Below the pieces are notes generated by a model. The model did no database searches, was not told where the DNA came from, and was given only the letters and a program-made list of their open reading frames with translations. From positions 62,001-126,000 of the forward strand of contig JAKOUY010000029.1 of the NCBI GenBank assembly GCA_029782355.1: a stretch of 64,000 nt of DNA, given 5' to 3'. The stretch comes from Actinomycetes bacterium. GTDB lineage: Bacteria; Actinomycetota; Acidimicrobiia; Acidimicrobiales; Ilumatobacteraceae. Every line of letters begins with the position of its first letter. Positions within the stretch are counted from its first letter, which is position 1. Below are positions 1 through 64,000 of the stretch, one piece after another. A program made the translations under genes and the position numbers.

Positions 1-1182
1 ACCGGCCCCGCCAGTCCCGCGGGCGCCGCCGGCACCGCCTCACCGGGCCCGGACCCCGCAGTGCGGGCCATCCAGTCCCTGGCGACGGCACTGCACGGCC
101 GGCTGGTGGCAGCCGACCCGACCGGCAACGTCGTCGTCTCGCCGTCCAGCATCGCCACGGCCCTGGCGATGACCCTGGCCGGGGCCCGAGCCACCACGCA
201 GTCGGAGATGGCCGCCGTCCTCGGCGGCGTCGACCCGGCGGTGCTCGGACCGTCGATGCACGACCTCGCGGTCGCCTTGACCGCCCTCACCACCGACGGT
301 GTGCAGGTCGAGCAGGCCAACTCGCTGTGGGTCCAGGCCGGGTTCGCCGTGCTCCAGCCGTTCCTCGATGCGTTGGGCGATCAGTTCGGTGCGGCGCCCG
401 AGGCCGCCGACTTCCGCAGCGACCCGGAGACCGCCCGCCGGGCCATCAACGCCTGGGTCGATCAGCACACCGCCCACCGGATCCCGGAGTTGCTCGGTCC
501 CGGGGCGATCGAGTCGCTCACCCGGCTGGTCCTGGTCAACGCCATCTGGCTGAAGGCCGCATGGCAGCAGCCCTTCGACCGCCCGTCGACCAGCCCCGGC
601 CCGTTCCGCACCGCCTCCGGTGCCACCGTGCAGACCCCGATGATGCACCAGCGCTCGCACCTCCAGCTGGCCAGCAGCGGCGGCTGGTCGGCCGTCCGCC
701 TGCCCTACGCCGGCGGGCGGCTGGCGATGATCGTCGCCCTGCCGGACGGCGACGACCCGGGGCTCCCGCCCGCCGACCTGACCGGCCGGTTCAGCACCGA
801 GCTGGTCGATCTGGCCATGCCGTCGTTCGACATCGACCTGCACACCGACCTCGCCGCCCAGCTGGCGGCACTGGGCATGCCGAGCGCCTTCGATCCGAAC
901 CGCGCCGACTTCAGCGGCATCGTCACCCCGACGACCCCCGAGAATCGCCTGTCGATCGGCGCGGTGATCCACCAGGCCAACATCACCGTCGACGAAGCCG
1001 GCACCGAAGCGGCGGCGGCAACCGCCGTGGTGATGGTCGCCGGGGCGGCCCCCAACCAGGAACCGCCGACCCCGATCCCCTTCGTGGTCGACCGCCCGTT
1101 CAGCTTCGTGGTGCAGGACGAGGTGACCGGCACGGTCCTGTTCGCCGGCCGGATCGGCGATCCGACCAAGCGCCGCGGCTGA
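1..1182 (+). CDS. Serpin family protease inhibitor (5' end outside the window)
   Basis: Serpins trap serine or cysteine proteases by a suicide mechanism. The frame is open to the first base of the window, so the N-terminus, probably with an export signal, is missing; a GTG at 61 is the first internal start candidate. Serpin landmarks are in order: VVSPSSIATALAMTLAGA (helix B region), LVNAIWLKAAWQQPF (strand 3A), and the hinge EAGTEAAAATAV followed by the C-terminal PFSFVVQDEVTGTVLFAGRI. The hinge has small residues at P12-P9 and Thr at P8 and P14, the pattern of inhibitory rather than substrate serpins. The 17-residue rule places the scissile bond near VAGA, so small residues at P1 would suit an elastase- or subtilisin-like target. 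That target is inference. It is convergent with the flavodoxin-like gene and has no operon partner inside the window. Confidence 0.93.
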   Translation, partial: TGPASPAGAAGTASPGPDPAVRAIQSLATALHGRLVAADPTGNVVVSPSSIATALAMTLAGARATTQSEMAAVLGGVDPAVLGPSMHDLAVALTALTTDGVQVEQANSLWVQAGFAVLQPFLDALGDQFGAAPEAADFRSDPETARRAINAWVDQHTAHRIPELLGPGAIESLTRLVLVNAIWLKAAWQQPFDRPSTSPGPFRTASGATVQTPMMHQRSHLQLASSGGWSAVRLPYAGGRLAMIVALPDGDDPGLPPADLTGRFSTELVDLAMPSFDIDLHTDLAAQLAALGMPSAFDPNRADFSGIVTPTTPENRLSIGAVIHQANITVDEAGTEAAAATAVVMVAGAAPNQEPPTPIPFVVDRPFSFVVQDEVTGTVLFAGRIGDPTKRRG

Positions 1183-1218
1183 GCGGGTGCGTCCTCGACG
1201 CGGACCGCTGCTCGCCGT

Positions 1219-1653
1219 TCAGGCGGCGGGGACCACCACGTGGTCGAGGATCCGCCCGACGAACTCCGCGCAATGAGCGTCGAGCTTGGCCCGGTGCAAG
1301 GCCACGCCGCCCAGCGAGTCGGCGCCGAGCCGCAGGACGGTGTCGTTCAGCTTGTCGACGGAGCGACCGGGGTTCAACGCGTAGGTGCAGAACACCGCGG
1401 CCTGCTTGCCACGCATCACCGGGAGGTGGGCGATCGAGCCGAGACCCCACGGCGCCTGACCGACCACGAACAGGCCGTGAACCCAGGTGCCGACGATGAC
1501 GAAGTCGGCGGCCTGCACGGCGGCGTAGTCCGGTTGGCGGACCCGGTTCACGCCGGTGATCTGCCAGCCCTCCTGCTGCAGGAGCCCGGCAACTCGCTCG
1601 CCGGCTTTCCAGGTGTGACCGGTGAGGCTCTCGATCAGCAGCGCTGCCTTCAT
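1219..1653 (-). CDS. Flavodoxin-like protein
   Basis: This 144-residue protein is the size of a bare flavodoxin domain. The N-terminus has the strand-then-loop pattern LLIESLTGHTWKAGERV, where SLTGHT takes the place of the flavodoxin FMN-phosphate loop (T/S-x-T-G-x-T). The later segment ADFVIVGTWVHG is the usual second ligand loop near the isoalloxazine ring, and AAVFCTYALNPG is the third. It probably binds FMN and acts as a cytosolic one- or two-electron carrier or small oxidoreductase; its partner is unknown. The ATG at 1653 overlaps the end of the upstream membrane protein gene by 4 bp, so the two are translated together, which hints that the flavoprotein works with that membrane protein. 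The substrate cannot be read from the sequence. Confidence 0.8.
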   Translation of the reverse strand: MKAALLIESLTGHTWKAGERVAGLLQQEGWQITGVNRVRQPDYAAVQAADFVIVGTWVHGLFVVGQAPWGLGSIAHLPVMRGKQAAVFCTYALNPGRSVDKLNDTVLRLGADSLGGVALHRAKLDAHCAEFVGRILDHVVVPAA

Positions 1654-2150
1654 GGCGACGATTCAATCACGTCCACCGGCTTGGCCGGGGTGTCCAGCCG
1701 GGCCGCCACCAGCTCGGCGAGCCGCTCGGCCCGGGTCGTGGCCACCTTGCGCAGCACGCTGACCACCGCCACGGTGAAGGTGATGGTGACGATGACCACC
1801 ATGATGACGATGATCCGTTTGGGCAGGTGGCCGGTGCCGAGGAACAGGTACAGGTCGGGCACGACGAAGGCCACCAGCGAGCACAGCGCCCACATCAGCG
1901 CCCGGCGATATTGCCGGTCGACGAAGCTGATCACCATCCGCGGCGTGGTCATCCCGTCGACCACCGCCGACGCCAGGTCGATGCCCAGGTAGATCCACGG
2001 ATTGAGCCCGTAGTCGCCCAGCACCGCCCAGGCGATGACGGCCCGGATCAGCGACCACCCGACGGCGAGCCCCAGCCAGGTCAGGCTGAGCAGCTTGCGG
2101 CGCCGCAGCGTCGCCTCGCTGTGCTGCGGCCGGGCGGTCACGCCCGACAT
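1650..2150 (-). CDS. Small integral membrane protein of unknown function
   Basis: I do not recognise the family. The 166-residue product has a short basic N-terminus, then about four hydrophobic segments: one around residues 23-45 (SLTWLGLAVGWSLIRAVIAW), one near residues 52-70, one around VAFVVPDLYLFLG, and a very hydrophobic segment of Ile and Val (IIVIMVVIVTITFTVAVV). A charged cytosolic tail, KVATTRAERLAELVAARL, follows. It lies 17 bp downstream of the helicase gene's own start-distal end on the same strand and overlaps the flavodoxin-like gene by 4 bp. The coupling makes a membrane protein plus flavoprotein pair plausible, for example a small redox or sensor unit, but nothing in the sequence shows a catalytic site. 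Confidence 0.75.
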   Translation of the reverse strand: MSGVTARPQHSEATLRRRKLLSLTWLGLAVGWSLIRAVIAWAVLGDYGLNPWIYLGIDLASAVVDGMTTPRMVISFVDRQYRRALMWALCSLVAFVVPDLYLFLGTGHLPKRIIVIMVVIVTITFTVAVVSVLRKVATTRAERLAELVAARLDTPAKPVDVIESSP

Positions 2151-2167
2151 TCAAGCAGGTCGGGTGA

Positions 2168-4507
<2,340 letters not shown>

Positions 4508-4516
4508 GGCCCAGCC

Positions 4517-4522
4517 ATCCTA
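4517..4522 (-). promoter_or_regulatory. Putative leaderless -10 element of pcrA
   Basis: TAGGAT on the minus strand ends 9 nt before the helicase ATG. Initiation would fall at or close to the start codon, the arrangement also seen at many other genes of this window. Confidence 0.5.
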
Positions 4523-4557
4523 CGGACGGGGCGCGCGCCGGACCCCGAGCCCGGCGC

Positions 4558-5367
4558 CTACTCGGTGGTGCGAATGCGGAAGCGATGGAACGCGCCGGGC
4601 ACCACGATCACCGCGAGAGCGGCGACGGCGATCCACGAGGCGGCCACCGGATGGTCGATCGGCCAGGCGTGCTTGAGCACCGGCGCCAGCGGGTTGCCGA
4701 ACAGCTCGCGCACCGCCTGGACCAGGATGCTCACCGGGTTGTAGGTGGCCACCCACTGCAGGGCCGATGGCATCGAGGCGATCGGTACGAAGGCGTTGGA
4801 CAGGAAGGTGATCGGGAACACCACGGTGAAGCCGATGCCCATGACCGCGTCGGGCGAGCGGACCAGCATGCCGAGCCACGTCCCGGCCCAGATCATGCAC
4901 GAGGCGAAGACCACCAGCAGGGCGATGGCATGCACCGTGCCGCCCAGCGTGTGCGCCCGCCAGCCGACGATCAGCCCCGTGCCGAGCAGCACGACGACGG
5001 AGAACAGGATGCCCATCAGCTCGGCCAGGAAGTGCCCGGCCAGGTACGAGTAACGGCTGACCGGCAGGGTCCGGAAGCGGTCGATGACTCCCTCCTGCAG
5101 GTCGGTGGCGATCGAGGTGGCCGGGCCCATCATCCCGAAGGTCAGCGACTGCACGAGGATCCCGCCGATCAGGTACTCGCGGTAGCTGCCGCCCCGGCCG
5201 ACGTCGATGGCCCCACCGAACACGTAGGCGAACAGCAGCACGAACATCAGCGGCTGGATGGTGACGTCGAGCAACTTCTCCGGGATCTGGCGGATGTGCT
5301 CGAGCTGGCGGCGGGTGAAGACACGTGTCTCCGCCCAGACCGCCGAGACGGTTGACGGCATGCTCAT
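4558..5367 (-). CDS. ABC-2 type exporter permease (DrrB-like)
   Basis: The membrane half of a DrrAB/ABC-2 exporter. Its 269 residues have a cytosolic N-terminus (WAETRVFTRRQLEHIRQIPEK) and six hydrophobic segments, including LLDVTIQPLMFVLLFAYVF and VVVLLGTGLIVGWRA. The family-typical motif EGVIDRFRTLPVSR sits on the loop after the second segment. The C-terminal region has the usual NPVSILVQAVRELFGNP followed by a last hydrophobic segment. It overlaps the ATPase gene by 4 bp (ATGA), so the two are co-translated in fixed ratio. With a divergent TetR repressor and matching operators upstream, drug or lipid efflux controlled by its own substrate is the most likely role. The substrate is not visible. 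Confidence 0.93.
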   Translation of the reverse strand: MSMPSTVSAVWAETRVFTRRQLEHIRQIPEKLLDVTIQPLMFVLLFAYVFGGAIDVGRGGSYREYLIGGILVQSLTFGMMGPATSIATDLQEGVIDRFRTLPVSRYSYLAGHFLAELMGILFSVVVLLGTGLIVGWRAHTLGGTVHAIALLVVFASCMIWAGTWLGMLVRSPDAVMGIGFTVVFPITFLSNAFVPIASMPSALQWVATYNPVSILVQAVRELFGNPLAPVLKHAWPIDHPVAASWIAVAALAVIVVPGAFHRFRIRTTE

Positions 5368-6344
5368 GCGTCGCTCCCGGTCAGGGTCAAGAAGACGTCG
5401 TCGAGGGTCGCCTGCCGGTGGGTCAGGTCGGCGATGTCGATGCCGGCGGCGTCGATGGCGTGGACCACGTCGATGATCCGGCTGCCCTCGGTCAGCGGGG
5501 CGCTGAGCAACCGCTCGGCGGGGTCGACGTGCGCCTCGGCCGCCATCAGGTGGCGGACGGCGGCGACGGCGCGGTCGAGGTCGGCGGCGTCGCCGACGGT
5601 GACCTCGACCCGCTCGCCGCCGATGCGCGCCTTCAGCTCGTCGGGCGTGCCGTGCGCGACGGTGCGGCCGTGATCGAGGAGGATGATGTCATCGGCCAGG
5701 CGGTCGGCCTCCTCCAGGTACTGGGTGGTCAGGATCAGCGTGCTGCCGTCGCGCACCAGGCCGCGGAGGATGTCCCACAGGTCGTTGCGGCTGCGCGGGT
5801 CCAGTCCGGTGGTGGGCTCGTCGAGGAACAGCACCTGCGGCCGGGACATCAGGCTGGCCGCCAGGTCGAGGCGGCGGCGCATGCCGCCGGAGAAGGTCTT
5901 GACCAGCCGGCCGGCAGCCTCGGTCAGGTCGAGACGTTCGAGCAGATCGTCGGCCCGCCGGCGGCTCTCGCCCGGTCCCAGGTGGTGCAGGCGCCCGACC
6001 ATCTCGAGGTTCAGCCGCGCCGACATCAGCCCGTCCACGGTGGCTTGCTGGGCGGCGACGCCGATGCGCCGGCGAACGTCGGCCCCGGAGCGAACCACAT
6101 CGAACCCGGCCACGGAAGCGGTCCCGGTGGTGGGCACGGCCAGGGTGGTGAGGATGCGGATCGCCGTGGTCTTGCCGGCACCGTTGTGCCCGAGCAGGCC
6201 CAGCACCGTGCCGGCGGCGACGTCGAGATCGAGGTCGCGCAAGGCCCACAGCTCGCCGAAGCGCTTGCCCAGCCCGCGGGCGTGAACGGCGACGGCATCG
6301 CCAGGCGGCGCCGTCGTCGTATGGTGTACTGATGACTCGTACAT
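5364..6344 (-). CDS. ABC exporter ATP-binding protein (DrrA-like)
   Basis: The ATPase of the DrrAB-type exporter, 326 residues, about the length of DrrA. Walker A is GHNGAGKTT (52-60), the Q-loop is at VAAQQATVDGL, the signature is FSGGMRRR (151-158), and Walker B VLFLDEPTTGLDP runs from 171. The C-terminal 90 residues carry the DrrA-type regulatory extension ending in HRQATLDDVFLTLTG. The ATG at 6344 lies inside the left-hand palindromic operator, so repressor binding would cover the start of the transcript; no strong ribosome binding site is visible. Its stop overlaps the permease start. Repression by the divergent TetR protein is expected from the operator layout. Confidence 0.94.
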   Translation of the reverse strand: MYESSVHHTTTAPPGDAVAVHARGLGKRFGELWALRDLDLDVAAGTVLGLLGHNGAGKTTAIRILTTLAVPTTGTASVAGFDVVRSGADVRRRIGVAAQQATVDGLMSARLNLEMVGRLHHLGPGESRRRADDLLERLDLTEAAGRLVKTFSGGMRRRLDLAASLMSRPQVLFLDEPTTGLDPRSRNDLWDILRGLVRDGSTLILTTQYLEEADRLADDIILLDHGRTVAHGTPDELKARIGGERVEVTVGDAADLDRAVAAVRHLMAAEAHVDPAERLLSAPLTEGSRIIDVVHAIDAAGIDIADLTHRQATLDDVFLTLTGSDA

Positions 6345-6351
6345 AGTACGA
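6337..6351. promoter_or_regulatory. TetR operator 1, TCGTAC-ATA-GTACGA
   Basis: A perfect 15-bp inverted repeat (6-bp arms, 3-bp centre) covers the ATPase gene start. Its core GTAC-N3-GTAC recurs 25 bp away next to the regulator start, so both divergent promoters can be closed by one repressor. Confidence 0.7.
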
Positions 6352-6363
6352 CGAACCCTAGTG

Positions 6364-6374
6364 GTACACTGTAC
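6364..6374. promoter_or_regulatory. TetR operator 2, GTAC-ACT-GTAC
   Basis: The second copy of the GTAC-N3-GTAC core lies 4 bp before the GTG start of the tetR-type gene. Centre-to-centre distance to operator 1 is 25 bp, and this supports autoregulation. Confidence 0.65.
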
Positions 6375-6377
6375 GAA

Positions 6378-7211
6378 GTGTCAAGCGGACCGCAGTCCAG
6401 GCGCTCGCCGGCCGAACGGGTCAGCCGCGCCGCCCACTCGCTGCGGGCCGGCGCCGAGCACCTCGATCGGCTCGCTGCGCACGTCGGGGCGCTGGAGCTG
6501 TGGACCCGCCAGGAGCCCGGGACGAGGCGCAGCAAGCTGACTCGGGAGGAGATCGCCCGGGTCGCCGTCGCCATCGCCGACGCGGAGGGCTTCGCTGCGC
6601 TGTCCATGCGCCGCCTGGCCAGCGAGCTCGACGTTGGCACGATGAGCCTCTACCACTACGTGCGCACCAAGGACGAGGTGCTGGCACTGATGTCCGATCA
6701 CGTGCTCGGTGAGGTGCTGGTCCCCGAGCCACTGGCCGACGACTGGCGCGACGCCCTGGCCGCCATCGCCACGGCCTCGCACGCCACGCTGACCGCCCAT
6801 CCATGGATCTTCGACACCGTCGACGACCCCCCGCTGGGCCCCAACGGCATCCGCCACTTCGACCAGTCGATGCGCGCCGCGTCCGGGTCAGGCTTGGACT
6901 ACGAACAGCGGCTGGAGCTCCTGATGGCGGTCGACGAGTACGTCTTCGGCCACTGCCTGCACCGCCGGCGCAACGCCGGGATCACCGAGCACTCGGCCGA
7001 GATGACCGACTACCTGCGAACGCTGATCGACAGTGACTCGCTGCCGGCAGTGGAGCAGATGGTGGCCGACCTCGGCCTGGTCCGAGCCGTCGCCACCGTG
7101 GACCGGGTGGTCAACGCCCCGCACCGGTTCCAGCGCGGCCTGCGTGCCCTGCTGGACGGCTTCGCCGCCGGCATCACCCGACCGTCACGCCGGAACCGCT
7201 CGTCGGGCTAG
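6378..7211 (+). CDS. TetR family transcriptional repressor of the divergent ABC exporter
   Basis: The DNA-binding domain is not at the very N-terminus. A 45-residue lead containing AAHSLRAGAEHLDRLAAHV precedes the helix-turn-helix, which reads LTREEIARVAVAIADAEG then SMRRLASELDVGTMSLYHYV. The remaining 150 residues are all-helical and resemble the tetracycline-repressor C-terminal ligand domain (EYVFGHCLHRR segment). At 277 residues it is longer than most TetR proteins because of the N-terminal lead. The GTG start at 6378 is close behind operator 2. It is divergent from the DrrAB-type exporter, which it most likely represses until the exported compound binds. Its TAG stop shares the tetranucleotide CTAG with the stop of the convergent P450 gene. 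Confidence 0.93.
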   Translation: MSSGPQSRRSPAERVSRAAHSLRAGAEHLDRLAAHVGALELWTRQEPGTRRSKLTREEIARVAVAIADAEGFAALSMRRLASELDVGTMSLYHYVRTKDEVLALMSDHVLGEVLVPEPLADDWRDALAAIATASHATLTAHPWIFDTVDDPPLGPNGIRHFDQSMRAASGSGLDYEQRLELLMAVDEYVFGHCLHRRRNAGITEHSAEMTDYLRTLIDSDSLPAVEQMVADLGLVRAVATVDRVVNAPHRFQRGLRALLDGFAAGITRPSRRNRSSG

Positions 7212-8518
7212 ACGCGCCGAGCCGGAACGGTCGGCATGATCCGCACGGGGAGGCGGCGCGGGCCACGGATCTGCCCGACGCTCCAACGGACCGCGTCGGG
7301 ATCGGTCAGCTCGAAACGGGGGAAACGGGCGACGAACTGCTGGACGGCCACGCGCACCTCGAGGCGGGCCAGGTTGGACCCGAGGCATCGATGGATGCCG
7401 AGGCCGAAGGCGGCGTGGCGGTTCTCCTGGCGGTCGATCAGCACCTCGTCGGCCCGGTCGAAGGCGGCCGGGTCGACGTTGGCCGCCGGGAACGGCACCA
7501 GCACCCACTCGTCGGTCTTCAGCGGGCAACCCGCCAGCTCGTGGTCCTGGGCGACCAGGCGGGCCATGGTCACCGGGGCGTAGAAGCGCAGGAACTCCTC
7601 GATGGCCGAGGGCCACAGCTCCGGTTCGCCGTGCAGCCGGGCCAGGTCGTCGGGGTGCCCGGCCAGGTGCCACAGGCTGGAGCCGATGGCGCTCCACGTC
7701 GTGTCGATGCCGGCCAGCAGCAGCAGGATGATCGAGCCGCGGACGTGCTCGTGGGTCAGTGGCCGGTCGAAGATCGTCGCCTCCAGCAGGAAGCTGGTCA
7801 GGTCGTCTCGCGGGTTGGCCCGGTGGTCCTGCAACTGGACGTCGATGTACTCGTCCAGACGGCGGAACCGCTCCATGCGTTCCTCGGGATCGACGTTGAC
7901 CCCTTCGAGCACGTCGTGGACGAAGCCGCGGAAGGTGTCGGCGTCCTCGGGCGGGAACCCCAGCATGCGGGCGATCACGTTGATCGGGATGTGCTGGGCG
8001 TACTGGGTGGCGGCGTCGACGACACCCGATGCGTCGGTCAGGCCGGCCTCGATCTCGTCGAGCAGCGAGTCACACAGGGCGCGCACGTCGTCCTCCCACG
8101 GCTCGATCCGCTTGGGGGCGAACGGCGGCAGCAGCAGGCGGCGGGCGTGATGATGGAACGGTGGGTCGCTGCTGATCGGCGGGGCCGCGCCGACGGGCGC
8201 CTGGGCGAGGATGGTCGAGGTGCTGACCACCACGCTGCGGCTGGTGTAGTGCTCGGTGTCGTAGGCGATCTGGCTGACCAGCTCGTGGGTGGTCGGGAGC
8301 CAGGCACCGTGGTAGCGATCGGTGTGGGCGACCGGGCAGCGCTGGCGCAGATCGGCCCAGATGGCGTGGGCGTTGGGGTTGTACGACGGGTCGGCGTGGT
8401 CGAAGTCGGTCGCCCAGTCGGCCACCGGGCCGAAGATGCTCGGCGGGTCAGCCGGATCGGCTGCATCGTGCGGGTCGGTGGCGCCGGCACAGCGGTCGGG
8501 CCCGGCGGGTCCGGTCAT
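7208..8518 (-). CDS. Cytochrome P450
   Basis: A soluble bacterial class I P450 monooxygenase of 436 residues. The I-helix oxygen-activation motif is LLLAGIDTTWSA, the K-helix ExxR is EFLR within IEEFLRFYAPV, and the heme loop is AFGLGIHRCLGSNLARLE with the thiolate Cys378. An acidic Asp-rich N-terminus precedes a meander typical of actinobacterial CYPs. The ATG overlaps the end of the ferredoxin gene by 4 bp, so the P450 and its likely electron donor are made together. No ferredoxin reductase lies nearby and must come from elsewhere. The substrate cannot be assigned; the neighbourhood gives no pathway hint. Confidence 0.96.
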   Translation of the reverse strand: MTGPAGPDRCAGATDPHDAADPADPPSIFGPVADWATDFDHADPSYNPNAHAIWADLRQRCPVAHTDRYHGAWLPTTHELVSQIAYDTEHYTSRSVVVSTSTILAQAPVGAAPPISSDPPFHHHARRLLLPPFAPKRIEPWEDDVRALCDSLLDEIEAGLTDASGVVDAATQYAQHIPINVIARMLGFPPEDADTFRGFVHDVLEGVNVDPEERMERFRRLDEYIDVQLQDHRANPRDDLTSFLLEATIFDRPLTHEHVRGSIILLLLAGIDTTWSAIGSSLWHLAGHPDDLARLHGEPELWPSAIEEFLRFYAPVTMARLVAQDHELAGCPLKTDEWVLVPFPAANVDPAAFDRADEVLIDRQENRHAAFGLGIHRCLGSNLARLEVRVAVQQFVARFPRFELTDPDAVRWSVGQIRGPRRLPVRIMPTVPARRV

Positions 8519-8715
8519 GCGTCGTCGCTCACCGTGATGGCGAACTCCGGGCAGTTGGCGACGGCAAGTCGGGCCTTGTCCTCCAGCGCCGGGGCGACGA
8601 CGCCGTCACCGATGACGACCGACGAACCGAACTCGTCGACGTCGAACAGCTCTGGCGCCAGCGCGTAGCAGCGGTTGTGGCCCTGGCACTTCTCCGAGTC
8701 GACGTGAACGCGCAT
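8515..8715 (-). CDS. P450-associated 3Fe-4S ferredoxin with a His at the fourth ligand position
   Basis: A 66-residue single-cluster ferredoxin. Cluster ligands are Cys10, Cys16 and Cys55 (followed by Pro56). The position that is a Cys in 4Fe-4S proteins or Ala/Gly in many 3Fe-4S proteins is His13, giving C-x2-H-x2-C...CP. This variant is known from actinobacterial, notably mycobacterial, P450 partner ferredoxins. The gene is translationally coupled to the P450 that follows. The ATG at 8715 stands 6 nt after TACAGT, consistent with a leaderless message, so this pair can be expressed separately from the secreted-protein pair upstream on the same strand. Confidence 0.93.
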   Translation of the reverse strand: MRVHVDSEKCQGHNRCYALAPELFDVDEFGSSVVIGDGVVAPALEDKARLAVANCPEFAITVSDDA

Positions 8716-8721
8716 GCCGGC

Positions 8722-8727
8722 ACTGTA
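8722..8727 (-). promoter_or_regulatory. Putative leaderless -10 element of the ferredoxin/P450 operon
   Basis: TACAGT on the minus strand ends 6 nt before the ferredoxin ATG. It fits the leaderless pattern seen throughout the window. Confidence 0.5.
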
Positions 8728-8756
8728 CGCAACGAGGCGTGGTGATCAGGCTCGGG

Positions 8757-9542
8757 TCAGTGCGTACCGCCGATGGTCTGGATCTCGCGCACGGCGAGCC
8801 GGATCGGCCGGGTGGTCTCGATGGCGTCGAGCCGGCCGCCCGACCCGTCGGTCGCCGACCAGCTGACGTCCCACACCAGGGTGACCGAGCCGGCAAAGGC
8901 ATAGCCAGCGCGGGTGAACCGGGGAATCGAGGGCACCGTGGGAGTCCACGTGCAACCGCCGGCCGGCGAGGTGGTCGATCCCCACAACGAGCAACGCAGC
9001 ACGGTCCCCGCACCGGTGTCGACCCGGTAGGACGCCGGTCGGAGCGTGACCGTCGCCGAGAGACCGGGGATCGACGCCGTCGCCGACACCGGTGCGGTGC
9101 GCTGCACGGCGAACCACGTCTCCAGGTTGACGATCAGGTGGTCCGTCGGAGGTGCGGCGAGCAGGGTCGGCTTCACGGCCCGGGCGACGGCCGACGCGTA
9201 GGCGTTCATTGCCACGGCCTGACCCGAGTCGACCCGGGTCACCATGTACTGGACCTGTGAGGGGCAGACCCGGCGGTACTGCAGGAGTTCCCGCACCGAG
9301 GCGTTGGGCCCGGGCGCCGGGGGCGGGTCGGCGGCCCACGGATCGCACGCCTGCACCACCGGCGAAGGGGACGTGTCGCCACCCGGTTTCGACGCCGGCT
9401 TCACCGAACCGGGCGTCGGCGCCTGCTGCGACGAATGGTCCGTCACCGAAACCGACGCGCCGCCGTTTTCGTTTGACCCCTTACCGCTCTTCCCTGGAAG
9501 CGGAGCGAACAGCAGTAGTAGTGCCACGAGAGCTACTGGCAC
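8757..9542 (-). CDS. Secreted protein of unknown function, second gene of a pair
   Basis: No family recognised. The 261-residue product starts with a short hydrophobic segment (PVALVALLLLFAPLPG) that serves as signal peptide or anchor, then a Ser/Thr/Pro/Lys linker of about 45 residues, then a region with VRELLQYRRVCPSQVQYM and a predicted beta-rich C-terminal half (for example SATVTLRPASYRVDTG). Four Cys residues are in the exported part and may form disulfides. The GTG start lies within the last 10 bp of the upstream lipoprotein gene, so the two are coupled. The 5' part uses codons ending in A or T (CTA, GTA, AAA-type) much more than its neighbours. The two proteins probably act together outside the membrane; a role in secretion or a surface complex is only a guess. 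Confidence 0.7.
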   Translation of the reverse strand: MPVALVALLLLFAPLPGKSGKGSNENGGASVSVTDHSSQQAPTPGSVKPASKPGGDTSPSPVVQACDPWAADPPPAPGPNASVRELLQYRRVCPSQVQYMVTRVDSGQAVAMNAYASAVARAVKPTLLAAPPTDHLIVNLETWFAVQRTAPVSATASIPGLSATVTLRPASYRVDTGAGTVLRCSLWGSTTSPAGGCTWTPTVPSIPRFTRAGYAFAGSVTLVWDVSWSATDGSGGRLDAIETTRPIRLAVREIQTIGGTH

Positions 9543-10192
9543 TTGTCGCCTCCCCCAAGGTCCTGATCGATCAGCTCCCGGCCTACCAACCAGACGCCGG
9601 ACTCGTAATAGAGAATGTGGTGTCCCCTGCTACTTCCGACCTCGTCATTGACGACCACCAGACTGCTGCTGACACCACTTGGACCGAGGATGACTCCGGC
9701 GTCGTACCAACAGGTCGTGGCGTCGACCTGCCCAATACCGACAGCGTTGGCGTCGATCACTCTGATGTACGAACCTCGTCGATCTGTTGAGAAACGCTGT
9801 CCGTTTGCATTGAGCCCCTCGACAAAACTCGTCATCAACTTGCGAGCAGTTCCCTGTTGGGCGAGGAACGTCGAGGGGTCGCAGGTGGCGGGGTGCTCGC
9901 CGCAGCGGTCGTAGGCATCCAGGTAGTGATCCATCGCCAGCTGGATCTCCTGCTGCAGCGTCAACGGTGTGCTGCTGGCCGTACTGCCCGGCGTGGCCGG
10001 CTCCGACCCAGGAACGGTCGGCGGGGTGCTCGTGATGGTCGTGCTCGACGACGTCGAGGTCACACCGACGATCGCGACGGATGGCGTCACGGTGACCGGG
10101 ACCGGCGTCGGCGAGGCCTGCTCGGCCGGTCGCCCGCCGCAGCCGCACACCGCCAGCACGCCGGCGAACACCGAGCACACTCGTGACACCAT
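9533..10192 (-). CDS. Putative lipoprotein of unknown function, first gene of a pair
   Basis: A 219-residue protein with a signal peptide (SRVCSVFAGVLAVCGCGG) whose VCGC tetrad can serve as a lipobox, so it is likely a membrane-anchored lipoprotein. A long Thr/Ser/Pro linker of about 50 residues follows, then a globular domain from about residue 75 (LTLQQEIQLAMDHYLDAYDRC) to the C-terminus. Its fold pattern of a helix, a beta meander and an aromatic WYDAGVIL / ILYYESGVWLVG core recalls NTF2-like or SnoaL-like domains, but this is weak. The ATG at 10192 is preceded by AGAGAGG. The last 300 bp of the gene have clearly lower GC than the surroundings, a possible sign of recent acquisition. It overlaps the next secreted gene by 10 bp. 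Confidence 0.72.
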   Translation of the reverse strand: MVSRVCSVFAGVLAVCGCGGRPAEQASPTPVPVTVTPSVAIVGVTSTSSSTTITSTPPTVPGSEPATPGSTASSTPLTLQQEIQLAMDHYLDAYDRCGEHPATCDPSTFLAQQGTARKLMTSFVEGLNANGQRFSTDRRGSYIRVIDANAVGIGQVDATTCWYDAGVILGPSGVSSSLVVVNDEVGSSRGHHILYYESGVWLVGRELIDQDLGGGDKCQ

Positions 10193-10291
10193 GCGACCTC
10201 TCTCCGTAGTCGAACCGCCACATCTTTCCCGGTCGGCCAGAGGACATCAAGGGGGCGCGGCCGGCAACGAGTCGCCCTCTGCGGACACCGG

Positions 10292-10297
10292 TAGGGT
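10292..10297 (+). promoter_or_regulatory. Putative leaderless -10 element of the DUF445 gene
   Basis: TAGGGT ends 9 nt before the ATG at 10307. No ribosome binding site intervenes. Confidence 0.45.
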
Positions 10298-10306
10298 CGG
10301 CCGGGC

Positions 10307-11560
10307 ATGGACGAGCTGACGGCCAGCGAACGAGACAAGCGCGCCGGGCTGCGGCGGATGAAGCGCATCGCTACCGGATTCCTGGTCGGTGCCACCGTCG
10401 TCTTCCTGCTGACCCGGTGGCAGGAACCGCACCACCACTGGCTCGGCTACATCCGGGCGTTCGCCGAGGCGGCCATGGTCGGCGCGCTCGCCGACTGGTT
10501 CGCCGTCACCGCCCTGTTCCGCCACCCGTTGGGCATCCCCATCCCGCACACGGCGATCGTGCCCAAGCGCAAGGACCAGATCGGTCGATCGCTGGGCGAG
10601 TTCGTCCAGGACAACTTCCTCACCACCGAGGTGGTCGACGCCCGCTTGGCCAAGGCCCAGCTCGGCCAGCGCCTCGGCCACTGGCTGGCACAGCCCGTGA
10701 ACGCCTCCAAGGCCGGCGAGGCGATGGCCGACGCACTCGGCGGGGCGCTCGAGGTGCTCGATGACCGCGAGGTCGGTGGGGCCCTGGAGCAGCTCGTCGA
10801 GCGGCGGGTGCGGGCCATCGCCGTCGCCCCGGTGCTCGGCCGGGCGATCGACCTGTCGATCGAAGGCGGCCACCACCAGCGGCTGCTCGACGCCGTGCTC
10901 GCGGGGCTCGGCGGGTTCCTCGACGACAACCGGGACACCTTCCGCAAACGGCTGGAGCATGAGTCGCCGTGGTGGATCCCGGAGTCGATCGACGACCGGA
11001 TCTTCAACAAGATCTACACCGCGGTCCACACCTTCCTCGCCGACGTGCGCGCCGACGCCCACCACGACGTGCGCAGCGCCATCGACCAGCGCGTCCGGGC
11101 CTTCGCCGAGCGACTGCGCACCGATCCCGACCTCGCTGCCAAGGGCGAGGAGCTGACGAGCGAGTTGCTCGCCCATCCCGACGTGCGCGCCTGGCTCCGT
11201 TCGCTGTGGGGCGAGGTGAAGTCGGGCACCCTCGCCGCCACGGCCGATCCGCACAGCGAGCTGCGCCGGCGGATCGACGGGTCACTGGCCCAGGTCGGCC
11301 AGCGGCTGCATGACGATCCGGCCATGCAGGCCAAGGTCGACGCCTGGGTCCAGCGAGCGGTCGGCTACGTGGTCACCCACTACCAGCACGAGGTGGCCGA
11401 CCTGATCGCCACCACCGTGCAGTCCTGGGACGGCAAGGCCACCGGGGAGCGCATGGAGTTGCAGGTCGGCCGGGACCTGCAGTTCATCCGAATCAACGGC
11501 ACCCTGGTGGGCGGGATGGCCGGCCTGGTGATCTACACCCTGTCGCAGTGGCTGTTCTGA
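10307..11560 (+). CDS. DUF445 family membrane-associated protein
   Basis: A 417-residue member of the DUF445 family. Diagnostic pieces are an N-terminal transmembrane helix (IATGFLVGATVVFLLTRW), the conserved GYIRAFAEAAMVGALADWFAV segment, the ALFRHPLGIPIPHTAIVP motif, and KRKDQIGRSLGEFVQDNF. A long helical domain follows (residues about 105-380), and a second membrane helix closes the protein (GMAGLVIYTLSQWLF), preceded by the family motif LQFIRINGTLVGG. The family occurs widely in bacteria without a settled function; the topology suggests a cytosolic helical body tethered at both ends. A leaderless-type TAGGGT element sits before the ATG. It is divergent from the secreted-protein pair and convergent with the coiled-coil gene. 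Confidence 0.92.
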   Translation: MDELTASERDKRAGLRRMKRIATGFLVGATVVFLLTRWQEPHHHWLGYIRAFAEAAMVGALADWFAVTALFRHPLGIPIPHTAIVPKRKDQIGRSLGEFVQDNFLTTEVVDARLAKAQLGQRLGHWLAQPVNASKAGEAMADALGGALEVLDDREVGGALEQLVERRVRAIAVAPVLGRAIDLSIEGGHHQRLLDAVLAGLGGFLDDNRDTFRKRLEHESPWWIPESIDDRIFNKIYTAVHTFLADVRADAHHDVRSAIDQRVRAFAERLRTDPDLAAKGEELTSELLAHPDVRAWLRSLWGEVKSGTLAATADPHSELRRRIDGSLAQVGQRLHDDPAMQAKVDAWVQRAVGYVVTHYQHEVADLIATTVQSWDGKATGERMELQVGRDLQFIRINGTLVGGMAGLVIYTLSQWLF

Positions 11561-11566
11561 CGCCGT

Positions 11567-11580
11567 CCGCCAACCGGCGG
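11567..11580. terminator. Small GC hairpin between convergent genes
   Basis: CCGCC-AACC-GGCGG, a 5-bp stem with a 4-base loop, lies in the 33-bp gap between two convergent genes. There is no T-tract, so it may at best assist termination in both directions. Confidence 0.3.
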
Positions 11581-11593
11581 CGCGCCGGAGCGG

Positions 11594-12778
11594 TCAGCTC
11601 GACGAGGTGATCTCCCCGGAGTACTGCACCTGCGCCCCCGGGCACGCCGGCTTGGCGCTGTCCTCGGACAGGACGATGCGGTAGGCGGCAATGACGATGT
11701 CGTTGGTGGCCGGATCGGCCTGGTAGGTGGCCGGAAGGAGGACGATGTTCACCGTCGCCGGCGTGGACGTCCCGTTGCACGACGGTTGGTACGAACCCTT
11801 GAGGTCGGCGGTCCCCGCCCAGGTGCCCCCGAGGGTCTGGGCGACCGTGGTCGACAGCATGCCGTCGATGCTCAGCGAGATCGACCCCGGCTTCGACGAC
11901 GACAGCTTGGCGGCGGCGTCGACCGACGCCGGCACGTCACACTTGGTCGACGACGAGCAGGTCGTGCCGGCCTTCAGCGAGGCGGCGAACGCCCCTGGCT
12001 TGGGACCGATGGCCGAGGCATCCTGAGAGATCGCCGGCGCCGTGCCGGACGAGGCCGTGGCCAGCTGGGTGGACAGCGACTTGACCTGATCCTGGCTGGC
12101 GGCCAGCGCCGACTTGGCGTCCTGCAACGCCGTTTGGGCGGCACTCAGCTGGGTCTTCGCCGCGGCGAGCTGGCCGGTCAACCCGGTCCCGGCCGCACCG
12201 TTGGCGCCGGCCGCGCCGACCTGCTTGGTCAGCTCGTCGACCTTGGCCTGGGCGACCCGCAGCGCGGCCTCCTGTTTGGTGAGCCGCTCGACCTCACTGG
12301 TCAACGAGTCGACGTCTCGTCTGGCCTGGCGGTCACGCAAGGTCATCCACGTCGCCGCCGCACCGGCCGCCAGGAGCAGCAGGCTCAGTAGGGCGATGAG
12401 CCAGCCGACGGTGCCACGGCGACGTCGCGGCGACGGCACCACCGGCATCGTGGTCGCCGGCCTGGCGGCGTGGCGCAGCGTCGACGGGGCCAGCGCGGCA
12501 ACGATCTCCTCCGCCCGCTTCGGGCTGACGCCGATGCGGTCGACGATTCGCTGGGCGGCGACATCGCGGTCCGGGGCGTCGGAGATGGCGTCGTAGGCGC
12601 CGGCCTTGACGACCTTGAGCACCCGCTCGATCTCGTCGTGGTCCTCATCGGTCAACGCGCCGTAGTCGGCGCTCAACTCGGCCTTGGCCAACGACGGATC
12701 GGTGGCCAGGTCACCGCCGACCCGTTGCAGCGCCGTGTTCCATGCGACGTTGACCCTCGTCGGATCTCGGAAAATCAC
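11594..12778 (-). CDS. Membrane-anchored coiled-coil protein with a four-Cys extracytoplasmic domain (paralogue 1)
   Basis: Not a family I can name. The GTG at 12778 is chosen because GAGGAG lies 6 nt upstream; the open frame extends further but without support. The 394 residues divide into a cytosolic helical domain (1-105, with KAGAYDAI at 58-65 and GVSPKRAEEIVAALAP at 83-98), a single membrane helix (123-144), a coiled coil (about 150-240) and a beta-rich outer domain with Cys274, Cys280, Cys334 and Cys379. The protein 1 kb upstream (13775-14920) has the same four-part design, ungapped N-terminal alignment and all four Cys, so they are paralogues. The layout suggests a signal-transducing or envelope-scaffold protein. 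The cytosolic GVSP...AEEIV segment looks like a short nucleic-acid- or protein-binding helical hairpin, but this is inference. Confidence 0.82.
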   Translation of the reverse strand: MIFRDPTRVNVAWNTALQRVGGDLATDPSLAKAELSADYGALTDEDHDEIERVLKVVKAGAYDAISDAPDRDVAAQRIVDRIGVSPKRAEEIVAALAPSTLRHAARPATTMPVVPSPRRRRGTVGWLIALLSLLLLAAGAAATWMTLRDRQARRDVDSLTSEVERLTKQEAALRVAQAKVDELTKQVGAAGANGAAGTGLTGQLAAAKTQLSAAQTALQDAKSALAASQDQVKSLSTQLATASSGTAPAISQDASAIGPKPGAFAASLKAGTTCSSSTKCDVPASVDAAAKLSSSKPGSISLSIDGMLSTTVAQTLGGTWAGTADLKGSYQPSCNGTSTPATVNIVLLPATYQADPATNDIVIAAYRIVLSEDSAKPACPGAQVQYSGEITSSS

Positions 12779-12927
12779 CGCGGCTCCTCTGCCGGTTACC
12801 CAATGCGGCGCCACTGGGGAGCCGACCCGACCAACCCTAGGCCACCAGGCGGACGTTGTGTGCTCGCCGCACGCTCCGCGTCGAACGACCCGCCCACGGT
12901 GACCGACGGGATCCGCTGCCTCCGGAC

Positions 12928-13749
12928 CTACGGGTTCTGGCCGCTCACCGCCTTGCGATACCGGTCGAGGACGACGTCCCCGTACTCCGGGTGGGTCAGC
13001 ACCCAGAAGCGATCGGCTCGCACCGCGTCGACCACCAGCGCGGCGACGTCTGCCGGGGACATCCCGCTGACGATCCCGTCGTGGAGCGCCGCGGTCATGC
13101 CCTGGGTCACCGGGCTGGTGCTCTCCGCCGGCACCGGGCCGCGAGCGGGGTCCCACCGATCCTCCATCAGGTTGGTGCGCACGAACCCGGGGCACAGCAC
13201 GCTGACCCCGATGGGCTCGGCCGTGGCTCGGAGGTCGCCGTACAGCGACTCGCTCAACGCCACCACGGCGTGCTTGGTGGCGGCATACGGGGCGTATCCG
13301 GGCATGGCCAGCAGCCCAGCCATCGACGCCGTGTTCACCAGGTGACCCTCACCCTGGTCGCGCATGATCGGCAGGAAGGCACGAACCCCGTGGACGACGC
13401 CGTACAGGTTGACGCCGACGATCCACTCCCAGGCGCTGAACGGACCGGTCCACGGGTCGCCGCGACCCACGGTCCCGGCGTTATTGCAGACCACGTGGGC
13501 CGCGCCGAACCGCTCCATCGTCGCTTCGGCCAACGCCTGGACGCTGGCCTCACTGGACGTGTCGCACACCACCGGCAGCACCTCCGTGCCGGCCTCGCCG
13601 AGGGCCACCTCGACCTCGCGCATCCGCCGCTCGTCGAGGTCAGCCAGCACCACCTTCATCCCCGCCGTGGCGAAGGCCTCGGCCAATCCCCGTCCGATGC
13701 CACTGGCGCCGCCCGTGACCACGGCGACCTTTCCCTCGAGCTGTTCCAT
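12928..13749 (-). CDS. Short-chain dehydrogenase/reductase
   Basis: A classical SDR of 273 residues. The NAD(P) loop is VTGGASGIGRG near residue 11, the Asp after the second strand (LADLDERRM) favours NAD or restricts NADP, and CNNAGTVG is the NNAG motif. The catalytic pair is Tyr and Lys in APYAATKHAV, with the preceding Ser in NTASMAGLL. The C-terminal EYGDVVLDRYRKAVSG is typical of actinobacterial SDRs in lipid or steroid degradation clusters. The ATG at 13749 has a CAAGAT element 6 nt upstream, consistent with a leaderless start. It sits between the two coiled-coil paralogues on the same strand, but the spacing does not force a common function. Substrate unknown. Confidence 0.93.
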   Translation of the reverse strand: MEQLEGKVAVVTGGASGIGRGLAEAFATAGMKVVLADLDERRMREVEVALGEAGTEVLPVVCDTSSEASVQALAEATMERFGAAHVVCNNAGTVGRGDPWTGPFSAWEWIVGVNLYGVVHGVRAFLPIMRDQGEGHLVNTASMAGLLAMPGYAPYAATKHAVVALSESLYGDLRATAEPIGVSVLCPGFVRTNLMEDRWDPARGPVPAESTSPVTQGMTAALHDGIVSGMSPADVAALVVDAVRADRFWVLTHPEYGDVVLDRYRKAVSGQNP

Positions 13750-13774
13750 GGCCCCATCTTGGACCGCAGGCGAC

Positions 13775-14920
13775 CTACGGCCGATAGGTGAACGTCCCGT
13801 GCATGCCGAACGCCAGACCGTGGCAGCTCGGCGTCGACTCGGCGATCGCCAGGTTGACCTCGGTGATCGTCACCGTCTTCGCCGCCCCATCGGCCGCCAG
13901 CTTGGTGGGCGCCATCAGCACGCCGACCGCCGACGAGGTGGTCGCCCCGTCGCACACCGGCGAGTACGCCGGCTGCAGCGTGCCCTCGCCGGCCCACACC
14001 CCGGTGGGCGTCTGGTGGACGGTGGCCGTGAGCACCCCGTCGACGGCCAGCGTCACGGTGTGCTCGCCACTGGCGCGGATCTGCACCGTGGCGGCGAACG
14101 GCGTGGGCGCCTGGCACCCGCCGGTGCCGTCGCACGCCCCATCCGGCGTGAAGGTGCCGGCGAACTGGCCCTCGGTGGTCGACAGGTCACCCGCGGCCAC
14201 CTCGAACGCTGCGGTCCCCGCCCGCGCCACCGCCGCGTCACGCTGCTTGGTCAGCGAGGCCACCCGTTGCTCGGCCGCCTGCAGCCGCTGGACCAAGGCG
14301 CCGACGTCGCTGCCGCCGGTGGAACGGCGCAGCTGGTCGAGGGCGCGCTGGGCGGCCTCGAGCTCGGCCTGCGCGGCGGCGGCCGCGGCCCGGGCCTGGG
14401 CGGCCTGCCCGCTGGCCGGGCGCAGCTGCTCGACCTCGGCCTGCAACCGGTCGAGCCGGTCGCCGTCGTGGCGGATGCGCAGCACGGCCCACACCAGCCC
14501 ACCGGCGAGGGCCAGGGCGGCCACGGCGAGTGCGCCGGCCAGGCGACGCGGCCCGGTCGACGTCGGACCGGCCGTCGGCGCCGAGGCCACCGCCGGAGCC
14601 GGACCGCCGCGGGTGCGCAGCCGATCGGGCGCCAGCACCTGGACCAGCTCGACGGCTTGGGCCTCGCTGACGCCGAGTTGGGCGACCATGGCCGCCGCGG
14701 CGTCCTCGCGGAACGGGGCCCGCTCGACCAGGCGGTAGGCGCCGGCGTGCAGGGCGGCAACGAGGTTGTCGACGTCCGCCCGGTCGGCATCAGAGGGTGC
14801 CGGATACCGGGCCAGCAGCTCGGTGCGGGCCAGCGCCGGATCGGTCAGCAGGCGCGGCCCGACCTGGTAGAGCGAGTCGGCCCACACCCGGCGCAGGTTG
14901 TCGAGGCTGTGAACGACCAC
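13775..14920 (-). CDS. Membrane-anchored coiled-coil protein with a four-Cys extracytoplasmic domain (paralogue 2)
   Basis: The second member of the pair described at 11594-12778. The GTG at 14920 is chosen because GAGGAG lies 4 nt upstream. The 381 residues show a cytosolic helical domain (1-105; HAGAYRLV at 58-65 occupies the same positions as KAGAYDAI in paralogue 1), a membrane helix (about 127-147), an Ala/Gln-rich coiled coil (150-230) and an outer beta domain with Cys263, Cys269, Cys323 and Cys366. The outer domains align through SISLSIDG / TVTLAVDG, GTWAG / GVWAG and the AYSPVC / SYQPSC segment. The C-x5-C pair is kept. Function unknown. It is divergent from the large mycofactocin-related operon and shares its promoter region with it. 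Confidence 0.82.
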   Translation of the reverse strand: MVVHSLDNLRRVWADSLYQVGPRLLTDPALARTELLARYPAPSDADRADVDNLVAALHAGAYRLVERAPFREDAAAAMVAQLGVSEAQAVELVQVLAPDRLRTRGGPAPAVASAPTAGPTSTGPRRLAGALAVAALALAGGLVWAVLRIRHDGDRLDRLQAEVEQLRPASGQAAQARAAAAAAQAELEAAQRALDQLRRSTGGSDVGALVQRLQAAEQRVASLTKQRDAAVARAGTAAFEVAAGDLSTTEGQFAGTFTPDGACDGTGGCQAPTPFAATVQIRASGEHTVTLAVDGVLTATVHQTPTGVWAGEGTLQPAYSPVCDGATTSSAVGVLMAPTKLAADGAAKTVTITEVNLAIAESTPSCHGLAFGMHGTFTYRP

Positions 14921-14942
14921 GGGACTCCTCGGGGCGAACCGT

Positions 14943-14963
14943 GGCTCCGATGGCTGCGGAGCC
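14943..14963. promoter_or_regulatory. Inverted repeat in the divergent promoter, GGCTCCG-N7-CGGAGCC
   Basis: A perfect 7-bp inverted repeat with a 7-base centre lies between the coiled-coil gene and the OYE-headed operon. It is a candidate operator for either direction. A short palindrome is not strong evidence in such GC-rich DNA. Confidence 0.35.
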
Positions 14964-15008
14964 GGTCCCACGGTAGCTGCGCCTCGGGGCTCGCCGAACC
15001 CGGCCGAC

Positions 15009-15014
15009 TACCCT
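15009..15014 (+). promoter_or_regulatory. Putative leaderless -10 element of the OYE/Fix/Mft operon
   Basis: TACCCT ends 7 nt before the GTG at 15022 and leaves no room for a ribosome binding site on the transcript. Confidence 0.5.
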
Positions 15015-15021
15015 GGCCGGC

Positions 15022-17034
15022 GTGGCGTACCGGTACCTGTGGTCCCCGCTGCAGCTCGGTCCGATCACCACCCGCAACCGCATCGTCTTCAGTGCCCACC
15101 TGACCAACTACGCCCGCGGCGGGCGGCCGACCGACCAGCACGCCGCCTACTACGCGGCCCGGGCGGAAGGTGGAGCCGGGCTGATCATCACCGAGGAACA
15201 CTCGACCCACCCGACCGACTGGCCCTACGAGAAGCTGATCCACGGCTTCCATCGCGACGTGATCCCCGGCTACCGGCGGATCACCGACGCCGTCCATCGA
15301 CACCGGGTGCCGATCATCGCCCAGATCAACCACAACGGCGGGCAGGGCTCCGGCATGTACAGCCGGCTCCCGGTGTGGGCGCCCTCCCCCGTGGCCGACC
15401 CGCTGTTCCGCGAGGTCCCCAAAGCCGTCAGCCAGGCCGAGATCGACGAGATCGTCGCCGGCTACGCCCTGGTGGCCGAGCACTGTGCGGAGGGCGGGTT
15501 CGACGGCATCGAGTTGCAGTGCAGCCACAGCTCGATCGTCCGCGGCTTCCTCTCCCCCGCCACCAACCGGCGCACCGACGACTACGGCGGAACCCTGGCC
15601 AACCGGGCCCGGTTGCTGCTCGACATCGTCGGCGCGGTTCGCCGGGTGGTCGGCGCCCGCCTGGCCCTCGGCGTGCGGATCTGTGGCGACGAGCTGATCG
15701 AGGGCGGCACGACCATCGACGACGCCGTCGCCGTCGCTCGGATGGTGGAGTCGACCGGCCAGGTCGACTACATCAACACCTCGATCGGCGTGGCCACGGC
15801 GAGCCTGTTCATGATCGAGGCCAGCATGCACGTGCCGCCGAACTACGCGCTGTTCATCCCCTCGGCGATCCGCAAGGCCGTCGACCTCCCGGTGGTCGGG
15901 GTCGGCCGGTTCAAGGATCCGCTGCAGGCCGAGCGGGCCATCGCCGAGGGGCACTGCGACCTGGTCGGCGTGGTTCGCGGTCAGATCGCCGATCCCGACT
16001 TCGCCCGCAAGGCCCGCGCCGGCGCCGCCGAGGACATCCGCCTGTGCCTGTCCTGCAACCAGGAGTGCGTCGGGCGGATGGGCCTCAACCGCTGGCTCGG
16101 GTGCATCGAGAACCCGCACACCGGACGCGAGGCGCAGCACACCGGCAGCACCCGCCCGCCCGCCAGCCCGGGATCCACACGCCCGGCGGACGTGCTGGTG
16201 GTCGGCGCCGGGCCCGCCGGGCTGCAGGCCGCCATCGCCGCCGCCGGGCACGGCCATCGGGTGACCGTCTGCGAGCGTGGCCCGCTGGCCGGGGGCCAGG
16301 TGCGCCTGGCCGCCTCCGTCCCCAACCGGGCCGAGCTGGGTGACCTGATCCGCAACCAGCTGGCCGAGTGCCGGCGGCTCGGCGTGACCATCGAGTACGG
16401 GTGCGCGGTGGATGCCGACGAGGTCGCCCGGCGGGGCGCCGACCACGTCATCGTGGCCACCGGCGCCGTAACCCAGCGTCCGTGGTGGGCCGGTGCCGAG
16501 CTGGCCAACGTCGCCGACGTCGTCGAGGTCCTCGACGGCACCGCCCATCCGACCGGGTCGGTGGTCGTCCTCGACGAGATCGGCTTCCACCACGCCACCT
16601 CGGTGGCCGAGGTCCTCGCCGCCCGGGGCTGCACGGTCGAGATCGTCACGCCGGGCATGGTGGTCGGCCAGGACCTGGGCATCACCCTCGACATGGAGCA
16701 CTGGTGGATGCGGGCCGAGGCAGCCGGCATCATCCAGTCCACCGACCTCGTCCCGATGGGCTTCGACGGCACCACCCTCCAGCTCCTCCACCACCCCACC
16801 GGTCGAGCGGTGGAACGGCGCCCCGACTGGCTGGTCCTCGCCGTGCCCGGACGACCGGCCGACGAGCTGTACCACGAACTGCGCCGCCGGTCGATCTCCG
16901 TCGAGCGCATCGGTGACTGCGTCGCCCCGCGGCGGGCCCACGCGGCCATCGTCGACGGTCAGCGGGCCGGCGACGCCGTCGTCGGTGGGGCCCGGAGCGA
17001 CGCCGCCCGGCGACCGGTCCAGGCCGTTCGGTAG
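15022..17034 (+). CDS. OYE/FadH-family flavin oxidoreductase (FMN, FAD, 4Fe-4S)
   Basis: A 670-residue member of the 2,4-dienoyl-CoA reductase/trimethylamine dehydrogenase group. Residues 1-345 form the FMN-binding TIM barrel of old yellow enzyme: LWSPLQLGPITTRNRIVFSAH, AQINHNGGQGSG, SPATNRRTDDYGG with conserved Arg/Asp, and VGVGRFKDPLQAER near the phosphate site. The 4Fe-4S cluster follows as CLSCNQECVGRMGLNRWLGC (C-x2-C-x3-C-x11-C). The C-terminal half binds FAD and NAD(P) (VLVVGAGPAGLQAAIAAA; VVVLDEIGFHHATSVAEV). Members of this family are recurrent companions of mycofactocin genes, and MftE and MftF lie 4-6 kb downstream in the same operon. The GTG start is 7 nt after a TACCCT hexamer. 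The substrate is unknown; an enone, enoyl thioester or amine are all possible. Confidence 0.93.
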   Translation: MAYRYLWSPLQLGPITTRNRIVFSAHLTNYARGGRPTDQHAAYYAARAEGGAGLIITEEHSTHPTDWPYEKLIHGFHRDVIPGYRRITDAVHRHRVPIIAQINHNGGQGSGMYSRLPVWAPSPVADPLFREVPKAVSQAEIDEIVAGYALVAEHCAEGGFDGIELQCSHSSIVRGFLSPATNRRTDDYGGTLANRARLLLDIVGAVRRVVGARLALGVRICGDELIEGGTTIDDAVAVARMVESTGQVDYINTSIGVATASLFMIEASMHVPPNYALFIPSAIRKAVDLPVVGVGRFKDPLQAERAIAEGHCDLVGVVRGQIADPDFARKARAGAAEDIRLCLSCNQECVGRMGLNRWLGCIENPHTGREAQHTGSTRPPASPGSTRPADVLVVGAGPAGLQAAIAAAGHGHRVTVCERGPLAGGQVRLAASVPNRAELGDLIRNQLAECRRLGVTIEYGCAVDADEVARRGADHVIVATGAVTQRPWWAGAELANVADVVEVLDGTAHPTGSVVVLDEIGFHHATSVAEVLAARGCTVEIVTPGMVVGQDLGITLDMEHWWMRAEAAGIIQSTDLVPMGFDGTTLQLLHHPTGRAVERRPDWLVLAVPGRPADELYHELRRRSISVERIGDCVAPRRAHAAIVDGQRAGDAVVGGARSDAARRPVQAVR

Positions 17035-17037
17035 CCT
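17032..17037 (+). promoter_or_regulatory. Possible internal leaderless -10 element before the DedA gene
   Basis: TAGCCT, partly overlapping the stop codon of the OYE-type gene, ends 9 nt before the DedA ATG. It would give the rest of the operon its own transcript. Confidence 0.35.
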
Positions 17038-17046
17038 CGGCCCATC

Positions 17047-17703
17047 ATGTTCGCCGGCCCGTTCTCCTTCATCGGCCAGATCACCGAGCGGTTGAACGAC
17101 TGGGCCTCGAACCATTGGTTCCTGGCGGTCATCGTCGTCATCGCCTTCGTCGACGCGGTGATCCCGATCGTGCCCAGCGAGACCGCCCTGATCCTCGCCG
17201 GCATTGCCGTCAGCACCGACCGCGCGCCGTACCACCTGCTCACGGCCATGGCGTGCGGGGCCGCCGGGGCCTTCCTCGGTGACAACACGGCGTATCTCAT
17301 CGGCCGCCGCTTCGCCGGCGCCGTCGAGCGGTTCGCCGCCCGGCGCCCGTCGGTGGCCGGCAAGCTGCGCTGGGCGGAGTCCCAGATCGTCCGCCGCGGC
17401 GGGCCGCTGCTGATCACCGCCCGATTCGTCCCAGGGGGTCGCACCGCCCTGACCCTGGCCAGCGGCATCACCCGGCAGCGGCACCTCCGCTTCGCCGCCT
17501 GGGTCCTGGTGGCTGCGGTGATCTGGGCGGCGTTCTCGGCCGGACTCGCCTACCTGGTCGGCCGGCCGTTCAAGGACCACCACGCCGCGGCGTTCTGGAT
17601 GGCATTCGGCACGGCGATCACGATCAACGTGATCATCGAGCTCGTCCGCCACCGTCGGGCCGCCAATCGCCCGGCTGGCGAGGTCGGGGAGATCGGCGCG
17701 TGA
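17047..17703 (+). CDS. DedA/SNARE-associated family membrane protein
   Basis: A 218-residue polytopic protein of the DedA (VTT domain) family. These proteins act as lipid scramblases or flippases; some recycle undecaprenyl phosphate, others affect phosphatidylethanolamine or drug tolerance. Visible marks are the amphipathic re-entrant stretch with VIPIVPSETALILAG, the G-x-x-x-G-x-N loop GAFLGDNTAYLIGRR, and the essential re-entrant motif TARFVPGGRTALTLASG with the conserved Arg residues. A C-terminal membrane helix and a charged tail follow. The gene's stop overlaps the FixB start (GTGA), so it is physically part of the Fix/Mft operon, although no functional link between a DedA protein and mycofactocin is known to me. 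Confidence 0.92.
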   Translation: MFAGPFSFIGQITERLNDWASNHWFLAVIVVIAFVDAVIPIVPSETALILAGIAVSTDRAPYHLLTAMACGAAGAFLGDNTAYLIGRRFAGAVERFAARRPSVAGKLRWAESQIVRRGGPLLITARFVPGGRTALTLASGITRQRHLRFAAWVLVAAVIWAAFSAGLAYLVGRPFKDHHAAAFWMAFGTAITINVIIELVRHRRAANRPAGEVGEIGA

Positions 17704-18596
17704 TCGCCGTCGTCGTCGTGCGCGACGGCACCCTGCCGGCCGGCGCGGCGGAGGCGATCGCCGAGTGCGCCGGGCGCGGCCTGTTGGTCGGCACCGGCAC
17801 GCCGATCGCCGCCGACCGGTTGGGCGGCCTGGCCGCCTCGCTGGTCCTGGCCGACACCGCACCGTTCCGTCCCGGGGCCTATGCCGCGGCGTTGGCGGGA
17901 CGGCTGGCCGGAGAGCCCATCGTCGTCCTCCCGGCCAGCGCCGACGGTCGCGACCTGGCGCCGCGCCTGGCGCACGCCCTGCACCGCCCGCTCTACGCCC
18001 AGGCGACCCGGGTCGAGGCGGACCGGGTCGAGGTCGTCCGTGCCGGTGGCCAGGGCATGCAGCGCGTCAGCCCGGGGCGCGCCTTCGTGGCCACGCTGGT
18101 GCCAGGGGTTCGCGGCGTGCTGGTCGACGAGGCTCGTCCGGTCAGCGTCGAGCGCCTCGACCTCGACCTGGTCGACATCCCCGACGCCACCCCGATCGAG
18201 GTCATCCCACCCGACCCGTCGACCATCGACCTGGCCGAGGCCGAGCGCATCGTCGGCGGCGGGGCCGGTCTCGACGCCGCCGCACGGTTCAGCCAGCTCG
18301 GCGAGGTGGCGGCAGCCATCGGTGCCAGCGTCGGCGCCACCCGGGTCATCACCGATCGTCACTGGGTGGGCCACGAGCGCCAGATCGGCACCACCGGGGT
18401 GGTCGTCGCCCCGCAGCTGTACCTCGCCTTCGGTGTCAGCGGGGCGGTCCAGCACACCGCCGGTCTTGGCCACCCCGAGCACATCGTCGCGGTGAACACC
18501 GACCCACACTGCCCGATGATGCAGATGGCCGACCTGGCCGTGGTCGCCGACGCCAACGCCACCCTCGACGAGCTGTGCCGGCAGGTCGGCCGATGA
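17700..18596 (+). CDS. fixB: Electron transfer flavoprotein alpha subunit (FixB-like)
   Basis: ETF alpha binds the electron-carrying FAD. The C-terminal FAD domain is recognisable: ATRVITDRHWVGHERQIG, TTGVVVAPQLYLAFGVSGAVQH and HIVAVNTDPHCPMMQMADL, which correspond to the family pattern G-x-S-G-A-x-Q-H and the N-x-D-P-x-x-P segment. The N-terminal 180 residues are less conserved, and at 298 residues the protein is slightly short. It is coupled by overlapping codons to DedA upstream and FixC downstream. With FixA, FixC and FixX in the same operon, it should pass electrons from a dehydrogenase through FixC/FixX to quinone, or work in the opposite bifurcating direction; the sequence alone does not decide this. 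Confidence 0.92.
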   Translation: MIAVVVVRDGTLPAGAAEAIAECAGRGLLVGTGTPIAADRLGGLAASLVLADTAPFRPGAYAAALAGRLAGEPIVVLPASADGRDLAPRLAHALHRPLYAQATRVEADRVEVVRAGGQGMQRVSPGRAFVATLVPGVRGVLVDEARPVSVERLDLDLVDIPDATPIEVIPPDPSTIDLAEAERIVGGGAGLDAAARFSQLGEVAAAIGASVGATRVITDRHWVGHERQIGTTGVVVAPQLYLAFGVSGAVQHTAGLGHPEHIVAVNTDPHCPMMQMADLAVVADANATLDELCRQVGR

Positions 18597-19945
18597 CTGC
18601 ACCGACCACCACGACCGGGCCGGGTGGCGACGTCACCGGTCCCCACCTCACCGATGCCGACGTCGTCGTCGTCGGCGGTGGCCCGGCCGGATCGTGTGCC
18701 GCGCTGGTCGCCGCCCGGGCCGGCTTGCGCGTCGTCCTGCTCGAGCGCGGCCCGTTCCCCGGCAGCAAGAACATGTACGGCGGGGTGGTCTACCCGCGGA
18801 TCCTCGACCAGCTGATCCCGCAGTGGTGGACCCAGGCACCGGTGCAACGCTGGATCACCCGCCGCTCGACCATGCTGCTCACCGACACCCAGGCGATGAG
18901 CGTCGACTTCCGCAGCCAGGCGTGGGCGGCCGCGCCGCACAACGGCGCCACCGCCGTGCGCCCCGAATGGGATCGCTGGCTGGCCGAGGAGGCCGCCGCC
19001 GCCGGGGCCCAGGTGGTCTGCAGCACCACGGTGACCGGTCTGCTGCGCGACGGCCACCGGATCGTCGGGGTCCGCACCGACCGGCCCGACGGCGACCTCA
19101 CCGCCCGGGTCGTGGTCGCCTGCGACGGCGTCAACAGCTTCCTGGCCAAGCAGGCCGGGCTGTACGAGCACGCCGACGCAGCCCACTACACCGTGGGGGT
19201 CAAAGAGACGCTGGCGCTGCCCAAGGCGACCATCGACGAACGCTTCAACGTGCGCGACCGCGACGGCGTGGACATCGAGATCCTCGGCGGCACCGGCGGC
19301 GTCAACGGCGGGGCCTTCCTGTACACCAACCTCGAGTCGGTCTCCGTGGGCGTCGTGCTGAAGGTGCCGAAGCTCGCCGCTCAGCAACGCCGCCCCGAGG
19401 AGATCATCGCCGCGCTGAAGGCCCACCCGGCGATCACCCCGCTGGTTGACGGCGGCGAGCTGGTGGAGTACTCGGCCCACCTGATCCCCGAGGCCGGACT
19501 GGCGATGATGCCGAAGGTGGTCGCCGACGGCATGGTCGTGGCCGGAGACGCCGCAGCCCTGTGCCTGGCGGCGGGGATCTGGTTGGAGGGCGTCAACTTC
19601 GCCATGGCCAGCGGCATGTACGCCGGCGAGTCGGTGGTCGAGGCGGTTCGCGCCGGCGATGTCAGCGAGACCGGCCTGGCCGGATACCGCCGCCGGCTGG
19701 CCGACAGCTTCGTGCTGCGCGACCATCGCAAGCTGCGCCGTGCCCCGTCGCTGGTGCTCAGCGACCGGGTCCAGCACCGCTACCCGCCGATGATCGCCAA
19801 CACCATCGAGCGGATGTTCCGCGTCGACAACCCGGCACCCAAGCCCGGGTTGCGCCGGATCCTGGCCGAGGAGCGCAAACGGGCCGGGGTTCGGGTCCGC
19901 GACCTGGCCCGCGACGCCTGGGACGCGATGAGGACCTTCGGATGA
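18593..19945 (+). CDS. fixC: FixC-like FAD-dependent ETF:quinone oxidoreductase
   Basis: A geranylgeranyl-reductase/ETF-QO-fold flavoprotein of 450 residues. The ATG at 18593 shares ATGA with the FixB stop. The FAD-binding start is DVVVVGGGPAGSCAALVAARAG (residues about 21-42), with ERGPFPGSKNMYGG as the typical FixC Arg-rich loop. The middle has the GD-motif (VAGDAAALCLAAGIWLEGVNFA), and the C-terminal segment RMFRVDNPAPK is characteristic of FixC. It lacks the fused Fe-S domain of mitochondrial ETF-QO; that role is taken by the separate FixX encoded immediately downstream. It would transfer electrons from the ETF (FixA/FixB) to the membrane quinone pool. Confidence 0.93.
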   Translation: MTAPTTTTGPGGDVTGPHLTDADVVVVGGGPAGSCAALVAARAGLRVVLLERGPFPGSKNMYGGVVYPRILDQLIPQWWTQAPVQRWITRRSTMLLTDTQAMSVDFRSQAWAAAPHNGATAVRPEWDRWLAEEAAAAGAQVVCSTTVTGLLRDGHRIVGVRTDRPDGDLTARVVVACDGVNSFLAKQAGLYEHADAAHYTVGVKETLALPKATIDERFNVRDRDGVDIEILGGTGGVNGGAFLYTNLESVSVGVVLKVPKLAAQQRRPEEIIAALKAHPAITPLVDGGELVEYSAHLIPEAGLAMMPKVVADGMVVAGDAAALCLAAGIWLEGVNFAMASGMYAGESVVEAVRAGDVSETGLAGYRRRLADSFVLRDHRKLRRAPSLVLSDRVQHRYPPMIANTIERMFRVDNPAPKPGLRRILAEERKRAGVRVRDLARDAWDAMRTFG

Positions 19946-20262
19946 GCGCCACCGGCGGGCCGCGATCGGCATCCACCTACCCGAGCCTGCCGTTCACCGA
20001 GCGGATGGCCACGGTCGAGTTCCGCGTCCACGACCGAGCACACATCGTGGTCGACGCCGCCGTGTGCCGGGACTGCAGCGTGCGCGGCTGCGTGGTCGCC
20101 TGCCCGGCCAACCTGTTCGTCCCCACCGCCGACGGGGGGATCGTCTTCAACTACGAGCAGTGCTTCGAGTGCGGCACGTGCTACCTGGCCTGCGATCGCG
20201 AGGGCGCGATCACCTGGAGCTACCCGGAGGGCGGGCACGGCGTCGTGTTCCGCCACACCTGA
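19942..20262 (+). CDS. fixX: FixX-like ferredoxin
   Basis: A 106-residue ferredoxin. The ATG at 19942 overlaps the FixC stop, which is why it is preferred to upstream in-frame positions. Cys residues are at 42, 45, 50 and 54 (CP) and at 74, 77, 80 and 84 (C-x2-C-x2-C-x3-C). This is the FixX pattern and could hold one or two 4Fe-4S clusters. The segment FNYEQCFECGTCYLAC is close to the classical FixX/ETF-QO C-terminal domain. The first 30 residues are a leader-like extension with no export features. It should complete the iron-sulfur part of the FixC quinone reductase. Its stop overlaps the FixA start by one base. Confidence 0.93.
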   Translation: MSATGGPRSASTYPSLPFTERMATVEFRVHDRAHIVVDAAVCRDCSVRGCVVACPANLFVPTADGGIVFNYEQCFECGTCYLACDREGAITWSYPEGGHGVVFRHT

Positions 20263-21050
20263 TGATCGCCGCCTGCCTGAAGTGGTCGGCCGCCACCGGC
20301 GGCTGGTCGGCTGCCGATCAGGCCGCCTTGGAGTTGGGCTTGCAGCACGCCGAACGCACCGGCACCGACTGCGTGGCGGTGACGGTGGGACCGGCCGCGG
20401 CGGCCGGCGCACTGGGCGAGGCGCTGGCCTGTGGCGCCAGCCGAGCGGTGCACGTGGTGGTCGACGGCGACCTGCCCAGCTGGGACACCGCCGTCGCCCT
20501 CTCGGCCGCCGTCGCCGAGGCGATCACGGTGTGGTGCGGCGACTACTCCGCCGATCGCGGCTCGGGCAGCGTCCCGGCCTACCTGGCCGCCCTGCGCCAC
20601 TGCGAGCAGGCACTCGGCGTGGTCGAGGCCCGGCCAGGATCGCTGCCCTTCGAGGTCCTCCGCCGTCTCGACGGGGGCCGCCGCGAGCGGGTGTCGGTCA
20701 CCGGCCCGGCCGTGGTCTCCGTGGAAGGCGCGGCCGCCCGGCTGCGGCGTGCCAGCCTGCGCGCCCAGCTGGCCGACCACTCGGCCCGACTCACTACGGT
20801 GGCCGGCCCGCCGGCCGATCACCTCGATGCCCCGGTCGTCGCCTACCGGCCCCGAGCCCGCCAGCTGCCGGCGCCCGCCGGCGCCGTGGCGCTGGACCGC
20901 ATCGGCGCCATCCTGCACAGCGGGACGCCGGCCCGCCGTGGCGAGACCGTCGAGCTGGAGCCGCCCGCTGCCGCCGCGGCGATCCTCGATGCCCTGACTC
21001 GTTGGGGCTACCGGGCGGGCGGCGCGGCGCCCGGTGGGGCTACGTCATGA
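20262..21050 (+). CDS. fixA: Divergent electron transfer flavoprotein beta subunit (FixA-like)
   Basis: The 262-residue product fits ETF beta in length and position. The N-terminal MIAACLKWSAATGGWSAADQAAL matches the KxV...xxxD opening in outline. GDYSADRGSGSVPAYLAALRHC occupies the place of the ETF-beta signature (G-x-x-A-x-D-x-D-x-G-x-V-x-x-x-L-A), and CGASRAVHVV the nucleotide-loop region. Overall conservation is low, so I call it divergent; the assignment rests on the FixB, FixC, FixX context as well as these motifs. It normally holds AMP, or FAD in bifurcating ETFs. The gene runs straight into mftE, with overlapping ATGA. Confidence 0.8.
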   Translation: MIAACLKWSAATGGWSAADQAALELGLQHAERTGTDCVAVTVGPAAAAGALGEALACGASRAVHVVVDGDLPSWDTAVALSAAVAEAITVWCGDYSADRGSGSVPAYLAALRHCEQALGVVEARPGSLPFEVLRRLDGGRRERVSVTGPAVVSVEGAAARLRRASLRAQLADHSARLTTVAGPPADHLDAPVVAYRPRARQLPAPAGAVALDRIGAILHSGTPARRGETVELEPPAAAAAILDALTRWGYRAGGAAPGGATS

Positions 21051-21730
21051 GCCGCCTCGGCAACACCACCTGGGCCGAGTTGTGGGGTCGGATGCGTCAA
21101 CCGCTGCTCGCCATCCCGGTCGGCTCGTGCGAGCAGCACGGTCCGCACCTCCCGCTGGACACCGACCTGCGCATCGCCACCGCGCTGGCCAACGGCTTGG
21201 CCGCGGCGTTCGAGCCGGGCGAGATCCTGGTCGGCCCGCCGCTCACCGTCACCGCCTCCGGCGAGCACGCCGGGTTCCCCGGCACCCTGTCGATCGGTGC
21301 CGAGGTCATGGAGCAGGTCGTCGTCGAGCTGTGCCGCAGCGCCGATTGGAGCGCCGGGGTGGTCCTGGTGAACGGCCACGGCGGCAACGCCCTCCCGGTC
21401 CAGCGCGCCGTGCGCACGCTGCTGGAGGAGCGCCGCCGGATCCTGCCGTGGTGGCCGCACGTCGATGGCGGCGACGCCCACGCCGGAGCGACGGAAACCT
21501 CGCTGATGCTGGCCATCGCCCCCGACTCGGTTCGCTGGGACCGGATCGAGCTGGGCCGGACCGCCGACCTGGAGACGCTGCTGCCGGAGATCCGCGCCAG
21601 CGGCATGCGCGCCGTGAGCCCCAATGGCGTCCTCGGGGATCCGAGCCGGGCCGACGAGGTCCACGGGCGGGCGCTGCTGACCCGCCTGACCATCGACCTG
21701 GTCGCCGCGGTCGACGAGTGGTGGGTGTAG
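21047..21730 (+). CDS. mftE: Mycofactocin precursor peptidase MftE (creatininase family)
   Basis: MftE is a metal-dependent creatininase-family peptidase. In the known pathway it cuts the C-terminal Val-Tyr dipeptide product off the MftC-modified MftA peptide. The 227 residues contain the metal-binding loop PVGSCEQHGPHLPLDTD (Glu29, His31, Asp40 region), ASGEHAGFPGTLSIG, VLVNGHGGN, and GDAHAGATETSLML. The C-terminal RASGMRAVSPNGVLGDPSRA is, from memory, close to mycobacterial MftE rather than to generic creatininases. The ATG at 21047 overlaps the FixA stop. The next gene, mftF, starts inside its last codons. The genes for the peptide substrate (mftA), chaperone (mftB) and radical SAM enzyme (mftC) are not in the window. 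Confidence 0.93.
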   Translation: MSRLGNTTWAELWGRMRQPLLAIPVGSCEQHGPHLPLDTDLRIATALANGLAAAFEPGEILVGPPLTVTASGEHAGFPGTLSIGAEVMEQVVVELCRSADWSAGVVLVNGHGGNALPVQRAVRTLLEERRRILPWWPHVDGGDAHAGATETSLMLAIAPDSVRWDRIELGRTADLETLLPEIRASGMRAVSPNGVLGDPSRADEVHGRALLTRLTIDLVAAVDEWWV

Positions 21731-23184
21731 ACCGCTTCGTCGTCGACCGCACCTACCGGCGTGTCGGGGGCGGTGCGGTGATCCTCGGCGGGAGCCCGCG
21801 CCGGCTGTTCCGCCTGACGGCTGCCGGCCGGCGGGTGGCCGACGCCCTGGAGCGTGGCGAGCGCCCTCCCGCCAACCACCATCCGCTGACCGACCGGTTG
21901 GTGGCGGCCGGGGCCATCCATCCGGCCCCCGACGCGTCGCCGTTCGGGCCGGCCGATGTGACCGTGGTGATCCCCGTGCACGGCAGGTGCCCGGACCTGG
22001 CGCCGTATCTGGAGGGGGGTCTGGCGGGTGGGCTGGCCGGGATCGTGGTCGTCGACGACGCCTCGGCGGATCCCGTGACCGTGCCCGACGGGGTCCGGCT
22101 GATCCGCCGACCGGTGAACGGTGGCCCCGGAGCGGCCCGCCAGACCGGCCTGGCTGTCGTGCACAGCCCGCTGGTGGCCTTCGTCGACGCCGACGTGCGT
22201 GCTCCGGACGAGTCCAGCACACCCGAGTGGCTGACACCGCTGCTGGCCCACTTCGCCGACGAGCGCGTCGGCCTGGTCGCGCCGCGGGTGTGCTCCGATC
22301 CTGGCGTCGAGGGGGTGATCGCCGCCTACGAACGTCACCGCAGCCCGCTGGATCTGGGGCCGCACCCCGATCGGATCGTGCCGGGCGGGCGGGTTGCCTA
22401 CGTGCCGGCGGCCGCCGTGGTGGCGCGCACCGTCGCGTTGCGGCAGATCGGCGGGTTCGACCCGGCGATGCGGGTCGGCGAGGACGTCGACCTCGTGTGG
22501 CGCCTGGTCGAGGCCGGGTGGGCGTGCCGCTACGAGCCGGCGGCGACGGTGAACCACCGGCCGCGCTCGACCTGGACCGCCCTGCTGGCCCAGCGCGCCG
22601 GGTACGGCCGCTCCGCCGGGCCACTGGCGGTCAACCATCCGGGGGCGTTGACCCCGTTGCGGCTCAGCGGGTGGACCGCGGCGGCGTGGGCGCTGGTCGT
22701 CGCCCGTCGCCCGGCTCTGGCGACGGCATTCCTCGGGCTGACCGGCCTCGGCCTGGCCCGCCGCCTGCCCGGCGTGGAATGCCCGGAGATCGCCCGGCTG
22801 ACGGTGGGCGGCCACCTGGCCGGCGGGGCCGGCGCGGCCACCGCGGTGCGGCGGGTGTGGTGGCCGCTCGCGGCCGTCGCCGCGGCGGCCGTGCCGCGGA
22901 CACGACCCTGGCTGGCAGCCACGCTGGCCCCGCTGGTGGCCGAATGGTGGCGTTCGGACCGAACCGTGCCCCTCGCCACGTGGACTGCGCTCGCCCTTCT
23001 CGACGACGCCGCGTACGGCGCTGGCGTGTGGCGCGGGGCGCTCGACCGGCGCACCCTGGCCCCGCTCCTGCCGGCCTGGTCGCGCCCGCCACGAGATCCC
23101 AGCCGGCGCGGTGCGGGCCGACCGGTCGATGGGCGGCGCCGTCGGCGGGCGGCAACGGCGTCCGGCTACGGTTCGGGCCGATGA
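21721..23184 (+). CDS. mftF: Mycofactocin glycosyltransferase MftF
   Basis: MftF is a GT2-family glycosyltransferase that decorates premycofactocin with beta-linked glucose chains. The GTG at 21721, inside mftE, is chosen because the first residues (RFVVDRTYRRVGGGAVIL then GGSPRRLFRLTAAG) align with the MftF N-terminal domain, which looks PqqD-like. The GT-A domain has VTVVIPVHGRC, VVVDDASADPVTV, VAFVDADVRAPD (DxD-type metal site), GGFDPAMRVGEDVDLVWR (ED catalytic region) and NHRPRSTW. The last 150 residues are hydrophobic helices, and the end LLDDAAYGAGVWRGALDRR is a family hallmark. At 487 residues it is of usual length. It shares 4 bp with the racemase-like gene. Confidence 0.94.
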   Translation: MGVDRFVVDRTYRRVGGGAVILGGSPRRLFRLTAAGRRVADALERGERPPANHHPLTDRLVAAGAIHPAPDASPFGPADVTVVIPVHGRCPDLAPYLEGGLAGGLAGIVVVDDASADPVTVPDGVRLIRRPVNGGPGAARQTGLAVVHSPLVAFVDADVRAPDESSTPEWLTPLLAHFADERVGLVAPRVCSDPGVEGVIAAYERHRSPLDLGPHPDRIVPGGRVAYVPAAAVVARTVALRQIGGFDPAMRVGEDVDLVWRLVEAGWACRYEPAATVNHRPRSTWTALLAQRAGYGRSAGPLAVNHPGALTPLRLSGWTAAAWALVVARRPALATAFLGLTGLGLARRLPGVECPEIARLTVGGHLAGGAGAATAVRRVWWPLAAVAAAAVPRTRPWLAATLAPLVAEWWRSDRTVPLATWTALALLDDAAYGAGVWRGALDRRTLAPLLPAWSRPPRDPSRRGAGRPVDGRRRRRAATASGYGSGR

Positions 23185-24140
23185 CCGTGCGCCTCACCGT
23201 CGATCGGGCGCGCTGGCTGGACGATGTCCACGAGGTGGCCCGGGCGACGCCAGGCCTGGTCCCGGTGGTCAAGGGCAACGGCTACGGATTCGGTCGGGAC
23301 GTGCTGCACCCCATCGCCGCCGGGCTGGCCGACCACGTCGCCGTCGGCACGGTGCACGAACTCGACGGGGTCGCCGTGGGGGTGACACCGGTGGTCCTCA
23401 CCCCCGCCGGTCACCTGCCCGGCGAGCTGCCGCACGGCACCGTGCTCACCGTCGGCAGCGTCGATGACGTGGACGCGCTGGCCGGCTGGAGCGGACTGGT
23501 CATGGTCAAGCTGCGCTCCTCGATGCGCCGCTACGGCGTCGAGCCCGAGGGGCTGGCAGACCTGCTCGACGCGGTGGAGCGGGCGCGCTGCGCGGTGGCC
23601 GGGCTCGCCGTGCACCTGCCCCTCGCCGGCACGGACGCCGACCGCCTGGCCGAGGTCGACCACTGGCTGGCAGCCGTCGGCGCCGTCTCCCGCCTCGCCG
23701 GCGTGCCGCTGTGGGTCAGTCACCTGGCACCGGCGTCCCTCGACGATCTGCGGTCGCGGACCGCCGGTCGTCCGGTGCGCTGCCGGGTCGGCACCGCGCT
23801 GTGGCACGGCGACAAGCAGGCCCTCCGGTTGACGGCCGACGTCCTCGCCGTGCGCCGGGTGCGCCGTGGGGACACCGCCGGCTACCGGGCGACACCCGTC
23901 ATCGAGGACGGGCACCTCGTCATCGTCGGAGCCGGCAGCAGCCACGGCGTGGCTCCGCTGGCCGATGGGCGCAGCCCGTTCCACGCCCACCGCCAGCGGA
24001 TGGCTCTGCTGGAGGCGCCGCACATGCACAGCTCGATGTGCGTCGTCCCCGAGGGCGCGTCGCTGCCCGCGGTGGGCGACTGGATCGACGTCCAGCGCCC
24101 GCTCATCACCACCCGGATCGACGAGCTGTGCTGGACCTGA
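23181..24140 (+). CDS. Alanine-racemase-fold PLP protein, short form
   Basis: A 319-residue member of the alanine racemase N-terminal PLP-barrel family, shorter than Alr (about 370). Lys31 in VVKGNGYGFGRD is the PLP Schiff-base Lys. LVMVKLRSSMRRYGVEPEG corresponds to the K-x-x-x-G-M-x-R-x-G region, and RCRVGTALWHGD holds the Arg (202) that contacts the pyridine nitrogen in Alr. Tyr235 in GDTAGYRATP occupies the place of the second catalytic Tyr. So it has the parts of a racemase, but the small C-terminal domain is reduced. Overlap with mftF (ATGA) ties it to the mycofactocin genes. It may make a D-amino acid or act on an amino-acid-derived product of the operon. A second housekeeping alanine racemase elsewhere is also possible. 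Confidence 0.85.
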   Translation: MTVRLTVDRARWLDDVHEVARATPGLVPVVKGNGYGFGRDVLHPIAAGLADHVAVGTVHELDGVAVGVTPVVLTPAGHLPGELPHGTVLTVGSVDDVDALAGWSGLVMVKLRSSMRRYGVEPEGLADLLDAVERARCAVAGLAVHLPLAGTDADRLAEVDHWLAAVGAVSRLAGVPLWVSHLAPASLDDLRSRTAGRPVRCRVGTALWHGDKQALRLTADVLAVRRVRRGDTAGYRATPVIEDGHLVIVGAGSSHGVAPLADGRSPFHAHRQRMALLEAPHMHSSMCVVPEGASLPAVGDWIDVQRPLITTRIDELCWT

Positions 24141-24144
24141 CTCG

Positions 24145-25224
24145 ATGACCGCCGAGCGCGATCGGGTCGTCGACCTCGACGTCACCCGCGCCGTGGCGCT
24201 GATCGGCGTGGCCCTGATGAACTACCAGGGCTACCTGCTGCTGATGTCCAGGGGCACGGTCGGCCGGTCGATCGTCAACCACGCCCTCGACCCGTGGCGC
24301 GGCCCGCTGGCAACCCGCTTCGCCGCCACCTTCGTCACCGTCGCCGGGATGGGCGTGACCCTGATGACCCGCCGCGTCGTCGCCGCCGCCGACCGCCGGG
24401 CGATCACCGAGATGCGCTGGGTGCTCGCCCGCCGGGGCCTGCTGCTCTACGCCTTCGGCGCGTTCCTCGACTGGATCTGGACCGGCACGATCCTGTTCTT
24501 CTACGGAGCCTTCTTCCTCCTGGCCGCGGCGCTCTTCACCATGCGGTCGCGCTGGCTGGCCGTCGGCGCCGCCGTGGCGGCGACGGCTGGTCACCTGGTG
24601 GCCTGGTGGGGACTGCACCACCGGGTGACCTGGCTGCTCCAGCCGGGCCCGCGCTCGCCACGCGGGCTGGTGTTCAACACGTTCGTCAACGGGACCCACC
24701 CGCTGTTGCCCTGGCTGAGCTTCTTCCTGGTCGGCATGCTGCTCGGCCGCCTGGCGCCCTGGTCCCCCCGGGTCCGCTGGCGCCTGGCTGCGGCTGGCGC
24801 CGGGGCCGTCGCCGCCGGATACGGGCTGCGCGCCCTGAACCCCCGGAGCACGTTGCTGTCCACCGAGCCGTATTCGCGCAGCGCGGTGTACACGCTGTGC
24901 GCCGGCGGCGCGGCGGTGCTGGCGATCTGCGTGGTCGGGTGGATCGCCCAGGCCACCCGGCACTCACCCGTCACTCGCGGGCTGGCCGCGGCTGGGCGGA
25001 CGACGCTGACGCTCTACATCGGCCACGCCCTGTTCTTCAACCTGGTGGTCAACGTGTGGCACCTGGTTCGGCCGGCGGGACTCGACGTCGCGGCCGCCCT
25101 GGCGCTGGGCTACTGGTCGGTGGCGATCCTCGTGGCCGCCTGGTGGCACCAGCACCTCGGGCTCGGTCCGGCCGAGCGGGTCTACCGAGGTTTCGGCGGA
25201 CGGGCAGTCACCGAGACGAGCTGA
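24145..25224 (+). CDS. DUF418/heparan acetyltransferase-like polytopic membrane protein
   Basis: A 359-residue membrane protein with about ten hydrophobic segments. The N-terminal pattern RVVDLDVTRAVALIGVALMNY is typical of DUF418/DUF1624 proteins, which share the heparan-alpha-glucosaminide N-acetyltransferase fold. PLATRFAATFVTVAGMGVTLMT and the C-terminal GLAAAGRTTLTLYIGHALFF are family marks, the latter containing the conserved Arg-Thr and His. Such proteins are thought to acylate envelope sugars from the cytosolic acyl-CoA side. The gene starts 4 bp after the racemase-like gene and closes the operon. In this setting it could modify the glycan chains made by MftF, but this is only inference from position. 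Confidence 0.82.
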   Translation: MTAERDRVVDLDVTRAVALIGVALMNYQGYLLLMSRGTVGRSIVNHALDPWRGPLATRFAATFVTVAGMGVTLMTRRVVAAADRRAITEMRWVLARRGLLLYAFGAFLDWIWTGTILFFYGAFFLLAAALFTMRSRWLAVGAAVAATAGHLVAWWGLHHRVTWLLQPGPRSPRGLVFNTFVNGTHPLLPWLSFFLVGMLLGRLAPWSPRVRWRLAAAGAGAVAAGYGLRALNPRSTLLSTEPYSRSAVYTLCAGGAAVLAICVVGWIAQATRHSPVTRGLAAAGRTTLTLYIGHALFFNLVVNVWHLVRPAGLDVAAALALGYWSVAILVAAWWHQHLGLGPAERVYRGFGGRAVTETS

Positions 25225-25245
25225 GGGTCCTGCGCGAACGACCTA

Positions 25246-26166
25246 TCAGATCTCGTTGAACGTGTTGCACTGGCGGGGGTCCTGGGTGTCGAAGCCCCGC
25301 TTGAACCACTGCTCACGCTGCGCCGCCGACCCGTGCGTCCACGAACCACGGTCGATGCCACCCTGGGTCTTCATCTGGATCCGGTCGTCGCCGACCGCCT
25401 CGGCAGCCTTCAGCGCCTCGGTGATCTCCTGGGGGTTGTCCAGCAGGCCGCGCTGGTTGACATCGCCGACCCACACCCCGGCGTAGCAGTCAGCCTGCAG
25501 CTCCAGGGCGATCGAGTACTTGTTGGCGTTGCCCTGGTCCTGCTGCTGGGCCTGCTGCACCTGGGCGTTGGTGCCCAGCAGGTTCTGGATGTGGTGGCCG
25601 TACTCGTGGGCGACGATGTACTGCTCGGCCAGGTCGCTGGTGTTGCCGACCAGCATCTGCTCCAGCTGCTGCATGAAGCCGAGGTCGAGGTACACGAGCT
25701 GGTCGTTCGGGCAGTAGAACGGACCGGTCTGCGAGCTGGCCGGTCCGCAGCCGGTGTTGGTGCTGTCGGTGAACCACACCGTGCGAGTCATCTGGTACTG
25801 GGTGTTGAAGAACTCCGGCAGCGCGGTGGTCCAGAACTGCTGGACGTCGTTGGTCACCCCACAGACGATCTGCTCCAGGTCGGTCTGGCAGCCCCCGCCG
25901 GTGGACGACTGGGCCGGTGCCTGGTTGGCGGTCATCGGGCCGACCGCCTGGTGCGAGCGGCCGAGGATCTTCGGCAGGAACATGGCCGCGAGCAGCAGCA
26001 GGATGGTCATCAACCCGCCGCCCGCCTTGGTGGGGAACGGAAGGCCGCCGCCCCCGCCGCCACCGCTCGGGAAGGGGAACGGGAACCCGCCTCCCCCGCC
26101 AGCGCCACCGCTGTCTCCCCGACGGTCGTCGATGTTGGAGGCATCGGTGCTGCGAATCTTCGTCAT
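25246..26166 (-). CDS. Putative neutral zinc metallopeptidase (YpfJ family)
   Basis: A 306-residue member of the putative neutral zinc metallopeptidase family. The N-terminus is a Gly/Pro-rich cytosolic stretch (FPFPSGGGGGGGLPFPT). One membrane helix follows (TILLLLAAMFLPKIL), so the protease domain faces outward. Zinc ligands lie in AHEYGHHIQN (His187-Glu188-x2-His191), and the motifs GPFYCPNDQLVYLDLGF and ELQADCYAGVW carry the third ligand region. QGGIDRGSWTHGSAAQREQWF and GFDTQDPRQCNTF complete the family pattern. The ATG at 26166 has AAGGAC upstream. The biological substrate is not known for this family. Confidence 0.94.
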   Translation of the reverse strand: MTKIRSTDASNIDDRRGDSGGAGGGGGFPFPFPSGGGGGGGLPFPTKAGGGLMTILLLLAAMFLPKILGRSHQAVGPMTANQAPAQSSTGGGCQTDLEQIVCGVTNDVQQFWTTALPEFFNTQYQMTRTVWFTDSTNTGCGPASSQTGPFYCPNDQLVYLDLGFMQQLEQMLVGNTSDLAEQYIVAHEYGHHIQNLLGTNAQVQQAQQQDQGNANKYSIALELQADCYAGVWVGDVNQRGLLDNPQEITEALKAAEAVGDDRIQMKTQGGIDRGSWTHGSAAQREQWFKRGFDTQDPRQCNTFNEI

Positions 26167-26218
26167 GTGGACCGGGTCCTTTGCTCAGTGCTCGGCGCAA
26201 GCCTAGAACGGGGTGCGC

Positions 26219-27337
26219 TCAGCGCCTGGTATGCCCTCGGCGGGCGCGGTTCAATCCCCGGATCGCCACGGCACCGGCGCCCACCAGTGGTCCCTTGTCG
26301 CGCAGCCGGGAGGGGACGATGCGCGCCGTGCGGCTGAACGACAGGCGGGCATGCTCGGTCAGGGTGTCCTGCGCCGAGTTGAAGAAGGTAGCCCCGAACC
26401 CATGGGCCACGGGACCGCCGCAGACCACGAAGTCGAGGTCGAGCAGGTTGCACACCGAGGCCACCGCCAGGCCGACCAGGGTCCCGGTGCGCTGCATGAT
26501 CTCGTAGCTCGGCTCGGTGGGCGGGCGGCCGGTGATCGACTCGATCGAGCGCCCGGATGCCTCGCTCTCCAGGCAGCCACGAGACCCGCACGGGCAGCGC
26601 CGTCCGTTGGGCTCGACGATCAGGTGGCCGATGTGGCCGGCGTTGCCGCCAGCACCTTCGAGCAGCTGCCCGTTGAGCACGATGCCGCCGCCGATGCTGG
26701 ACGAGACCATCATCGCCAGGAAGCTCTCCTTGCCGACCGCTGCGCCCAACCACCCCTCGGCCAGGGCCAGGGCCTTGGCCTCGTGTTCGACGAACACCGG
26801 GAGGCGCAGCGCGGTGCGCAGCCGGGCAGCCAGCGGGAAGTCGCGCCAGGCCAGCACCTCGTCGGGCGACACCAGTTGGCGGTCCGGGCTGAGCCGCCCC
26901 GGGGTGCCGACGCCGACGGCCAGCGGGCGGGCGTAGTGCCGGTCGCGGGCCCGGTCCAGCAGGGGTTGCAGCGTGTCCACCAGCCGGTCGACGAGCCCGT
27001 CGCCGGTGAGTCGATGGTCGATCTCCATCCGCTCCCGGTCGATCAGGTCGCCGGTCACGGTGACCAGGCCGGCGGCGATCTCGACGTCGCCGACGTCGAC
27101 CGCCACCAGCACGTCGCGGCGCTTGGCCGGCGGGTCGGTGGGCTCGGTGGGATCGCCGTCGTCGAGGTCGTGCTCGGCCTCCGTCCCGCCGGCCGTGTCA
27201 CCGCGTGTGTCACCGGTCGTGTCACCCGTCGCGTCACCCGCCGTCGAGCCGACCGCGACGGGTTGCGGGGCTGGGGACGCGTCGTCGGGCTCGAGCGGCG
27301 CACCTGGCTCGGTGGTCCCGGCGTGGCCGTCGCTCAC
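26219..27337 (-). CDS. ROK-family protein without the kinase signature
   Basis: A 372-residue ROK-fold protein. The GTG at 27337 overlaps the stop of the upstream oxygenase (GTGA); the frame is open far upstream but that part is antisense to other genes. Residues 1-60 are an acidic, repeated linker (GDAT-GDTT-GDTR-GDTA). The ROK core begins VLVAVDVGDVEIAAGLV. The usual phosphate loop D-x-G-G-T is replaced by DVGDV, and the usual N-D-A-N catalytic motif by EHEAK. The structural zinc site CPCGSRGCLE and GAGGNAGHIGHLIVEPNG are kept. So it is a ROK protein that probably cannot phosphorylate sugars and may sense or bind a ligand. No DNA-binding domain is present. Confidence 0.85.
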   Translation of the reverse strand: MSDGHAGTTEPGAPLEPDDASPAPQPVAVGSTAGDATGDTTGDTRGDTAGGTEAEHDLDDGDPTEPTDPPAKRRDVLVAVDVGDVEIAAGLVTVTGDLIDRERMEIDHRLTGDGLVDRLVDTLQPLLDRARDRHYARPLAVGVGTPGRLSPDRQLVSPDEVLAWRDFPLAARLRTALRLPVFVEHEAKALALAEGWLGAAVGKESFLAMMVSSSIGGGIVLNGQLLEGAGGNAGHIGHLIVEPNGRRCPCGSRGCLESEASGRSIESITGRPPTEPSYEIMQRTGTLVGLAVASVCNLLDLDFVVCGGPVAHGFGATFFNSAQDTLTEHARLSFSRTARIVPSRLRDKGPLVGAGAVAIRGLNRARRGHTRR

Positions 27338-28341
27338 GACGTCGACCCCGATGTCGGCACCGGCGTCGCCGCCTGCTCGACGCGTCGCGCCCCGTCGACC
27401 AGGTTGATCTCGTAGAGCACCAGATCGAGGGCGTCGGCGCTGAGCATGCCCGACCAGCGCTGCGGATGCTCGGGGGTGATGCAGCTCGGCAAGGGTTGCA
27501 GCACGGTCCACGGGGTCGGGTGGCAGAACTGGACGACGCTGTAGCGCTCGCCCACGTAGCCGGGGTCGGCGACGACGCGGTGCACGCCGGTGGGGATCAC
27601 CCCGTTGGTGAGCCGCTCCAGCATCATCCCGGTGTTGATGATCACCTGCCCGGCGGGGGCCACGGCATCGACCCACGTCTCGTCGACCAGCACCTGCAGG
27701 CCGGGCGCCGTGGCCCGCGGCAGGGCGGTGATCAGATTGATGTCGCCGTGGGCGCCGGCCCACACGTGGGCGGCGCCCGGCGATTCGGCCATCGGTGGAT
27801 AGCGGATCGCCCGGGTCAACGTCGCCCCGTTGGTGGTCATCTCGTCGAACAACGACTCGTGGCACCCGAGCGACTCGGCGATGACCCGCAGGAATCGCCG
27901 CTGCACCGACTCGATGGCGTGATGGAACCGGGTGAGCACCTCGGTGATGCCGGGGACCACGGCCTCGGGCAGGACCTGGCGCCCGTAGCGATGTGGGTAC
28001 CGCTGGCGCAGCGGGTGCCCGACCGGCAGCTCGGCGCCCCAGTTGAGCATCTCCTTCCAGTCGGGAGCATCGCTGCTGGCCGCCGTCTCCACCAGCAGAC
28101 CGGTGTATCCGGTCTGGCCGTGGCTCTCCGGGGCGACGAACTGGGCCTTGAGCTCCGGGGACTGGCCGAAGAAGGTGGCCAGCATGCCGTAGGCCGTGTC
28201 GATCAGGTCCTCGGACAGGTCGTGGCGGGTGTAGACGAACCCGGTGGCCAGGCTGCGGCGCACGCCGTCGACCACCGCCCGACGCTGCTCGGCACGGCCG
28301 CGCTCGAAGGCCAGCAGGTCGACGTCGAGGATCGCACGCAT
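27334..28341 (-). CDS. 2-oxoglutarate/Fe(II) oxygenase, isopenicillin N synthase-like
   Basis: A double-stranded beta-helix oxygenase of 335 residues. Iron ligands are His and Asp in AGAHGDINLITAL and the distal His in TGVHRVVAD; the 2OG-carboxylate Arg is RYSVVQF. The N-terminal domain (RRAVVDGVRRSLATGFVY...) is the DIOX_N type of isopenicillin N synthase and plant gibberellin oxidases. LNWGAELPVGHPLRQRYPHRY is a common insert of actinobacterial members. It is coupled to the ROK-like protein by overlapping codons, so both may belong to the handling of one small molecule. Substrate unknown. Confidence 0.93.
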   Translation of the reverse strand: MRAILDVDLLAFERGRAEQRRAVVDGVRRSLATGFVYTRHDLSEDLIDTAYGMLATFFGQSPELKAQFVAPESHGQTGYTGLLVETAASSDAPDWKEMLNWGAELPVGHPLRQRYPHRYGRQVLPEAVVPGITEVLTRFHHAIESVQRRFLRVIAESLGCHESLFDEMTTNGATLTRAIRYPPMAESPGAAHVWAGAHGDINLITALPRATAPGLQVLVDETWVDAVAPAGQVIINTGMMLERLTNGVIPTGVHRVVADPGYVGERYSVVQFCHPTPWTVLQPLPSCITPEHPQRWSGMLSADALDLVLYEINLVDGARRVEQAATPVPTSGSTS

Positions 28342-28396
28342 CGCCGCACACCGTAGCGAGACGGCCTGCAGGACGGCGCTGCGCTACAACAGTCCG

Positions 28397-29056
28397 GTGA
28401 CCACCGACTGGAACCCGGTGCTGCGTGGCGAGTTCGCCAAGCCGTACTGGCACGACCTGCGCGCCTTCGTGGCCGCCGAGCGCCAGCGCACCATCGTGTA
28501 CCCCCCGGCCGCCGAGGAGTTCGCCGCCCTGCACCTCACCCCGCTGGCGGAGACCCGGGTGGTGATCCTCGGCCAGGATCCGTACCACGGACCGGGACAA
28601 GCCCAGGGGCTGTGCTTCTCGGTGCGTCGCGGCGTGTCCCTGCCGCCGTCGCTGGTCAACATCTACACCGAGCTGCGCTCCGACCTGGGCATCGACACCC
28701 CGCGCCACGGCGACCTGACCAGCTGGGCTCGCCAGGGCGTGCTGTTGCTCAACGCCACCCTCACCGTGCGCGCCGGGCAGGCGGCCAGTCACCAGGGCAA
28801 GGGCTGGGAGACCTTCACCGACGAGGTCCTCCGCGTCGTCGACCAGCGGGTCGAGCACTGCGTGTTCATCCTGTGGGGTGCCTCCGCCCGGCGCAAGAAG
28901 GCCCTGGTCGACGCCCGCCACACGATCATCGAGTCCGCCCACCCGTCGCCGCTGTCGGCCTCCAACGGGTTCTTCGGCAGCCGACCGTTCAGCCGGACCA
29001 ACGCCGCGCTGGCCGGCCACGGCCAGGCACTGATCGACTGGACGCTCCCGTCGTGA
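28397..29056 (+). CDS. ung: Uracil-DNA glycosylase
   Basis: Family 1 UDG; it removes uracil from DNA to start base excision repair. The 219 residues contain the water-activating loop GQDPYHGPGQAQG with Asp61, the Pro-rich/Gly-Ser loops (SLPPSLVNIYTEL; LLLNATLTVR), and the minor-groove intercalation loop HPSPLSASNGFFGSRPFS with the catalytic His. The GTG at 28397 is preferred to upstream starts because the family N-terminus (DWNPVLRGEFAKPYW) begins here; CTACAACAG just upstream may serve as its -10 region. It is coupled to the YihY gene by GTGA. Confidence 0.96.
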   Translation: MTTDWNPVLRGEFAKPYWHDLRAFVAAERQRTIVYPPAAEEFAALHLTPLAETRVVILGQDPYHGPGQAQGLCFSVRRGVSLPPSLVNIYTELRSDLGIDTPRHGDLTSWARQGVLLLNATLTVRAGQAASHQGKGWETFTDEVLRVVDQRVEHCVFILWGASARRKKALVDARHTIIESAHPSPLSASNGFFGSRPFSRTNAALAGHGQALIDWTLPS

Positions 29057-29946
29057 TCGAGCCCGTCGCCGCCCGGCCGGCCACGACCACCGACTCGGCC
29101 CCCCGTTCGCGCGTCGAGCGGTGGCGAGCTCGCTCCCGGCCGTTCGACGCCACGATGCGGTTCCTCGACCAGCTGCGCGATCACCGGACGACGAAGAATG
29201 CCGCGCTCGTGTCCCACTTCGCCTTCCTGTCGGTGTTCCCGCTGATGCTCGTGCTCACCACCGTGCTCGGCTTCCTGCTCGAGCACCATGCCGACTGGCG
29301 CAAGCAGATCATCGACTCCGCCGCGGCGCGCATCCCGATCATCGGTTCGGAGATCGCCCGCGATCCGGGGCGGCTCACCGGCAACACGACCGTGCTGATC
29401 GTCGGGCTGCTGACCACGCTGTGGGCCGGGACCAAGGCATTCCTGGCGATCCAGACCGGGCTCGACGACATCGCCGAGGTGCCCATCGACCGGCGTTCCA
29501 ACGCCGCCGCCAGTCGGCTCAAGGCGCTGATCGGCATCGGCCTGATCGGCGGCGCCCAGGTGGTGACCGCGGCCTCGACCTCGCTCGTGGGCATCACCGG
29601 CGTCTCGGCGGTCGGCAAGCTGCTCGGCGTGGTCGGTGCTCTGGTGATCAACGTCCTCGTCGTCCTCGGCACCTACCGCTGGCTGTGCACCCGCCGTCGG
29701 GCCTGGCGGGACCTCGTACCCGGGGCAGTCGCGGCCGGAACCGTCTTCGCCGCCCTCCAGCTGGTGGGCACCACCGTGGTCCAGCGTTGGATCACCAATG
29801 CCTCGCCGGTCTACGGCACCTTCGCCACGGTGATCGGCCTGCTGTCGTGGCTGTCGTTGCATGCCCTGGTGGCGCTGCTCGGTGCCGAGCTGAACGTCGT
29901 CGTGTCCCGCCGGCGACGTCGACGGCGGCAACCGGCCGCGACCTGA
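29053..29946 (+). CDS. YihY/virulence factor BrkB family membrane protein
   Basis: A 297-residue membrane protein of the YihY (formerly RNase BN) family. The GTG at 29053 overlaps the ung stop. After a basic N-terminus there is the typical ALVSHFAFLSVFPLMLVLTTVLGF segment, then five more helices (for example TVLIVGLLTTLWAGTKAFLAI). The late segment WITNASPVYGTFATVIGLLSWL with conserved YG is a family hallmark. An Arg-rich tail (SRRRRRRRQ) ends on the cytosolic side. The family is essential for or linked to envelope stability in several bacteria but has no fixed activity. Confidence 0.93.
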   Translation: MIEPVAARPATTTDSAPRSRVERWRARSRPFDATMRFLDQLRDHRTTKNAALVSHFAFLSVFPLMLVLTTVLGFLLEHHADWRKQIIDSAAARIPIIGSEIARDPGRLTGNTTVLIVGLLTTLWAGTKAFLAIQTGLDDIAEVPIDRRSNAAASRLKALIGIGLIGGAQVVTAASTSLVGITGVSAVGKLLGVVGALVINVLVVLGTYRWLCTRRRAWRDLVPGAVAAGTVFAALQLVGTTVVQRWITNASPVYGTFATVIGLLSWLSLHALVALLGAELNVVVSRRRRRRRQPAAT

Positions 29947-29952
29947 CCGCGG

Positions 29953-30954
29953 TCAGTCCAACTCGGCCACCGACACCGTGCGGCCCGACGCCATCGAGGC
30001 GACCGCGGCATCGGCCAGCAGCAGGGCGCGCAACCCGTCGTCCCCCGACGGCGACGGTGTGGCGCCCGCCGCCACGGCCGACACGAAGGCGCCGACCTCG
30101 GCGGTGTACGAGGCCATGTAGCGCTCGAGGAAGAAGTTCATCAGCGGCGGCTTGCGGAACCCGTCCGCCGTGCCGACCTCGGCGGTGGTCTCGTGGATGT
30201 TCTCGGCGCGAGCCATGCCCGACGATCCGAGCACCTCGATCCGTTGGTCGTACCCGTAGGCCGCACGCCGGCTGTTGCTGATCTGGGCGATCCGCCCGGA
30301 CGGGGTCATCAGCGTGACCGCCACGCTGTCGGTGTCGGGCACCGCGGCGATGGCTGGATCGACCAGCGAGGAGCCGACCGCGTGCACCGTTGCGGGCTCC
30401 TCGCCGAGCAGGAAGCGGGCCATGTCGAAGTCGTGGATCGTCATGTCGCGCAGCTGGCCACCGGATCGGGCCAGGTACTCCACCGGTGGGGGGCCGGGGT
30501 CGCGGGAGATGATGACCACCATCTCCACCTCGCCGATCGTGCCGTCGTCGATCTGGCGGCGCACCGCCCGGAAGTTGGGATCGAAGCGCCGGTTGAAGCC
30601 GACCATCAGCGGCACGCCGGCCTGGCCGACCACGGCCAGGCTGTCGCGCACCCGCTGGCGGGACAGGTCGATGGGCTTCTCGCAGAAGATCGCCTTGCCG
30701 GCCCGGGCCGCGGCGACGATCAGGTCGGCGTGGGTGTCGGTCGGCGAGGTGATGAACACCGCGTCGATGTCCCCGGCGGCGATGACCGCCTCGACCTCGC
30801 GCACCTCGGCCCCCACGGATCCGGCCAGCGACTGGGCGGCCGACCCGACGGCGTCGGCGACGGCCACCAGGCGAGCCCCGGGGGTGGCGCCGATGGCCGC
30901 GGCGTGGACCGTGCCGATGCGTCCGGCGCCCAGCAATCCGATTCGAAGGGTCAT
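29953..30954 (-). CDS. iolG: Gfo/Idh/MocA dehydrogenase, myo-inositol 2-dehydrogenase-like
   Basis: A 333-residue NAD-dependent oxidoreductase. The Rossmann motif GLLGAGRIGTVHAAAI opens the protein; FCEKPIDLS carries the catalytic Lys, and SGGQLRDMTIHDFDMARFLLGEE has the conserved D-x-x-x-H-D with catalytic His. The last motif is nearly the IolG signature, so inositol or a related cyclitol (scyllo-inosose, inositol stereoisomers) is the best guess; other iol genes are not nearby, which lowers certainty. The ATG stands 6 nt after TAACCT, a leaderless arrangement. Divergent from the NTF2-fold gene. Confidence 0.88.
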   Translation of the reverse strand: MTLRIGLLGAGRIGTVHAAAIGATPGARLVAVADAVGSAAQSLAGSVGAEVREVEAVIAAGDIDAVFITSPTDTHADLIVAAARAGKAIFCEKPIDLSRQRVRDSLAVVGQAGVPLMVGFNRRFDPNFRAVRRQIDDGTIGEVEMVVIISRDPGPPPVEYLARSGGQLRDMTIHDFDMARFLLGEEPATVHAVGSSLVDPAIAAVPDTDSVAVTLMTPSGRIAQISNSRRAAYGYDQRIEVLGSSGMARAENIHETTAEVGTADGFRKPPLMNFFLERYMASYTAEVGAFVSAVAAGATPSPSGDDGLRALLLADAAVASMASGRTVSVAELD

Positions 30955-30960
30955 CGCGCC

Positions 30961-30966
30961 AGGTTA
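30961..30966 (-). promoter_or_regulatory. Putative leaderless -10 element of the iolG-like gene
   Basis: TAACCT on the minus strand ends 6 nt before the ATG at 30954. Confidence 0.5.
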
Positions 30967-31006
30967 CGGCGCCGCTCCCGGTGGACACCGCTGGGCGTGA
31001 CGGTCC

Positions 31007-31012
31007 TAGGGT
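31007..31012 (+). promoter_or_regulatory. Putative leaderless -10 element of the NTF2-fold gene
   Basis: TAGGGT ends 8 nt before the ATG at 31021. Confidence 0.5.
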
Positions 31013-31020
31013 CGACGCAC

Positions 31021-31497
31021 ATGGGATCCCGACGCAAGGCCGAGGCGGCGATCACCGCCCTGCTGTACCGGTACGCCGAACACATGGACCACGGCAACTT
31101 CGCCGGCGCCGCCGAGCTGTTCCGCCATGCTCGGATCAAGCTCGGCGAGGGCAACTGGGTCGACGCCGACACGGTGCACAAAATCTGGGAGGCCTCCGTC
31201 CGGCGCTACGAGGACGGCACGCCACGGACCAAGCACGTCACCACCAATGTGATCATCGAAGTTGCCCCGGACGGCCGCACGGCCACGGCTCGCAGCTACT
31301 ACACCGTCTTGCAGCAGACCGCGGTCCTGCCGCTGCAGCCGATCATCGCCGGCCGGTACCACGACCGCTTCGCCCGGGTCCACGGGCTGTGGCGCTGGAC
31401 CGAGCGGGACTACACCCTGGTCGACCTGGTGGGTGACCTCAGCCACCACCTGCTGATGACCCTGCCGAGGGAGGCGGCAGCATCAGGGGCAGGGTGA
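31021..31497 (+). CDS. SnoaL-like/NTF2-fold protein
   Basis: A 158-residue cone-fold protein of the SnoaL-4/NTF2 superfamily. The opening helix AITALLYRYAEHMDHGNFAGAAELF with its Tyr and Asp is the usual start of this family in actinobacterial lipid or steroid pathways. KHVTTNVIIEVAPDGRTATARSYY supplies the central strands, and RVHGLWRWTERDYTLVDLVG the C-terminal strands. Members are small hydrolases, isomerases or dehydratases, or simply ligand-binding. The 3' end runs 59 bp into the convergent histidine kinase gene. The leaderless-type TAGGGT element upstream supports the ATG chosen. Confidence 0.87.
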   Translation: MGSRRKAEAAITALLYRYAEHMDHGNFAGAAELFRHARIKLGEGNWVDADTVHKIWEASVRRYEDGTPRTKHVTTNVIIEVAPDGRTATARSYYTVLQQTAVLPLQPIIAGRYHDRFARVHGLWRWTERDYTLVDLVGDLSHHLLMTLPREAAASGAG

Positions 31498-32788
31498 AGC
31501 CGATCTCGGCTCCGCCGCCGGGGGCGTTGGTGGCGAACACGGTGCCGCCATGGCTCTCGGCCACGGTCTGCACGATCGACAGACCGAGCCCCGACCCGGG
31601 CAGGCTGCGGGCCTGGACGGCGCGGTAGAAGCGCTGGAAGACGTTGACCTCGTCCCCGGCCGCCAGGCCAGGCCCGTGGTCGCGAACGGCGATCCGCCCG
31701 TTGTGAACGGCCATCTCGATCGGACCGGTCGGGGCGAACTTGACCGCGTTGTCCACCAGGTTCTGCATGGCCCGCTCGACGGCGCCGACGCGCACGACGG
31801 CAGTCGACTGGTCGGCCGACAGCGTGATGTCCCGGCCGGACCGACGCGTCGCCCGCTCGACGATGCGCCGGGCGAGCTCCCCCAGGTTGGCCGTCTGGGC
31901 CACTTCGTCGGACGCCCGGTCGGTGGCCAGGTCGACGAGCTCGTTGACCAGCGCAGTCAGCTCGCGAGTCTCGCTGTCGAGGTCGTCGAGGATCTGCTGT
32001 CGGGAATCGGCCGCCAACTGGTCGTAGCGGCGCAGCACGGACACGTTGGTGCGCAGGCTGGTCAGCGGGGTGCGCAACTCGTGACCGGCGTCCTGGACGA
32101 GCTGGCGTTGGGCGGCACGGCTGGCCGCCAACGCGGCCAGCATCGCCTGCATCGACTGCGCCAGCGTGGTCACCTCGTCGTTGCCGTGCACCGGGACCTC
32201 GAGGTCCAGCGATCCGGTGCTGGCCACCTGGCGGGCCGCATCGGTGAGGTGCTCCAACCGGCGGGTGACCTGCCGGCCGATCCACCAGCCGATCAGCACC
32301 GCGCCGATGGCGATGGCCATGACCGCCCACAGCGTCCGCCGGGCGATGTGGCTGAGCGAGTCGTTGGTCTCGGTCAGCGAGCGGGCGAACTGCACGACCC
32401 CGCCGCTGGGCACGGCGATCGACAGCACCCGGAACTGCTCGCCGTTCGCCGTGCTCACGTTGTGGCGGACCCGGCCGCGCCCGGCACCGATCAGGTCACG
32501 GTCGCGCTTGGTCAGCGGGAGCACGTCGGCGCACGAGGTCACCGCGGCGTCTCGGGTGACGAGCTGCAGCACGATGCCGCGCAGCGCCCGCGGCGGGGCA
32601 TCGCCGTCGGGGTCGGAGCACAGCTCGCGCAACTGCGGGCCACGGGCCAGCGAGGCGGCGTCGAGCGACTGGTCGACGGCCTTCAGCAGCTGGACCCGGG
32701 TGGAGCGGTAGGAGCTGAGCCCGATGGCGATCGAGGCCAGCGAGGCCAGCACGGCGAGCGCCAGGATGATCCGCAGTCGCAGGCTCAT
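31439..32788 (-). CDS. Two-component sensor histidine kinase
   Basis: A 449-residue membrane kinase. TM1 is RIILALAVLASLASIAIGLSS; an extracytoplasmic sensor of about 130 residues follows with two Cys (ELCSDPDG, TSCADVL). TM2 is WAVMAIAIGAVLIGWWIG, then HAMP, and the HisKA box QDAGHELRTPLTSLRTNV with the phospho-His. HATPase boxes are NLVDNAVKFAP (N), VRDHGPGLA (G1) and GSGLGLSIV (G2). The ATG at 32788 is 10 bp after the response regulator stop. The design matches MprB/PrrB-like actinobacterial kinases. The last 59 bp are antisense to the NTF2-fold gene. The likely target is the secreted protein encoded upstream. Confidence 0.95.
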   Translation of the reverse strand: MSLRLRIILALAVLASLASIAIGLSSYRSTRVQLLKAVDQSLDAASLARGPQLRELCSDPDGDAPPRALRGIVLQLVTRDAAVTSCADVLPLTKRDRDLIGAGRGRVRHNVSTANGEQFRVLSIAVPSGGVVQFARSLTETNDSLSHIARRTLWAVMAIAIGAVLIGWWIGRQVTRRLEHLTDAARQVASTGSLDLEVPVHGNDEVTTLAQSMQAMLAALAASRAAQRQLVQDAGHELRTPLTSLRTNVSVLRRYDQLAADSRQQILDDLDSETRELTALVNELVDLATDRASDEVAQTANLGELARRIVERATRRSGRDITLSADQSTAVVRVGAVERAMQNLVDNAVKFAPTGPIEMAVHNGRIAVRDHGPGLAAGDEVNVFQRFYRAVQARSLPGSGLGLSIVQTVAESHGGTVFATNAPGGGAEIGFTLPLMLPPPSAGSSAGGG

Positions 32789-32798
32789 GCGCTCGGCC

Positions 32799-33485
32799 TC
32801 ATTCCATCCTGGCCACGTACCCCACGCCGCGAACGGTGTGCAGGAACTTGGTCTCGCCGTCGAGTTCCAGCTTGCGGCGCAGGTACGACATGTACACGGC
32901 CAGGTTCTTCGAGTCCGGCCCGAAGTCGTAGCCCCAGATGCGGTCGTAGATGGTCGAGTGGTCGAGAACGATGCCCTGGTTGCGCAGGAGCAGCTCGAGC
33001 AGCTGGAACTCGGTCTTGGACAGCTCGACGTCGCGCTCACCGCGGCGGACACGATGGGCCTGGGGATCGAGGGCGACGTCGCCGAGACGCAGCTCGGTGC
33101 GCCCCTCGGGATCCTCGTCCGGCTGGACTCGGCGGAGCAGGGCGCGCAGCCGGGCCAGCAGCTCGTCGAGCTCGAACGGCTTGGGCAGGTAGTCGTCGGC
33201 GCCGGCGTCGAGTCCGGCCACCCGGTCGGCGGTCTCCGTGCGTGCGGTGAGCATCAGGATCGGCAGGCGCTGGCGCTCGGCGCGCAGCACCCGGCACACG
33301 GTCAGCCCGTCGACGTGGGGCATCATCACGTCGAGCACGGCCACGTCCGGCTTGACCGACTCGACCTGGCTCAGCGCCGCAGCGCCGTCGGCGGCCTCGA
33401 CCACCTCGTACCCGGCCAGGGTCAGCGCCCTGGCCAGCGACTGGCGGATGGCTCGGTCATCGTCGGCGATCAACACAGTGGACAT
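32799..33485 (-). CDS. OmpR-family response regulator
   Basis: A 228-residue two-domain regulator. Receiver: the acidic pair in VLIADDDRAIRQSL, the phospho-acceptor Asp in VAVLDVMMPHVDGL, Thr in MLTARTET and Lys in YLPKPF. The C-terminal winged helix is of OmpR type (ELSKTEFQLLELLLRN; SYLRRKLELDG; HTVRGVGYVAR). The ATG at 33485 begins MSTVLIADD, the natural domain start; upstream in-frame codons run into a hairpin. It is followed 10 bp later by the kinase gene. An 11-bp tandem repeat 1 kb upstream, in front of the secreted protein gene, is the kind of site OmpR-family dimers bind head-to-tail. Confidence 0.95.
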   Translation of the reverse strand: MSTVLIADDDRAIRQSLARALTLAGYEVVEAADGAAALSQVESVKPDVAVLDVMMPHVDGLTVCRVLRAERQRLPILMLTARTETADRVAGLDAGADDYLPKPFELDELLARLRALLRRVQPDEDPEGRTELRLGDVALDPQAHRVRRGERDVELSKTEFQLLELLLRNQGIVLDHSTIYDRIWGYDFGPDSKNLAVYMSYLRRKLELDGETKFLHTVRGVGYVARME

Positions 33486-33512
33486 CGGTGCCCCATTGTG
33501 ACAGCCCAGCAG

Positions 33513-33558
33513 GGTGACCGGCCCGGGAGGCAGGGAGGGACTGCCCGGGCCGGTCACC
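33513..33558 (-). terminator. Strong hairpin between the secreted protein and the response regulator
   Basis: A perfect 15-bp inverted repeat: GGTGACCGGCCCGGG at 33513-33527 and its complement at 33544-33558, separated by 16 bases. It lies 52 bp after the stop of the secreted protein gene and 28 bp before the response regulator start. There is no T-tract, so it may be a terminator without a U run, or an operator. Confidence 0.6.
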
Positions 33559-33609
33559 GCCGTGGGGAGGTGCTGGTTGGTGGTGGTTCCGTCGCGGAGG
33601 CGGTTGAAC

Positions 33610-34401
33610 TCAGCCGTTGGACGTGGTCGGCGTGGCGGCCGGGTCGCCCGGCGCCGGGGCGGGGGCGTTCGGGCCGGCGCCCTGGTCCCACGGACCCTGG
33701 TCGTCCTGCGGGCCACCCTGGCCGAGTCCGCGCCCGCCGTGACCGCGGCCGGGACCACGCTGGCCGGGGCCGCCGGGGCCGCCCATCATGCCGATGTCAC
33801 CGGTCTCGTTGACCCAGGCGGTGACCCGGGCGGTGACGTTGGCCAACCGGGTGTCGGCCTGGGTCTGGGTGATCGCCTTGGCCGACACCATGGCGTCGAG
33901 GACGGCCTTCTCCTTGGCCACCAGGGCATCGATCACGGCCTGACCGGTCTTGCCGTTGGCCACGGCGATGTCGGCCACGGTCTTGCCCGACCGGATCTGG
34001 GTGGTCAGGTCGTCCGCGGTGATGCCGATCACGCTGGCGGCGGTGGTCAACGCTTCGGTCCGCGGGTTGGCGGCCACGAGGGCGGCGACGACCTTGTCGG
34101 CCTGATCCTGGGTCAGCGTGCCGTCGTCGACCAGCGGCTTGAGGATCGCCGACAGCCGGGCGGCACGCTCGGCCTCGCGGGCGGCCTGGTTGGCGGCCTG
34201 GCGAGCCTGGCGGGTCGTCGCGCTCGTGTCGGTCGAGGTCGACCCGGTCGCCGCGGTCCCGCTGCTGACGGTGGTGCCCGCCGGCGGCGTGGTCTGGGCG
34301 GCGCTGGCCGAGCCGCTGGCCTCGAGGATCAGGCCGGCCGCACCGCCGGCCAGCAGGCCTGCGGTGAGTCCGAACGCTGCGATGCGCTTGTTCTGCTTCA
34401 T
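33610..34401 (-). CDS. Secreted protein with helical repeats and a Gly/Pro-rich tail
   Basis: Family not recognised. The 263 residues start with a Sec signal peptide (KRIAAFGLTAGLLAGGAAGL, cleavage near SGSASAA). A Ser/Thr linker follows, then a region of three helical units of similar feel: LKPLVDDGTLTQDQADKVVAAL, the ADDLTTQIRSGKTVADIAV segment, and DAMVSAKAITQTQADTRL. The C-terminal 60 residues are Gly/Pro/Arg-rich and disordered (GPGQRGPGRGHGGRG). The x-GTLTQDQADK / AITQTQADTR repeats resemble those in small secreted stress proteins lying next to two-component systems. The ATG has AGGAG 8 nt upstream. A direct-repeat operator precedes it, and the next gene downstream is the response regulator. 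Confidence 0.8.
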   Translation of the reverse strand: MKQNKRIAAFGLTAGLLAGGAAGLILEASGSASAAQTTPPAGTTVSSGTAATGSTSTDTSATTRQARQAANQAAREAERAARLSAILKPLVDDGTLTQDQADKVVAALVAANPRTEALTTAASVIGITADDLTTQIRSGKTVADIAVANGKTGQAVIDALVAKEKAVLDAMVSAKAITQTQADTRLANVTARVTAWVNETGDIGMMGGPGGPGQRGPGRGHGGRGLGQGGPQDDQGPWDQGAGPNAPAPAPGDPAATPTTSNG

Positions 34402-34475
34402 GGTGGGTGCTCTCCTTCAGGGGGAACGGGTGGGGGTGAGCACAGGATGTCCAACCACTGCTAAGCGCCAACCCG

Positions 34476-34497
34476 AACTCGGTGAGAACTGGGTGAG
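34476..34497 (-). promoter_or_regulatory. Tandem 11-bp direct repeat, likely OmpR-family operator
   Basis: On the plus strand AACTCGGTGAG is followed at once by AACTGGGTGAG (10 of 11 identical). It lies 75-96 bp before the secreted protein gene, which reads leftward. An 11-bp head-to-tail repeat is the footprint expected for an OmpR-family response regulator dimer. The cognate regulator is encoded 1 kb downstream. Confidence 0.6.
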
Positions 34498-34513
34498 ATG
34501 GCCGAGACCGAGG

Positions 34514-35941
34514 TCAGCCCTGGTCGAAGGCCTCGAGCAGCTTCAGCAGGGCCTGCTCGATCACCTCCGGCATCGCCGGATGGATCCACACCTGACCGGT
34601 GGCCAGGTCGTCGACGGTGAGCCCGAGGTGGATGCCCTGCACCAGTTGCTGGACCAGCGTGGCGGCGTGGAACCCGATCACGTGGGCCGCCACCAGGCGG
34701 CGGGTCGAACGCCGGCCGATCAGCTTGACGAACCCGTCGTGGTCCTCGAGTGCCCAGCCGTACGCCGTCGCCGAATAGGGGTGGGTGATGACGCACAGAT
34801 CGTCGTCGTCCCCCGCCCCCGCGGCCTCGGCGCGGGCCTGACGCTCCGTCGGGCCGACCGCGCCGATCTGCGGGCTGGCGAACACGCCGTGGGGTGCAGG
34901 GCGCTCGTCCAGCGGGCGCAGGTCGTCGGGGTGGCTGAGGTTGTGGCGCACCACCCGGGCCTCGCCGTTGGCCATGTGCTTGAGCTGGTGTCGGCCGTTG
35001 ACGTCACCGAGGGCCCACACGCCGGGGGCGGTGGTCCGGCCGAACCGATCGACGCACACCGCCGCGCCGTCGAGCTCGACACCAGCGTGCTCGGCGCCGA
35101 GCACGTCCCCGTTCGGCGTCCGCCCGGTGGCCACCAGCAGGACGTCCCCGTGGACGGCACGGCGCTGACCGTCGACCGTGAGATGGACCACCACCCCACC
35201 GGGCGTCGACTCGGCCCGCTCCAGGTGGGCCCCGAGGATCACGTCGAACTGCCGGGCGGCGATGTCGGTGAAGCGCTGGGCGATCTCGTCGTCCTCGGCG
35301 GTGAGCAGATGTGGACCGCGTTGGACGATGGTCACCCGGGACCCCAGCGCCCCGAACACATGGGCCAGCTCGCAGGCGATGAACCCCCCGCCGAGGACCA
35401 CCAGGTGCTCGGGCAGCGCGCCCAGGCGCATGATCGTGTCGCTGGTGTGGAACGGCACCGTCGGACCCACCGCCGGGTCCAGTCCGGGAACCAGCTCCGG
35501 GAGATGCGGTCGGGCGCCGGCGGCGATCACCACCTGGCGACCGCGGATCCGGTGCTCGCCCACCTGCACGGTGCGCTCGTCCACGAAGCGTCCCTCGCCG
35601 GTGTACACGGTGACGTGGTCGAGGCCTTCCCGGTATCGCTTGCCCCCGGCGGCGATCGGGTCGATCCGCCCGAAGACGCGCCCGACGACAGCCGGCCAGT
35701 CGGCGCCGCGCATCGCCGTGTCCAGCCCGTAGCGCTGGCCGTGCGCTGCCGTCTCGGCCACGTCGGCGGTGTAGGAGAACATCTTGGTCGGGATGCACCC
35801 GCGGTTGAGGCAGGTCCCACCGAACTCGGCACGCTCGACGATGGCGATCCGCCACCCGTCCATCTCCGGGCCGATCAGCGAGTTGCCACTCCCGGTGCCG
35901 ATGATGACCAGATCGACGTCCTCGATCGACGCCGTGCTCAA
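34514..35941 (-). CDS. mtr: Mycothione reductase
   Basis: A flavoprotein disulfide reductase that returns oxidised mycothiol disulfide to mycothiol using NADPH; only mycothiol producers have it. Redox Cys44 and Cys49 are in GGTCLNRGCIPTK, FAD binding begins DLVIIGTGSGNSLI, and the NADPH loop is VVLGGGFIACELAHVFGALG. GVWALGDVNGRHQLKHMAN is the second FAD motif, and the catalytic His-Glu pair is HPAMPEVIEQ. GSGNSLI and FGRIDPIA are, from memory, characteristic of Mtr rather than of lipoamide dehydrogenase. I prefer the TTG at 35941, with GAGGTG 5 nt upstream and overlapping the previous stop (TTGA), giving 475 residues; an ATG at 35959 is the alternative. Confidence 0.93.
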   Translation of the reverse strand: MSTASIEDVDLVIIGTGSGNSLIGPEMDGWRIAIVERAEFGGTCLNRGCIPTKMFSYTADVAETAAHGQRYGLDTAMRGADWPAVVGRVFGRIDPIAAGGKRYREGLDHVTVYTGEGRFVDERTVQVGEHRIRGRQVVIAAGARPHLPELVPGLDPAVGPTVPFHTSDTIMRLGALPEHLVVLGGGFIACELAHVFGALGSRVTIVQRGPHLLTAEDDEIAQRFTDIAARQFDVILGAHLERAESTPGGVVVHLTVDGQRRAVHGDVLLVATGRTPNGDVLGAEHAGVELDGAAVCVDRFGRTTAPGVWALGDVNGRHQLKHMANGEARVVRHNLSHPDDLRPLDERPAPHGVFASPQIGAVGPTERQARAEAAGAGDDDDLCVITHPYSATAYGWALEDHDGFVKLIGRRSTRRLVAAHVIGFHAATLVQQLVQGIHLGLTVDDLATGQVWIHPAMPEVIEQALLKLLEAFDQG

Positions 35942-37161
35942 CGGGGCACCTCGGCCCACGGGCGATCCTTGTCGACCCGCGGCTCGCCGGGCAGGCCGAG
36001 GACCTGCTCGCCAAGGATGTTGCGCATGATCTCCGAGGTCCCACCCTCGATCGAGTTGGCCCGCACCCGCAGGAAGGCGTAGCGCGGCCCGTGGGACGTG
36101 GCGTTGACGTCGACGGCCGCCGGCCGGCGGAAGGTGTAGTCGTATCCGACCTGCCCGTCCATCCCGAGCACGTCGACGATGAAGCTGAACATCTCCTTGT
36201 TCAACTCGGCGTAGGCCAGCTTGGACACCGAGCCCTCCGGCCCCGGGTTGCCCACCGCCATCGCCTCGCTGGCCCGCTGGTTGGTCAACCGGCCGACCTC
36301 GCCCTTGACGTATAGGCGCATCAAGCGGTCGCGGTTGACGGGCGTCTTGGCGTCGTCGGCGACCTCGTCGTGCCAGACGCGCAGGGCCTCGGCGGCCAAC
36401 CCGCCGCGCCCGGCCTCACTGACCCCGCCGCTGCCACCGATCGAGGTCCGCTCGTTCATCAGCGTGGTCAACGACACTCGCCAGCCCTCGCCGACGGCGC
36501 CGAGGCGCTGGTCGTCGGGGATCCGCGCGTCGGTCAGGTAGACCTCGTTGAACTCCGCCTCACCGGTGATCTGGCGCAGCGGGCGGACCTCCACGCCGGG
36601 GGCGTGCATGTCGACGGCGAAGTAGGTCATCCCCTTGTGCTTGGGTTGGTTCGGATCGGTCCGGGTGACCAGCATTCCCCAGTCGGCGATGTGCGCCAGG
36701 GTGTTCCATACCTTCTGGCCGTTGACCACCCACTCGTCGCCGTCGCGCACTGCCCGGGTGGCCAGCCCGGCCAGGTCACTGCCGGCGCCCGGCTCGCTGA
36801 ACAGCTGGCACCAGGTCTCCTCGCCCGTGAACATCGGGCGCAGGAAGCGCCGGCGCTGCTCGTCGGTGCCGTGGGTGACGATGGTGGGGCCCGCCAGGAA
36901 GGCGAAGAACCCACTGGGTGCCATCGGGGCCGCGCCGGCCTCGATCACGCGCTGCTCGATGTGCTTGTTCAGCTCCGGCGCCAGCCCCAGGCCGCCGAAC
37001 CCCGGCGGGAAGTGCACCCAGGCCAGGCCGGCGTCGTAGCGGGCGCCGCGGAACGACACCGGATCGGTGCTGGCTGGCGGATGCTCGGCCAGCAGGCGGT
37101 CGATGGCGGCATCGACGGTGGCGAGCGCAGCGTCGAGCGAGGTCGATGACGTGGCGGACAT
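35938..37161 (-). CDS. Acyl-CoA dehydrogenase family protein
   Basis: A 407-residue FAD-linked acyl-CoA dehydrogenase of the type found in actinobacterial lipid and steroid catabolism. CQLFSEPGAGSDLAGLATRA is the first ACAD signature, with the flavin-contacting WVVNGQKVWNT strand. The middle ITGEAEFNEVYLTDARIP and the C-terminal LRVRANSIEGGTSEIMRNI carry the FAD/substrate interface. The N-terminal domain is shortened (about 80 residues before the FTGEETWCQLF region). The ATG at 37161 fits the domain start; longer frames upstream are antisense to the next gene. Coupled through TTGA to mtr. The natural acyl chain is unknown. Confidence 0.93.
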   Translation of the reverse strand: MSATSSTSLDAALATVDAAIDRLLAEHPPASTDPVSFRGARYDAGLAWVHFPPGFGGLGLAPELNKHIEQRVIEAGAAPMAPSGFFAFLAGPTIVTHGTDEQRRRFLRPMFTGEETWCQLFSEPGAGSDLAGLATRAVRDGDEWVVNGQKVWNTLAHIADWGMLVTRTDPNQPKHKGMTYFAVDMHAPGVEVRPLRQITGEAEFNEVYLTDARIPDDQRLGAVGEGWRVSLTTLMNERTSIGGSGGVSEAGRGGLAAEALRVWHDEVADDAKTPVNRDRLMRLYVKGEVGRLTNQRASEAMAVGNPGPEGSVSKLAYAELNKEMFSFIVDVLGMDGQVGYDYTFRRPAAVDVNATSHGPRYAFLRVRANSIEGGTSEIMRNILGEQVLGLPGEPRVDKDRPWAEVPR

Positions 37162-37188
37162 GACCCCAGTGTGCCCGAGCCGGCCCCC

Positions 37189-37194
37189 TAGCGT
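37189..37194 (+). promoter_or_regulatory. Putative leaderless -10 element of the Cys-rich protein gene
   Basis: TAGCGT ends 7 nt before the GTG at 37202 and supports that start. Confidence 0.45.
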
Positions 37195-37201
37195 GGCCCT
37201 C

Positions 37202-37924
37202 GTGAGCTCCTCGTCCGCCGCACCGCCGACGGGCGACGGCGCCGAGCCGATCGTGCCGGCGGTGGAACCGTTGATCGCCGTCGACGACGGACCGACCCGC
37301 TGGCAGGTCGAGCCCGGGTTCCTGCGCTCGTCGTGGACCTGCATCTGGGGGCGCGGCTGCCAGGGCATCCTCGACCATCCGGCGGCCGACCTGCAGCAGG
37401 GCTGCTGCTCCGTCGGTGCCGAACTGGGCGATCATGAGGAGGCGATGACGGTCTCGGCCAGCGCCGCGGCCATCCCGGCCGAGCTGTGGCAGTACCACGC
37501 CGCGGTGGACGCCGACGACGTGTTCCACGACGCCGGGCGGACGAACACCAAGCTCGTCGACGGGGCGTGCATCTTCCTGAACCGTCCCGGGTTCGCCGGC
37601 GGCGCCGGGTGCGCCCTGCACCTCGCCGCGCTGGCCGCCGGCGAGTCGCCGATCGACTGGAAGCCGTCGGTGTGCTGGCAGCTCCCGATCCGCGTCGACT
37701 GGGTCGACCACGGCGACGGCACCGAGACCGCCACGATCCGGCGGTGGTCACGAGCCGACTGGGGCGACGAGGGCCGGACCATGGCCTGGTGCTGCACCGA
37801 GGCACCGGAGTCCTATGTCGGCGAGGCGCCCGTGATCGACTCGCTCGCAGCCGAGCTCGGCGCGCTGTGCGGCGACACCGTCCTCGCCCGCCTGGCCGAC
37901 CTCCTCCGCCCCCACCCCCCCTGA
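37202..37924 (+). CDS. Conserved Cys-rich protein, possibly metal-binding
   Basis: A 240-residue protein of a type common in actinobacteria without a known role; YkgJ/DUF3109-like zinc or iron binding is a possible relation. The Cys are clustered: SWTCIWGRGCQGILD and DLQQGCCSVGAEL near the start, then DGACIFLNRPGFAGGAGCALH and VCWQLPI in the middle, and MAWCCTEAPESY near the end. The pattern Cys-x5-Cys ... Cys-Cys ... Cys-x13-Cys suggests a metal or Fe-S site held by residues from several loops. The GTG at 37202, placed 7 nt after TAGCGT, gives the shortest product that keeps all Cys. Divergent from the acyl-CoA dehydrogenase. Proline-rich C-rich DNA follows its stop immediately. Confidence 0.78.
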   Translation: MSSSSAAPPTGDGAEPIVPAVEPLIAVDDGPTRWQVEPGFLRSSWTCIWGRGCQGILDHPAADLQQGCCSVGAELGDHEEAMTVSASAAAIPAELWQYHAAVDADDVFHDAGRTNTKLVDGACIFLNRPGFAGGAGCALHLAALAAGESPIDWKPSVCWQLPIRVDWVDHGDGTETATIRRWSRADWGDEGRTMAWCCTEAPESYVGEAPVIDSLAAELGALCGDTVLARLADLLRPHPP

Positions 37925-38106
37925 CCCCCACGCCCCACGCCTCACCGCCCACGCCCCACCGCCCCACGCCCCACGCCCCACGCCCCACCGCCCACCGCTG
38001 GCCCACGCCCCACCGCCCACCGCTGGCCCACACGCTCCCCGCGCACCGCTCCTCGCTCGCCGACCGAGCACCCGCCCCGCTCGCCGCTCGCCGACCGAAC
38101 ACCCGG
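37925..38106. repeat. C-rich low-complexity block of CCCCACG/CCGCCCA units
   Basis: About 180 bp made of short imperfect units such as CCCCACGCC and CACCGCCCACCGCTGGCC (the latter twice in a row, near 37985-38030), then GCTCGCCGACCGA units (twice near 38058 and 38083). It is non-coding in every plausible frame and begins directly after the stop of the Cys-rich gene. It probably arose by slippage; a transcribed role is not visible. Confidence 0.6.
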
Positions 38107-38164
38107 CGCGCCCATGGGCGCGGAATCTTGCACGCACGCACATCCCCGCGCCCATGGGACTGCG
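38107..38164. repeat. 58-bp unit, copy 1, with paired GCGCCCATGGG sites
   Basis: Begins with the perfect 16-bp palindrome CGCGCCCATGGGCGCG and carries a second CGCGCCCATGGG exactly 40 bp later. It is 55/58 identical to the copy at 38282-38339. No gene is present. Confidence 0.8.
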
Positions 38165-38281
38165 GCGGCGCGGCCGCCCTGCGCACGGTCACCGCCGTGC
38201 GCCCGGCACCTCACCACCCACCTCACTCGACCGTCACGACACGCCCCGCCGCGACCCCCCGACACGCCTCGCGCACGGCTT

Positions 38282-38339
38282 CGCGCCCATGGGCGCGGGA
38301 TCTTGCACGCATGCACGTCCCCGCGCCCATGGGACTGCG
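38282..38339. repeat. 58-bp unit, copy 2
   Basis: Same layout as copy 1, 175 bp further on: palindrome, 40-bp spacing, second half-palindrome. It is followed directly by CACGGTCACCGCCG, which also follows copy 1 after a short GC-rich insertion. The block lies 110-170 bp before the padR gene and may carry regulatory sites. Confidence 0.8.
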
Positions 38340-38406
38340 CACGGTCACCGCCGGGCGACCCGGCACGGCGGGCGGGGTTACGGGCAGGGTGTATTTCGAC
38401 TGGTGG

Positions 38407-38416
38407 CGATATATCG
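38407..38416 (+). promoter_or_regulatory. Palindrome CGATATATCG at the padR promoter
   Basis: A perfect 10-bp AT-centred palindrome, conspicuous in GC-rich DNA, lies 34 bp before the padR ATG and overlaps any -10 region (GATATAT). PadR-family proteins commonly bind such ATAT-centred sites, so autoregulation is likely. Confidence 0.6.
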
Positions 38417-38449
38417 TGATGCACTCCAAGAGCGAGGAGGAGGATCGAC

Positions 38450-39130
38450 ATGAACGGTCGACACGAACACGAGCCGCACCAGCACGAATCTCACGAGCAC
38501 GAACCACGTGGACACCATCCGTCCGACGACGAACCACGGGGACGCCAACCGCACGATGGGGGGCGCGTCCACGGTCAGGATGACGAGGACCACGGTGAGT
38601 CGGGGCCCGGATGGCGGCGGCGGGGGCCGGGGCCGTTCGGGCGCGGCCGGGCCCGTGGCATGGGTCCCGGATTGGGCGGCGGGCCGCGCGGCCGGCGACG
38701 CGGGGACATCCGCTGGGCGTTGCTCGGCGAGCTGGCCGAGTCGGCGGGCCACGGGTACGAGCTGATCCAGCGCCTCGACGAGCGCACCGGCGGGCGGTGG
38801 ACGCCCAGCCCGGGATCGGTCTACCCGACCTTGCAATTGCTCGACGAGGAAGGCCTGGTGCGCAGCGCCGAGGTCGACGGCAAGCGGGTGTACACGATCA
38901 CCGAGGCCGGACAGGCGGCCCTCGCCGAGCGGCGGGCAACGCCAGGGGGCATGCCGCCGTTCCTCGAGGGTCAGCACTCGAGCCATGGCGAGCTGCGCCG
39001 CTCGGCGATGCAGCTGATGATGGCGGCCAAGCAGGTGGGCATGGCCGGCAAGGACGAGCACCTCGCCTCGGCGACGGCCATCCTCGACGAGGCCCGCCGC
39101 AAGCTCTACCAGCTGCTGGCCGAGGGCTGA
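38450..39130 (+). CDS. PadR family transcriptional regulator with a His-rich N-terminal tail
   Basis: A 226-residue protein. The C-terminal 145 residues are a PadR winged helix: DIRWALLGELAESAGHGYELIQ, PSPGSVYPTLQLLDEEGLV and KRVYTITEAGQAAL, followed by a dimerising helix. The first 80 residues are unusual: nine His among the first 23 residues (HEHEPHQHESHEHEPRGHH), then an acidic and a Gly/Arg-rich stretch (RGRRRGD). The His tail could bind Ni, Zn or Cu, so metal sensing is conceivable, though many such tails are simply disordered. The ATG follows a strong GAGGAGGAGG. No target operon is adjacent other than its own promoter. Confidence 0.9.
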   Translation: MNGRHEHEPHQHESHEHEPRGHHPSDDEPRGRQPHDGGRVHGQDDEDHGESGPGWRRRGPGPFGRGRARGMGPGLGGGPRGRRRGDIRWALLGELAESAGHGYELIQRLDERTGGRWTPSPGSVYPTLQLLDEEGLVRSAEVDGKRVYTITEAGQAALAERRATPGGMPPFLEGQHSSHGELRRSAMQLMMAAKQVGMAGKDEHLASATAILDEARRKLYQLLAEG

Positions 39131-39143
39131 GGGCTCAGGGCGC

Positions 39144-40154
39144 TCAGTCGGCGTTCGTCGCCACCATCGACGCCGCCCGACGGCGCCTCAGCATCCGCTG
39201 GTGCGCCTCGGGTGAGCCGTCGTGGAAGGAGCCGAACCAGCGGTCGAGGGGGATCACCCCGTCGGCGTAGTTGACCTCGAAGTACTTGTGGTGCAGGTAG
39301 TGGGCGTAGCCGTTGGTGTCCACTGCCAGATGGTCGGTCACCTCGATCTTGGCGAACCCGGCGTGGCCGGGCATCGGCATCAGCCCGGCGTGGAATCCGT
39401 TGAAGAGGGCGTGCAGCGGGTGTGACGGGATCAGCCAGTGGACGGCGATGCAGCTGAAGTAGGCCAGGTGCTCACCCGGGTGCATGGCCAGGCCGGACCA
39501 CGGGCTGACGTTGGTGTTGGTGTGGTGCAGCGAGTGGACGGCGCGATACAGCGGTGGCCAGTGGATCAACCGGTGCACCGCATAGAAGTGAACGTCGCGG
39601 ATGATCGGCACGAGGAGGAACAGGGCCACGAACCACACCGGATGCGCCGACCAGCTGACCCACGGGATGTGATGGTTGGCGAACAGCCACCAGCCGGCGA
39701 CCTCCCATGCCGTCCAGATGGGCACACCGCTGACCAGCGCCCAGAACACGTTGTCGGCCACCTGGTTGCGGAAGCGGAACAGCTCCGAGTTGGTCGACGG
39801 CCAGCGGGCGTTGAACTTGAACCGAGTGCCCTGGTGGCGCCGGCGGTACAGCCACCAGTGAGCGGCACCGAACCAGACGATGGTGATCGCCAGGTTGCGC
39901 AGCAGGATGAGCGCGATCCAGCCGGCGGCGAGGGTGCGCATGGTGGTCATCGGCGGGGTCAACCACCGCCAGCTGGCCAGGGCGACGAGGAAGACCGGCA
40001 GGTGCCAGCCGAGGATGTATCCGGGATAGCCGAGCAGCCACCGGGCGAAGCCCACCGGCCGAGGCGGCCAGACGATGACGGGCGGGTAGGAGGGCCGCTC
40101 GTTGGGCTCGAACCCGCCTTTGCGATTGCGCGTGCCGAACCGCGAGTCGTCCAT
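39144..40154 (-). CDS. Fatty acid hydroxylase/sterol desaturase family membrane protein
   Basis: A di-iron membrane oxygenase of 336 residues. Histidine boxes are HFYAVHRLIHW, LYRAVHSLHHTN and the C-terminal HYLHHKYF, which give the eight or so His ligands. Four to five hydrophobic segments surround them. Such enzymes hydroxylate or desaturate fatty acids, sterols, carotenoids or alkylglycerols in the membrane; the substrate is not visible. I take the ATG at 40154 because GGAGG stands 5 nt before it; a GTG at 40160 would lie inside that ribosome binding site. Convergent with padR. Confidence 0.9.
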   Translation of the reverse strand: MDDSRFGTRNRKGGFEPNERPSYPPVIVWPPRPVGFARWLLGYPGYILGWHLPVFLVALASWRWLTPPMTTMRTLAAGWIALILLRNLAITIVWFGAAHWWLYRRRHQGTRFKFNARWPSTNSELFRFRNQVADNVFWALVSGVPIWTAWEVAGWWLFANHHIPWVSWSAHPVWFVALFLLVPIIRDVHFYAVHRLIHWPPLYRAVHSLHHTNTNVSPWSGLAMHPGEHLAYFSCIAVHWLIPSHPLHALFNGFHAGLMPMPGHAGFAKIEVTDHLAVDTNGYAHYLHHKYFEVNYADGVIPLDRWFGSFHDGSPEAHQRMLRRRRAASMVATNAD

Positions 40155-40197
40155 CGTCACCTCCGAAACCCGAGTGTACGAGGCACCATCGCCCTCC

Positions 40198-40203
40198 TAG
40201 GCT
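40198..40203 (+). promoter_or_regulatory. Putative leaderless -10 element of the ABC-F leader ORF
   Basis: TAGGCT ends 7 nt before the ATG of a three-codon ORF at 40211. This is the same geometry as at authentic leaderless genes in the window. Confidence 0.45.
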
Positions 40204-40210
40204 GACGCCG

Positions 40211-40222
40211 ATGACCGACTGA
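40211..40222 (+). CDS. Three-codon leader ORF (Met-Thr-Asp) before the ABC-F gene
   Basis: ATG ACC GAC TGA begins exactly where a leaderless transcript from TAGGCT would start. A minimal ORF at the 5' end, a hairpin, and then the ribosome binding site of an ABC-F gene is the layout of ribosome-mediated regulation of antibiotic-resistance ABC-F genes. It is an inference from position; the peptide itself has no features. Confidence 0.4.
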   Translation: MTD

Positions 40223-40245
40223 GCACCTGTCCGCGCCCGCCGTCC

Positions 40246-40261
40246 GACACCGCCCGGTGTC
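40246..40261 (+). promoter_or_regulatory. Leader hairpin GACACCG-CC-CGGTGTC upstream of the ABC-F gene
   Basis: A perfect 7-bp inverted repeat with a CC centre lies 23 bp after the leader ORF stop and 11 bp before AGGAAGG. It could act as an attenuator or a ribosome-stall-responsive stem. Confidence 0.4.
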
Positions 40262-40288
40262 CCCGTCCGCCCAGGAAGGTTGCTCGTC

Positions 40289-41947
<1,659 letters not shown>

Positions 41948-41976
41948 CCGCTCCGTAGCACGCCGATGCCAGGCCG

Positions 41977-41982
41977 TAGTCT
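41977..41982 (+). promoter_or_regulatory. Putative leaderless -10 element of the phosphotransferase gene
   Basis: TAGTCT ends 7 nt before the ATG at 41990. Confidence 0.5.
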
Positions 41983-41989
41983 CGCCGGC

Positions 41990-43105
41990 ATGACCGACGA
42001 TCGCCCGCAGACCAGCCGACGTGACCGTGCCGAGCTGCAGCACCGGCTGACGGCGTGGCTGGCCGAGCGCGTCGACCGACCGGTGATCGGCGACCTGAGC
42101 ATCCCGACCACCAACGGCATGTCCAGCGAGACCCTCCTGTTCGACGTGACCCATCAGGGCGCCGACGGGTCGGCGATCACCGATCGATGCGTGGCCCGGC
42201 TCCCACCGGACGCCGACGCCACACCCGTGTTCCCGACCTACGACATGGAGATGCAGTTCCGGGCGATGCAACTCGTCGGGGCGCGCACCGACGCGCCGGT
42301 GCCCGACTGCCTGTGGCTGGAGACCGACCCCGCCGCCCTCGGCGTGCCGTTCTTCGTCATGCGCCGGGTCGACGGCACCGTCCCACCGGACGTGATGCCG
42401 TACACCTTCGGCGGGAACTGGCTGTTCGACGCCACCGCCGACCAGCAGCGGGCGCTGCAGGACGCCAGCGTCGGTGTGCTCGGCGAGATCCACCGGATCG
42501 ACGGCGCCGACCCGGCGGTCGACTTCCTCGCCTCCACCACGGCCGGTCGGTCGCCGCTGCGCGCGCACGTCGACAGCTGGCTGGCGTACCACGACTGGGT
42601 GACCGCCGACGGGCTGACCTCGCCGGTGTGCGCCGCGGCCTTCGAGCATCTCGAGGCGACCTGGCCGCAGGAGACGCCCGCCGTGCTCAGCTGGGGCGAC
42701 TCGCGGGTGGGCAACATGCTGTACCGCGACTTCCTGCCGGTGGCCGTGCTGGACTGGGAGATGGCCGGGATCGCCCCGCGGGAGGTCGACCTCGGTTGGA
42801 TGGTCTACCTCCATCTGTTCTTCCACGACCTGTCCGTGCAGTACGGCATGGGCGGCATGGCGCAGTTCATGCGCTCGGCGGACGTCGTCGCCGAGTACAC
42901 CCGGCGCACCGGCTATCAGCCCGTCGACCTGCGCTGGTTCATCGAGTACGCCGCGGCCCGCCATGCGGTGATCATGTTCCGCATCGCCCGCCGCCAAGCG
43001 GCCTTCGGGGAGGCGGCGATGCCCGACGACCCGGACCTGGCCGTGCCGCACGCTGCCTCGCTGCGGGCGATGATCGACGGCAGCTACTGGGAGCGGATGC
43101 CGTGA
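41990..43105 (+). CDS. Aminoglycoside phosphotransferase-fold kinase (ACAD10/FadE36-like)
   Basis: A protein-kinase-like phosphotransferase of 371 residues. Brenner catalytic loop: LSWGDSRVGNMLY with the catalytic Asp; metal-binding Asp in AVLDWEMAGIAPREVDLGW. FFVMRRVDGTVPPDVMPYTF is the hinge region common to the actinobacterial acyl-CoA-linked group related to the N-terminal part of human ACAD10/11. Proteins of this group act in catabolism of 4-hydroxy acids or other alcohol-bearing acyl chains rather than in antibiotic resistance. The ATG at 41990 is supported by TAGTCT 7 nt upstream. It overlaps the PhyH gene by GTGA, which points to one pathway. Confidence 0.88.
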   Translation: MTDDRPQTSRRDRAELQHRLTAWLAERVDRPVIGDLSIPTTNGMSSETLLFDVTHQGADGSAITDRCVARLPPDADATPVFPTYDMEMQFRAMQLVGARTDAPVPDCLWLETDPAALGVPFFVMRRVDGTVPPDVMPYTFGGNWLFDATADQQRALQDASVGVLGEIHRIDGADPAVDFLASTTAGRSPLRAHVDSWLAYHDWVTADGLTSPVCAAAFEHLEATWPQETPAVLSWGDSRVGNMLYRDFLPVAVLDWEMAGIAPREVDLGWMVYLHLFFHDLSVQYGMGGMAQFMRSADVVAEYTRRTGYQPVDLRWFIEYAAARHAVIMFRIARRQAAFGEAAMPDDPDLAVPHAASLRAMIDGSYWERMP

Positions 43106-44262
43106 CGATCGATGCCGCCCGCCGCGTCGACGACCCGGTGTTGGCCGAGTTCGTCGCCGAGGTCGAAGCGAGCCCGGACCCAGCGGACTACCCGTCGGCG
43201 CTGGGTGTGGTCAACGGCGCGGTCGTCTACGAGGCCGCGGCGCTGCGCCGGCGGATCGCCGACTCCGGTCAGCGGGTCGTGCTCGACGAGCTGGCCACGG
43301 CACTGGCCGACGGTCCGGGCCTGATCGCGATCCGCGGCGCGGTCGACGCCGGTGCGGTCGATGCGGTGTCCGTCGCGTTCGATCGGATCATCGAGGACGA
43401 GCGTGCCGCGACCACCGTCCACGGCGATCACTTCGGCAAGCCGGGCGCCAACGACCGGGTGTGGAACGCCCTGGAGAAGCTGGCGGTGGCCGAGCCCGAC
43501 GCCTTCGTCGCCTACTACGCCAGCGACATGATCGCCCTCGGGGCCCTGGCCTGGCTCGGCCCGCACTACCAGGTCACCTCGCAGGTCAACGTGGTCAACC
43601 CCGGCGGCGCGGCGCAGATGCCGCATCGCGACTACCACCTCGGGTTCATGACCGACGCCGCCGCGGCCACGTACCCGCGCCACGCGCACCGGATGTCGCC
43701 GGCGTTGACGCTGCAGGGCGCCGTGGCCCACGGCCCGACGCCGGTGGAGAGCGGCCCGACCAAGTACCTGCCGAACTCGCAGCGCTACGAGCTCGGCTAC
43801 CTCGCCTGGCGGCGGCCCGAGTTCATCGACTACTTCGAGGCCCACTACGTCCAGCTGCCGTTGGACACGGGCGACCTCGTCTACTTCAATCCGGCGCTGT
43901 TCCACGCCGCCGGACACAACCGGACCACCGGGGTGCGCCGGATGGCCAACCTGCTCCAGGTCAACTCGGCGTTCGGCCGGGCGATGGAGTCGATCGACCG
44001 GCTGCGGATGTCGCTCGCCGTCTACCCGGCCCTGCAGCGGGCACGGCACGACGGCGCCGATGAGCAGGCCCTGTGGAATGCGGTGGCCGCATGCGCCGAG
44101 GGCTACGCCTTCCCCTCCAACCTCGACCGCGACCAGCCCGTCGACCGGCTGACCGGCGAGTCGCAGGCCGAGGTGGTCTGGGCAGCGCTGCTGGCGGACG
44201 CGCCGGTGGAGCGGCTGGCGGCGGATCTCGCCGACCACGCCGCCAAGCGCGTCACCGGCTGA
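43102..44262 (+). CDS. Phytanoyl-CoA dioxygenase (PhyH) family protein
   Basis: A 2-oxoglutarate/Fe(II) oxygenase of 386 residues. The iron ligands are His and Asp in MPHRDYHLGF and the distal His in LFHAAGHNRTTGVRR, the following Arg binding 2OG. YFNPALFHAAGHNR and NVVNPGGAAQ are PhyH-family marks. The N-terminal 100 residues are a helical extension not seen in small members. It is translationally coupled to a phosphotransferase; hydroxylation by one and phosphorylation by the other of the same compound would be consistent, though not shown. Substrate unknown. Confidence 0.9.
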   Translation: MTIDAARRVDDPVLAEFVAEVEASPDPADYPSALGVVNGAVVYEAAALRRRIADSGQRVVLDELATALADGPGLIAIRGAVDAGAVDAVSVAFDRIIEDERAATTVHGDHFGKPGANDRVWNALEKLAVAEPDAFVAYYASDMIALGALAWLGPHYQVTSQVNVVNPGGAAQMPHRDYHLGFMTDAAAATYPRHAHRMSPALTLQGAVAHGPTPVESGPTKYLPNSQRYELGYLAWRRPEFIDYFEAHYVQLPLDTGDLVYFNPALFHAAGHNRTTGVRRMANLLQVNSAFGRAMESIDRLRMSLAVYPALQRARHDGADEQALWNAVAACAEGYAFPSNLDRDQPVDRLTGESQAEVVWAALLADAPVERLAADLADHAAKRVTG

Positions 44263-44377
44263 GGAGCACGATCGGGAGGGCCGTCGCCGGGTCCGTCGCG
44301 ACGGGCGATCTTCAGGCGGCGGTGCGCGCCGGGCCGTGGAGCCGCGGTCCGTGGTCGTCCGCCTCGGCGCCCCGGGT

Positions 44378-45577
44378 TCAGCCGGCGGCGAACTCGGCGA
44401 TCCGGCGGATGCCCTCGATCATGTCGTCGTCGGACATGGCGAAGCTGAACCGGGCGTATCCGCTGCTGCCAAAGGCCTCGCCGGGGACGAAGGCCACCTT
44501 GGCCTGATCGAGGATCACGTCGGCGAGCTCCATCGTCGTGGTCGACACCGTTCCGTTCGGTCCGAGCGGGCGACCGAGCAGGCCCTGAACGTTCGGGTAG
44601 CAGTAGAACGCACCCTGCGGCTCCAGGCAGGTGACCCCGGGGATCTCGCTGAGCATCCGGTGCATGATCCGGCCGCGCCGCTCGAAGGCGTCACGCATCA
44701 TCGACACGGCCGACAGGTCCCCGCTGACCGCAGCGAGGGCGGCGACCTGGGAGACGTTGGCGATGTTGGACGTGGAGTGCGACTGGAAGTTGGCCGCGGC
44801 CTTCATCACGTCGCTGGGCCCGATCATCCAGCCGACCCGCCACCCGGTCATCGCGTACGTCTTGGCCACGCCGTTGACGATCAGGCACTGCTCGGCCAGG
44901 TCGGGGACGACGGTGGGCATCGACACGAAGCGGTGCGGGCCGTAGGTCAGGTGCTCGTAGATCTCGTCGGTGATCACCCAGATCCCGTGCTCCACCGCCC
45001 AGCGCCCGATGGCCTCGACCTCGGCGGGCGGGTAGACGGCTCCACTGGGGTTGTCCGGGCTGACGAACAGCAGCACCTTCGTCCGCGGCGTGCGGGCCGC
45101 GTCGAGCTGCTCGACGGTGACCCGGAAGCCGGTCTCCTCGGTGGTGTCGATCACCACCGGGACCCCGCCGGCCAGGCGGATGGCCTCCGGGTAGGTGGTC
45201 CAGTACGGGGCCGGGCAGATGACCTCGTCGCCCGGGTCGCACAGCGCGGCGAAGGCGGTGAACACGGCGTGCTTGCCCCCGTTGGTCACCAGGACCTGGT
45301 TGGCGGTGGTGGCGAACTCGCTGTCTCGCCGCGTCTTGACGGCGATCGCCTCGCGCAGCTCGGGCAGGCCGGCGGCCGGGGTGTACTTGTGGTACTTCGG
45401 CTCCCGGCAGGCTCGCTCGGCAGCCTCGACGATGTGCGCCGGCGTCGGGAAGTCCGGCTCGCCGGCGCCGAAACCGATGACGTTCGCCCCCGTGGCCTTC
45501 AGTGCCTTGGCCTTGGCGTCGACCGCCAGAGTGGCGGATTCGGCGATGGCGGCAAATCGTTCGGAGGTGCGCTTCAC
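44378..45577 (-). CDS. Class I aspartate/aromatic aminotransferase
   Basis: A fold-type I PLP aminotransferase of 399 residues, close to the 1-gamma aspartate aminotransferases. Substrate carboxylate and PLP contacts: [21 protein letters not shown] (Asn-Pro of the cofactor region), [11 protein letters not shown] and the Lys in [15 protein letters not shown]. The C-terminal Arg is in [14 protein letters not shown]. The GTG at 45577 stands 8 nt after TAGACT, a leaderless pattern. Probably uses aspartate or a related amino acid with 2-oxoglutarate; prephenate activity of some 1-gamma enzymes cannot be excluded. Convergent with the PhyH gene across a 115-bp gap holding a CCGTCGCGACGG palindrome. 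Confidence 0.94.
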
Positions 45578-45585
45578 GGCGGGTG

Positions 45586-45591
45586 AGTCTA
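45586..45591 (-). promoter_or_regulatory. Putative leaderless -10 element of the aminotransferase gene
   Basis: TAGACT on the minus strand ends 8 nt before the GTG at 45577. Confidence 0.5.
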
Positions 45592-45631
45592 GGGACGGCC
45601 CGGCCGCCCCCGGCCCGGTGTTTCCGGGCGT

Positions 45632-46093
45632 TCAGGGCCCGTCGTGGGCGGCGAGGTGGTCGAGCACGGTGGCGGTGATGGCCGTCAGCTGCGACAGCTG
45701 GGCACGGTCGAGCAGGTCGACGAAGTGCTGGCGGACCGACTCGACGTGGCCGGGTGCCGCGGCGGCGATGGCTCGGTGACCGGTAGGGGTGATCACCACG
45801 AACCAGCCGCGACGGTCGCTCGGGCAGCGCTCCCTGGCCACCAACCGGCGGGCCTCCATCCGCCCGACATGGTGGGACACCCGGCTCTTCTCCCACCCCA
45901 GACTGCGCCCCAACTCGCTCATCCGCGCCCGCCCGTCGGGCTGGTCGGAGAGGTGGGCGAGCACGCCGTAGTCCTGCAGCGACAGCCCGCTGCCGGCCAG
46001 CTGTCGAGCGAGGACGGCGTCGAGCTGGCGGGTCATCAGCGCCAGGCCTCGCCAGGCGTCGCGCTCGGTCTCGTCGAGCCAGCGAGTGCGCAC
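45632..46093 (-). CDS. MarR family transcriptional repressor
   Basis: A 153-residue winged-helix regulator. The MarR fold is clear: helix-turn-helix RARMSELGRSLGWEKSRVSHHV, recognition and wing ARERCPSDRRGWFVVITPTGHRA, and dimerising N- and C-terminal helices (TRQLDAVLARQLAGSGLSL). The GTG at 46093 is 6 nt after TAGGAT. It is divergent from yceI, and two copies of a GTTGAC-N2-GTCAAC palindrome lie between them, 27 bp apart, so it most likely represses itself and the yceI-dioxygenase pair until a ligand, often a phenolic compound or oxidant, releases it. Confidence 0.94.
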   Translation of the reverse strand: MRTRWLDETERDAWRGLALMTRQLDAVLARQLAGSGLSLQDYGVLAHLSDQPDGRARMSELGRSLGWEKSRVSHHVGRMEARRLVARERCPSDRRGWFVVITPTGHRAIAAAAPGHVESVRQHFVDLLDRAQLSQLTAITATVLDHLAAHDGP

Positions 46094-46099
46094 GACCGC

Positions 46100-46105
46100 A
46101 TCCTA
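46100..46105 (-). promoter_or_regulatory. Putative leaderless -10 element of the marR-type gene
   Basis: TAGGAT on the minus strand ends 6 nt before the GTG at 46093. Confidence 0.5.
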
Positions 46106-46111
46106 GCAATG

Positions 46112-46125
46112 GTTGACATGTCACC
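46112..46125. promoter_or_regulatory. MarR operator 1, GTTGAC-AT-GTCACC
   Basis: One mismatch from the perfect palindrome at 46139-46152 and in the same orientation class; it overlaps the marR promoter. Confidence 0.6.
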
Positions 46126-46138
46126 CTTCGTTGATACA

Positions 46139-46152
46139 GTTGACGTGTCAAC
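46139..46152. promoter_or_regulatory. MarR operator 2, GTTGAC-GT-GTCAAC
   Basis: A 14-bp palindrome with 6-bp perfect arms, 27 bp centre-to-centre from operator 1, directly before the ribosome binding site AGGAG of yceI. Confidence 0.7.
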
Positions 46153-46171
46153 TAGCAGGAGAACCCGCCCC

Positions 46172-46705
46172 GTGAGCACCGCCACCTACGCCATCGATCC
46201 CACCCACAGCCGCATCGGCTTCGTCGCTCGCCATGCGATGATCACCAAGGTGCGTGGCTCGTTCGACGAGTACACCGGCACCGGCACCTACGACCCGGCC
46301 GACCCGGCGGCGTCGACGGTGCACATCGACATTCGCACCGCCAGTGTCGACACCCGCAACCGGGACCGCGACAACCACCTGCGCAGCCCGGAGTTCTTCG
46401 ACGTCGACTCGTTCCCGACGATCACGTTCACCAGCACCGAGATCGTCCCCACCGGCGACGATCGGTTCGCCATCACCGGCGACCTGACCATCAAGGGCAT
46501 CAGCAAGCCGGTCACCTTCGACACCGAGCTGACCGGGACGGCCACCGACCCGTTCGGTCACGAGCGCCTCGGCCTGGAGGGCAGCACCAGGGTCAACCGC
46601 AAGGACTGGGGCCTGACGTGGAACGCGCTCCTGGAAGCCGGTGGGGTGCTGGTCAGTGAGCAGATCACGCTGGAGTTCGAGGTGTCGGCGGTGCGCCAGC
46701 CGTGA
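46172..46705 (+). CDS. YceI family lipid-binding-like protein
   Basis: A 177-residue YceI-fold beta-barrel that binds polyprenoid or fatty chains. Marks: TYAIDPTHSRIGFVARHAMITKVRGSF at the start, DNHLRSPEFFDVDSFPTITF, and TIKGISKPVTFDTELTG. There is no signal peptide, so it should be cytosolic, unlike enterobacterial YceI. The GTG at 46172 has AGGAG 10 nt upstream and gives the natural start of the fold. Its stop overlaps the dioxygenase start. A MarR/YceI divergent pair is recurrent in actinobacteria; induction by MarR ligands is expected from the two operators. Confidence 0.94.
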   Translation: MSTATYAIDPTHSRIGFVARHAMITKVRGSFDEYTGTGTYDPADPAASTVHIDIRTASVDTRNRDRDNHLRSPEFFDVDSFPTITFTSTEIVPTGDDRFAITGDLTIKGISKPVTFDTELTGTATDPFGHERLGLEGSTRVNRKDWGLTWNALLEAGGVLVSEQITLEFEVSAVRQP

Positions 46706-47538
46706 CCGCACCGCTCCGGCAGCCGGCGGCCTTCTTCGGTCATGGCAGCCCGATGTGGACGCTCGAGGACAACCGCTACACGCGCGGCTGGCAGGCCTTC
46801 GGCAGCGACCTTCCCGAGCGGCCGCGCGCCATCCTGGTGATCTCGGCGCACTGGTACCTCCACGCCACGGCCGTCACGGCGATGGCCGAACCATCGACGA
46901 TCCACGACTTCTTCGGCTTTCCCGACGAGCTGTTCGCCGTGCGCTACCCGGCCCCCGGCGACCCGCAGCTCGCTGCGGAGATCGCCGACCTGGTCCGTCC
47001 GACCCGGGTCGGCCTCGACCGCGACAGCTGGGGTCTCGACCACGGCTGCTGGACGGTGCTGCGCCACATCCGCCCACAGGCGGACGTCCCGGTCGTCCAG
47101 CTCTCGGTCGATGCCACCAAGTCGTTCGACGAACACCTCGCCCTCGGTGCCCGGTTGGCGCCGCTGCGCGACCGTGGCGTGCTGGTCGTCGCCAGCGGCA
47201 ACGTCGTCCACAACCTCCGTGCGGTGCGGTGGAACCGGCCGGGTTCGGGTGACGACTGGGCGGTCGAGTTCGACCGGGCGGCGAGCGACCTGCTCACCAC
47301 GGACCCCGGGCGCGCTCCCGCCCTGGCCGAGCACCCGCTGCTCGAGCAGGCCGCTCCGACGCCGGACCATCTCGTCCCGCTGCTCTACCTGGCGGGCATC
47401 GCCGCCGCCGCAGGCACCACGGCCACCCCGACGTTGGCCGGCTGCGAGCTGGGCAGCCTGTCGATGACCTCGTACCTCGTCGACGACCAGTCGCCCCATC
47501 ACCCGCCGGCGTCGGCCGGAGCACCGCACCGAGACTGA
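46702..47538 (+). CDS. DODA/LigB-type extradiol dioxygenase family protein
   Basis: A 278-residue class III extradiol ring-opening dioxygenase homologous to 4,5-DOPA dioxygenase (YgiD type). Metal-binding His are in AFFGHGSPMW and VISAHWYLHA; SWGLDHGCWTVLRHI and GNVVHNLR carry the catalytic His of this family. The active enzyme opens catechols between carbons 4 and 5. The GTG overlaps the yceI stop, so it belongs to the MarR-controlled pair. A repressor of the MarR class responding to phenolics would fit such an enzyme, but the true substrate is unknown. Confidence 0.92.
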   Translation: MTAPLRQPAAFFGHGSPMWTLEDNRYTRGWQAFGSDLPERPRAILVISAHWYLHATAVTAMAEPSTIHDFFGFPDELFAVRYPAPGDPQLAAEIADLVRPTRVGLDRDSWGLDHGCWTVLRHIRPQADVPVVQLSVDATKSFDEHLALGARLAPLRDRGVLVVASGNVVHNLRAVRWNRPGSGDDWAVEFDRAASDLLTTDPGRAPALAEHPLLEQAAPTPDHLVPLLYLAGIAAAAGTTATPTLAGCELGSLSMTSYLVDDQSPHHPPASAGAPHRD

Positions 47539-47563
47539 GGCCGCCGCCCACGGCGGGTCGGGC

Positions 47564-47657
47564 GGGACGGCGGGTCGGGCGCCGGTGACCGCTCGGCCCG
47601 GGCAGGGACGGGACGGGTCGGGGACGGCGGGTGGGGCGCCGGTGACCGCTCGGCTCG
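47564..47657. repeat. Tandem partial repeat with 57-bp period
   Basis: Two copies of GGGACGGCGGGT(C/G)GGGC, each continuing as GCCGGTGACCGCTCGG, start at 47564 and 47621. They differ at one base over about 33 bp. Confidence 0.6.
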
Positions 47658-47662
47658 CTGGC

Positions 47663-47695
47663 CGGGCAACGCCTCCGCCGAGGAGGCGTTGCCCG
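47663..47695 (+). terminator. Hairpin after the dioxygenase gene
   Basis: A perfect 14-bp inverted repeat, arms CGGGCAACGCCTCC at 47663-47676 and its complement at 47682-47695, loop GCCGA. It is 125 bp after the dioxygenase stop. No T-tract follows, so an unassisted intrinsic terminator is not assured. Confidence 0.5.
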
Positions 47696-47940
47696 CCAGA
47701 CGTGGGCGGAGCGCTGGCGGGCACAGCGCCGTCCCGCCCTCCGGCCGGCCCGGGGGAACGGCCTGGCCGACGCGGTGGGGTGGTCAAGAGATCAACGTTG
47801 TGTGGTCGGCTGACCTCTCTCCGTGTCCGAGGGTACCCGACGGCGACCGGCGGCGCAAGGCCCCCGCCGTGCCGTCCCGTGCACTTGCGCAGCTCGTCCC
47901 CCGTGGCCTATGAGCACTGCATGACCCCGAGCCCGATGCC

Positions 47941-49596
47941 ATGACTGCCGGGCTGAACCTGGCGCTCGCCGTCGCCGCCCTGGCCGACGCCCACCCCCAC
48001 CGCCCCGCCGTGATCGACCGCCACGGCACGCTGAGCTGGGCGGCCTTCGCCGACCGCGGTGCCCGGCTGGCCGGGCTGCTCGCCACGTCCGGGCTGGGGT
48101 GCACGACCGAGCGAGCCACGCTCGCCGGCCACGAGTGCGGGCAGTCGATCGTCGGGCTGATGCTGCACAACGGCCGGGAGTACCTCGAAGCGATGCAGGC
48201 CGCCTTCGCCGCCCGGTGCGCGCCGGCGAACATCACCTGGCGAGCGTCGGTCGACGAGCTGACCGCCCTTCTGATCGACGCCCGCTGCGCCGCCCTGTTC
48301 TATCCCAGCTCGCTGGCGGCCACGGTGGGCACGGCCGTCGAACGGGTCGCGCGACCCCCGCTGCTCGTCGAGGTGGGCGACGAGACCCCCCGCCATCCGC
48401 GAGCCATCGGCTACGAGGCGGCCGTGGCCAGCGCCCAACCGCGCCTCGATCCGGCGGCCTCGCCCGACGACCTGTACGTGCTGTACACCGGCGGGACGAC
48501 CGGACAGCCGAAGGGCACGCTGTGGCGCCAGGCCGACTTCGCCCGCGGCGCGCTCGGTGTGCGCCACGAGACGGTCGCCGACCTGGTGCGCGCCGCGGGG
48601 CGCGGCGACCGGTTGCGCACCCTGCCGGCGCCCCCGCTGATCCACGGCGCAGCGCAGTGGAACGCCTGGAGCACGCTGCTGGCCGGGGGCACGGTGGTGA
48701 TCCAGCGGATCGTCGACCGCTTCGATCCCGACGACGTGCTCGACACCGCCGCGGCCCACCGGGTGACCTCGCTGCAGATCGTCGGCGACGCCTTCGCCCG
48801 CCCGCTGGTGGAGGCACTCGATCGCCGGACGCGCCGGCTCGATGCCCTGCGCTTCATCACCAGCGGCGGCACGGCGCTGACCGCGCCGGTGCGCGCCGCG
48901 CTGCGCCGCCACCTGCCCGAGGTGACGATCCTTGACATCCTCGGCTCGTCGGAGTCCGGCCGGCTGGCCGTGGCCACCACGCCGCCGAACGGACCGCCGG
49001 GGCGCGGGTTCGAGCCGTCGGCCGGCGCCACCGTGGTCGACGACTCGCGCACGACGGTGCTCGACCGGGACGACCGGCGCACCGGCTGGCTGGCGACCAC
49101 CGGGGCGATCCCGCTCGGCTACCTCGGCGATCCGATCAAGACCGCGCAGACCTTCCCGGTGATCGGCGGTCGTCGCTACAGCGTGCCGGGCGACCGAGCC
49201 CGGTGGCATGCCGACGGCACGGTGGAACTGCTCGGACGGGACGCGGCGGTGATCAACACCGGCGGCGAGAAGGTCTTCGCCGAGGAGGTCGAGGCCGCCA
49301 TCGCCCACCATCCGGCCGTCGCCGACGTGCTGGTGGTCGGACGCCCGCATCCGACCCTGGGCAGCGAGATCTGCGCGGTGGTGGCGCGGCGGCCGGGCGC
49401 GCCGGGCCCGACCGACCTGCTGGCCGAGCTGCGCGCCCTGCTCGATGGTCATCTGGCCCGCTACAAGATGCCGCGGGTGCTCGTGGACGTCGACCGGATC
49501 CGGCGCAGCCCGGCCGGGAAGCCGGACTACGCCTGGGCGCGGAGCGTCGCCGCGCCGCCGGCACCGGGCGCCGAGTCGGGCCCATCCGGCGGCTGA
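47941..49596 (+). CDS. AMP-dependent acyl-CoA synthetase/ligase (FadD-like)
   Basis: An ANL-superfamily adenylating enzyme of 551 residues. P-loop-like A3: VLYTGGTTGQPKGTLWRQ. A5 region DILGSSESGRLAVATTPP, A7 YSVPGDRARWHADG, A8 LLGRDAAVINTGGEKVFAEEVE and A10 RSPAGKPDYAWARS with the catalytic Lys. The order matches actinobacterial fatty-acyl or bile-acid-type CoA ligases. The shortened ATG-proximal region (AVIDRHGTLSWAAF) is the usual domain start. It would activate a carboxylic acid to its CoA ester; chain type unknown. Convergent with lacZ across 10 bp. Confidence 0.93.
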   Translation: MTAGLNLALAVAALADAHPHRPAVIDRHGTLSWAAFADRGARLAGLLATSGLGCTTERATLAGHECGQSIVGLMLHNGREYLEAMQAAFAARCAPANITWRASVDELTALLIDARCAALFYPSSLAATVGTAVERVARPPLLVEVGDETPRHPRAIGYEAAVASAQPRLDPAASPDDLYVLYTGGTTGQPKGTLWRQADFARGALGVRHETVADLVRAAGRGDRLRTLPAPPLIHGAAQWNAWSTLLAGGTVVIQRIVDRFDPDDVLDTAAAHRVTSLQIVGDAFARPLVEALDRRTRRLDALRFITSGGTALTAPVRAALRRHLPEVTILDILGSSESGRLAVATTPPNGPPGRGFEPSAGATVVDDSRTTVLDRDDRRTGWLATTGAIPLGYLGDPIKTAQTFPVIGGRRYSVPGDRARWHADGTVELLGRDAAVINTGGEKVFAEEVEAAIAHHPAVADVLVVGRPHPTLGSEICAVVARRPGAPGPTDLLAELRALLDGHLARYKMPRVLVDVDRIRRSPAGKPDYAWARSVAAPPAPGAESGPSGG

Positions 49597-49606
49597 GCGG
49601 ACCTGC

Positions 49607-52519
49607 TCAGCGGTTCCCCCGGGACAGCCGGTAGGCCAGCTCGAATCGGCCGGGGCGCAGCCGGTAGCGGTCGAGCACGTCCGGCCCGCACGAGGCCGTG
49701 CCCAGGCCGCGGTGGGCCAGGTCGACGTGCACGTACAGCCGGCTGCCCGGGCGGACGTCGGCTTGGTTGGAAGCCGCCTGCAGCTCCTCGTCGGCGTGGC
49801 GCACCGCGCTGACGTGCACGGCCGTCGGGCTGACGGCCTCGACGCGCAGCACCTCGCCGCGGCGCGGGTCGATCAGCTCCATCCAGCGGGTGTCGCAGCG
49901 CAGGCCGAACTCCTGGGGCACCAGGTACGGCAGGCGGTCGACCGGCTGCTCCCAGATCCCCAGCATCGCCGCCGCCTTGCGGTCCGGGTAGTTCTCGAAC
50001 GGGCCGCGCCCGTACCAGCGAACCAGACCGAACCGGGCCGGCACGGCGAAGCGCACGCCGAGGCGAGGCAGGTCGGCCAGGGCGCCGGGAACCTCGACGG
50101 TGTGGTGATGGATCTCGGCGCCGTCCGTGGTCACGGTGACCGTCTCGGTGTGCCCCACCAGCTCGTCGGCCGGTCGGTCGAGCACGCCGGCGTGCTGCCA
50201 GCGGATCAGCGCCTGGCCGCCCACGCCGATGCGCGCCGCCAGGTCGGGCAGCATCTTGAACCCGTCGTTGTCCGTGGTCGCCCGGCGAACGCACAGGGTC
50301 ACCGGCTCGGTGAGCAGGTCGAGCGGGCGGCGTCCGTCGCCGGGCAGACGCACCGCCGTGGCGCGGCCGGCCCGCCCCAGCTCGACCTGATCCCAGGCGA
50401 CCAGGTGCCCGGCGGGCGCCACCGCCGAGTCGGCCGTGGTCGTCCAGCGCAGGGTGAGCAGTGCCTCCCCGGCCTGGCGGGGGACGGTGCCGGGAACGGG
50501 CACGTCGACGGACGAGCCGGGCGAGACGGGCGGCACGGCCAGCGTGCCGCGCTCGACCACCGCCCCGTCGAGGAGGATCTCCCACCGGCAGGTCAGGTCG
50601 TCGAGACCGGTGAACGAGCGGCGGTTGGTGATGCGCAGCTTGCCCCGACCGGCGGCGCGGACGGTGACCGGGCGGTACACCCAAGCCAGCTCGTGCATCG
50701 CCGGGTGCGGCTCCAGGTCGGCCGACATCAGCCCGTCGGCCACGAAGTTCCCGTCGTGGGGCTGCTCGCCGAAGTCGCCGCCGTAGGCCAACCGGGCCCG
50801 CCCGTCCGGACCGCGACGGCGCAGGCCGTGGTCCTTCCACTCCCAGATGAACCCACCCTGCAGGCCGGGTGTGTGCTCGAAGACCTCCCAGTAGTCGGCC
50901 AGCGACCCGTTGGAATTGCCCATCGCGTGGCTGTACTCGCACATGATCAACGGGCGAGTGCCGTGCCCGGCGACGCCGTAGGCCTGGACGTCGGCGATCG
51001 TCGCGTACATCGGGCAGACCACGTCACTGGCCGCCAGGCCGCCGGTGGCCCAGTTGGCCGGACCGGCCGGTCGCGTCCCGTCGCCGTGGAAGATGGCTCC
51101 CTCGTAGTGCAGTGGTCGACTCGGGTCGGCGGCCCGGATCCACCCGGCCTCGGCGTCGTGGTTGGTGCCGTAGCCGGACTCGTTGCCCAGGCTCCACAGG
51201 ATGACGCACGGATGGTTGCGGTCGCGCTCGACCATGCGCGCCCCGCGGGCCACGTAGGTGGAGCGGAACCGCGGGTCGTCGCACATGCTCGTGTTGAAGG
51301 CGTGATGCTCGAGGTTGGCCTCGGCCACCACGTACATGCCCAGCTCGTCGCACAGGTCCAACCAGCGCGAGTCGTTCGGGTAGTGGGCAGTGCGCACGGC
51401 GGTGATGTTGTGGGCGCGCATCGCCAGCAGGTCGGCGCGCATGTCCTCCACGGTCACCGCCTTGCCGCGGTCTGGGTGGTGGTCGTGGCGGTTGACGCCG
51501 AAGATCCAGATCGGCTGGCCGTTGACCAGCAGCCGGCGGTGCTCGCGGTCGATCACGACCCGGCGGAAGCCGACCATCGAGGTGTGCGTCTCGACCACCC
51601 GGCCCGCCGGGGAACACAGCTCGACGGTCAGCTCGTAGCGGTTCGGAGTCTCGGCCGACCACGGGGCGCAGGTGTCGACGCGAAACTCGTGCTCGACGAC
51701 GTGTCCGCGGAACACGTACAACGCGGCGTACTGGTGGTCGACGGTGCCGGACTGCGGCCGGCCGACCGTCCTGCCCCGTCGGTCGCGCAGCGTGGTGCGC
51801 ACCTCCCACCCGGGCTCCGGGGCGCCGACGAAGGCCGCCGTGACCGACACCGTGGCCAGCCCGGTGCCCGTGGCCGCGTCGTAGTCGGCATCGACGACCA
51901 CGTCGGCGACGTGGACGGGTGGGCGGGCCTCGATGTGCACGCTGCGGTGCAGGCCTGCCATCCACCACTGGTCCTGGTCCTCGACGTAGCTCATCGCGCT
52001 GTAGCGCAGCACCACGATGGCCAACTCGTTGGCTGCGCCGGGTCGGACGTGTTCGGTCACGTCGTACTCGCTGGGCAGCCGGCTGTCGGTCCCGTAGCCG
52101 GCGAAGCTGCCGTTGACGTAGACCGCGTGGACGCTCTCGGCACCACCGACGTGCAGCACGATGCGTTGCCCGGCCCACGAGCGCGCCACGTCGAAGCTCC
52201 GCCGGTAGACACCCGTGGGTAGGTGCGCCGGGAGCGCCGGAGGTGGCCCGGCGAACGGCATCTGCTGGTTGGTGTAGTGCGGCAGGTCGCCCGTGTCCTG
52301 CATCGTCCAGTTGCCCGGCACCATCACAGTCCGGGCGGCCGGCGCGCCGGTGATCGCCGCCCGCGACACCCGGTCCGGGTGGTCGAACAGGCGCAACGAC
52401 CACCGACCGTCGAGGCGTTGGCGGCGGGCGCGGCGCAGCGGCGTGTGCATGGGCAGGCGATGGATCGACACGACCTCCGGGTCGGTCCACGGGCGGAGAT
52501 CTCCGATGACGGGCAGCAC
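49607..52519 (-). CDS. lacZ: Beta-galactosidase, GH2 (LacZ type)
   Basis: A 970-residue glycoside hydrolase family 2 enzyme with the five-domain LacZ layout. After the N-terminal jelly roll (RRSFDVARSWAGQRIVLHVGG) and Ig-like domains comes the TIM barrel with GVNRHDHHPDRGKAV, then the acid/base Glu447 in WSLGNESGYGTNHD and the nucleophile Glu528 in IMCEYSHAMGNS. Both positions correspond to Glu461 and Glu537 of the E. coli enzyme. The C-terminal beta-gal small chain (RAAGRGKLRITNRRSFT... and GRGPFENYPDRKAAA) is complete. It splits lactose or beta-galactosides imported by the neighbouring transporter. Last gene of the minus-strand operon after the GH36 gene, 12 bp apart. Confidence 0.95.
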   Translation of the reverse strand: MLPVIGDLRPWTDPEVVSIHRLPMHTPLRRARRQRLDGRWSLRLFDHPDRVSRAAITGAPAARTVMVPGNWTMQDTGDLPHYTNQQMPFAGPPPALPAHLPTGVYRRSFDVARSWAGQRIVLHVGGAESVHAVYVNGSFAGYGTDSRLPSEYDVTEHVRPGAANELAIVVLRYSAMSYVEDQDQWWMAGLHRSVHIEARPPVHVADVVVDADYDAATGTGLATVSVTAAFVGAPEPGWEVRTTLRDRRGRTVGRPQSGTVDHQYAALYVFRGHVVEHEFRVDTCAPWSAETPNRYELTVELCSPAGRVVETHTSMVGFRRVVIDREHRRLLVNGQPIWIFGVNRHDHHPDRGKAVTVEDMRADLLAMRAHNITAVRTAHYPNDSRWLDLCDELGMYVVAEANLEHHAFNTSMCDDPRFRSTYVARGARMVERDRNHPCVILWSLGNESGYGTNHDAEAGWIRAADPSRPLHYEGAIFHGDGTRPAGPANWATGGLAASDVVCPMYATIADVQAYGVAGHGTRPLIMCEYSHAMGNSNGSLADYWEVFEHTPGLQGGFIWEWKDHGLRRRGPDGRARLAYGGDFGEQPHDGNFVADGLMSADLEPHPAMHELAWVYRPVTVRAAGRGKLRITNRRSFTGLDDLTCRWEILLDGAVVERGTLAVPPVSPGSSVDVPVPGTVPRQAGEALLTLRWTTTADSAVAPAGHLVAWDQVELGRAGRATAVRLPGDGRRPLDLLTEPVTLCVRRATTDNDGFKMLPDLAARIGVGGQALIRWQHAGVLDRPADELVGHTETVTVTTDGAEIHHHTVEVPGALADLPRLGVRFAVPARFGLVRWYGRGPFENYPDRKAAAMLGIWEQPVDRLPYLVPQEFGLRCDTRWMELIDPRRGEVLRVEAVSPTAVHVSAVRHADEELQAASNQADVRPGSRLYVHVDLAHRGLGTASCGPDVLDRYRLRPGRFELAYRLSRGNR

Positions 52520-52531
52520 GGCGTCAGCCTT

Positions 52532-54661
52532 TCAGGTCGCGGGGGCGGGACGAGTCCGGCGTTCGAGGTGCAGCACGATCGCCGATTCGGGGTCGAGCGC
52601 CGGCAGTTGCAGGCCGAGGACGGCAAGGTGCCGGCCGGAGAGGTCGATGCCGTCGGCGGTCCACGACGGCTGCCGGTCGCTGGCACGCGCGCCCAGACCG
52701 GGGGGATCGAGCAGTGTCACGCCGTAGGTGGCGTCGGGGTCGAGGCCGGGCAGGCGCAGCCGGTGGGGCGTCAGGCTGTCACCGGTGCGCAGTTGGGCGT
52801 AGACGATCACCGCCTCGCTGCGATCGGCGGCGTAGACGCCGTTGGCCTGGCCGCTCGGGCGGGACCCGTTGCTCACCGGGTCGAAGCGGACCGCGTCACC
52901 GTGGTGCAGCAGGTGGCGCAACCGCCGGTGGAGGGCCAGGTACGCCGCCAGGCGATCGAGCTCGGCCGGTGAGAGGTCGAGCAGGTTCCACTCGATGCCG
53001 AGGTGACCGATCAGTGCGGTGACCGCCCGGAAGTCGAGGCTGTGGGTCCGCCCGGTGGTGTGGGCGCGCCGCGGGCCGATGTGTGCCCCCATCAGCTCGG
53101 GGGGCAGCAGCATCGACAGGCCACGCTGGATCGACTGCCGCTCGAGAGCGTCGTTGCAGTCGCTGGTCCACACCCGGTCGGTGCGCGCCAGCATGCCGAA
53201 GTCGACCCGCCCGCCGCCGCTGCTGCAACTCTCGAACTCGACGCCGGGGAAGCGCCGGCGCAGCTCGTCGAGCAGGCGGTGGACGGCGGCGGTCTGGGCG
53301 TGGGTCCCGGCTGCGCCATCGGCACCACTGGCCTGGACGTGGTGGCGGTTCATGTCCCACTTGACGAAGTCGATGTGATGGCCGCCGAGCAGATCGACCA
53401 GGGCGTCGCGCACGTGGTCGTACGCCGACGGGTTGGCCAGATCGAGGACCAGCTGGTGACGCGACAGGATCGCCTCGTAGCCGTCGGTCGTCAGTGCCCA
53501 CTCGGGATGGGCTCGGTACACGTCGCTGTCCGGGTTGATCATCTCCGGTTCGACCCAGATGCCGAACTGCATGCCGAGGGCACGGACGTGGTCGATCAGC
53601 GGGCCGAGCCCGTGGGGATGGGCCACCGGGGAGACGACCCAGTCGCCGAGCCCGGAGGTGTCGTCGCGCCGGGAACCGAACCAGCCGTCGTCGAGCACGT
53701 AGCGCTCCACGCCGATGGCCGCAGCCCGGTCGGCCAGGGCGGTGAGCATGGCCAGATCGTGGTCGAAGTACACCGCTTCCCAGGTGTTCACCAGCACCGG
53801 GCGGGGTGACCGGGGGTGCGTCGGGCGGGCCCGCAGGTGGCGGTGGAACCCCCACGACGCCGGCGTCGCGCCGTCACCGGCGTGCGTGGCATACAGCGTC
53901 GGCGTGCGGTACGTCTGGCCCGGCTCCAGGACCACTTCGCCCGGGTGCAGCAGCTCGCCGAACTGGACCACCCGCCGCCCATCGGGCAGCACCTCGGCCA
54001 CCATCCGGTGGTTGGCGCTGGCGCCGAGGTGCAGCCCCCACACCTCCCCGTGCCACTCCCCGAAGCCGGGCGTTCCGGCGAACACCAGCGGGAGGTGCTC
54101 CTGGGTGGAGCGCCCGCTGCGGTTCTCCACCGCCAGGGTGCCGTGGGTGAACGGGCTGCGCTGGACGACGAACTCGCCGGCCCACCGGCCGGTGAACCAC
54201 AGCAGCTCCTCGGCCTGGTCGGCCAGCGGGAGTCCGAGCATCAGTCCGCCGAGCAGGTAGCGCGAGGCGCCCGTGTTGGTCAGCGTCGACGCCACGGTGA
54301 GGACGTCGCTCAGCTCCAGCTCGAGCAGCAGCTCGAGCTCGGCCACCCGGTCGACGGTGCGCAGCACGAGGCGCTGGCCGTCCGCCTCGGCCGACTCGGT
54401 GGCGAAGCGCGGCGACCAAGCCCGGCCACCGGGACGATGGCCGTCGAGACCGGGCCGGCCGAGGTGGCCGGAGCCGTGCTCGGCGACGATGGCCAGCGGG
54501 GCGACGGTGTCGATGGCGTTGCGCGCCACCGGGCGCTCGACGGCGCGGGCGATGGTGGAGTCGTCGATGTCACCCAGGGGCGAACCCCAGTGAAGGATCG
54601 CCGGCGCGCCACCGGAGGCGTCGACCACCACCTCGGTGGTCGCGGTGATCAGGCGGTGCAC
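52532..54661 (-). CDS. Alpha-galactosidase, GH36
   Basis: A 709-residue GH36 enzyme that removes alpha-1,6-galactose from melibiose, raffinose and stachyose. The N-terminal beta-supersandwich and the barrel are visible; YVLDDGWFGSRRDD is the family signature, the nucleophile is Asp436 in FVKWDMNRHHVQ, and the acid/base is Asp501 in WTSDCNDALERQ. EFESCSSGGGRVDFGML is the characteristic stretch between them. No signal peptide, so it works in the cytosol on imported sugar. It stands between the permease gene malG-type and lacZ in the same transcription unit, so the locus can use both alpha- and beta-linked galactosides. Confidence 0.95.
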   Translation of the reverse strand: MHRLITATTEVVVDASGGAPAILHWGSPLGDIDDSTIARAVERPVARNAIDTVAPLAIVAEHGSGHLGRPGLDGHRPGGRAWSPRFATESAEADGQRLVLRTVDRVAELELLLELELSDVLTVASTLTNTGASRYLLGGLMLGLPLADQAEELLWFTGRWAGEFVVQRSPFTHGTLAVENRSGRSTQEHLPLVFAGTPGFGEWHGEVWGLHLGASANHRMVAEVLPDGRRVVQFGELLHPGEVVLEPGQTYRTPTLYATHAGDGATPASWGFHRHLRARPTHPRSPRPVLVNTWEAVYFDHDLAMLTALADRAAAIGVERYVLDDGWFGSRRDDTSGLGDWVVSPVAHPHGLGPLIDHVRALGMQFGIWVEPEMINPDSDVYRAHPEWALTTDGYEAILSRHQLVLDLANPSAYDHVRDALVDLLGGHHIDFVKWDMNRHHVQASGADGAAGTHAQTAAVHRLLDELRRRFPGVEFESCSSGGGRVDFGMLARTDRVWTSDCNDALERQSIQRGLSMLLPPELMGAHIGPRRAHTTGRTHSLDFRAVTALIGHLGIEWNLLDLSPAELDRLAAYLALHRRLRHLLHHGDAVRFDPVSNGSRPSGQANGVYAADRSEAVIVYAQLRTGDSLTPHRLRLPGLDPDATYGVTLLDPPGLGARASDRQPSWTADGIDLSGRHLAVLGLQLPALDPESAIVLHLERRTRPAPAT

Positions 54662-54681
54662 GAGGTCCAGGCGCCGGCCGC

Positions 54682-55578
54682 TCAGCCCTTGTTGGCGCCC
54701 AGCGTCAGGCCGCTGATGAACTGCTTCTGGAGGGCGATGTACACCGCCAGGGTGGGCAGGGCGATCATCATCGACGCCGCGGCGATGAGGTTGTAGTTCT
54801 GCGAGTACTGCCCGTTGAGCACGGCGATCGACGAGGTGATCGGCCGCTCACCGCCCTGCTGCAGCAGCACCGCTCCCCAGAAGTAGTCGTTGTACAGCCA
54901 GGTGAACTCCAGGGTGGCCAGGGCGGCGAACGCCGGCCGGCACAACGGCAGGATGATCTGGAAGTACTGGCGGCTGACGCTGGCCCCGTCGATCAGCGCG
55001 GCCTCGCCGAGCTCCTTGGGGATCGTCTTCATGTAGTTCGACAGCACGAACGTGCAGAACCCGGTCTGGAAGGCAACGTGGATCAGGATCACGGCGATCT
55101 TGGTGCCGAGCAGGTTGCCGGTGTTGGTGTCGCTGAGGACATCGGGCCACGGGATCCACTTGAAGATCTTGAACAGCGGCTGGAAGATGACCTGCTGGGG
55201 CATCAGGTTGCCGGCGGTGAACAGCACCAGGAAGAACACGTTGAAGCGCCATGAGAACCGGGTGCAGGCGAAGGCCACCATGCTAGACAGCAGCAGGATC
55301 AGCAGCAGCGCCGGCAGGACGATGAACATCGTGTTGCCGAAGTGCCGCCAGATCTCGCCGACGTTCCACGCCCGGCGGTAGTTGTCGAGCGTCAGCGTCT
55401 TCGGCCACGACAGCGGGCCGTTGGGCTGGGTGTCGGCCTCGAAGAACCGGAAGCTGTTGTACAGCGCGGTGACCAGTGGGACCAACCAGGCCAGGGCGAT
55501 GACCACGAGGACGGCGTGCAGGAGCATCCGCGGGCCGCGGCGGATGCCGACGGTGGGCGCACCGGTGACCTCGCTCAC
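54682..55578 (-). CDS. Carbohydrate ABC transporter permease (MalG type)
   Basis: A 298-residue inner-membrane permease with six helices. TM1 is LLHAVLVVIALAWLVPLVTAL. The cytosolic EAA loop that docks the ATPase is GEAALIDGAS followed by the I-x-x-P region (FQIILPLCRPAF). C-terminal QKQFISGLTLGANKG is the MalG end. It forms a heterodimer with the protein encoded upstream and overlaps that gene by 4 bp. The ATPase is encoded on the divergent strand. Together they would import galactosides or raffinose-type sugars. Confidence 0.94.
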   Translation of the reverse strand: MSEVTGAPTVGIRRGPRMLLHAVLVVIALAWLVPLVTALYNSFRFFEADTQPNGPLSWPKTLTLDNYRRAWNVGEIWRHFGNTMFIVLPALLLILLLSSMVAFACTRFSWRFNVFFLVLFTAGNLMPQQVIFQPLFKIFKWIPWPDVLSDTNTGNLLGTKIAVILIHVAFQTGFCTFVLSNYMKTIPKELGEAALIDGASVSRQYFQIILPLCRPAFAALATLEFTWLYNDYFWGAVLLQQGGERPITSSIAVLNGQYSQNYNLIAAASMMIALPTLAVYIALQKQFISGLTLGANKG

Positions 55579-56597
55579 GTGTCCTGCTCACGGAAGTTGT
55601 TGATCACGTACCAGATGATGAAGCCGATGCACAGCAGGAACAGGACCATGCCGTACGCCGAGCCGATGCCGACCCGGCCCCCGCCCTCACCGGTCAGCGC
55701 AGTGGTCACCAGGGTGCCCATCACCTCGGTACCCCGCTGGACGCCGAGGGCGGCGACGATGTCGTAGGCCCGCAGCGCTTCGATGACGGTGATCACCGCG
55801 ACCACGACGTTGATCGGGCGCAGCGCCGGGAACACCACCCGGCGGAACGACTGCCAGTCGGTGCATCCGTCGATGGCCGCGGCCTCGCGCAGTGACGGGT
55901 CGACGCTCTTCAGCCCGGCCAGGTACAGCACCATGATGTAGCCGATGTGCCGCCAGGCCATGGCGATCAGCAGCGCGGCGAAGTTGCGCGACAGACCGAG
56001 CGGGCTGTCGAGGAACGGGATGTGGAAGGTGATGATCTTCTTCTGATCGCCGACGAAGTCGATCGGCCCACCCGGCCACAGCTTGTTGAGCAGGCCGGTG
56101 TCCCGGCTGAACATGACGCTCTTCCACATGAACCCGACGACGGCCAGGGAGAGCACGACCGGGAAGTAGTAGACGCTCTGGTACAGCCGGGTGCCCTTGA
56201 TGCCCTTGTCCAGCAGGTACGCCAGCAGCACGCCGATGGCCGAGCAGATGAACAACCAGACGATGAGCACGAAGTTGTTGAACAGCGCCGGGAACAGCTG
56301 CGAGTCGAAGATCGTGAAGATCGTCCAGTAGTTCTGGAAGCCGACGAACTTGATCGTGTCGATCGGTCGGACGTTGTCCCACTTGGCGAAGGACAGGATC
56401 CCGGTGAAGATCGCCGGCAACCACACGAGCAGGATGTGCACGAGTGCGGGGATGCCGACCATGACCCCGAGCACGCCCTTGTCCCGCCGGCTGAGCTGCG
56501 AAAAGCGTTGACGGCGCCCCCTGCGGGGCGCCGTCAACGCATCGTCGGCGAGGACTGCCTCGGGCAGGACGTCCTCGGGCACGACGGGGATCGACAT
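55575..56597 (-). CDS. Carbohydrate ABC transporter permease (MalF type)
   Basis: A 340-residue permease partner of the MalG-type protein. Six helices are predicted from GVLGVMVGIPALVHILLVW onward; the EAA loop is LREAAAIDGCTDWQ with FPALRPI after it. The N-terminal 45 residues (PEDVLPEAVLADDALTAPRRGRR) are cytosolic and lie on top of a perfect 16-bp hairpin, so the ATG at 56597 would place that hairpin inside the coding region. A start further in, for example the GTG or ATG before GIPALV, is possible and would put the hairpin between the genes. The ribosome binding site of 56597 is weak. The binding-protein gene is 13 bp upstream. Confidence 0.9.
   Translation of the reverse strand: MSIPVVPEDVLPEAVLADDALTAPRRGRRQRFSQLSRRDKGVLGVMVGIPALVHILLVWLPAIFTGILSFAKWDNVRPIDTIKFVGFQNYWTIFTIFDSQLFPALFNNFVLIVWLFICSAIGVLLAYLLDKGIKGTRLYQSVYYFPVVLSLAVVGFMWKSVMFSRDTGLLNKLWPGGPIDFVGDQKKIITFHIPFLDSPLGLSRNFAALLIAMAWRHIGYIMVLYLAGLKSVDPSLREAAAIDGCTDWQSFRRVVFPALRPINVVVAVITVIEALRAYDIVAALGVQRGTEVMGTLVTTALTGEGGGRVGIGSAYGMVLFLLCIGFIIWYVINNFREQDT
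56505..56540 (-). terminator. Perfect 16-bp hairpin plus T4 at the 5' end of the MalF-type gene
   Basis: On the transcript strand GCGTTGACGGCGCCCC, loop GCAG, then the full complement, then TTTT. A stem this long with a T run is a terminator or attenuator. It sits after the binding-protein gene, so it may let most transcripts stop there and supply excess binding protein over permease. Confidence 0.6.
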
Positions 56598-56610
56598 CGT
56601 CAGGCGTCGG

Positions 56611-57963
56611 TCACTCGAAGGTGTAGGTCTTCTTCTGGTCCTCGACGGTCGACAGGATCGAGTCGACCTGCGAGTTGTCGGCCAGGAAGTCGGCCAGGGC
56701 CTTGCCGACGACCTCGCTGGCGAATGCCGGGTCGGTGTCGCGGTCGAGGAACTGGGAGATCTGCTTGGCCGAGCCGACCAGTTCGGCCGACTTCTTCTGC
56801 AGCGCCGAGTACCCATCGGTCTTGGCCTTGCTGTTGGCCGCGACCACCGACGGGTTCAGACCGATGTAGGCGTCGATCGCCGGCGCCCCGCCGAGCCCGC
56901 CGAGCAGGGCCTTGGCCCCGGCCTCGTCCTTCGGCTTGGCGGCCATCATGAACCCGTCGATCGGCGCCTCGACGGCATCCTGGCCGTGGGCCGGATCGAT
57001 GGCCGGGAAGGCGAAGAAGTCGATGTCGTCGATGATCGCCTGGGCCCCGGAGTCCTTCGACGGATCGAAGTTGTCGGTGACGAAGGTGCCCAGCAGGTAC
57101 ATGCCGCACTCCTTCTTGCCGAGCGCCGTCGCCGCATCCTGCCAGGTCCGGCCGTTGGCGTCGGGCTGGTAGTAGGGCGTGATCTCGGCCCAGTGCTTGA
57201 AGACGTTCTTGACCTTGTCGTCGGTCCAGCTCTCCTTGCCGGCCATCAGCGAGACGTGGAAGTCGTAGCCGTTGGTGCGCATGTTGATCATGTCGAACAT
57301 GCCCATCTGCGGCCAGTTGCCGTCGTTGGCGGCGGCCAGCGGGGTGATCCCGTCGGCCTTCATCTTGTCGCACAGCGCCTTGAACTCGTCCCACGTCGTG
57401 GGGATGGCGTAGCCCTTCTCGGTGAACAGGCTCTTCCGGTAGTGGACGGCCCACGGGTAGAAGTAGAACGGCACGAAGTACTGCTTGCCGTCATTGGCCG
57501 TGGAGGCCTTCTTGAAGCCGTCGGAGAAGTCGGTGAACTTGGCCCACACGTCGGAGATGTCCCCGACGACGCCCTTGGCGGCGAAGGCCCGCATGCGGTA
57601 CCCGGCGAACCAGGTCATCACGTCGTCGGGCTGCTGGATGTAGGTGTTGAAGTTCTCCTGGAACGAGTTGTGGTCGACGGTGTTGATCGTCGCCGGCACG
57701 CCGGTGGCGGCGATCGCCGCGGCGAAGGCGGCCTTGGGCTTCTCGTCGGAGTAGTTCGACCCGACACTGACCGGGTTGCCCGACCCAGCGGCCGCGGCCG
57801 CCGTGCCCGGCGTGGTGCCCGGCGTGGTCGACGCCTTGTCGCCGTACCCGGCGGCGACGAGACCGACGCCCACGGCCCCGGCGGCGGCGAACAGGGACCG
57901 ACGTGAGAACACGTGGAACCCGACCTCGGACGGGCTGGGCGACCTTTCGGACTTGCTGGACAC
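56611..57963 (-). CDS. Sugar ABC transporter substrate-binding protein, Tat-exported, lipobox Cys replaced
   Basis: An extracellular solute-binding protein of family 1, 450 residues. The N-terminus has a twin-arginine signal (SRRSLFAAAGAV, Arg21-Arg22), so it is exported folded. The usual lipobox L-x-x-G-C reads LVAAGYG, with Tyr40 where a lipid-bearing Cys is expected; the codon is TAC, one base from TGC. Mature-protein features are typical of sugar binders: aromatic-rich FYFYPWAVHYRKSLF, IPTTWDEFKALCDKMKA and NGRTWQDAATALG. It feeds the MalFG-type permeases. The strong upstream regulatory region and the hairpin downstream suggest high, separately tuned expression. Confidence 0.93.
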   Translation of the reverse strand: MSSKSERSPSPSEVGFHVFSRRSLFAAAGAVGVGLVAAGYGDKASTTPGTTPGTAAAAAGSGNPVSVGSNYSDEKPKAAFAAAIAATGVPATINTVDHNSFQENFNTYIQQPDDVMTWFAGYRMRAFAAKGVVGDISDVWAKFTDFSDGFKKASTANDGKQYFVPFYFYPWAVHYRKSLFTEKGYAIPTTWDEFKALCDKMKADGITPLAAANDGNWPQMGMFDMINMRTNGYDFHVSLMAGKESWTDDKVKNVFKHWAEITPYYQPDANGRTWQDAATALGKKECGMYLLGTFVTDNFDPSKDSGAQAIIDDIDFFAFPAIDPAHGQDAVEAPIDGFMMAAKPKDEAGAKALLGGLGGAPAIDAYIGLNPSVVAANSKAKTDGYSALQKKSAELVGSAKQISQFLDRDTDPAFASEVVGKALADFLADNSQVDSILSTVEDQKKTYTFE

Positions 57964-58190
57964 GGTGTCCCCCTTCGCGACTGGTTGTCAGCCGCTTCGT
58001 AGCTGGTAACTGCGGTCAGGCCGGTCATGGGCGACTCGACCTGGTGTCGCTACCGTGCCACGCACTGTGACCGATGTCAAGCGTAGATGTGAGATTTTCG
58101 AACAGAGTTCGGAGCTCAGGGGGGTCGAGCCGACAGATTCGAACAGATGGTCGCCAGAATCTGTGAGTATTTGTTGACTTGGAGAGTGCA
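57964..58190. promoter_or_regulatory. Divergent control region of the galactoside locus
   Basis: Between the binding protein and the DeoR regulator. TTCGAACAGA occurs twice (58097-58106 and 58138-58147, offset 41 bp) around TTCGAA palindromes, and CAGATTC (58134) pairs with GAATCTG (58157) across 16 bp. These are candidate DeoR operators. It is AT-richer than the coding neighbours. No gene is present. Confidence 0.6.
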
Positions 58191-59069
58191 GTGCGTCACA
58201 GTGGCGAGGTGCCCGACGTGCCCCGAGCCCCCGCTACGGCCGGTGCTCGGACGCTCGCCCGGCAGCGTCATGACCTGATCCTGGCCGAGCTGCGCCGCAC
58301 CGGCAGCGTGCGCGTCGCCGACCTCGCCAGCCGCCTGGGAGTCAGCGACATGACCGTGCGACGCGACCTCGACATCCTCGACGAGACGGGCGTGCTGACC
58401 AAGGTCCACGGAGGGGCGACGATGCGCGGCCAGCATTCGGCCGACGAGCCCGGCTTCGAGGCCAAGTCGCTGCGCAACACCGCCGAGAAGCTGGCCATCG
58501 CCACGGGCGCCGGCACCACGGTGGGCCGTGGCGACGCGGTGGGCATCACGGCCGGTACCACCACCTGGCAACTCGCCTACCAGCTGGTCGACGTCCCCGA
58601 GCTGACCGTGGTGACCAACTCGGTGCGCATCGCCGACGTGTTCCACCATGCGCCGCGGGCCGATCGCACCGTGGTGCTCACCGGCGGCATTCGCACCCCG
58701 TCGGACGCGTTGGTCGGACCCCTGGCCACGGCCGCGCTGCGCAGCATGCACCTCGACGTCGTGTTCATGGGCGTCCACGGGATGAGCGAGCGCGCCGGCT
58801 TCACCACCCCGAACCTCACCGAGGCCGAGACCAACCGGGCCTTCGTCGCCACCAGCCGCCGGCTGGTGGTCCTCGCCGACCACACCAAGTGGAACGTCGA
58901 GGGGCTCAGCACCATCGCCGCCCTCGGCGATGCCGACACCGTGGTGACCGACACGGCGATCCCGGCCGCAGCCCGCCACGTGCTGACCGAGCACGTCCGT
59001 CACCTCATCACCGTCGATCCGGCGTCCAACGCGCCGGCGCACACCTTCACCCAGCTCCGGAGGGCCTGA
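58191..59069 (+). CDS. DeoR family transcriptional regulator of galactoside use
   Basis: A 292-residue sugar-phosphate-responsive repressor. DNA-binding domain: ARQRHDLILAELRRTGSV then GVSDMTVRRDL, the classical DeoR helix-turn-helix. Effector domain: DAVGITAGTTTWQLAYQL (phosphate loop), VVTNSVRIAD, and TEAETNRAFV. The GTG at 58191 has GGAGAG 5 nt upstream and is favoured over a TTG at 58179. It is divergent from the transporter/hydrolase operon, with repeated TTCGAACAGA sequence between, and is coupled to the ATPase gene by a shared base. A galactose phosphate is a sensible inducer. Confidence 0.94.
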   Translation: MRHSGEVPDVPRAPATAGARTLARQRHDLILAELRRTGSVRVADLASRLGVSDMTVRRDLDILDETGVLTKVHGGATMRGQHSADEPGFEAKSLRNTAEKLAIATGAGTTVGRGDAVGITAGTTTWQLAYQLVDVPELTVVTNSVRIADVFHHAPRADRTVVLTGGIRTPSDALVGPLATAALRSMHLDVVFMGVHGMSERAGFTTPNLTEAETNRAFVATSRRLVVLADHTKWNVEGLSTIAALGDADTVVTDTAIPAAARHVLTEHVRHLITVDPASNAPAHTFTQLRRA

Positions 59070-60142
59070 TGGCAACCGTTGACTTCCGCAAGGCGACCCG
59101 CCGCTTCCCGAACTCCAAGCAGCCGGCGGTCGACGCCCTCGACCTGTCGATCGCCGACGGCGAGTTCCTCGTCCTCGTCGGCCCGTCGGGGTGCGGCAAG
59201 TCGACCACGCTGCGCATGCTGGCCGGGCTCGAACCGATCGACGACGGCCAGGTGTTCATCGGTACCCGCGACGTCACCCTGCTGCCACCGCGCCAGCGCG
59301 ACATCGCCATGGTGTTCCAGAGCTACGCCCTGTACCCGCACATGACCGTGGCCGAGAACATCGGCTTCCACCTCAAGGTCAAGAAGGTCGACAAGGCCGA
59401 GATCGCCACCCGGGTCGCCGAGGCCGCTCGGCTGCTGGACCTCACCGAGTACCTCGACCGCAAGCCGGCCAAGCTGTCGGGCGGGCAGCGCCAGCGTGTC
59501 GCCATGGGTCGGGCCATCGTCCGCCAGCCGCAGGTGTTCCTGATGGACGAGCCGCTGTCCAACCTCGACGCCAAGCTGCGCGTCCAGACCCGCACGCAGG
59601 TGGCCGCCCTGCAACGGCGGCTCGGCGTGACCACCGTCTACGTGACCCACGACCAGGTCGAGGCGATGACCATGGGCGATCGCGTCGCCGTGCTGAAGGA
59701 CGGGGTGCTGCAGCAGTGCGCCTCGCCGCGCGAGCTGTTCACCAGGCCGGCCAACACCTTCGTCGCCGGGTTCATCGGCTCCCCGGCCATGAACATGTTC
59801 CACGGCACGGTCAACGAGTCGGGCATGCACTTCGGCGGGGTCGACCTGCCGCTGAGCCCGGGGCAGCGCAGCGGGCTGACCTCCGATGCCGTCACCGTCG
59901 GGGTGCGCCCCGAGGGCCTGCGGGTGGCCGAATCGGGGATCGAGGCCACCGTCCTGACCGTCGAGGAACTGGGCTCCGACTCCTACCTGTACTGCACCCC
60001 CACCGCCGAGCCGGCGGTCACCGTCGTGGCTCGTGCCGCCGGCCTGACCGACGCCGCGCCCGGCGAGACCGTCCACCTGCGCCCGGACACCACGGCCCTG
60101 CACGTGTTCGACACCTCCTCGGGCGCCCGTCTCGAGGCCTGA
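59069..60142 (+). CDS. Sugar ABC transporter ATPase (MsmK/UgpC type)
   Basis: The 357-residue ATPase of a CUT1 sugar importer. The ATG overlaps the DeoR stop (TGATG). Walker A LVGPSGCGKSTTLRML, Q-loop VFQSYALYPHMTV, signature KLSGGQRQRVAMGRA, Walker B VFLMDEPLSNLD, His switch YVTHDQVEAMTM. The C-terminal TOBE domain (SGLTSDAVTVGVRPEGLRV) is full length. It energises the MalF/MalG-type permeases encoded on the other side of the regulator. Such MsmK-like ATPases can also serve several transporters. Confidence 0.95.
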   Translation: MATVDFRKATRRFPNSKQPAVDALDLSIADGEFLVLVGPSGCGKSTTLRMLAGLEPIDDGQVFIGTRDVTLLPPRQRDIAMVFQSYALYPHMTVAENIGFHLKVKKVDKAEIATRVAEAARLLDLTEYLDRKPAKLSGGQRQRVAMGRAIVRQPQVFLMDEPLSNLDAKLRVQTRTQVAALQRRLGVTTVYVTHDQVEAMTMGDRVAVLKDGVLQQCASPRELFTRPANTFVAGFIGSPAMNMFHGTVNESGMHFGGVDLPLSPGQRSGLTSDAVTVGVRPEGLRVAESGIEATVLTVEELGSDSYLYCTPTAEPAVTVVARAAGLTDAAPGETVHLRPDTTALHVFDTSSGARLEA

Positions 60143-60143
60143 G

Positions 60144-61007
60144 GTGGCCGCCGCGGCCCGCTCGTCCGGGGACCGGCGCGTCGACGCCGCGCTCGGAACC
60201 GTGGTCCACGTGGTCGGCACCCGCCAGGGACGCCCGAACCGCCCGGCCACCGGCTGCCCGTTCTGCGTCGGCGGGTTGGAGGCGCCCGAGCCCTACGACG
60301 TCCGCTGGTTCACCAACCGGTGGCCGGCCATGCCCGGCGAGCGCTGCGAGGTGGTGCTGTACACGCCGCGCCACGACGCGACGATGTGGTCGCTGGGGGT
60401 CGCCGGGGTGCGCAAGGTGATCGATCTATGGGCCGAGCGCACGGCCACCCTCGGGTCTCGGCCGGACGTGGCCTACGTCCTGGTGTTCGAGAACCGCGGG
60501 GCCGAGGTGGGCGCCACGATCGCCCATCCGCACGGGCAGATCTACGCCTACGACCACGTGCCCCGCCGGCCGGCGGCGCTGCTGGCGTCGGGTTGGACCC
60601 CCGACCCCGACCCCGGCCCGCGCCTGGTCGGCCAGCGCGACGGGTGGCAGGCGTACGTCCCCTTCGCCGCCACCTATCCGGTGGCCGTCACCGTCGCGCC
60701 GAGCCGCCAGGTGCCCGACCTGCCGTCGCTCGGGGCCACGGCGCGCACTCGTCTGGCCAGCCTGCTGGTCGACGTCTTCACCCGCCTCGACCGGCTGTAC
60801 GACCAGCCTCTGCCGTACATGATGTGGATCAACCAGCGGCCGACCGACGGCGCGGCCTGGCCGACGGCGTGGCTGAGCATCGAGATCGTCTCGCCGTGGC
60901 GCTCGGCCGGCGTGCCCCGCTTCATCGCCGCGGCCGAGGTGGGCGCCGAGGAGTACTTCAACCCGGTCATCCCCGAAGACCTGGCTGCTCGGCTGCGCCA
61001 GTCCTGA
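60144..61007 (+). CDS. galT: Galactose-1-phosphate uridylyltransferase, short form
   Basis: Leloir pathway enzyme exchanging UMP between UDP-glucose and galactose 1-phosphate. The nucleophilic His130 is in AHPHGQIYAY, the HIT-fold GalT active-site pattern; a CPFC (38-41) zinc pair and NRWPAMPGERCEVV are family features. At 287 residues it is shorter than E. coli GalT (about 350); the missing part is mainly N-terminal, and GTG at 60144 is the only start before it. It follows the ATPase gene by one base, so it is part of the same plus-strand unit. Galactokinase faces it. No galE lies in the window. Confidence 0.92.
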   Translation: MAAAARSSGDRRVDAALGTVVHVVGTRQGRPNRPATGCPFCVGGLEAPEPYDVRWFTNRWPAMPGERCEVVLYTPRHDATMWSLGVAGVRKVIDLWAERTATLGSRPDVAYVLVFENRGAEVGATIAHPHGQIYAYDHVPRRPAALLASGWTPDPDPGPRLVGQRDGWQAYVPFAATYPVAVTVAPSRQVPDLPSLGATARTRLASLLVDVFTRLDRLYDQPLPYMMWINQRPTDGAAWPTAWLSIEIVSPWRSAGVPRFIAAAEVGAEEYFNPVIPEDLAARLRQS

Positions 61008-61014
61008 GCTCGGG

Positions 61015-61998
61015 TCAGGCGAGGCGGGTGGCCCCGCCGACCGGACGGACGATCCACCCGTCGGTGACCGCACCGGGCTCGGCCACGGCGACCACGCACC
61101 CGCCGAAGCCGCCGCCGGTCATCCGTGCGCCGTGCACGCCGGGGACGGTCAAGAGGTGCTCGACCGCGGCATCCATCTGCGCCGTGGAGGTGGCGAAGTC
61201 GTCGCGCAGGCTGGCGTGGCTGGCCACCATCGCCGCGCCGGCGGCGGGCAGGTCACCCGCACGCAGTGCCGCGGCGAAGTCGCGGACGCGCTGGTTCTCG
61301 GTGATCACGTGGCGAGCCCGAGCGCGGACGACGGGATCGGCGATCTCCCCCACCGCGTCCACGGTGGCCAGACGCAGCGGCCCGATCACCGCTTCGGCCG
61401 CGGCGCACTCGGCCACCCGGTCGGCGTAGGCGCTGCCGGACAGCATGCGGTGGGCGATGAAGCGGACCACCACCTCGACGTTCTCGGGTACCGGCACCGG
61501 CTCGATCCGCAGGGCGTGGATGTCCATGAGCAGGGCGTGACCGGCGACGCCACCGATGATGGCCATCTGGTCCATCAACCCAGCAGGCACGCCGGACGCC
61601 CGGCGCTCGGCCCGCTGGCACAGGAGGGCGAGCTCCTGGTGGGCACCCTGGTAGCCGAGGGCTAGGGCCACGGCCACCCCGAGGGAGTGGCTGCTGGACA
61701 GCCCGGCCCCGATCGGGATCGTGCTGGTGATGGTGCCGCGCACGCCCACCGCCGGGCGCATCTCGGCCACGACACCGGCCACGTATCGGGCCCAGTGCGG
61801 CTCCACCGTCTCCGGGTGCTGGCAGTCGAGCGGGATCACCGCCGGTTCGGCCTCGTCGGCCGAGCGCAGCTCGACCACGTCGGCCGGTTCGGCGACGATC
61901 TCGGTGGCCCGGTCGATGGCCATCGGCATCACCAGCCCGCCCGTGTAGTCGGTGTGATCGCCGATCAGGTTGACCCGGCCGGGTGCTCGCACGTGCAT
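61015..61998 (-). CDS. galK: Galactokinase, short form
   Basis: A GHMP-family kinase of 327 residues, shorter than the usual 380-400. The first motif RAPGRVNLIGDHTDYTGG is the galactokinase signature, starting almost at Met1; GIPIGAGLSSSHSL-type phosphate loop appears as PIGAGLSSSHSLGVAV; the third motif is ARMTGGGFGGCVVAV. The ATG at 61998 is chosen since a CAGAAT hexamer ends 6 nt before it and the signature begins there; a longer frame is possible but low-complexity. It would phosphorylate galactose released by the two galactosidases. Convergent with galT. Confidence 0.9.
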   Translation of the reverse strand: MHVRAPGRVNLIGDHTDYTGGLVMPMAIDRATEIVAEPADVVELRSADEAEPAVIPLDCQHPETVEPHWARYVAGVVAEMRPAVGVRGTITSTIPIGAGLSSSHSLGVAVALALGYQGAHQELALLCQRAERRASGVPAGLMDQMAIIGGVAGHALLMDIHALRIEPVPVPENVEVVVRFIAHRMLSGSAYADRVAECAAAEAVIGPLRLATVDAVGEIADPVVRARARHVITENQRVRDFAAALRAGDLPAAGAAMVASHASLRDDFATSTAQMDAAVEHLLTVPGVHGARMTGGGFGGCVVAVAEPGAVTDGWIVRPVGGATRLA

Positions 61999-62004
61999 CG
62001 ACGC

Positions 62005-62010
62005 ATTCTG
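62005..62010 (-). promoter_or_regulatory. Putative leaderless -10 element of galK
   Basis: CAGAAT on the minus strand ends 6 nt before the ATG at 61998 and supports the short start. Confidence 0.4.
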
Positions 62011-62119
62011 GCGCGCCGGCGGCGATGTGCCCACGGTGCGCGGATGGCGATCGGCCGGTGGCGCCGGGTGTGGCACCCGCACCGGCCGCCCGGCCGGGGC
62101 CGGGGCAGGCGGCCCGCAG

Positions 62120-62125
62120 TAGCTT
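62120..62125 (+). promoter_or_regulatory. Putative leaderless -10 element of the methyltransferase gene
   Basis: TAGCTT ends 6 nt before the ATG at 62132. Confidence 0.5.
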
Positions 62126-62131
62126 GGCCGC

Positions 62132-62743
62132 ATGGATGCTGCCGCGTGGGACGAGCGCTACGCCGCCACGGACCTGGTGTGGACCGCCGAGCCGAACCGC
62201 TTCGTGGTCCAGGAGTGCGCCGACCTGCCGGCCGGCACGGCGGTCGATCTGGCGGCCGGCGAAGGGCGCAACGCCATCTGGCTGGCCCGCAACGGCTGGA
62301 CCGTGTTCGCCGTCGACTTCGCCCAGCGCGGCCTGGACAAGGGTCGCCGGGTGGCCGGCGACCTCCCCGTCGAGTGGGTCCACGCCGACGCCCTGAGCTA
62401 CGCCCCGCCGCAGCCGGTCGACCTGTACGTCATCGCCTACCTGCAGCTCGCCGAAGCCGAGCGGCGCGCTGCGGTGGTCAACGCCTTCGACCACGTGCGC
62501 ATCGGAGGGCACCTGGTCGTCGTCGCCCACGACTCCACCAACCTGACCGAGGGCACCGGCGGGCCGCAGCACCCGGACGTGCTGATGACCGCCGGAGATC
62601 TGATCGGCGACCTCGGCGACCGGGTCTTCGACGTCGTCCGTGCCGGGCGCGTCGCCCGGCCCGTCACCCATGACGACGGCCACGGTGGCACGCTGCACGC
62701 CACGGCGTGGGACTGCCTGGTGCACGTCGTCCGGCGGCACTGA
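62132..62743 (+). CDS. Class I SAM-dependent methyltransferase
   Basis: A 203-residue Rossmann methyltransferase resembling the TehB/thiopurine group. Motif I is TAVDLAAGEGRNAIWLARNG (SAM-binding, G-x-G), followed by VFAVDFAQRGL with the acidic residue for the SAM ribose, and VDLYVIAYLQLAEAE (motif IV). The start WDERYAATDLVWTAEPN matches many small actinobacterial methyltransferases of unknown substrate. The ATG stands 6 nt after TAGCTT. It is coupled by TGATG to the aldo/keto reductase. Confidence 0.9.
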   Translation: MDAAAWDERYAATDLVWTAEPNRFVVQECADLPAGTAVDLAAGEGRNAIWLARNGWTVFAVDFAQRGLDKGRRVAGDLPVEWVHADALSYAPPQPVDLYVIAYLQLAEAERRAAVVNAFDHVRIGGHLVVVAHDSTNLTEGTGGPQHPDVLMTAGDLIGDLGDRVFDVVRAGRVARPVTHDDGHGGTLHATAWDCLVHVVRRH

Positions 62744-63687
62744 TGGACGCCCGCGCCCTGGGCCCCGGCGGCCCGGCCCTGTCGGTGATCGGCCTGGGCT
62801 GCAACAACTTCGGCATGCGCATCGACCGCCGAGCCAGTCACGAGGTGGTCCGCGCCGCGCTCGACGCCGGGATCACCCACTTCGACACCGCCGAGATGTA
62901 CGGATCCGGGCAGTCCGAGGAGTTCCTCGGCGAGGCGCTGGGAGCCGACCGCCACCGCGCCGTCATCGCCACCAAGTTCCTGCCACGCCCGGCGGACCAG
63001 CCGTACGAACCTGGCGCCCTGGCGGCGCGGATCCGCCAGGGCTGTGACATCAGCCTGCGCCGCCTCGGAACCGACTCCCTCGACCTCTACTACCAGCACT
63101 ACCCCGACCCGGCCGCCCCGCTGGAGGAAGCGTTGGAGGCGCTCGACGAGCTGGTGCGCGCCGGGAAGGTCCGCCACGTCGCCAGCTCCAACCCGACCGC
63201 TGAACTGATCGACGCCAACGCCGAGCTGGCCACGGCTCGCCAGCTGACCGCATCCGTCGGCGTGCAGGTCGAGTGGAGCCTGCTGGTGCGGGCGGTGGAG
63301 GCCGAGGTGATCCCGGCCGCGGCTCGCCATGGCCTCGGCGTGGTCCCGTACTTCCCGCTGGCCAGCGGTCTGCTCACCGGCAAGTACCGGGCCGGGGTCG
63401 AGTTCCCGGCCGGATCGCGCCTGGCCAGCTCGGCCTACTTCGCGGCGATCGCTACGCCCGAGCGCTTCGCCGCCGTCGAGCGGCTGACGGGTTACGCCGC
63501 CGACCACGGGCACACCCTGGTGGAGCTGGCGGTCTCCTGGTTGCTGGCCCAGCCCACGGTGACCTCGGTGATCGCCGGGGCGACGACGCCCGAGCAGGTG
63601 CTAGCCAACGCGGCGGCCGGCTCGTGGCCGTTGACGACCGATCAGCTGGCCGAGATCGACCGGATCCTGGCCGGCGGCCCGGGCTGA
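62743..63687 (+). CDS. Aldo/keto reductase
   Basis: A 314-residue NADPH-dependent aldo/keto reductase. Catalytic tetrad: Asp and Tyr in HFDTAEMYGSGQSEE, Lys in VIATKFL and His in LYYQHYPDP. The C-terminal NADPH grip is SVIAGATTPEQVLANAA. The ATG at 62743 overlaps the preceding stop by one base and begins MDARALGPGGPALSVIGLG, the normal start. Substrate unknown; members of this group act on sugars, aldehydes or ketones. Confidence 0.94.
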   Translation: MDARALGPGGPALSVIGLGCNNFGMRIDRRASHEVVRAALDAGITHFDTAEMYGSGQSEEFLGEALGADRHRAVIATKFLPRPADQPYEPGALAARIRQGCDISLRRLGTDSLDLYYQHYPDPAAPLEEALEALDELVRAGKVRHVASSNPTAELIDANAELATARQLTASVGVQVEWSLLVRAVEAEVIPAAARHGLGVVPYFPLASGLLTGKYRAGVEFPAGSRLASSAYFAAIATPERFAAVERLTGYAADHGHTLVELAVSWLLAQPTVTSVIAGATTPEQVLANAAAGSWPLTTDQLAEIDRILAGGPG

Positions 63688-63700
63688 CCGGACCATCACC

Positions 63701-64000
63701 GTGGTTGATCTCGACCAGCTGGCCGGTCGGTTCGCCCGCTTCGTCGACACCACCCGCGCCCGAGCCCCGCTCTACGCCCGGCTGTCCGCTCCGATCAGCA
63801 CCGACCCGCAGCTCCTGGCCCTCCTGCACCACGCTCCCGAGACCCAGCAGCTCCCGGTGCTGCTGTTCGCCGCGGTTCACGACCTGCTCCTCGACAGCGA
63901 CCAACGGGACGGTGATCGGCTGCGCCGCCACTACCCGAACCTCACCGACCGGCCGGACGCCGGCGATCCGTTCCCCGCGTTCCGCGACTTCTGCCTGGAC
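63701..64000 (+). CDS. DUF2332 family protein, 3' end outside the window
   Basis: The first 100 codons from the GTG at 63701, running off the window. The product reads FARFVDTTRARAPLYARLSA, LLALLHHAPETQQLPVLLFAAVHDLLL and RRHYPNLTDRPDAG, the N-terminal pattern of DUF2332 proteins, which are common in actinobacteria and without an assigned role. It follows the aldo/keto reductase by 13 bp on the same strand. Confidence 0.85.
   Translation, partial: MVDLDQLAGRFARFVDTTRARAPLYARLSAPISTDPQLLALLHHAPETQQLPVLLFAAVHDLLLDSDQRDGDRLRRHYPNLTDRPDAGDPFPAFRDFCLD

Follow-up and report, generated by a model that had tools for sequence, protein, structure and literature searches.

What purpose might an open reading frame of three codons serve at the predicted start of an ABC-F mRNA? 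The question is raised by a locus in the stretch of actinobacterial DNA analysed here (64,000 nucleotides of contig JAKOUY010000029.1, from a member of the Ilumatobacteraceae; hereafter the window). A first-pass annotation had picked out a TAGGCT hexamer, a 7-nt gap, the frame ATG ACC GAC TGA, an AGGAAGG motif and the ATG of an ABC-F gene, and all of these elements are present when the sequence is read directly. On the forward strand they are arranged as GAAACC-CGA-GTGTAC-18 bp-TAGGCT-GACGCCG-ATG ACC GAC TGA. The order thus comprises a WhiB7/WblC-type promoter element (40165–40170; offset −33 from the −10 element, matching GAAAWY in five of six letters), a presumed −35 hexamer (40174–40179) whose position fits the WblC geometry and whose sequence is weak, the −10 element TAGGCT (40198–40203) anchored by the positioned GAAAWY element, a 7-nt spacer (40204–40210) and the micro-ORF encoding MTD* (40211–40222), one of a class conserved among orthologues. 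Judged from the −10 spacing, the mRNA 5′ end would lie at 40211 and the micro-ORF would be leaderless. Its stop codon is separated from the ABC-F start codon by 66 nt of C-rich sequence, closing with the Shine–Dalgarno (SD) motif AGGAAGG (40273–40279) and nine further bases. Measured from start to start, the window leader spans 78 nt as compared to a median of 54 nt among orthologues, hence is longer than most.

The gene so preceded (40289–41947, forward strand, 552 amino acids) encodes an ABC-F ATPase, as assigned from NCBIfam, Pfam and a structure model. Two stretches of the protein match Pfam ABC_tran, the best-scoring model is the ribosomal-protection-like ABC-F model NF000355, and the structure model (pLDDT 88) retrieves PoxtA, EttA, Uup and VmlR2 as top Foldseek hits. 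The NF000355 score of 359.1 bits falls below the curated cut-off of 380 for antibiotic-resistance (ARE) ABC-F proteins, and a role in resistance is only putative. Both neighbouring genes have promoter features of their own. A fatty-acid-hydroxylase-like gene starts divergently at 40154 on the minus strand (40152–40178), and because its −10 element TACACT (40178–40173, minus strand) overlaps the ABC-F −35 hexamer, the two promoters probably compete. Downstream, the next gene encodes an APH-like phosphotransferase (ATG at 41990); it looks leaderless because TAGTCT stands 7 nt ahead of its ATG (41977–41990), and its start ATGACCGAC is the same as that of the micro-ORF, at the same −10 spacing.

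The first-pass annotation had named the absence of the mini-ORF from relatives as the observation that would speak against it; this was examined in orthologues from the family and the order, the closest of which share about 63% protein identity with the window ABC-F, and it was not borne out. A fixed pattern (a −10-like hexamer [TC]ANNNT, 5–8 nt, ATG or GTG, at most four further codons and a stop) matched 53 of the 121 regions upstream of orthologues from the same order, compared to 2.15 ± 1.35 matches per 121 regions in dinucleotide shuffles (maximum 6 in 300 shuffles). Requiring the stop in a wrong frame left 5 and 2 matches, and replacing ATG/GTG by other start triplets left 0–6, with none for CTG and TTG. 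Among held-out, more divergent orthologues, the pattern recurred in 11 of 40 (controls 0–3); nine of these matches look credible and two resemble chance. For comparison, 200 other SD-led genes whose upstream intergenic space measured 50 nt or more were taken from three genomes of the order, with gene calls made by a simple script; 2 of them showed the pattern, which is about the control level, and on these frequencies the element is, by its sequence pattern, specific to the ABC-F gene. It is distributed over at least 15 bacterial families, and an exact copy of ATGACCGACTGA occurs in another genus, there with CACAAT as a different −10 element. Between related species, the identity of the micro-ORF amounts to 67–100% (mostly 83–100%), and the sequence upstream of the promoter (−60 to −36) shows the baseline identity of unrelated sequence. 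What emerges is a mini-ORF at the predicted 5′ end, kept under strong constraint upstream of ABC-F. A short 5′-leader ORF conserved among orthologues is also to be expected of a uORF attenuator. More than half of the orthologues are without the element. The genome of the window also contains a look-alike, GTGCGCTGA, ahead of a gene for a low-complexity protein; being within the chance rate, it was discarded.

The promoter offers a probable link to translation stress. WblC promoters are composed of GAAAWY, 3 bp, the −35 element, 16–19 bp and TANNNT, with transcription starting 7–8 bp after the −10 element (PMC7157823), and in mycobacteria an AT-rich promoter element is paired with an AT-hook (PMC3905903). 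When the promoters of the class were aligned on their −10 elements, an A-rich patch at −32 to −29 and a G at −2 became apparent, the patch coinciding with the location of GAAAWY in WblC/WhiB7 promoters. A match of at least five of six letters to GAAAWY was found at −35 to −31 in 24 of 53 micro-ORF promoters, as opposed to 0–4 in the other 5-nt bins. The window conforms to the arrangement with GAAACC-3-GTGTAC-18-TAGGCT, five of six letters matching and the −35 being weak, and the gap of 6–8 nt between −10 and RTG that characterizes the tabulated set is consistent with the WblC start sites (PMC7157823). The genome encodes a WhiB7-like protein (G000 C7:486062-486229, L319) that features EPWGVWGGE and the AT-hook KRPRGRPPK, and similar proteins are encoded in 22 of 30 micro-ORF genomes. 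From the positioned GAAAWY together with the AT-hook protein, the ABC-F gene is likely a member of a WhiB7-like regulon. Upstream of the gene for this WhiB7-like protein and of its relatives, no GAAAWY/TANNNT autoregulatory pattern was found, and the leader of whiB7 itself revealed no micro-ORF element. Nor did a shared regulon become visible: the WhiB7-type promoter combined with the leaderless pattern gave five matches in the genome, including the window locus, compared to two in the reversed control, and a strict version of the pattern applied to 298 genomes of the order recovered a few ABC-F leaders, the remaining matches being mostly AT-rich and chance-like.

Which RNA structure, then, could a ribosome at the 5′ end control? 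The 7-bp hairpin that had been noted upstream of the SD exists, with a stem of 6 bp, GACACC/GGTGTC (40246–40251 and 40256–40261), and a GCCC loop, since a seventh G–C pair would leave a loop of just 2 nt. It is apical in the window leader fold (40246–40261), was not seen in clade alignments and, not being conserved among orthologues, is ruled out as the switch. The whole window leader is not unusually stable (z = −0.71), and RNAalifold returned no consensus fold for the whole-set alignment or for most clade alignments. The more informative feature of the window fold is a long-range helix predicted to mask the SD, in which nt 7–22 of the leader (40217–40232) pair with the SD and everything between it and the ABC-F ATG (40274–40288); its 5′ arm overlaps codon 3 of the micro-ORF, the stop codon and the bases after. 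Pairing of this kind is in excess across the class. In 50 leaders, the predicted pairing between the first 18 nt and the ABC-F initiation region amounts to 0.416 per nt; swapping heads across species lowers this value to 0.229 ± 0.017, and shuffling them to 0.208 ± 0.021. Blocking nt 1–18 raised the accessibility of the initiation region by 0.155, against 0.078 (swapped) and 0.071 (shuffled); in the window, the unpaired fraction increased from 0.24 to 0.51, the window's own rank being 0.08. The excess is limited to the 5′ end, with ratios of 1.74 at offset 0, then 1.48, 1.05 at offset 12 and 0.79 at offset 18. It was positive in 11 of the 11 families tested, members within a family not being independent, and support from the held-out leaders was modest, seven of eight being above the swap mean, one of these only marginally, and the eighth clearly negative. 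Column-wise covariation was absent, changed cells keeping their pairing in 29% of cases at the true register and in 27–32% when slid; the helix thus rests on complementarity within each sequence rather than on compensatory changes, and its register seems to drift between sequences. The earlier suggestion of a structure switchable by a 5′-stalled ribosome gains support from the complementarity analysis, with the masking arm assigned to the mini-ORF itself in pairing with the SD.

Taken together, we think it reasonably probable that the element works as a leaderless attenuator of translation in minimal form, the ABC-F ribosome-binding site becoming exposed once a ribosome halts on the start codon at the 5′ end. 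Within this attenuator reading we infer that the transcript starts at the micro-ORF, that the micro-ORF is translated, that the SD is masked in the cell and that drugs trigger the switch. A WhiB7-type promoter would start the ABC-F mRNA exactly on ATG or GTG, and because the mRNA begins there, a 70S ribosome could initiate at the 5′ terminus without any leader. The ribosome would meet an ORF of 1–5 codons, the start codon counted, whose RNA together with the few bases after would form the 5′ arm of the long-range helix over the ABC-F SD and start codon. The mini-ORF would accordingly double as landing site for leaderless ribosomes and as masking strand for the ABC-F start. Without stress, the ribosome would be done in one to four steps and depart, the helix would re-form and ABC-F would be poorly translated. 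Ribosomes arrested on the start codon or immediately downstream of it, for example by lincosamides, streptogramins A or pleuromutilins, would cover approximately nt 1–18 and so expose the ABC-F SD. The scheme presupposes, by analogy, that the rules of leaderless initiation and start-codon stalling from other bacteria carry over to these organisms.

The architecture of the class bears on an unlikely alternative that nonetheless deserves to be taken seriously, in which the 5′ RTG recruits a 70S ribosome that terminates at once and reaches the SD some 40 nt further on, thus giving a constitutive boost through ribosome loading or reinitiation and sensing nothing. Such a function would be well served by the C-rich spacer, by the tight leader length and by a strong downstream SD in nearly all members (50 of 53 micro-ORF orthologues have an SD before the ABC-F start), and in E. 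coli 5′-terminal AUGs have been found to raise or lower the output of SD-led genes (PMC4965119). In the anatomical tabulation, which covers 53 sequences with 6–8 nt spacing, including one with AAGACT as −10 element, and is not exactly the set of 53 among 121, the distance from the micro-ORF start to the ABC-F start is below 60 nt in 42 of 53, with a standard deviation of 2.7 nt. This distance is independent of ORF length, and it is the distance from stop to start that shrinks as the ORF lengthens. The constancy is therefore one of start to start rather than of stop to start, which speaks against this reading, and an excess of SD masking by the 5′ arm would oppose a loading role.

What the micro-ORFs encode is relevant to a further, improbable explanation, namely that a specific nascent peptide (M-R/K-...) stalls the drug-bound ribosome and the stall opens the leader. 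MRL(R) nascent chains stall drug-bound ribosomes in ErmDL-type leaders. Of 58 second codons in the micro-ORFs, 34 specify Arg or Lys (chance 16%), as do 22 of 42 after collapse by family and peptide, with CGC, CGT, CGA and AGG all used for Arg, and this bias hints that the peptide may matter. Against arrest by a single motif stands the variety of the products: M*, MTD*, ML*, MG*, MAG* and MST* occur in the same place as MR*, MK*, MRL* and MKQQ*. Starts are ATG and GTG in about equal numbers, the stop is TGA in 44 cases, TAG in 5 and TAA in 4, and the length is 1–5 codons with the start counted, 2 or 3 being commonest. Given that all three stops are used and the peptides differ, only "start, then stop" is kept. 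Four of the ORFs are bare start-stop units (GTGTAG in L174, ATGTAG in L180 and L212, ATGTGA in L209), and because these (GUGUAG, AUGUAG and AUGUGA in the RNA) sit where other members have their longer micro-ORFs, sensing under the attenuator reading would be largely peptide-independent. To judge by the sequences, it would not be wholly peptide-dependent, yet the second codon appears to matter in some way. Tentatively, and as something that may well prove otherwise, we suggest that a bare mRNA 5′ terminus consisting of start and stop could sense initiating ribosomes independently of any peptide and directly gate the ABC-F ribosome-binding site, which would constitute a new regulatory class.

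There is also little probability that the ribosome on the 5′ RTG just shields the mRNA from a 5′ exonuclease, such that ABC-F rises under stress with no RNA switch involved; protection of the transcript end would be served by a conserved 5′ RTG at the predicted transcript start and by a leader that fits two ribosomes, but it does not predict the complementarity of nt 1–18 to the initiation region. Several orthologues that are devoid of the element (L113–L115, L120, L125, L147 and others) seem to place a leaderless ABC-F start at the micro-ORF position, which suggests that two 5′-end architectures alternate in the ABC-F family through repeated switching. Although these orthologues speak for a remnant of an ancestral leaderless ABC-F start, an origin of the element as such a remnant, or from an RTG and a stop that happen to lie close to the promoter, can hardly be credited, being strongly disfavoured by the conservation statistics (53 of 121 against 2.2 expected, 11 of 40 held-out, 2 of 200 other genes) and by start and stop being retained while their flanks diverge.

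The proposed attenuator shares individual traits with known systems. Actinobacterial ARE ABC-F attenuators (are5sc, tiaA, lmrC; PMC12421871) likewise have a very short uORF before the ABC-F gene, and are5sc (an ARE5 ABC-F gene of Streptomyces) involves a three-codon uORF, MLV, with start-codon stalling by lincosamide, streptogramin A and pleuromutilin drugs (PMC12421871). Their uORFs have a ribosome-binding site of their own, within leaders of 194–232 nt that adopt terminator and antiterminator forms (PMC12421871); in the micro-ORF class, by contrast, the mRNA is predicted to begin with the ORF, the leader measures about 54 nt (in the window, 78) and the switch is predicted to act by covering the SD. 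In E. coli, 5′-terminal uAUGs bound by 70S ribosomes lie upstream of an SD-led gene, and some alter downstream expression (PMC4965119). These belong to ORFs of 5–26 amino acids at 13 different genes, their regulation unexplained, whereas the micro-ORFs comprise 1–5 codons at one gene, are conserved across families and are probably linked to translation stress. In mycobacteria, experiments have shown that RTG at +1 suffices for leaderless initiation (PMC4633059); the ATG/GTG starts of the micro-ORFs, with CTG and TTG at zero, match the RTG-only rule given there. The same study describes many leaderless small ORFs upstream of genes, many of which run up to the start of the following gene or into it, and the passages considered here mention no family of 1–5 codons before an ABC-F gene (PMC4633059). 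The toiL uORF of E. coli topAI comes close in mechanism in that a ribosome stalled at its start codon (by tetracycline or retapamulin) frees an otherwise masked initiation region further downstream, and it differs in being SD-led and longer, in having peptide-specific stall sites as well, and in its target gene (PMC12121999). The open-access literature yielded uORFs, leaderless uORFs and three-codon ABC-F uORFs; in it we found no conserved leaderless uORF of 1–5 codons that masks an ABC-F start.

If true, the proposal would place these elements among the smallest uORF sensors known, reduced to as little as AUG-stop and operating without ribosome-binding site or peptide motif. It would tie the leaderless initiation of actinobacteria to the sensing of stress, and a leader of about 54 nt would allow the role of a 5′-terminal start codon to be tested directly. 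It would also hint at where similar tiny, unannotated switches might be sought, namely before other ribosome-protection genes.
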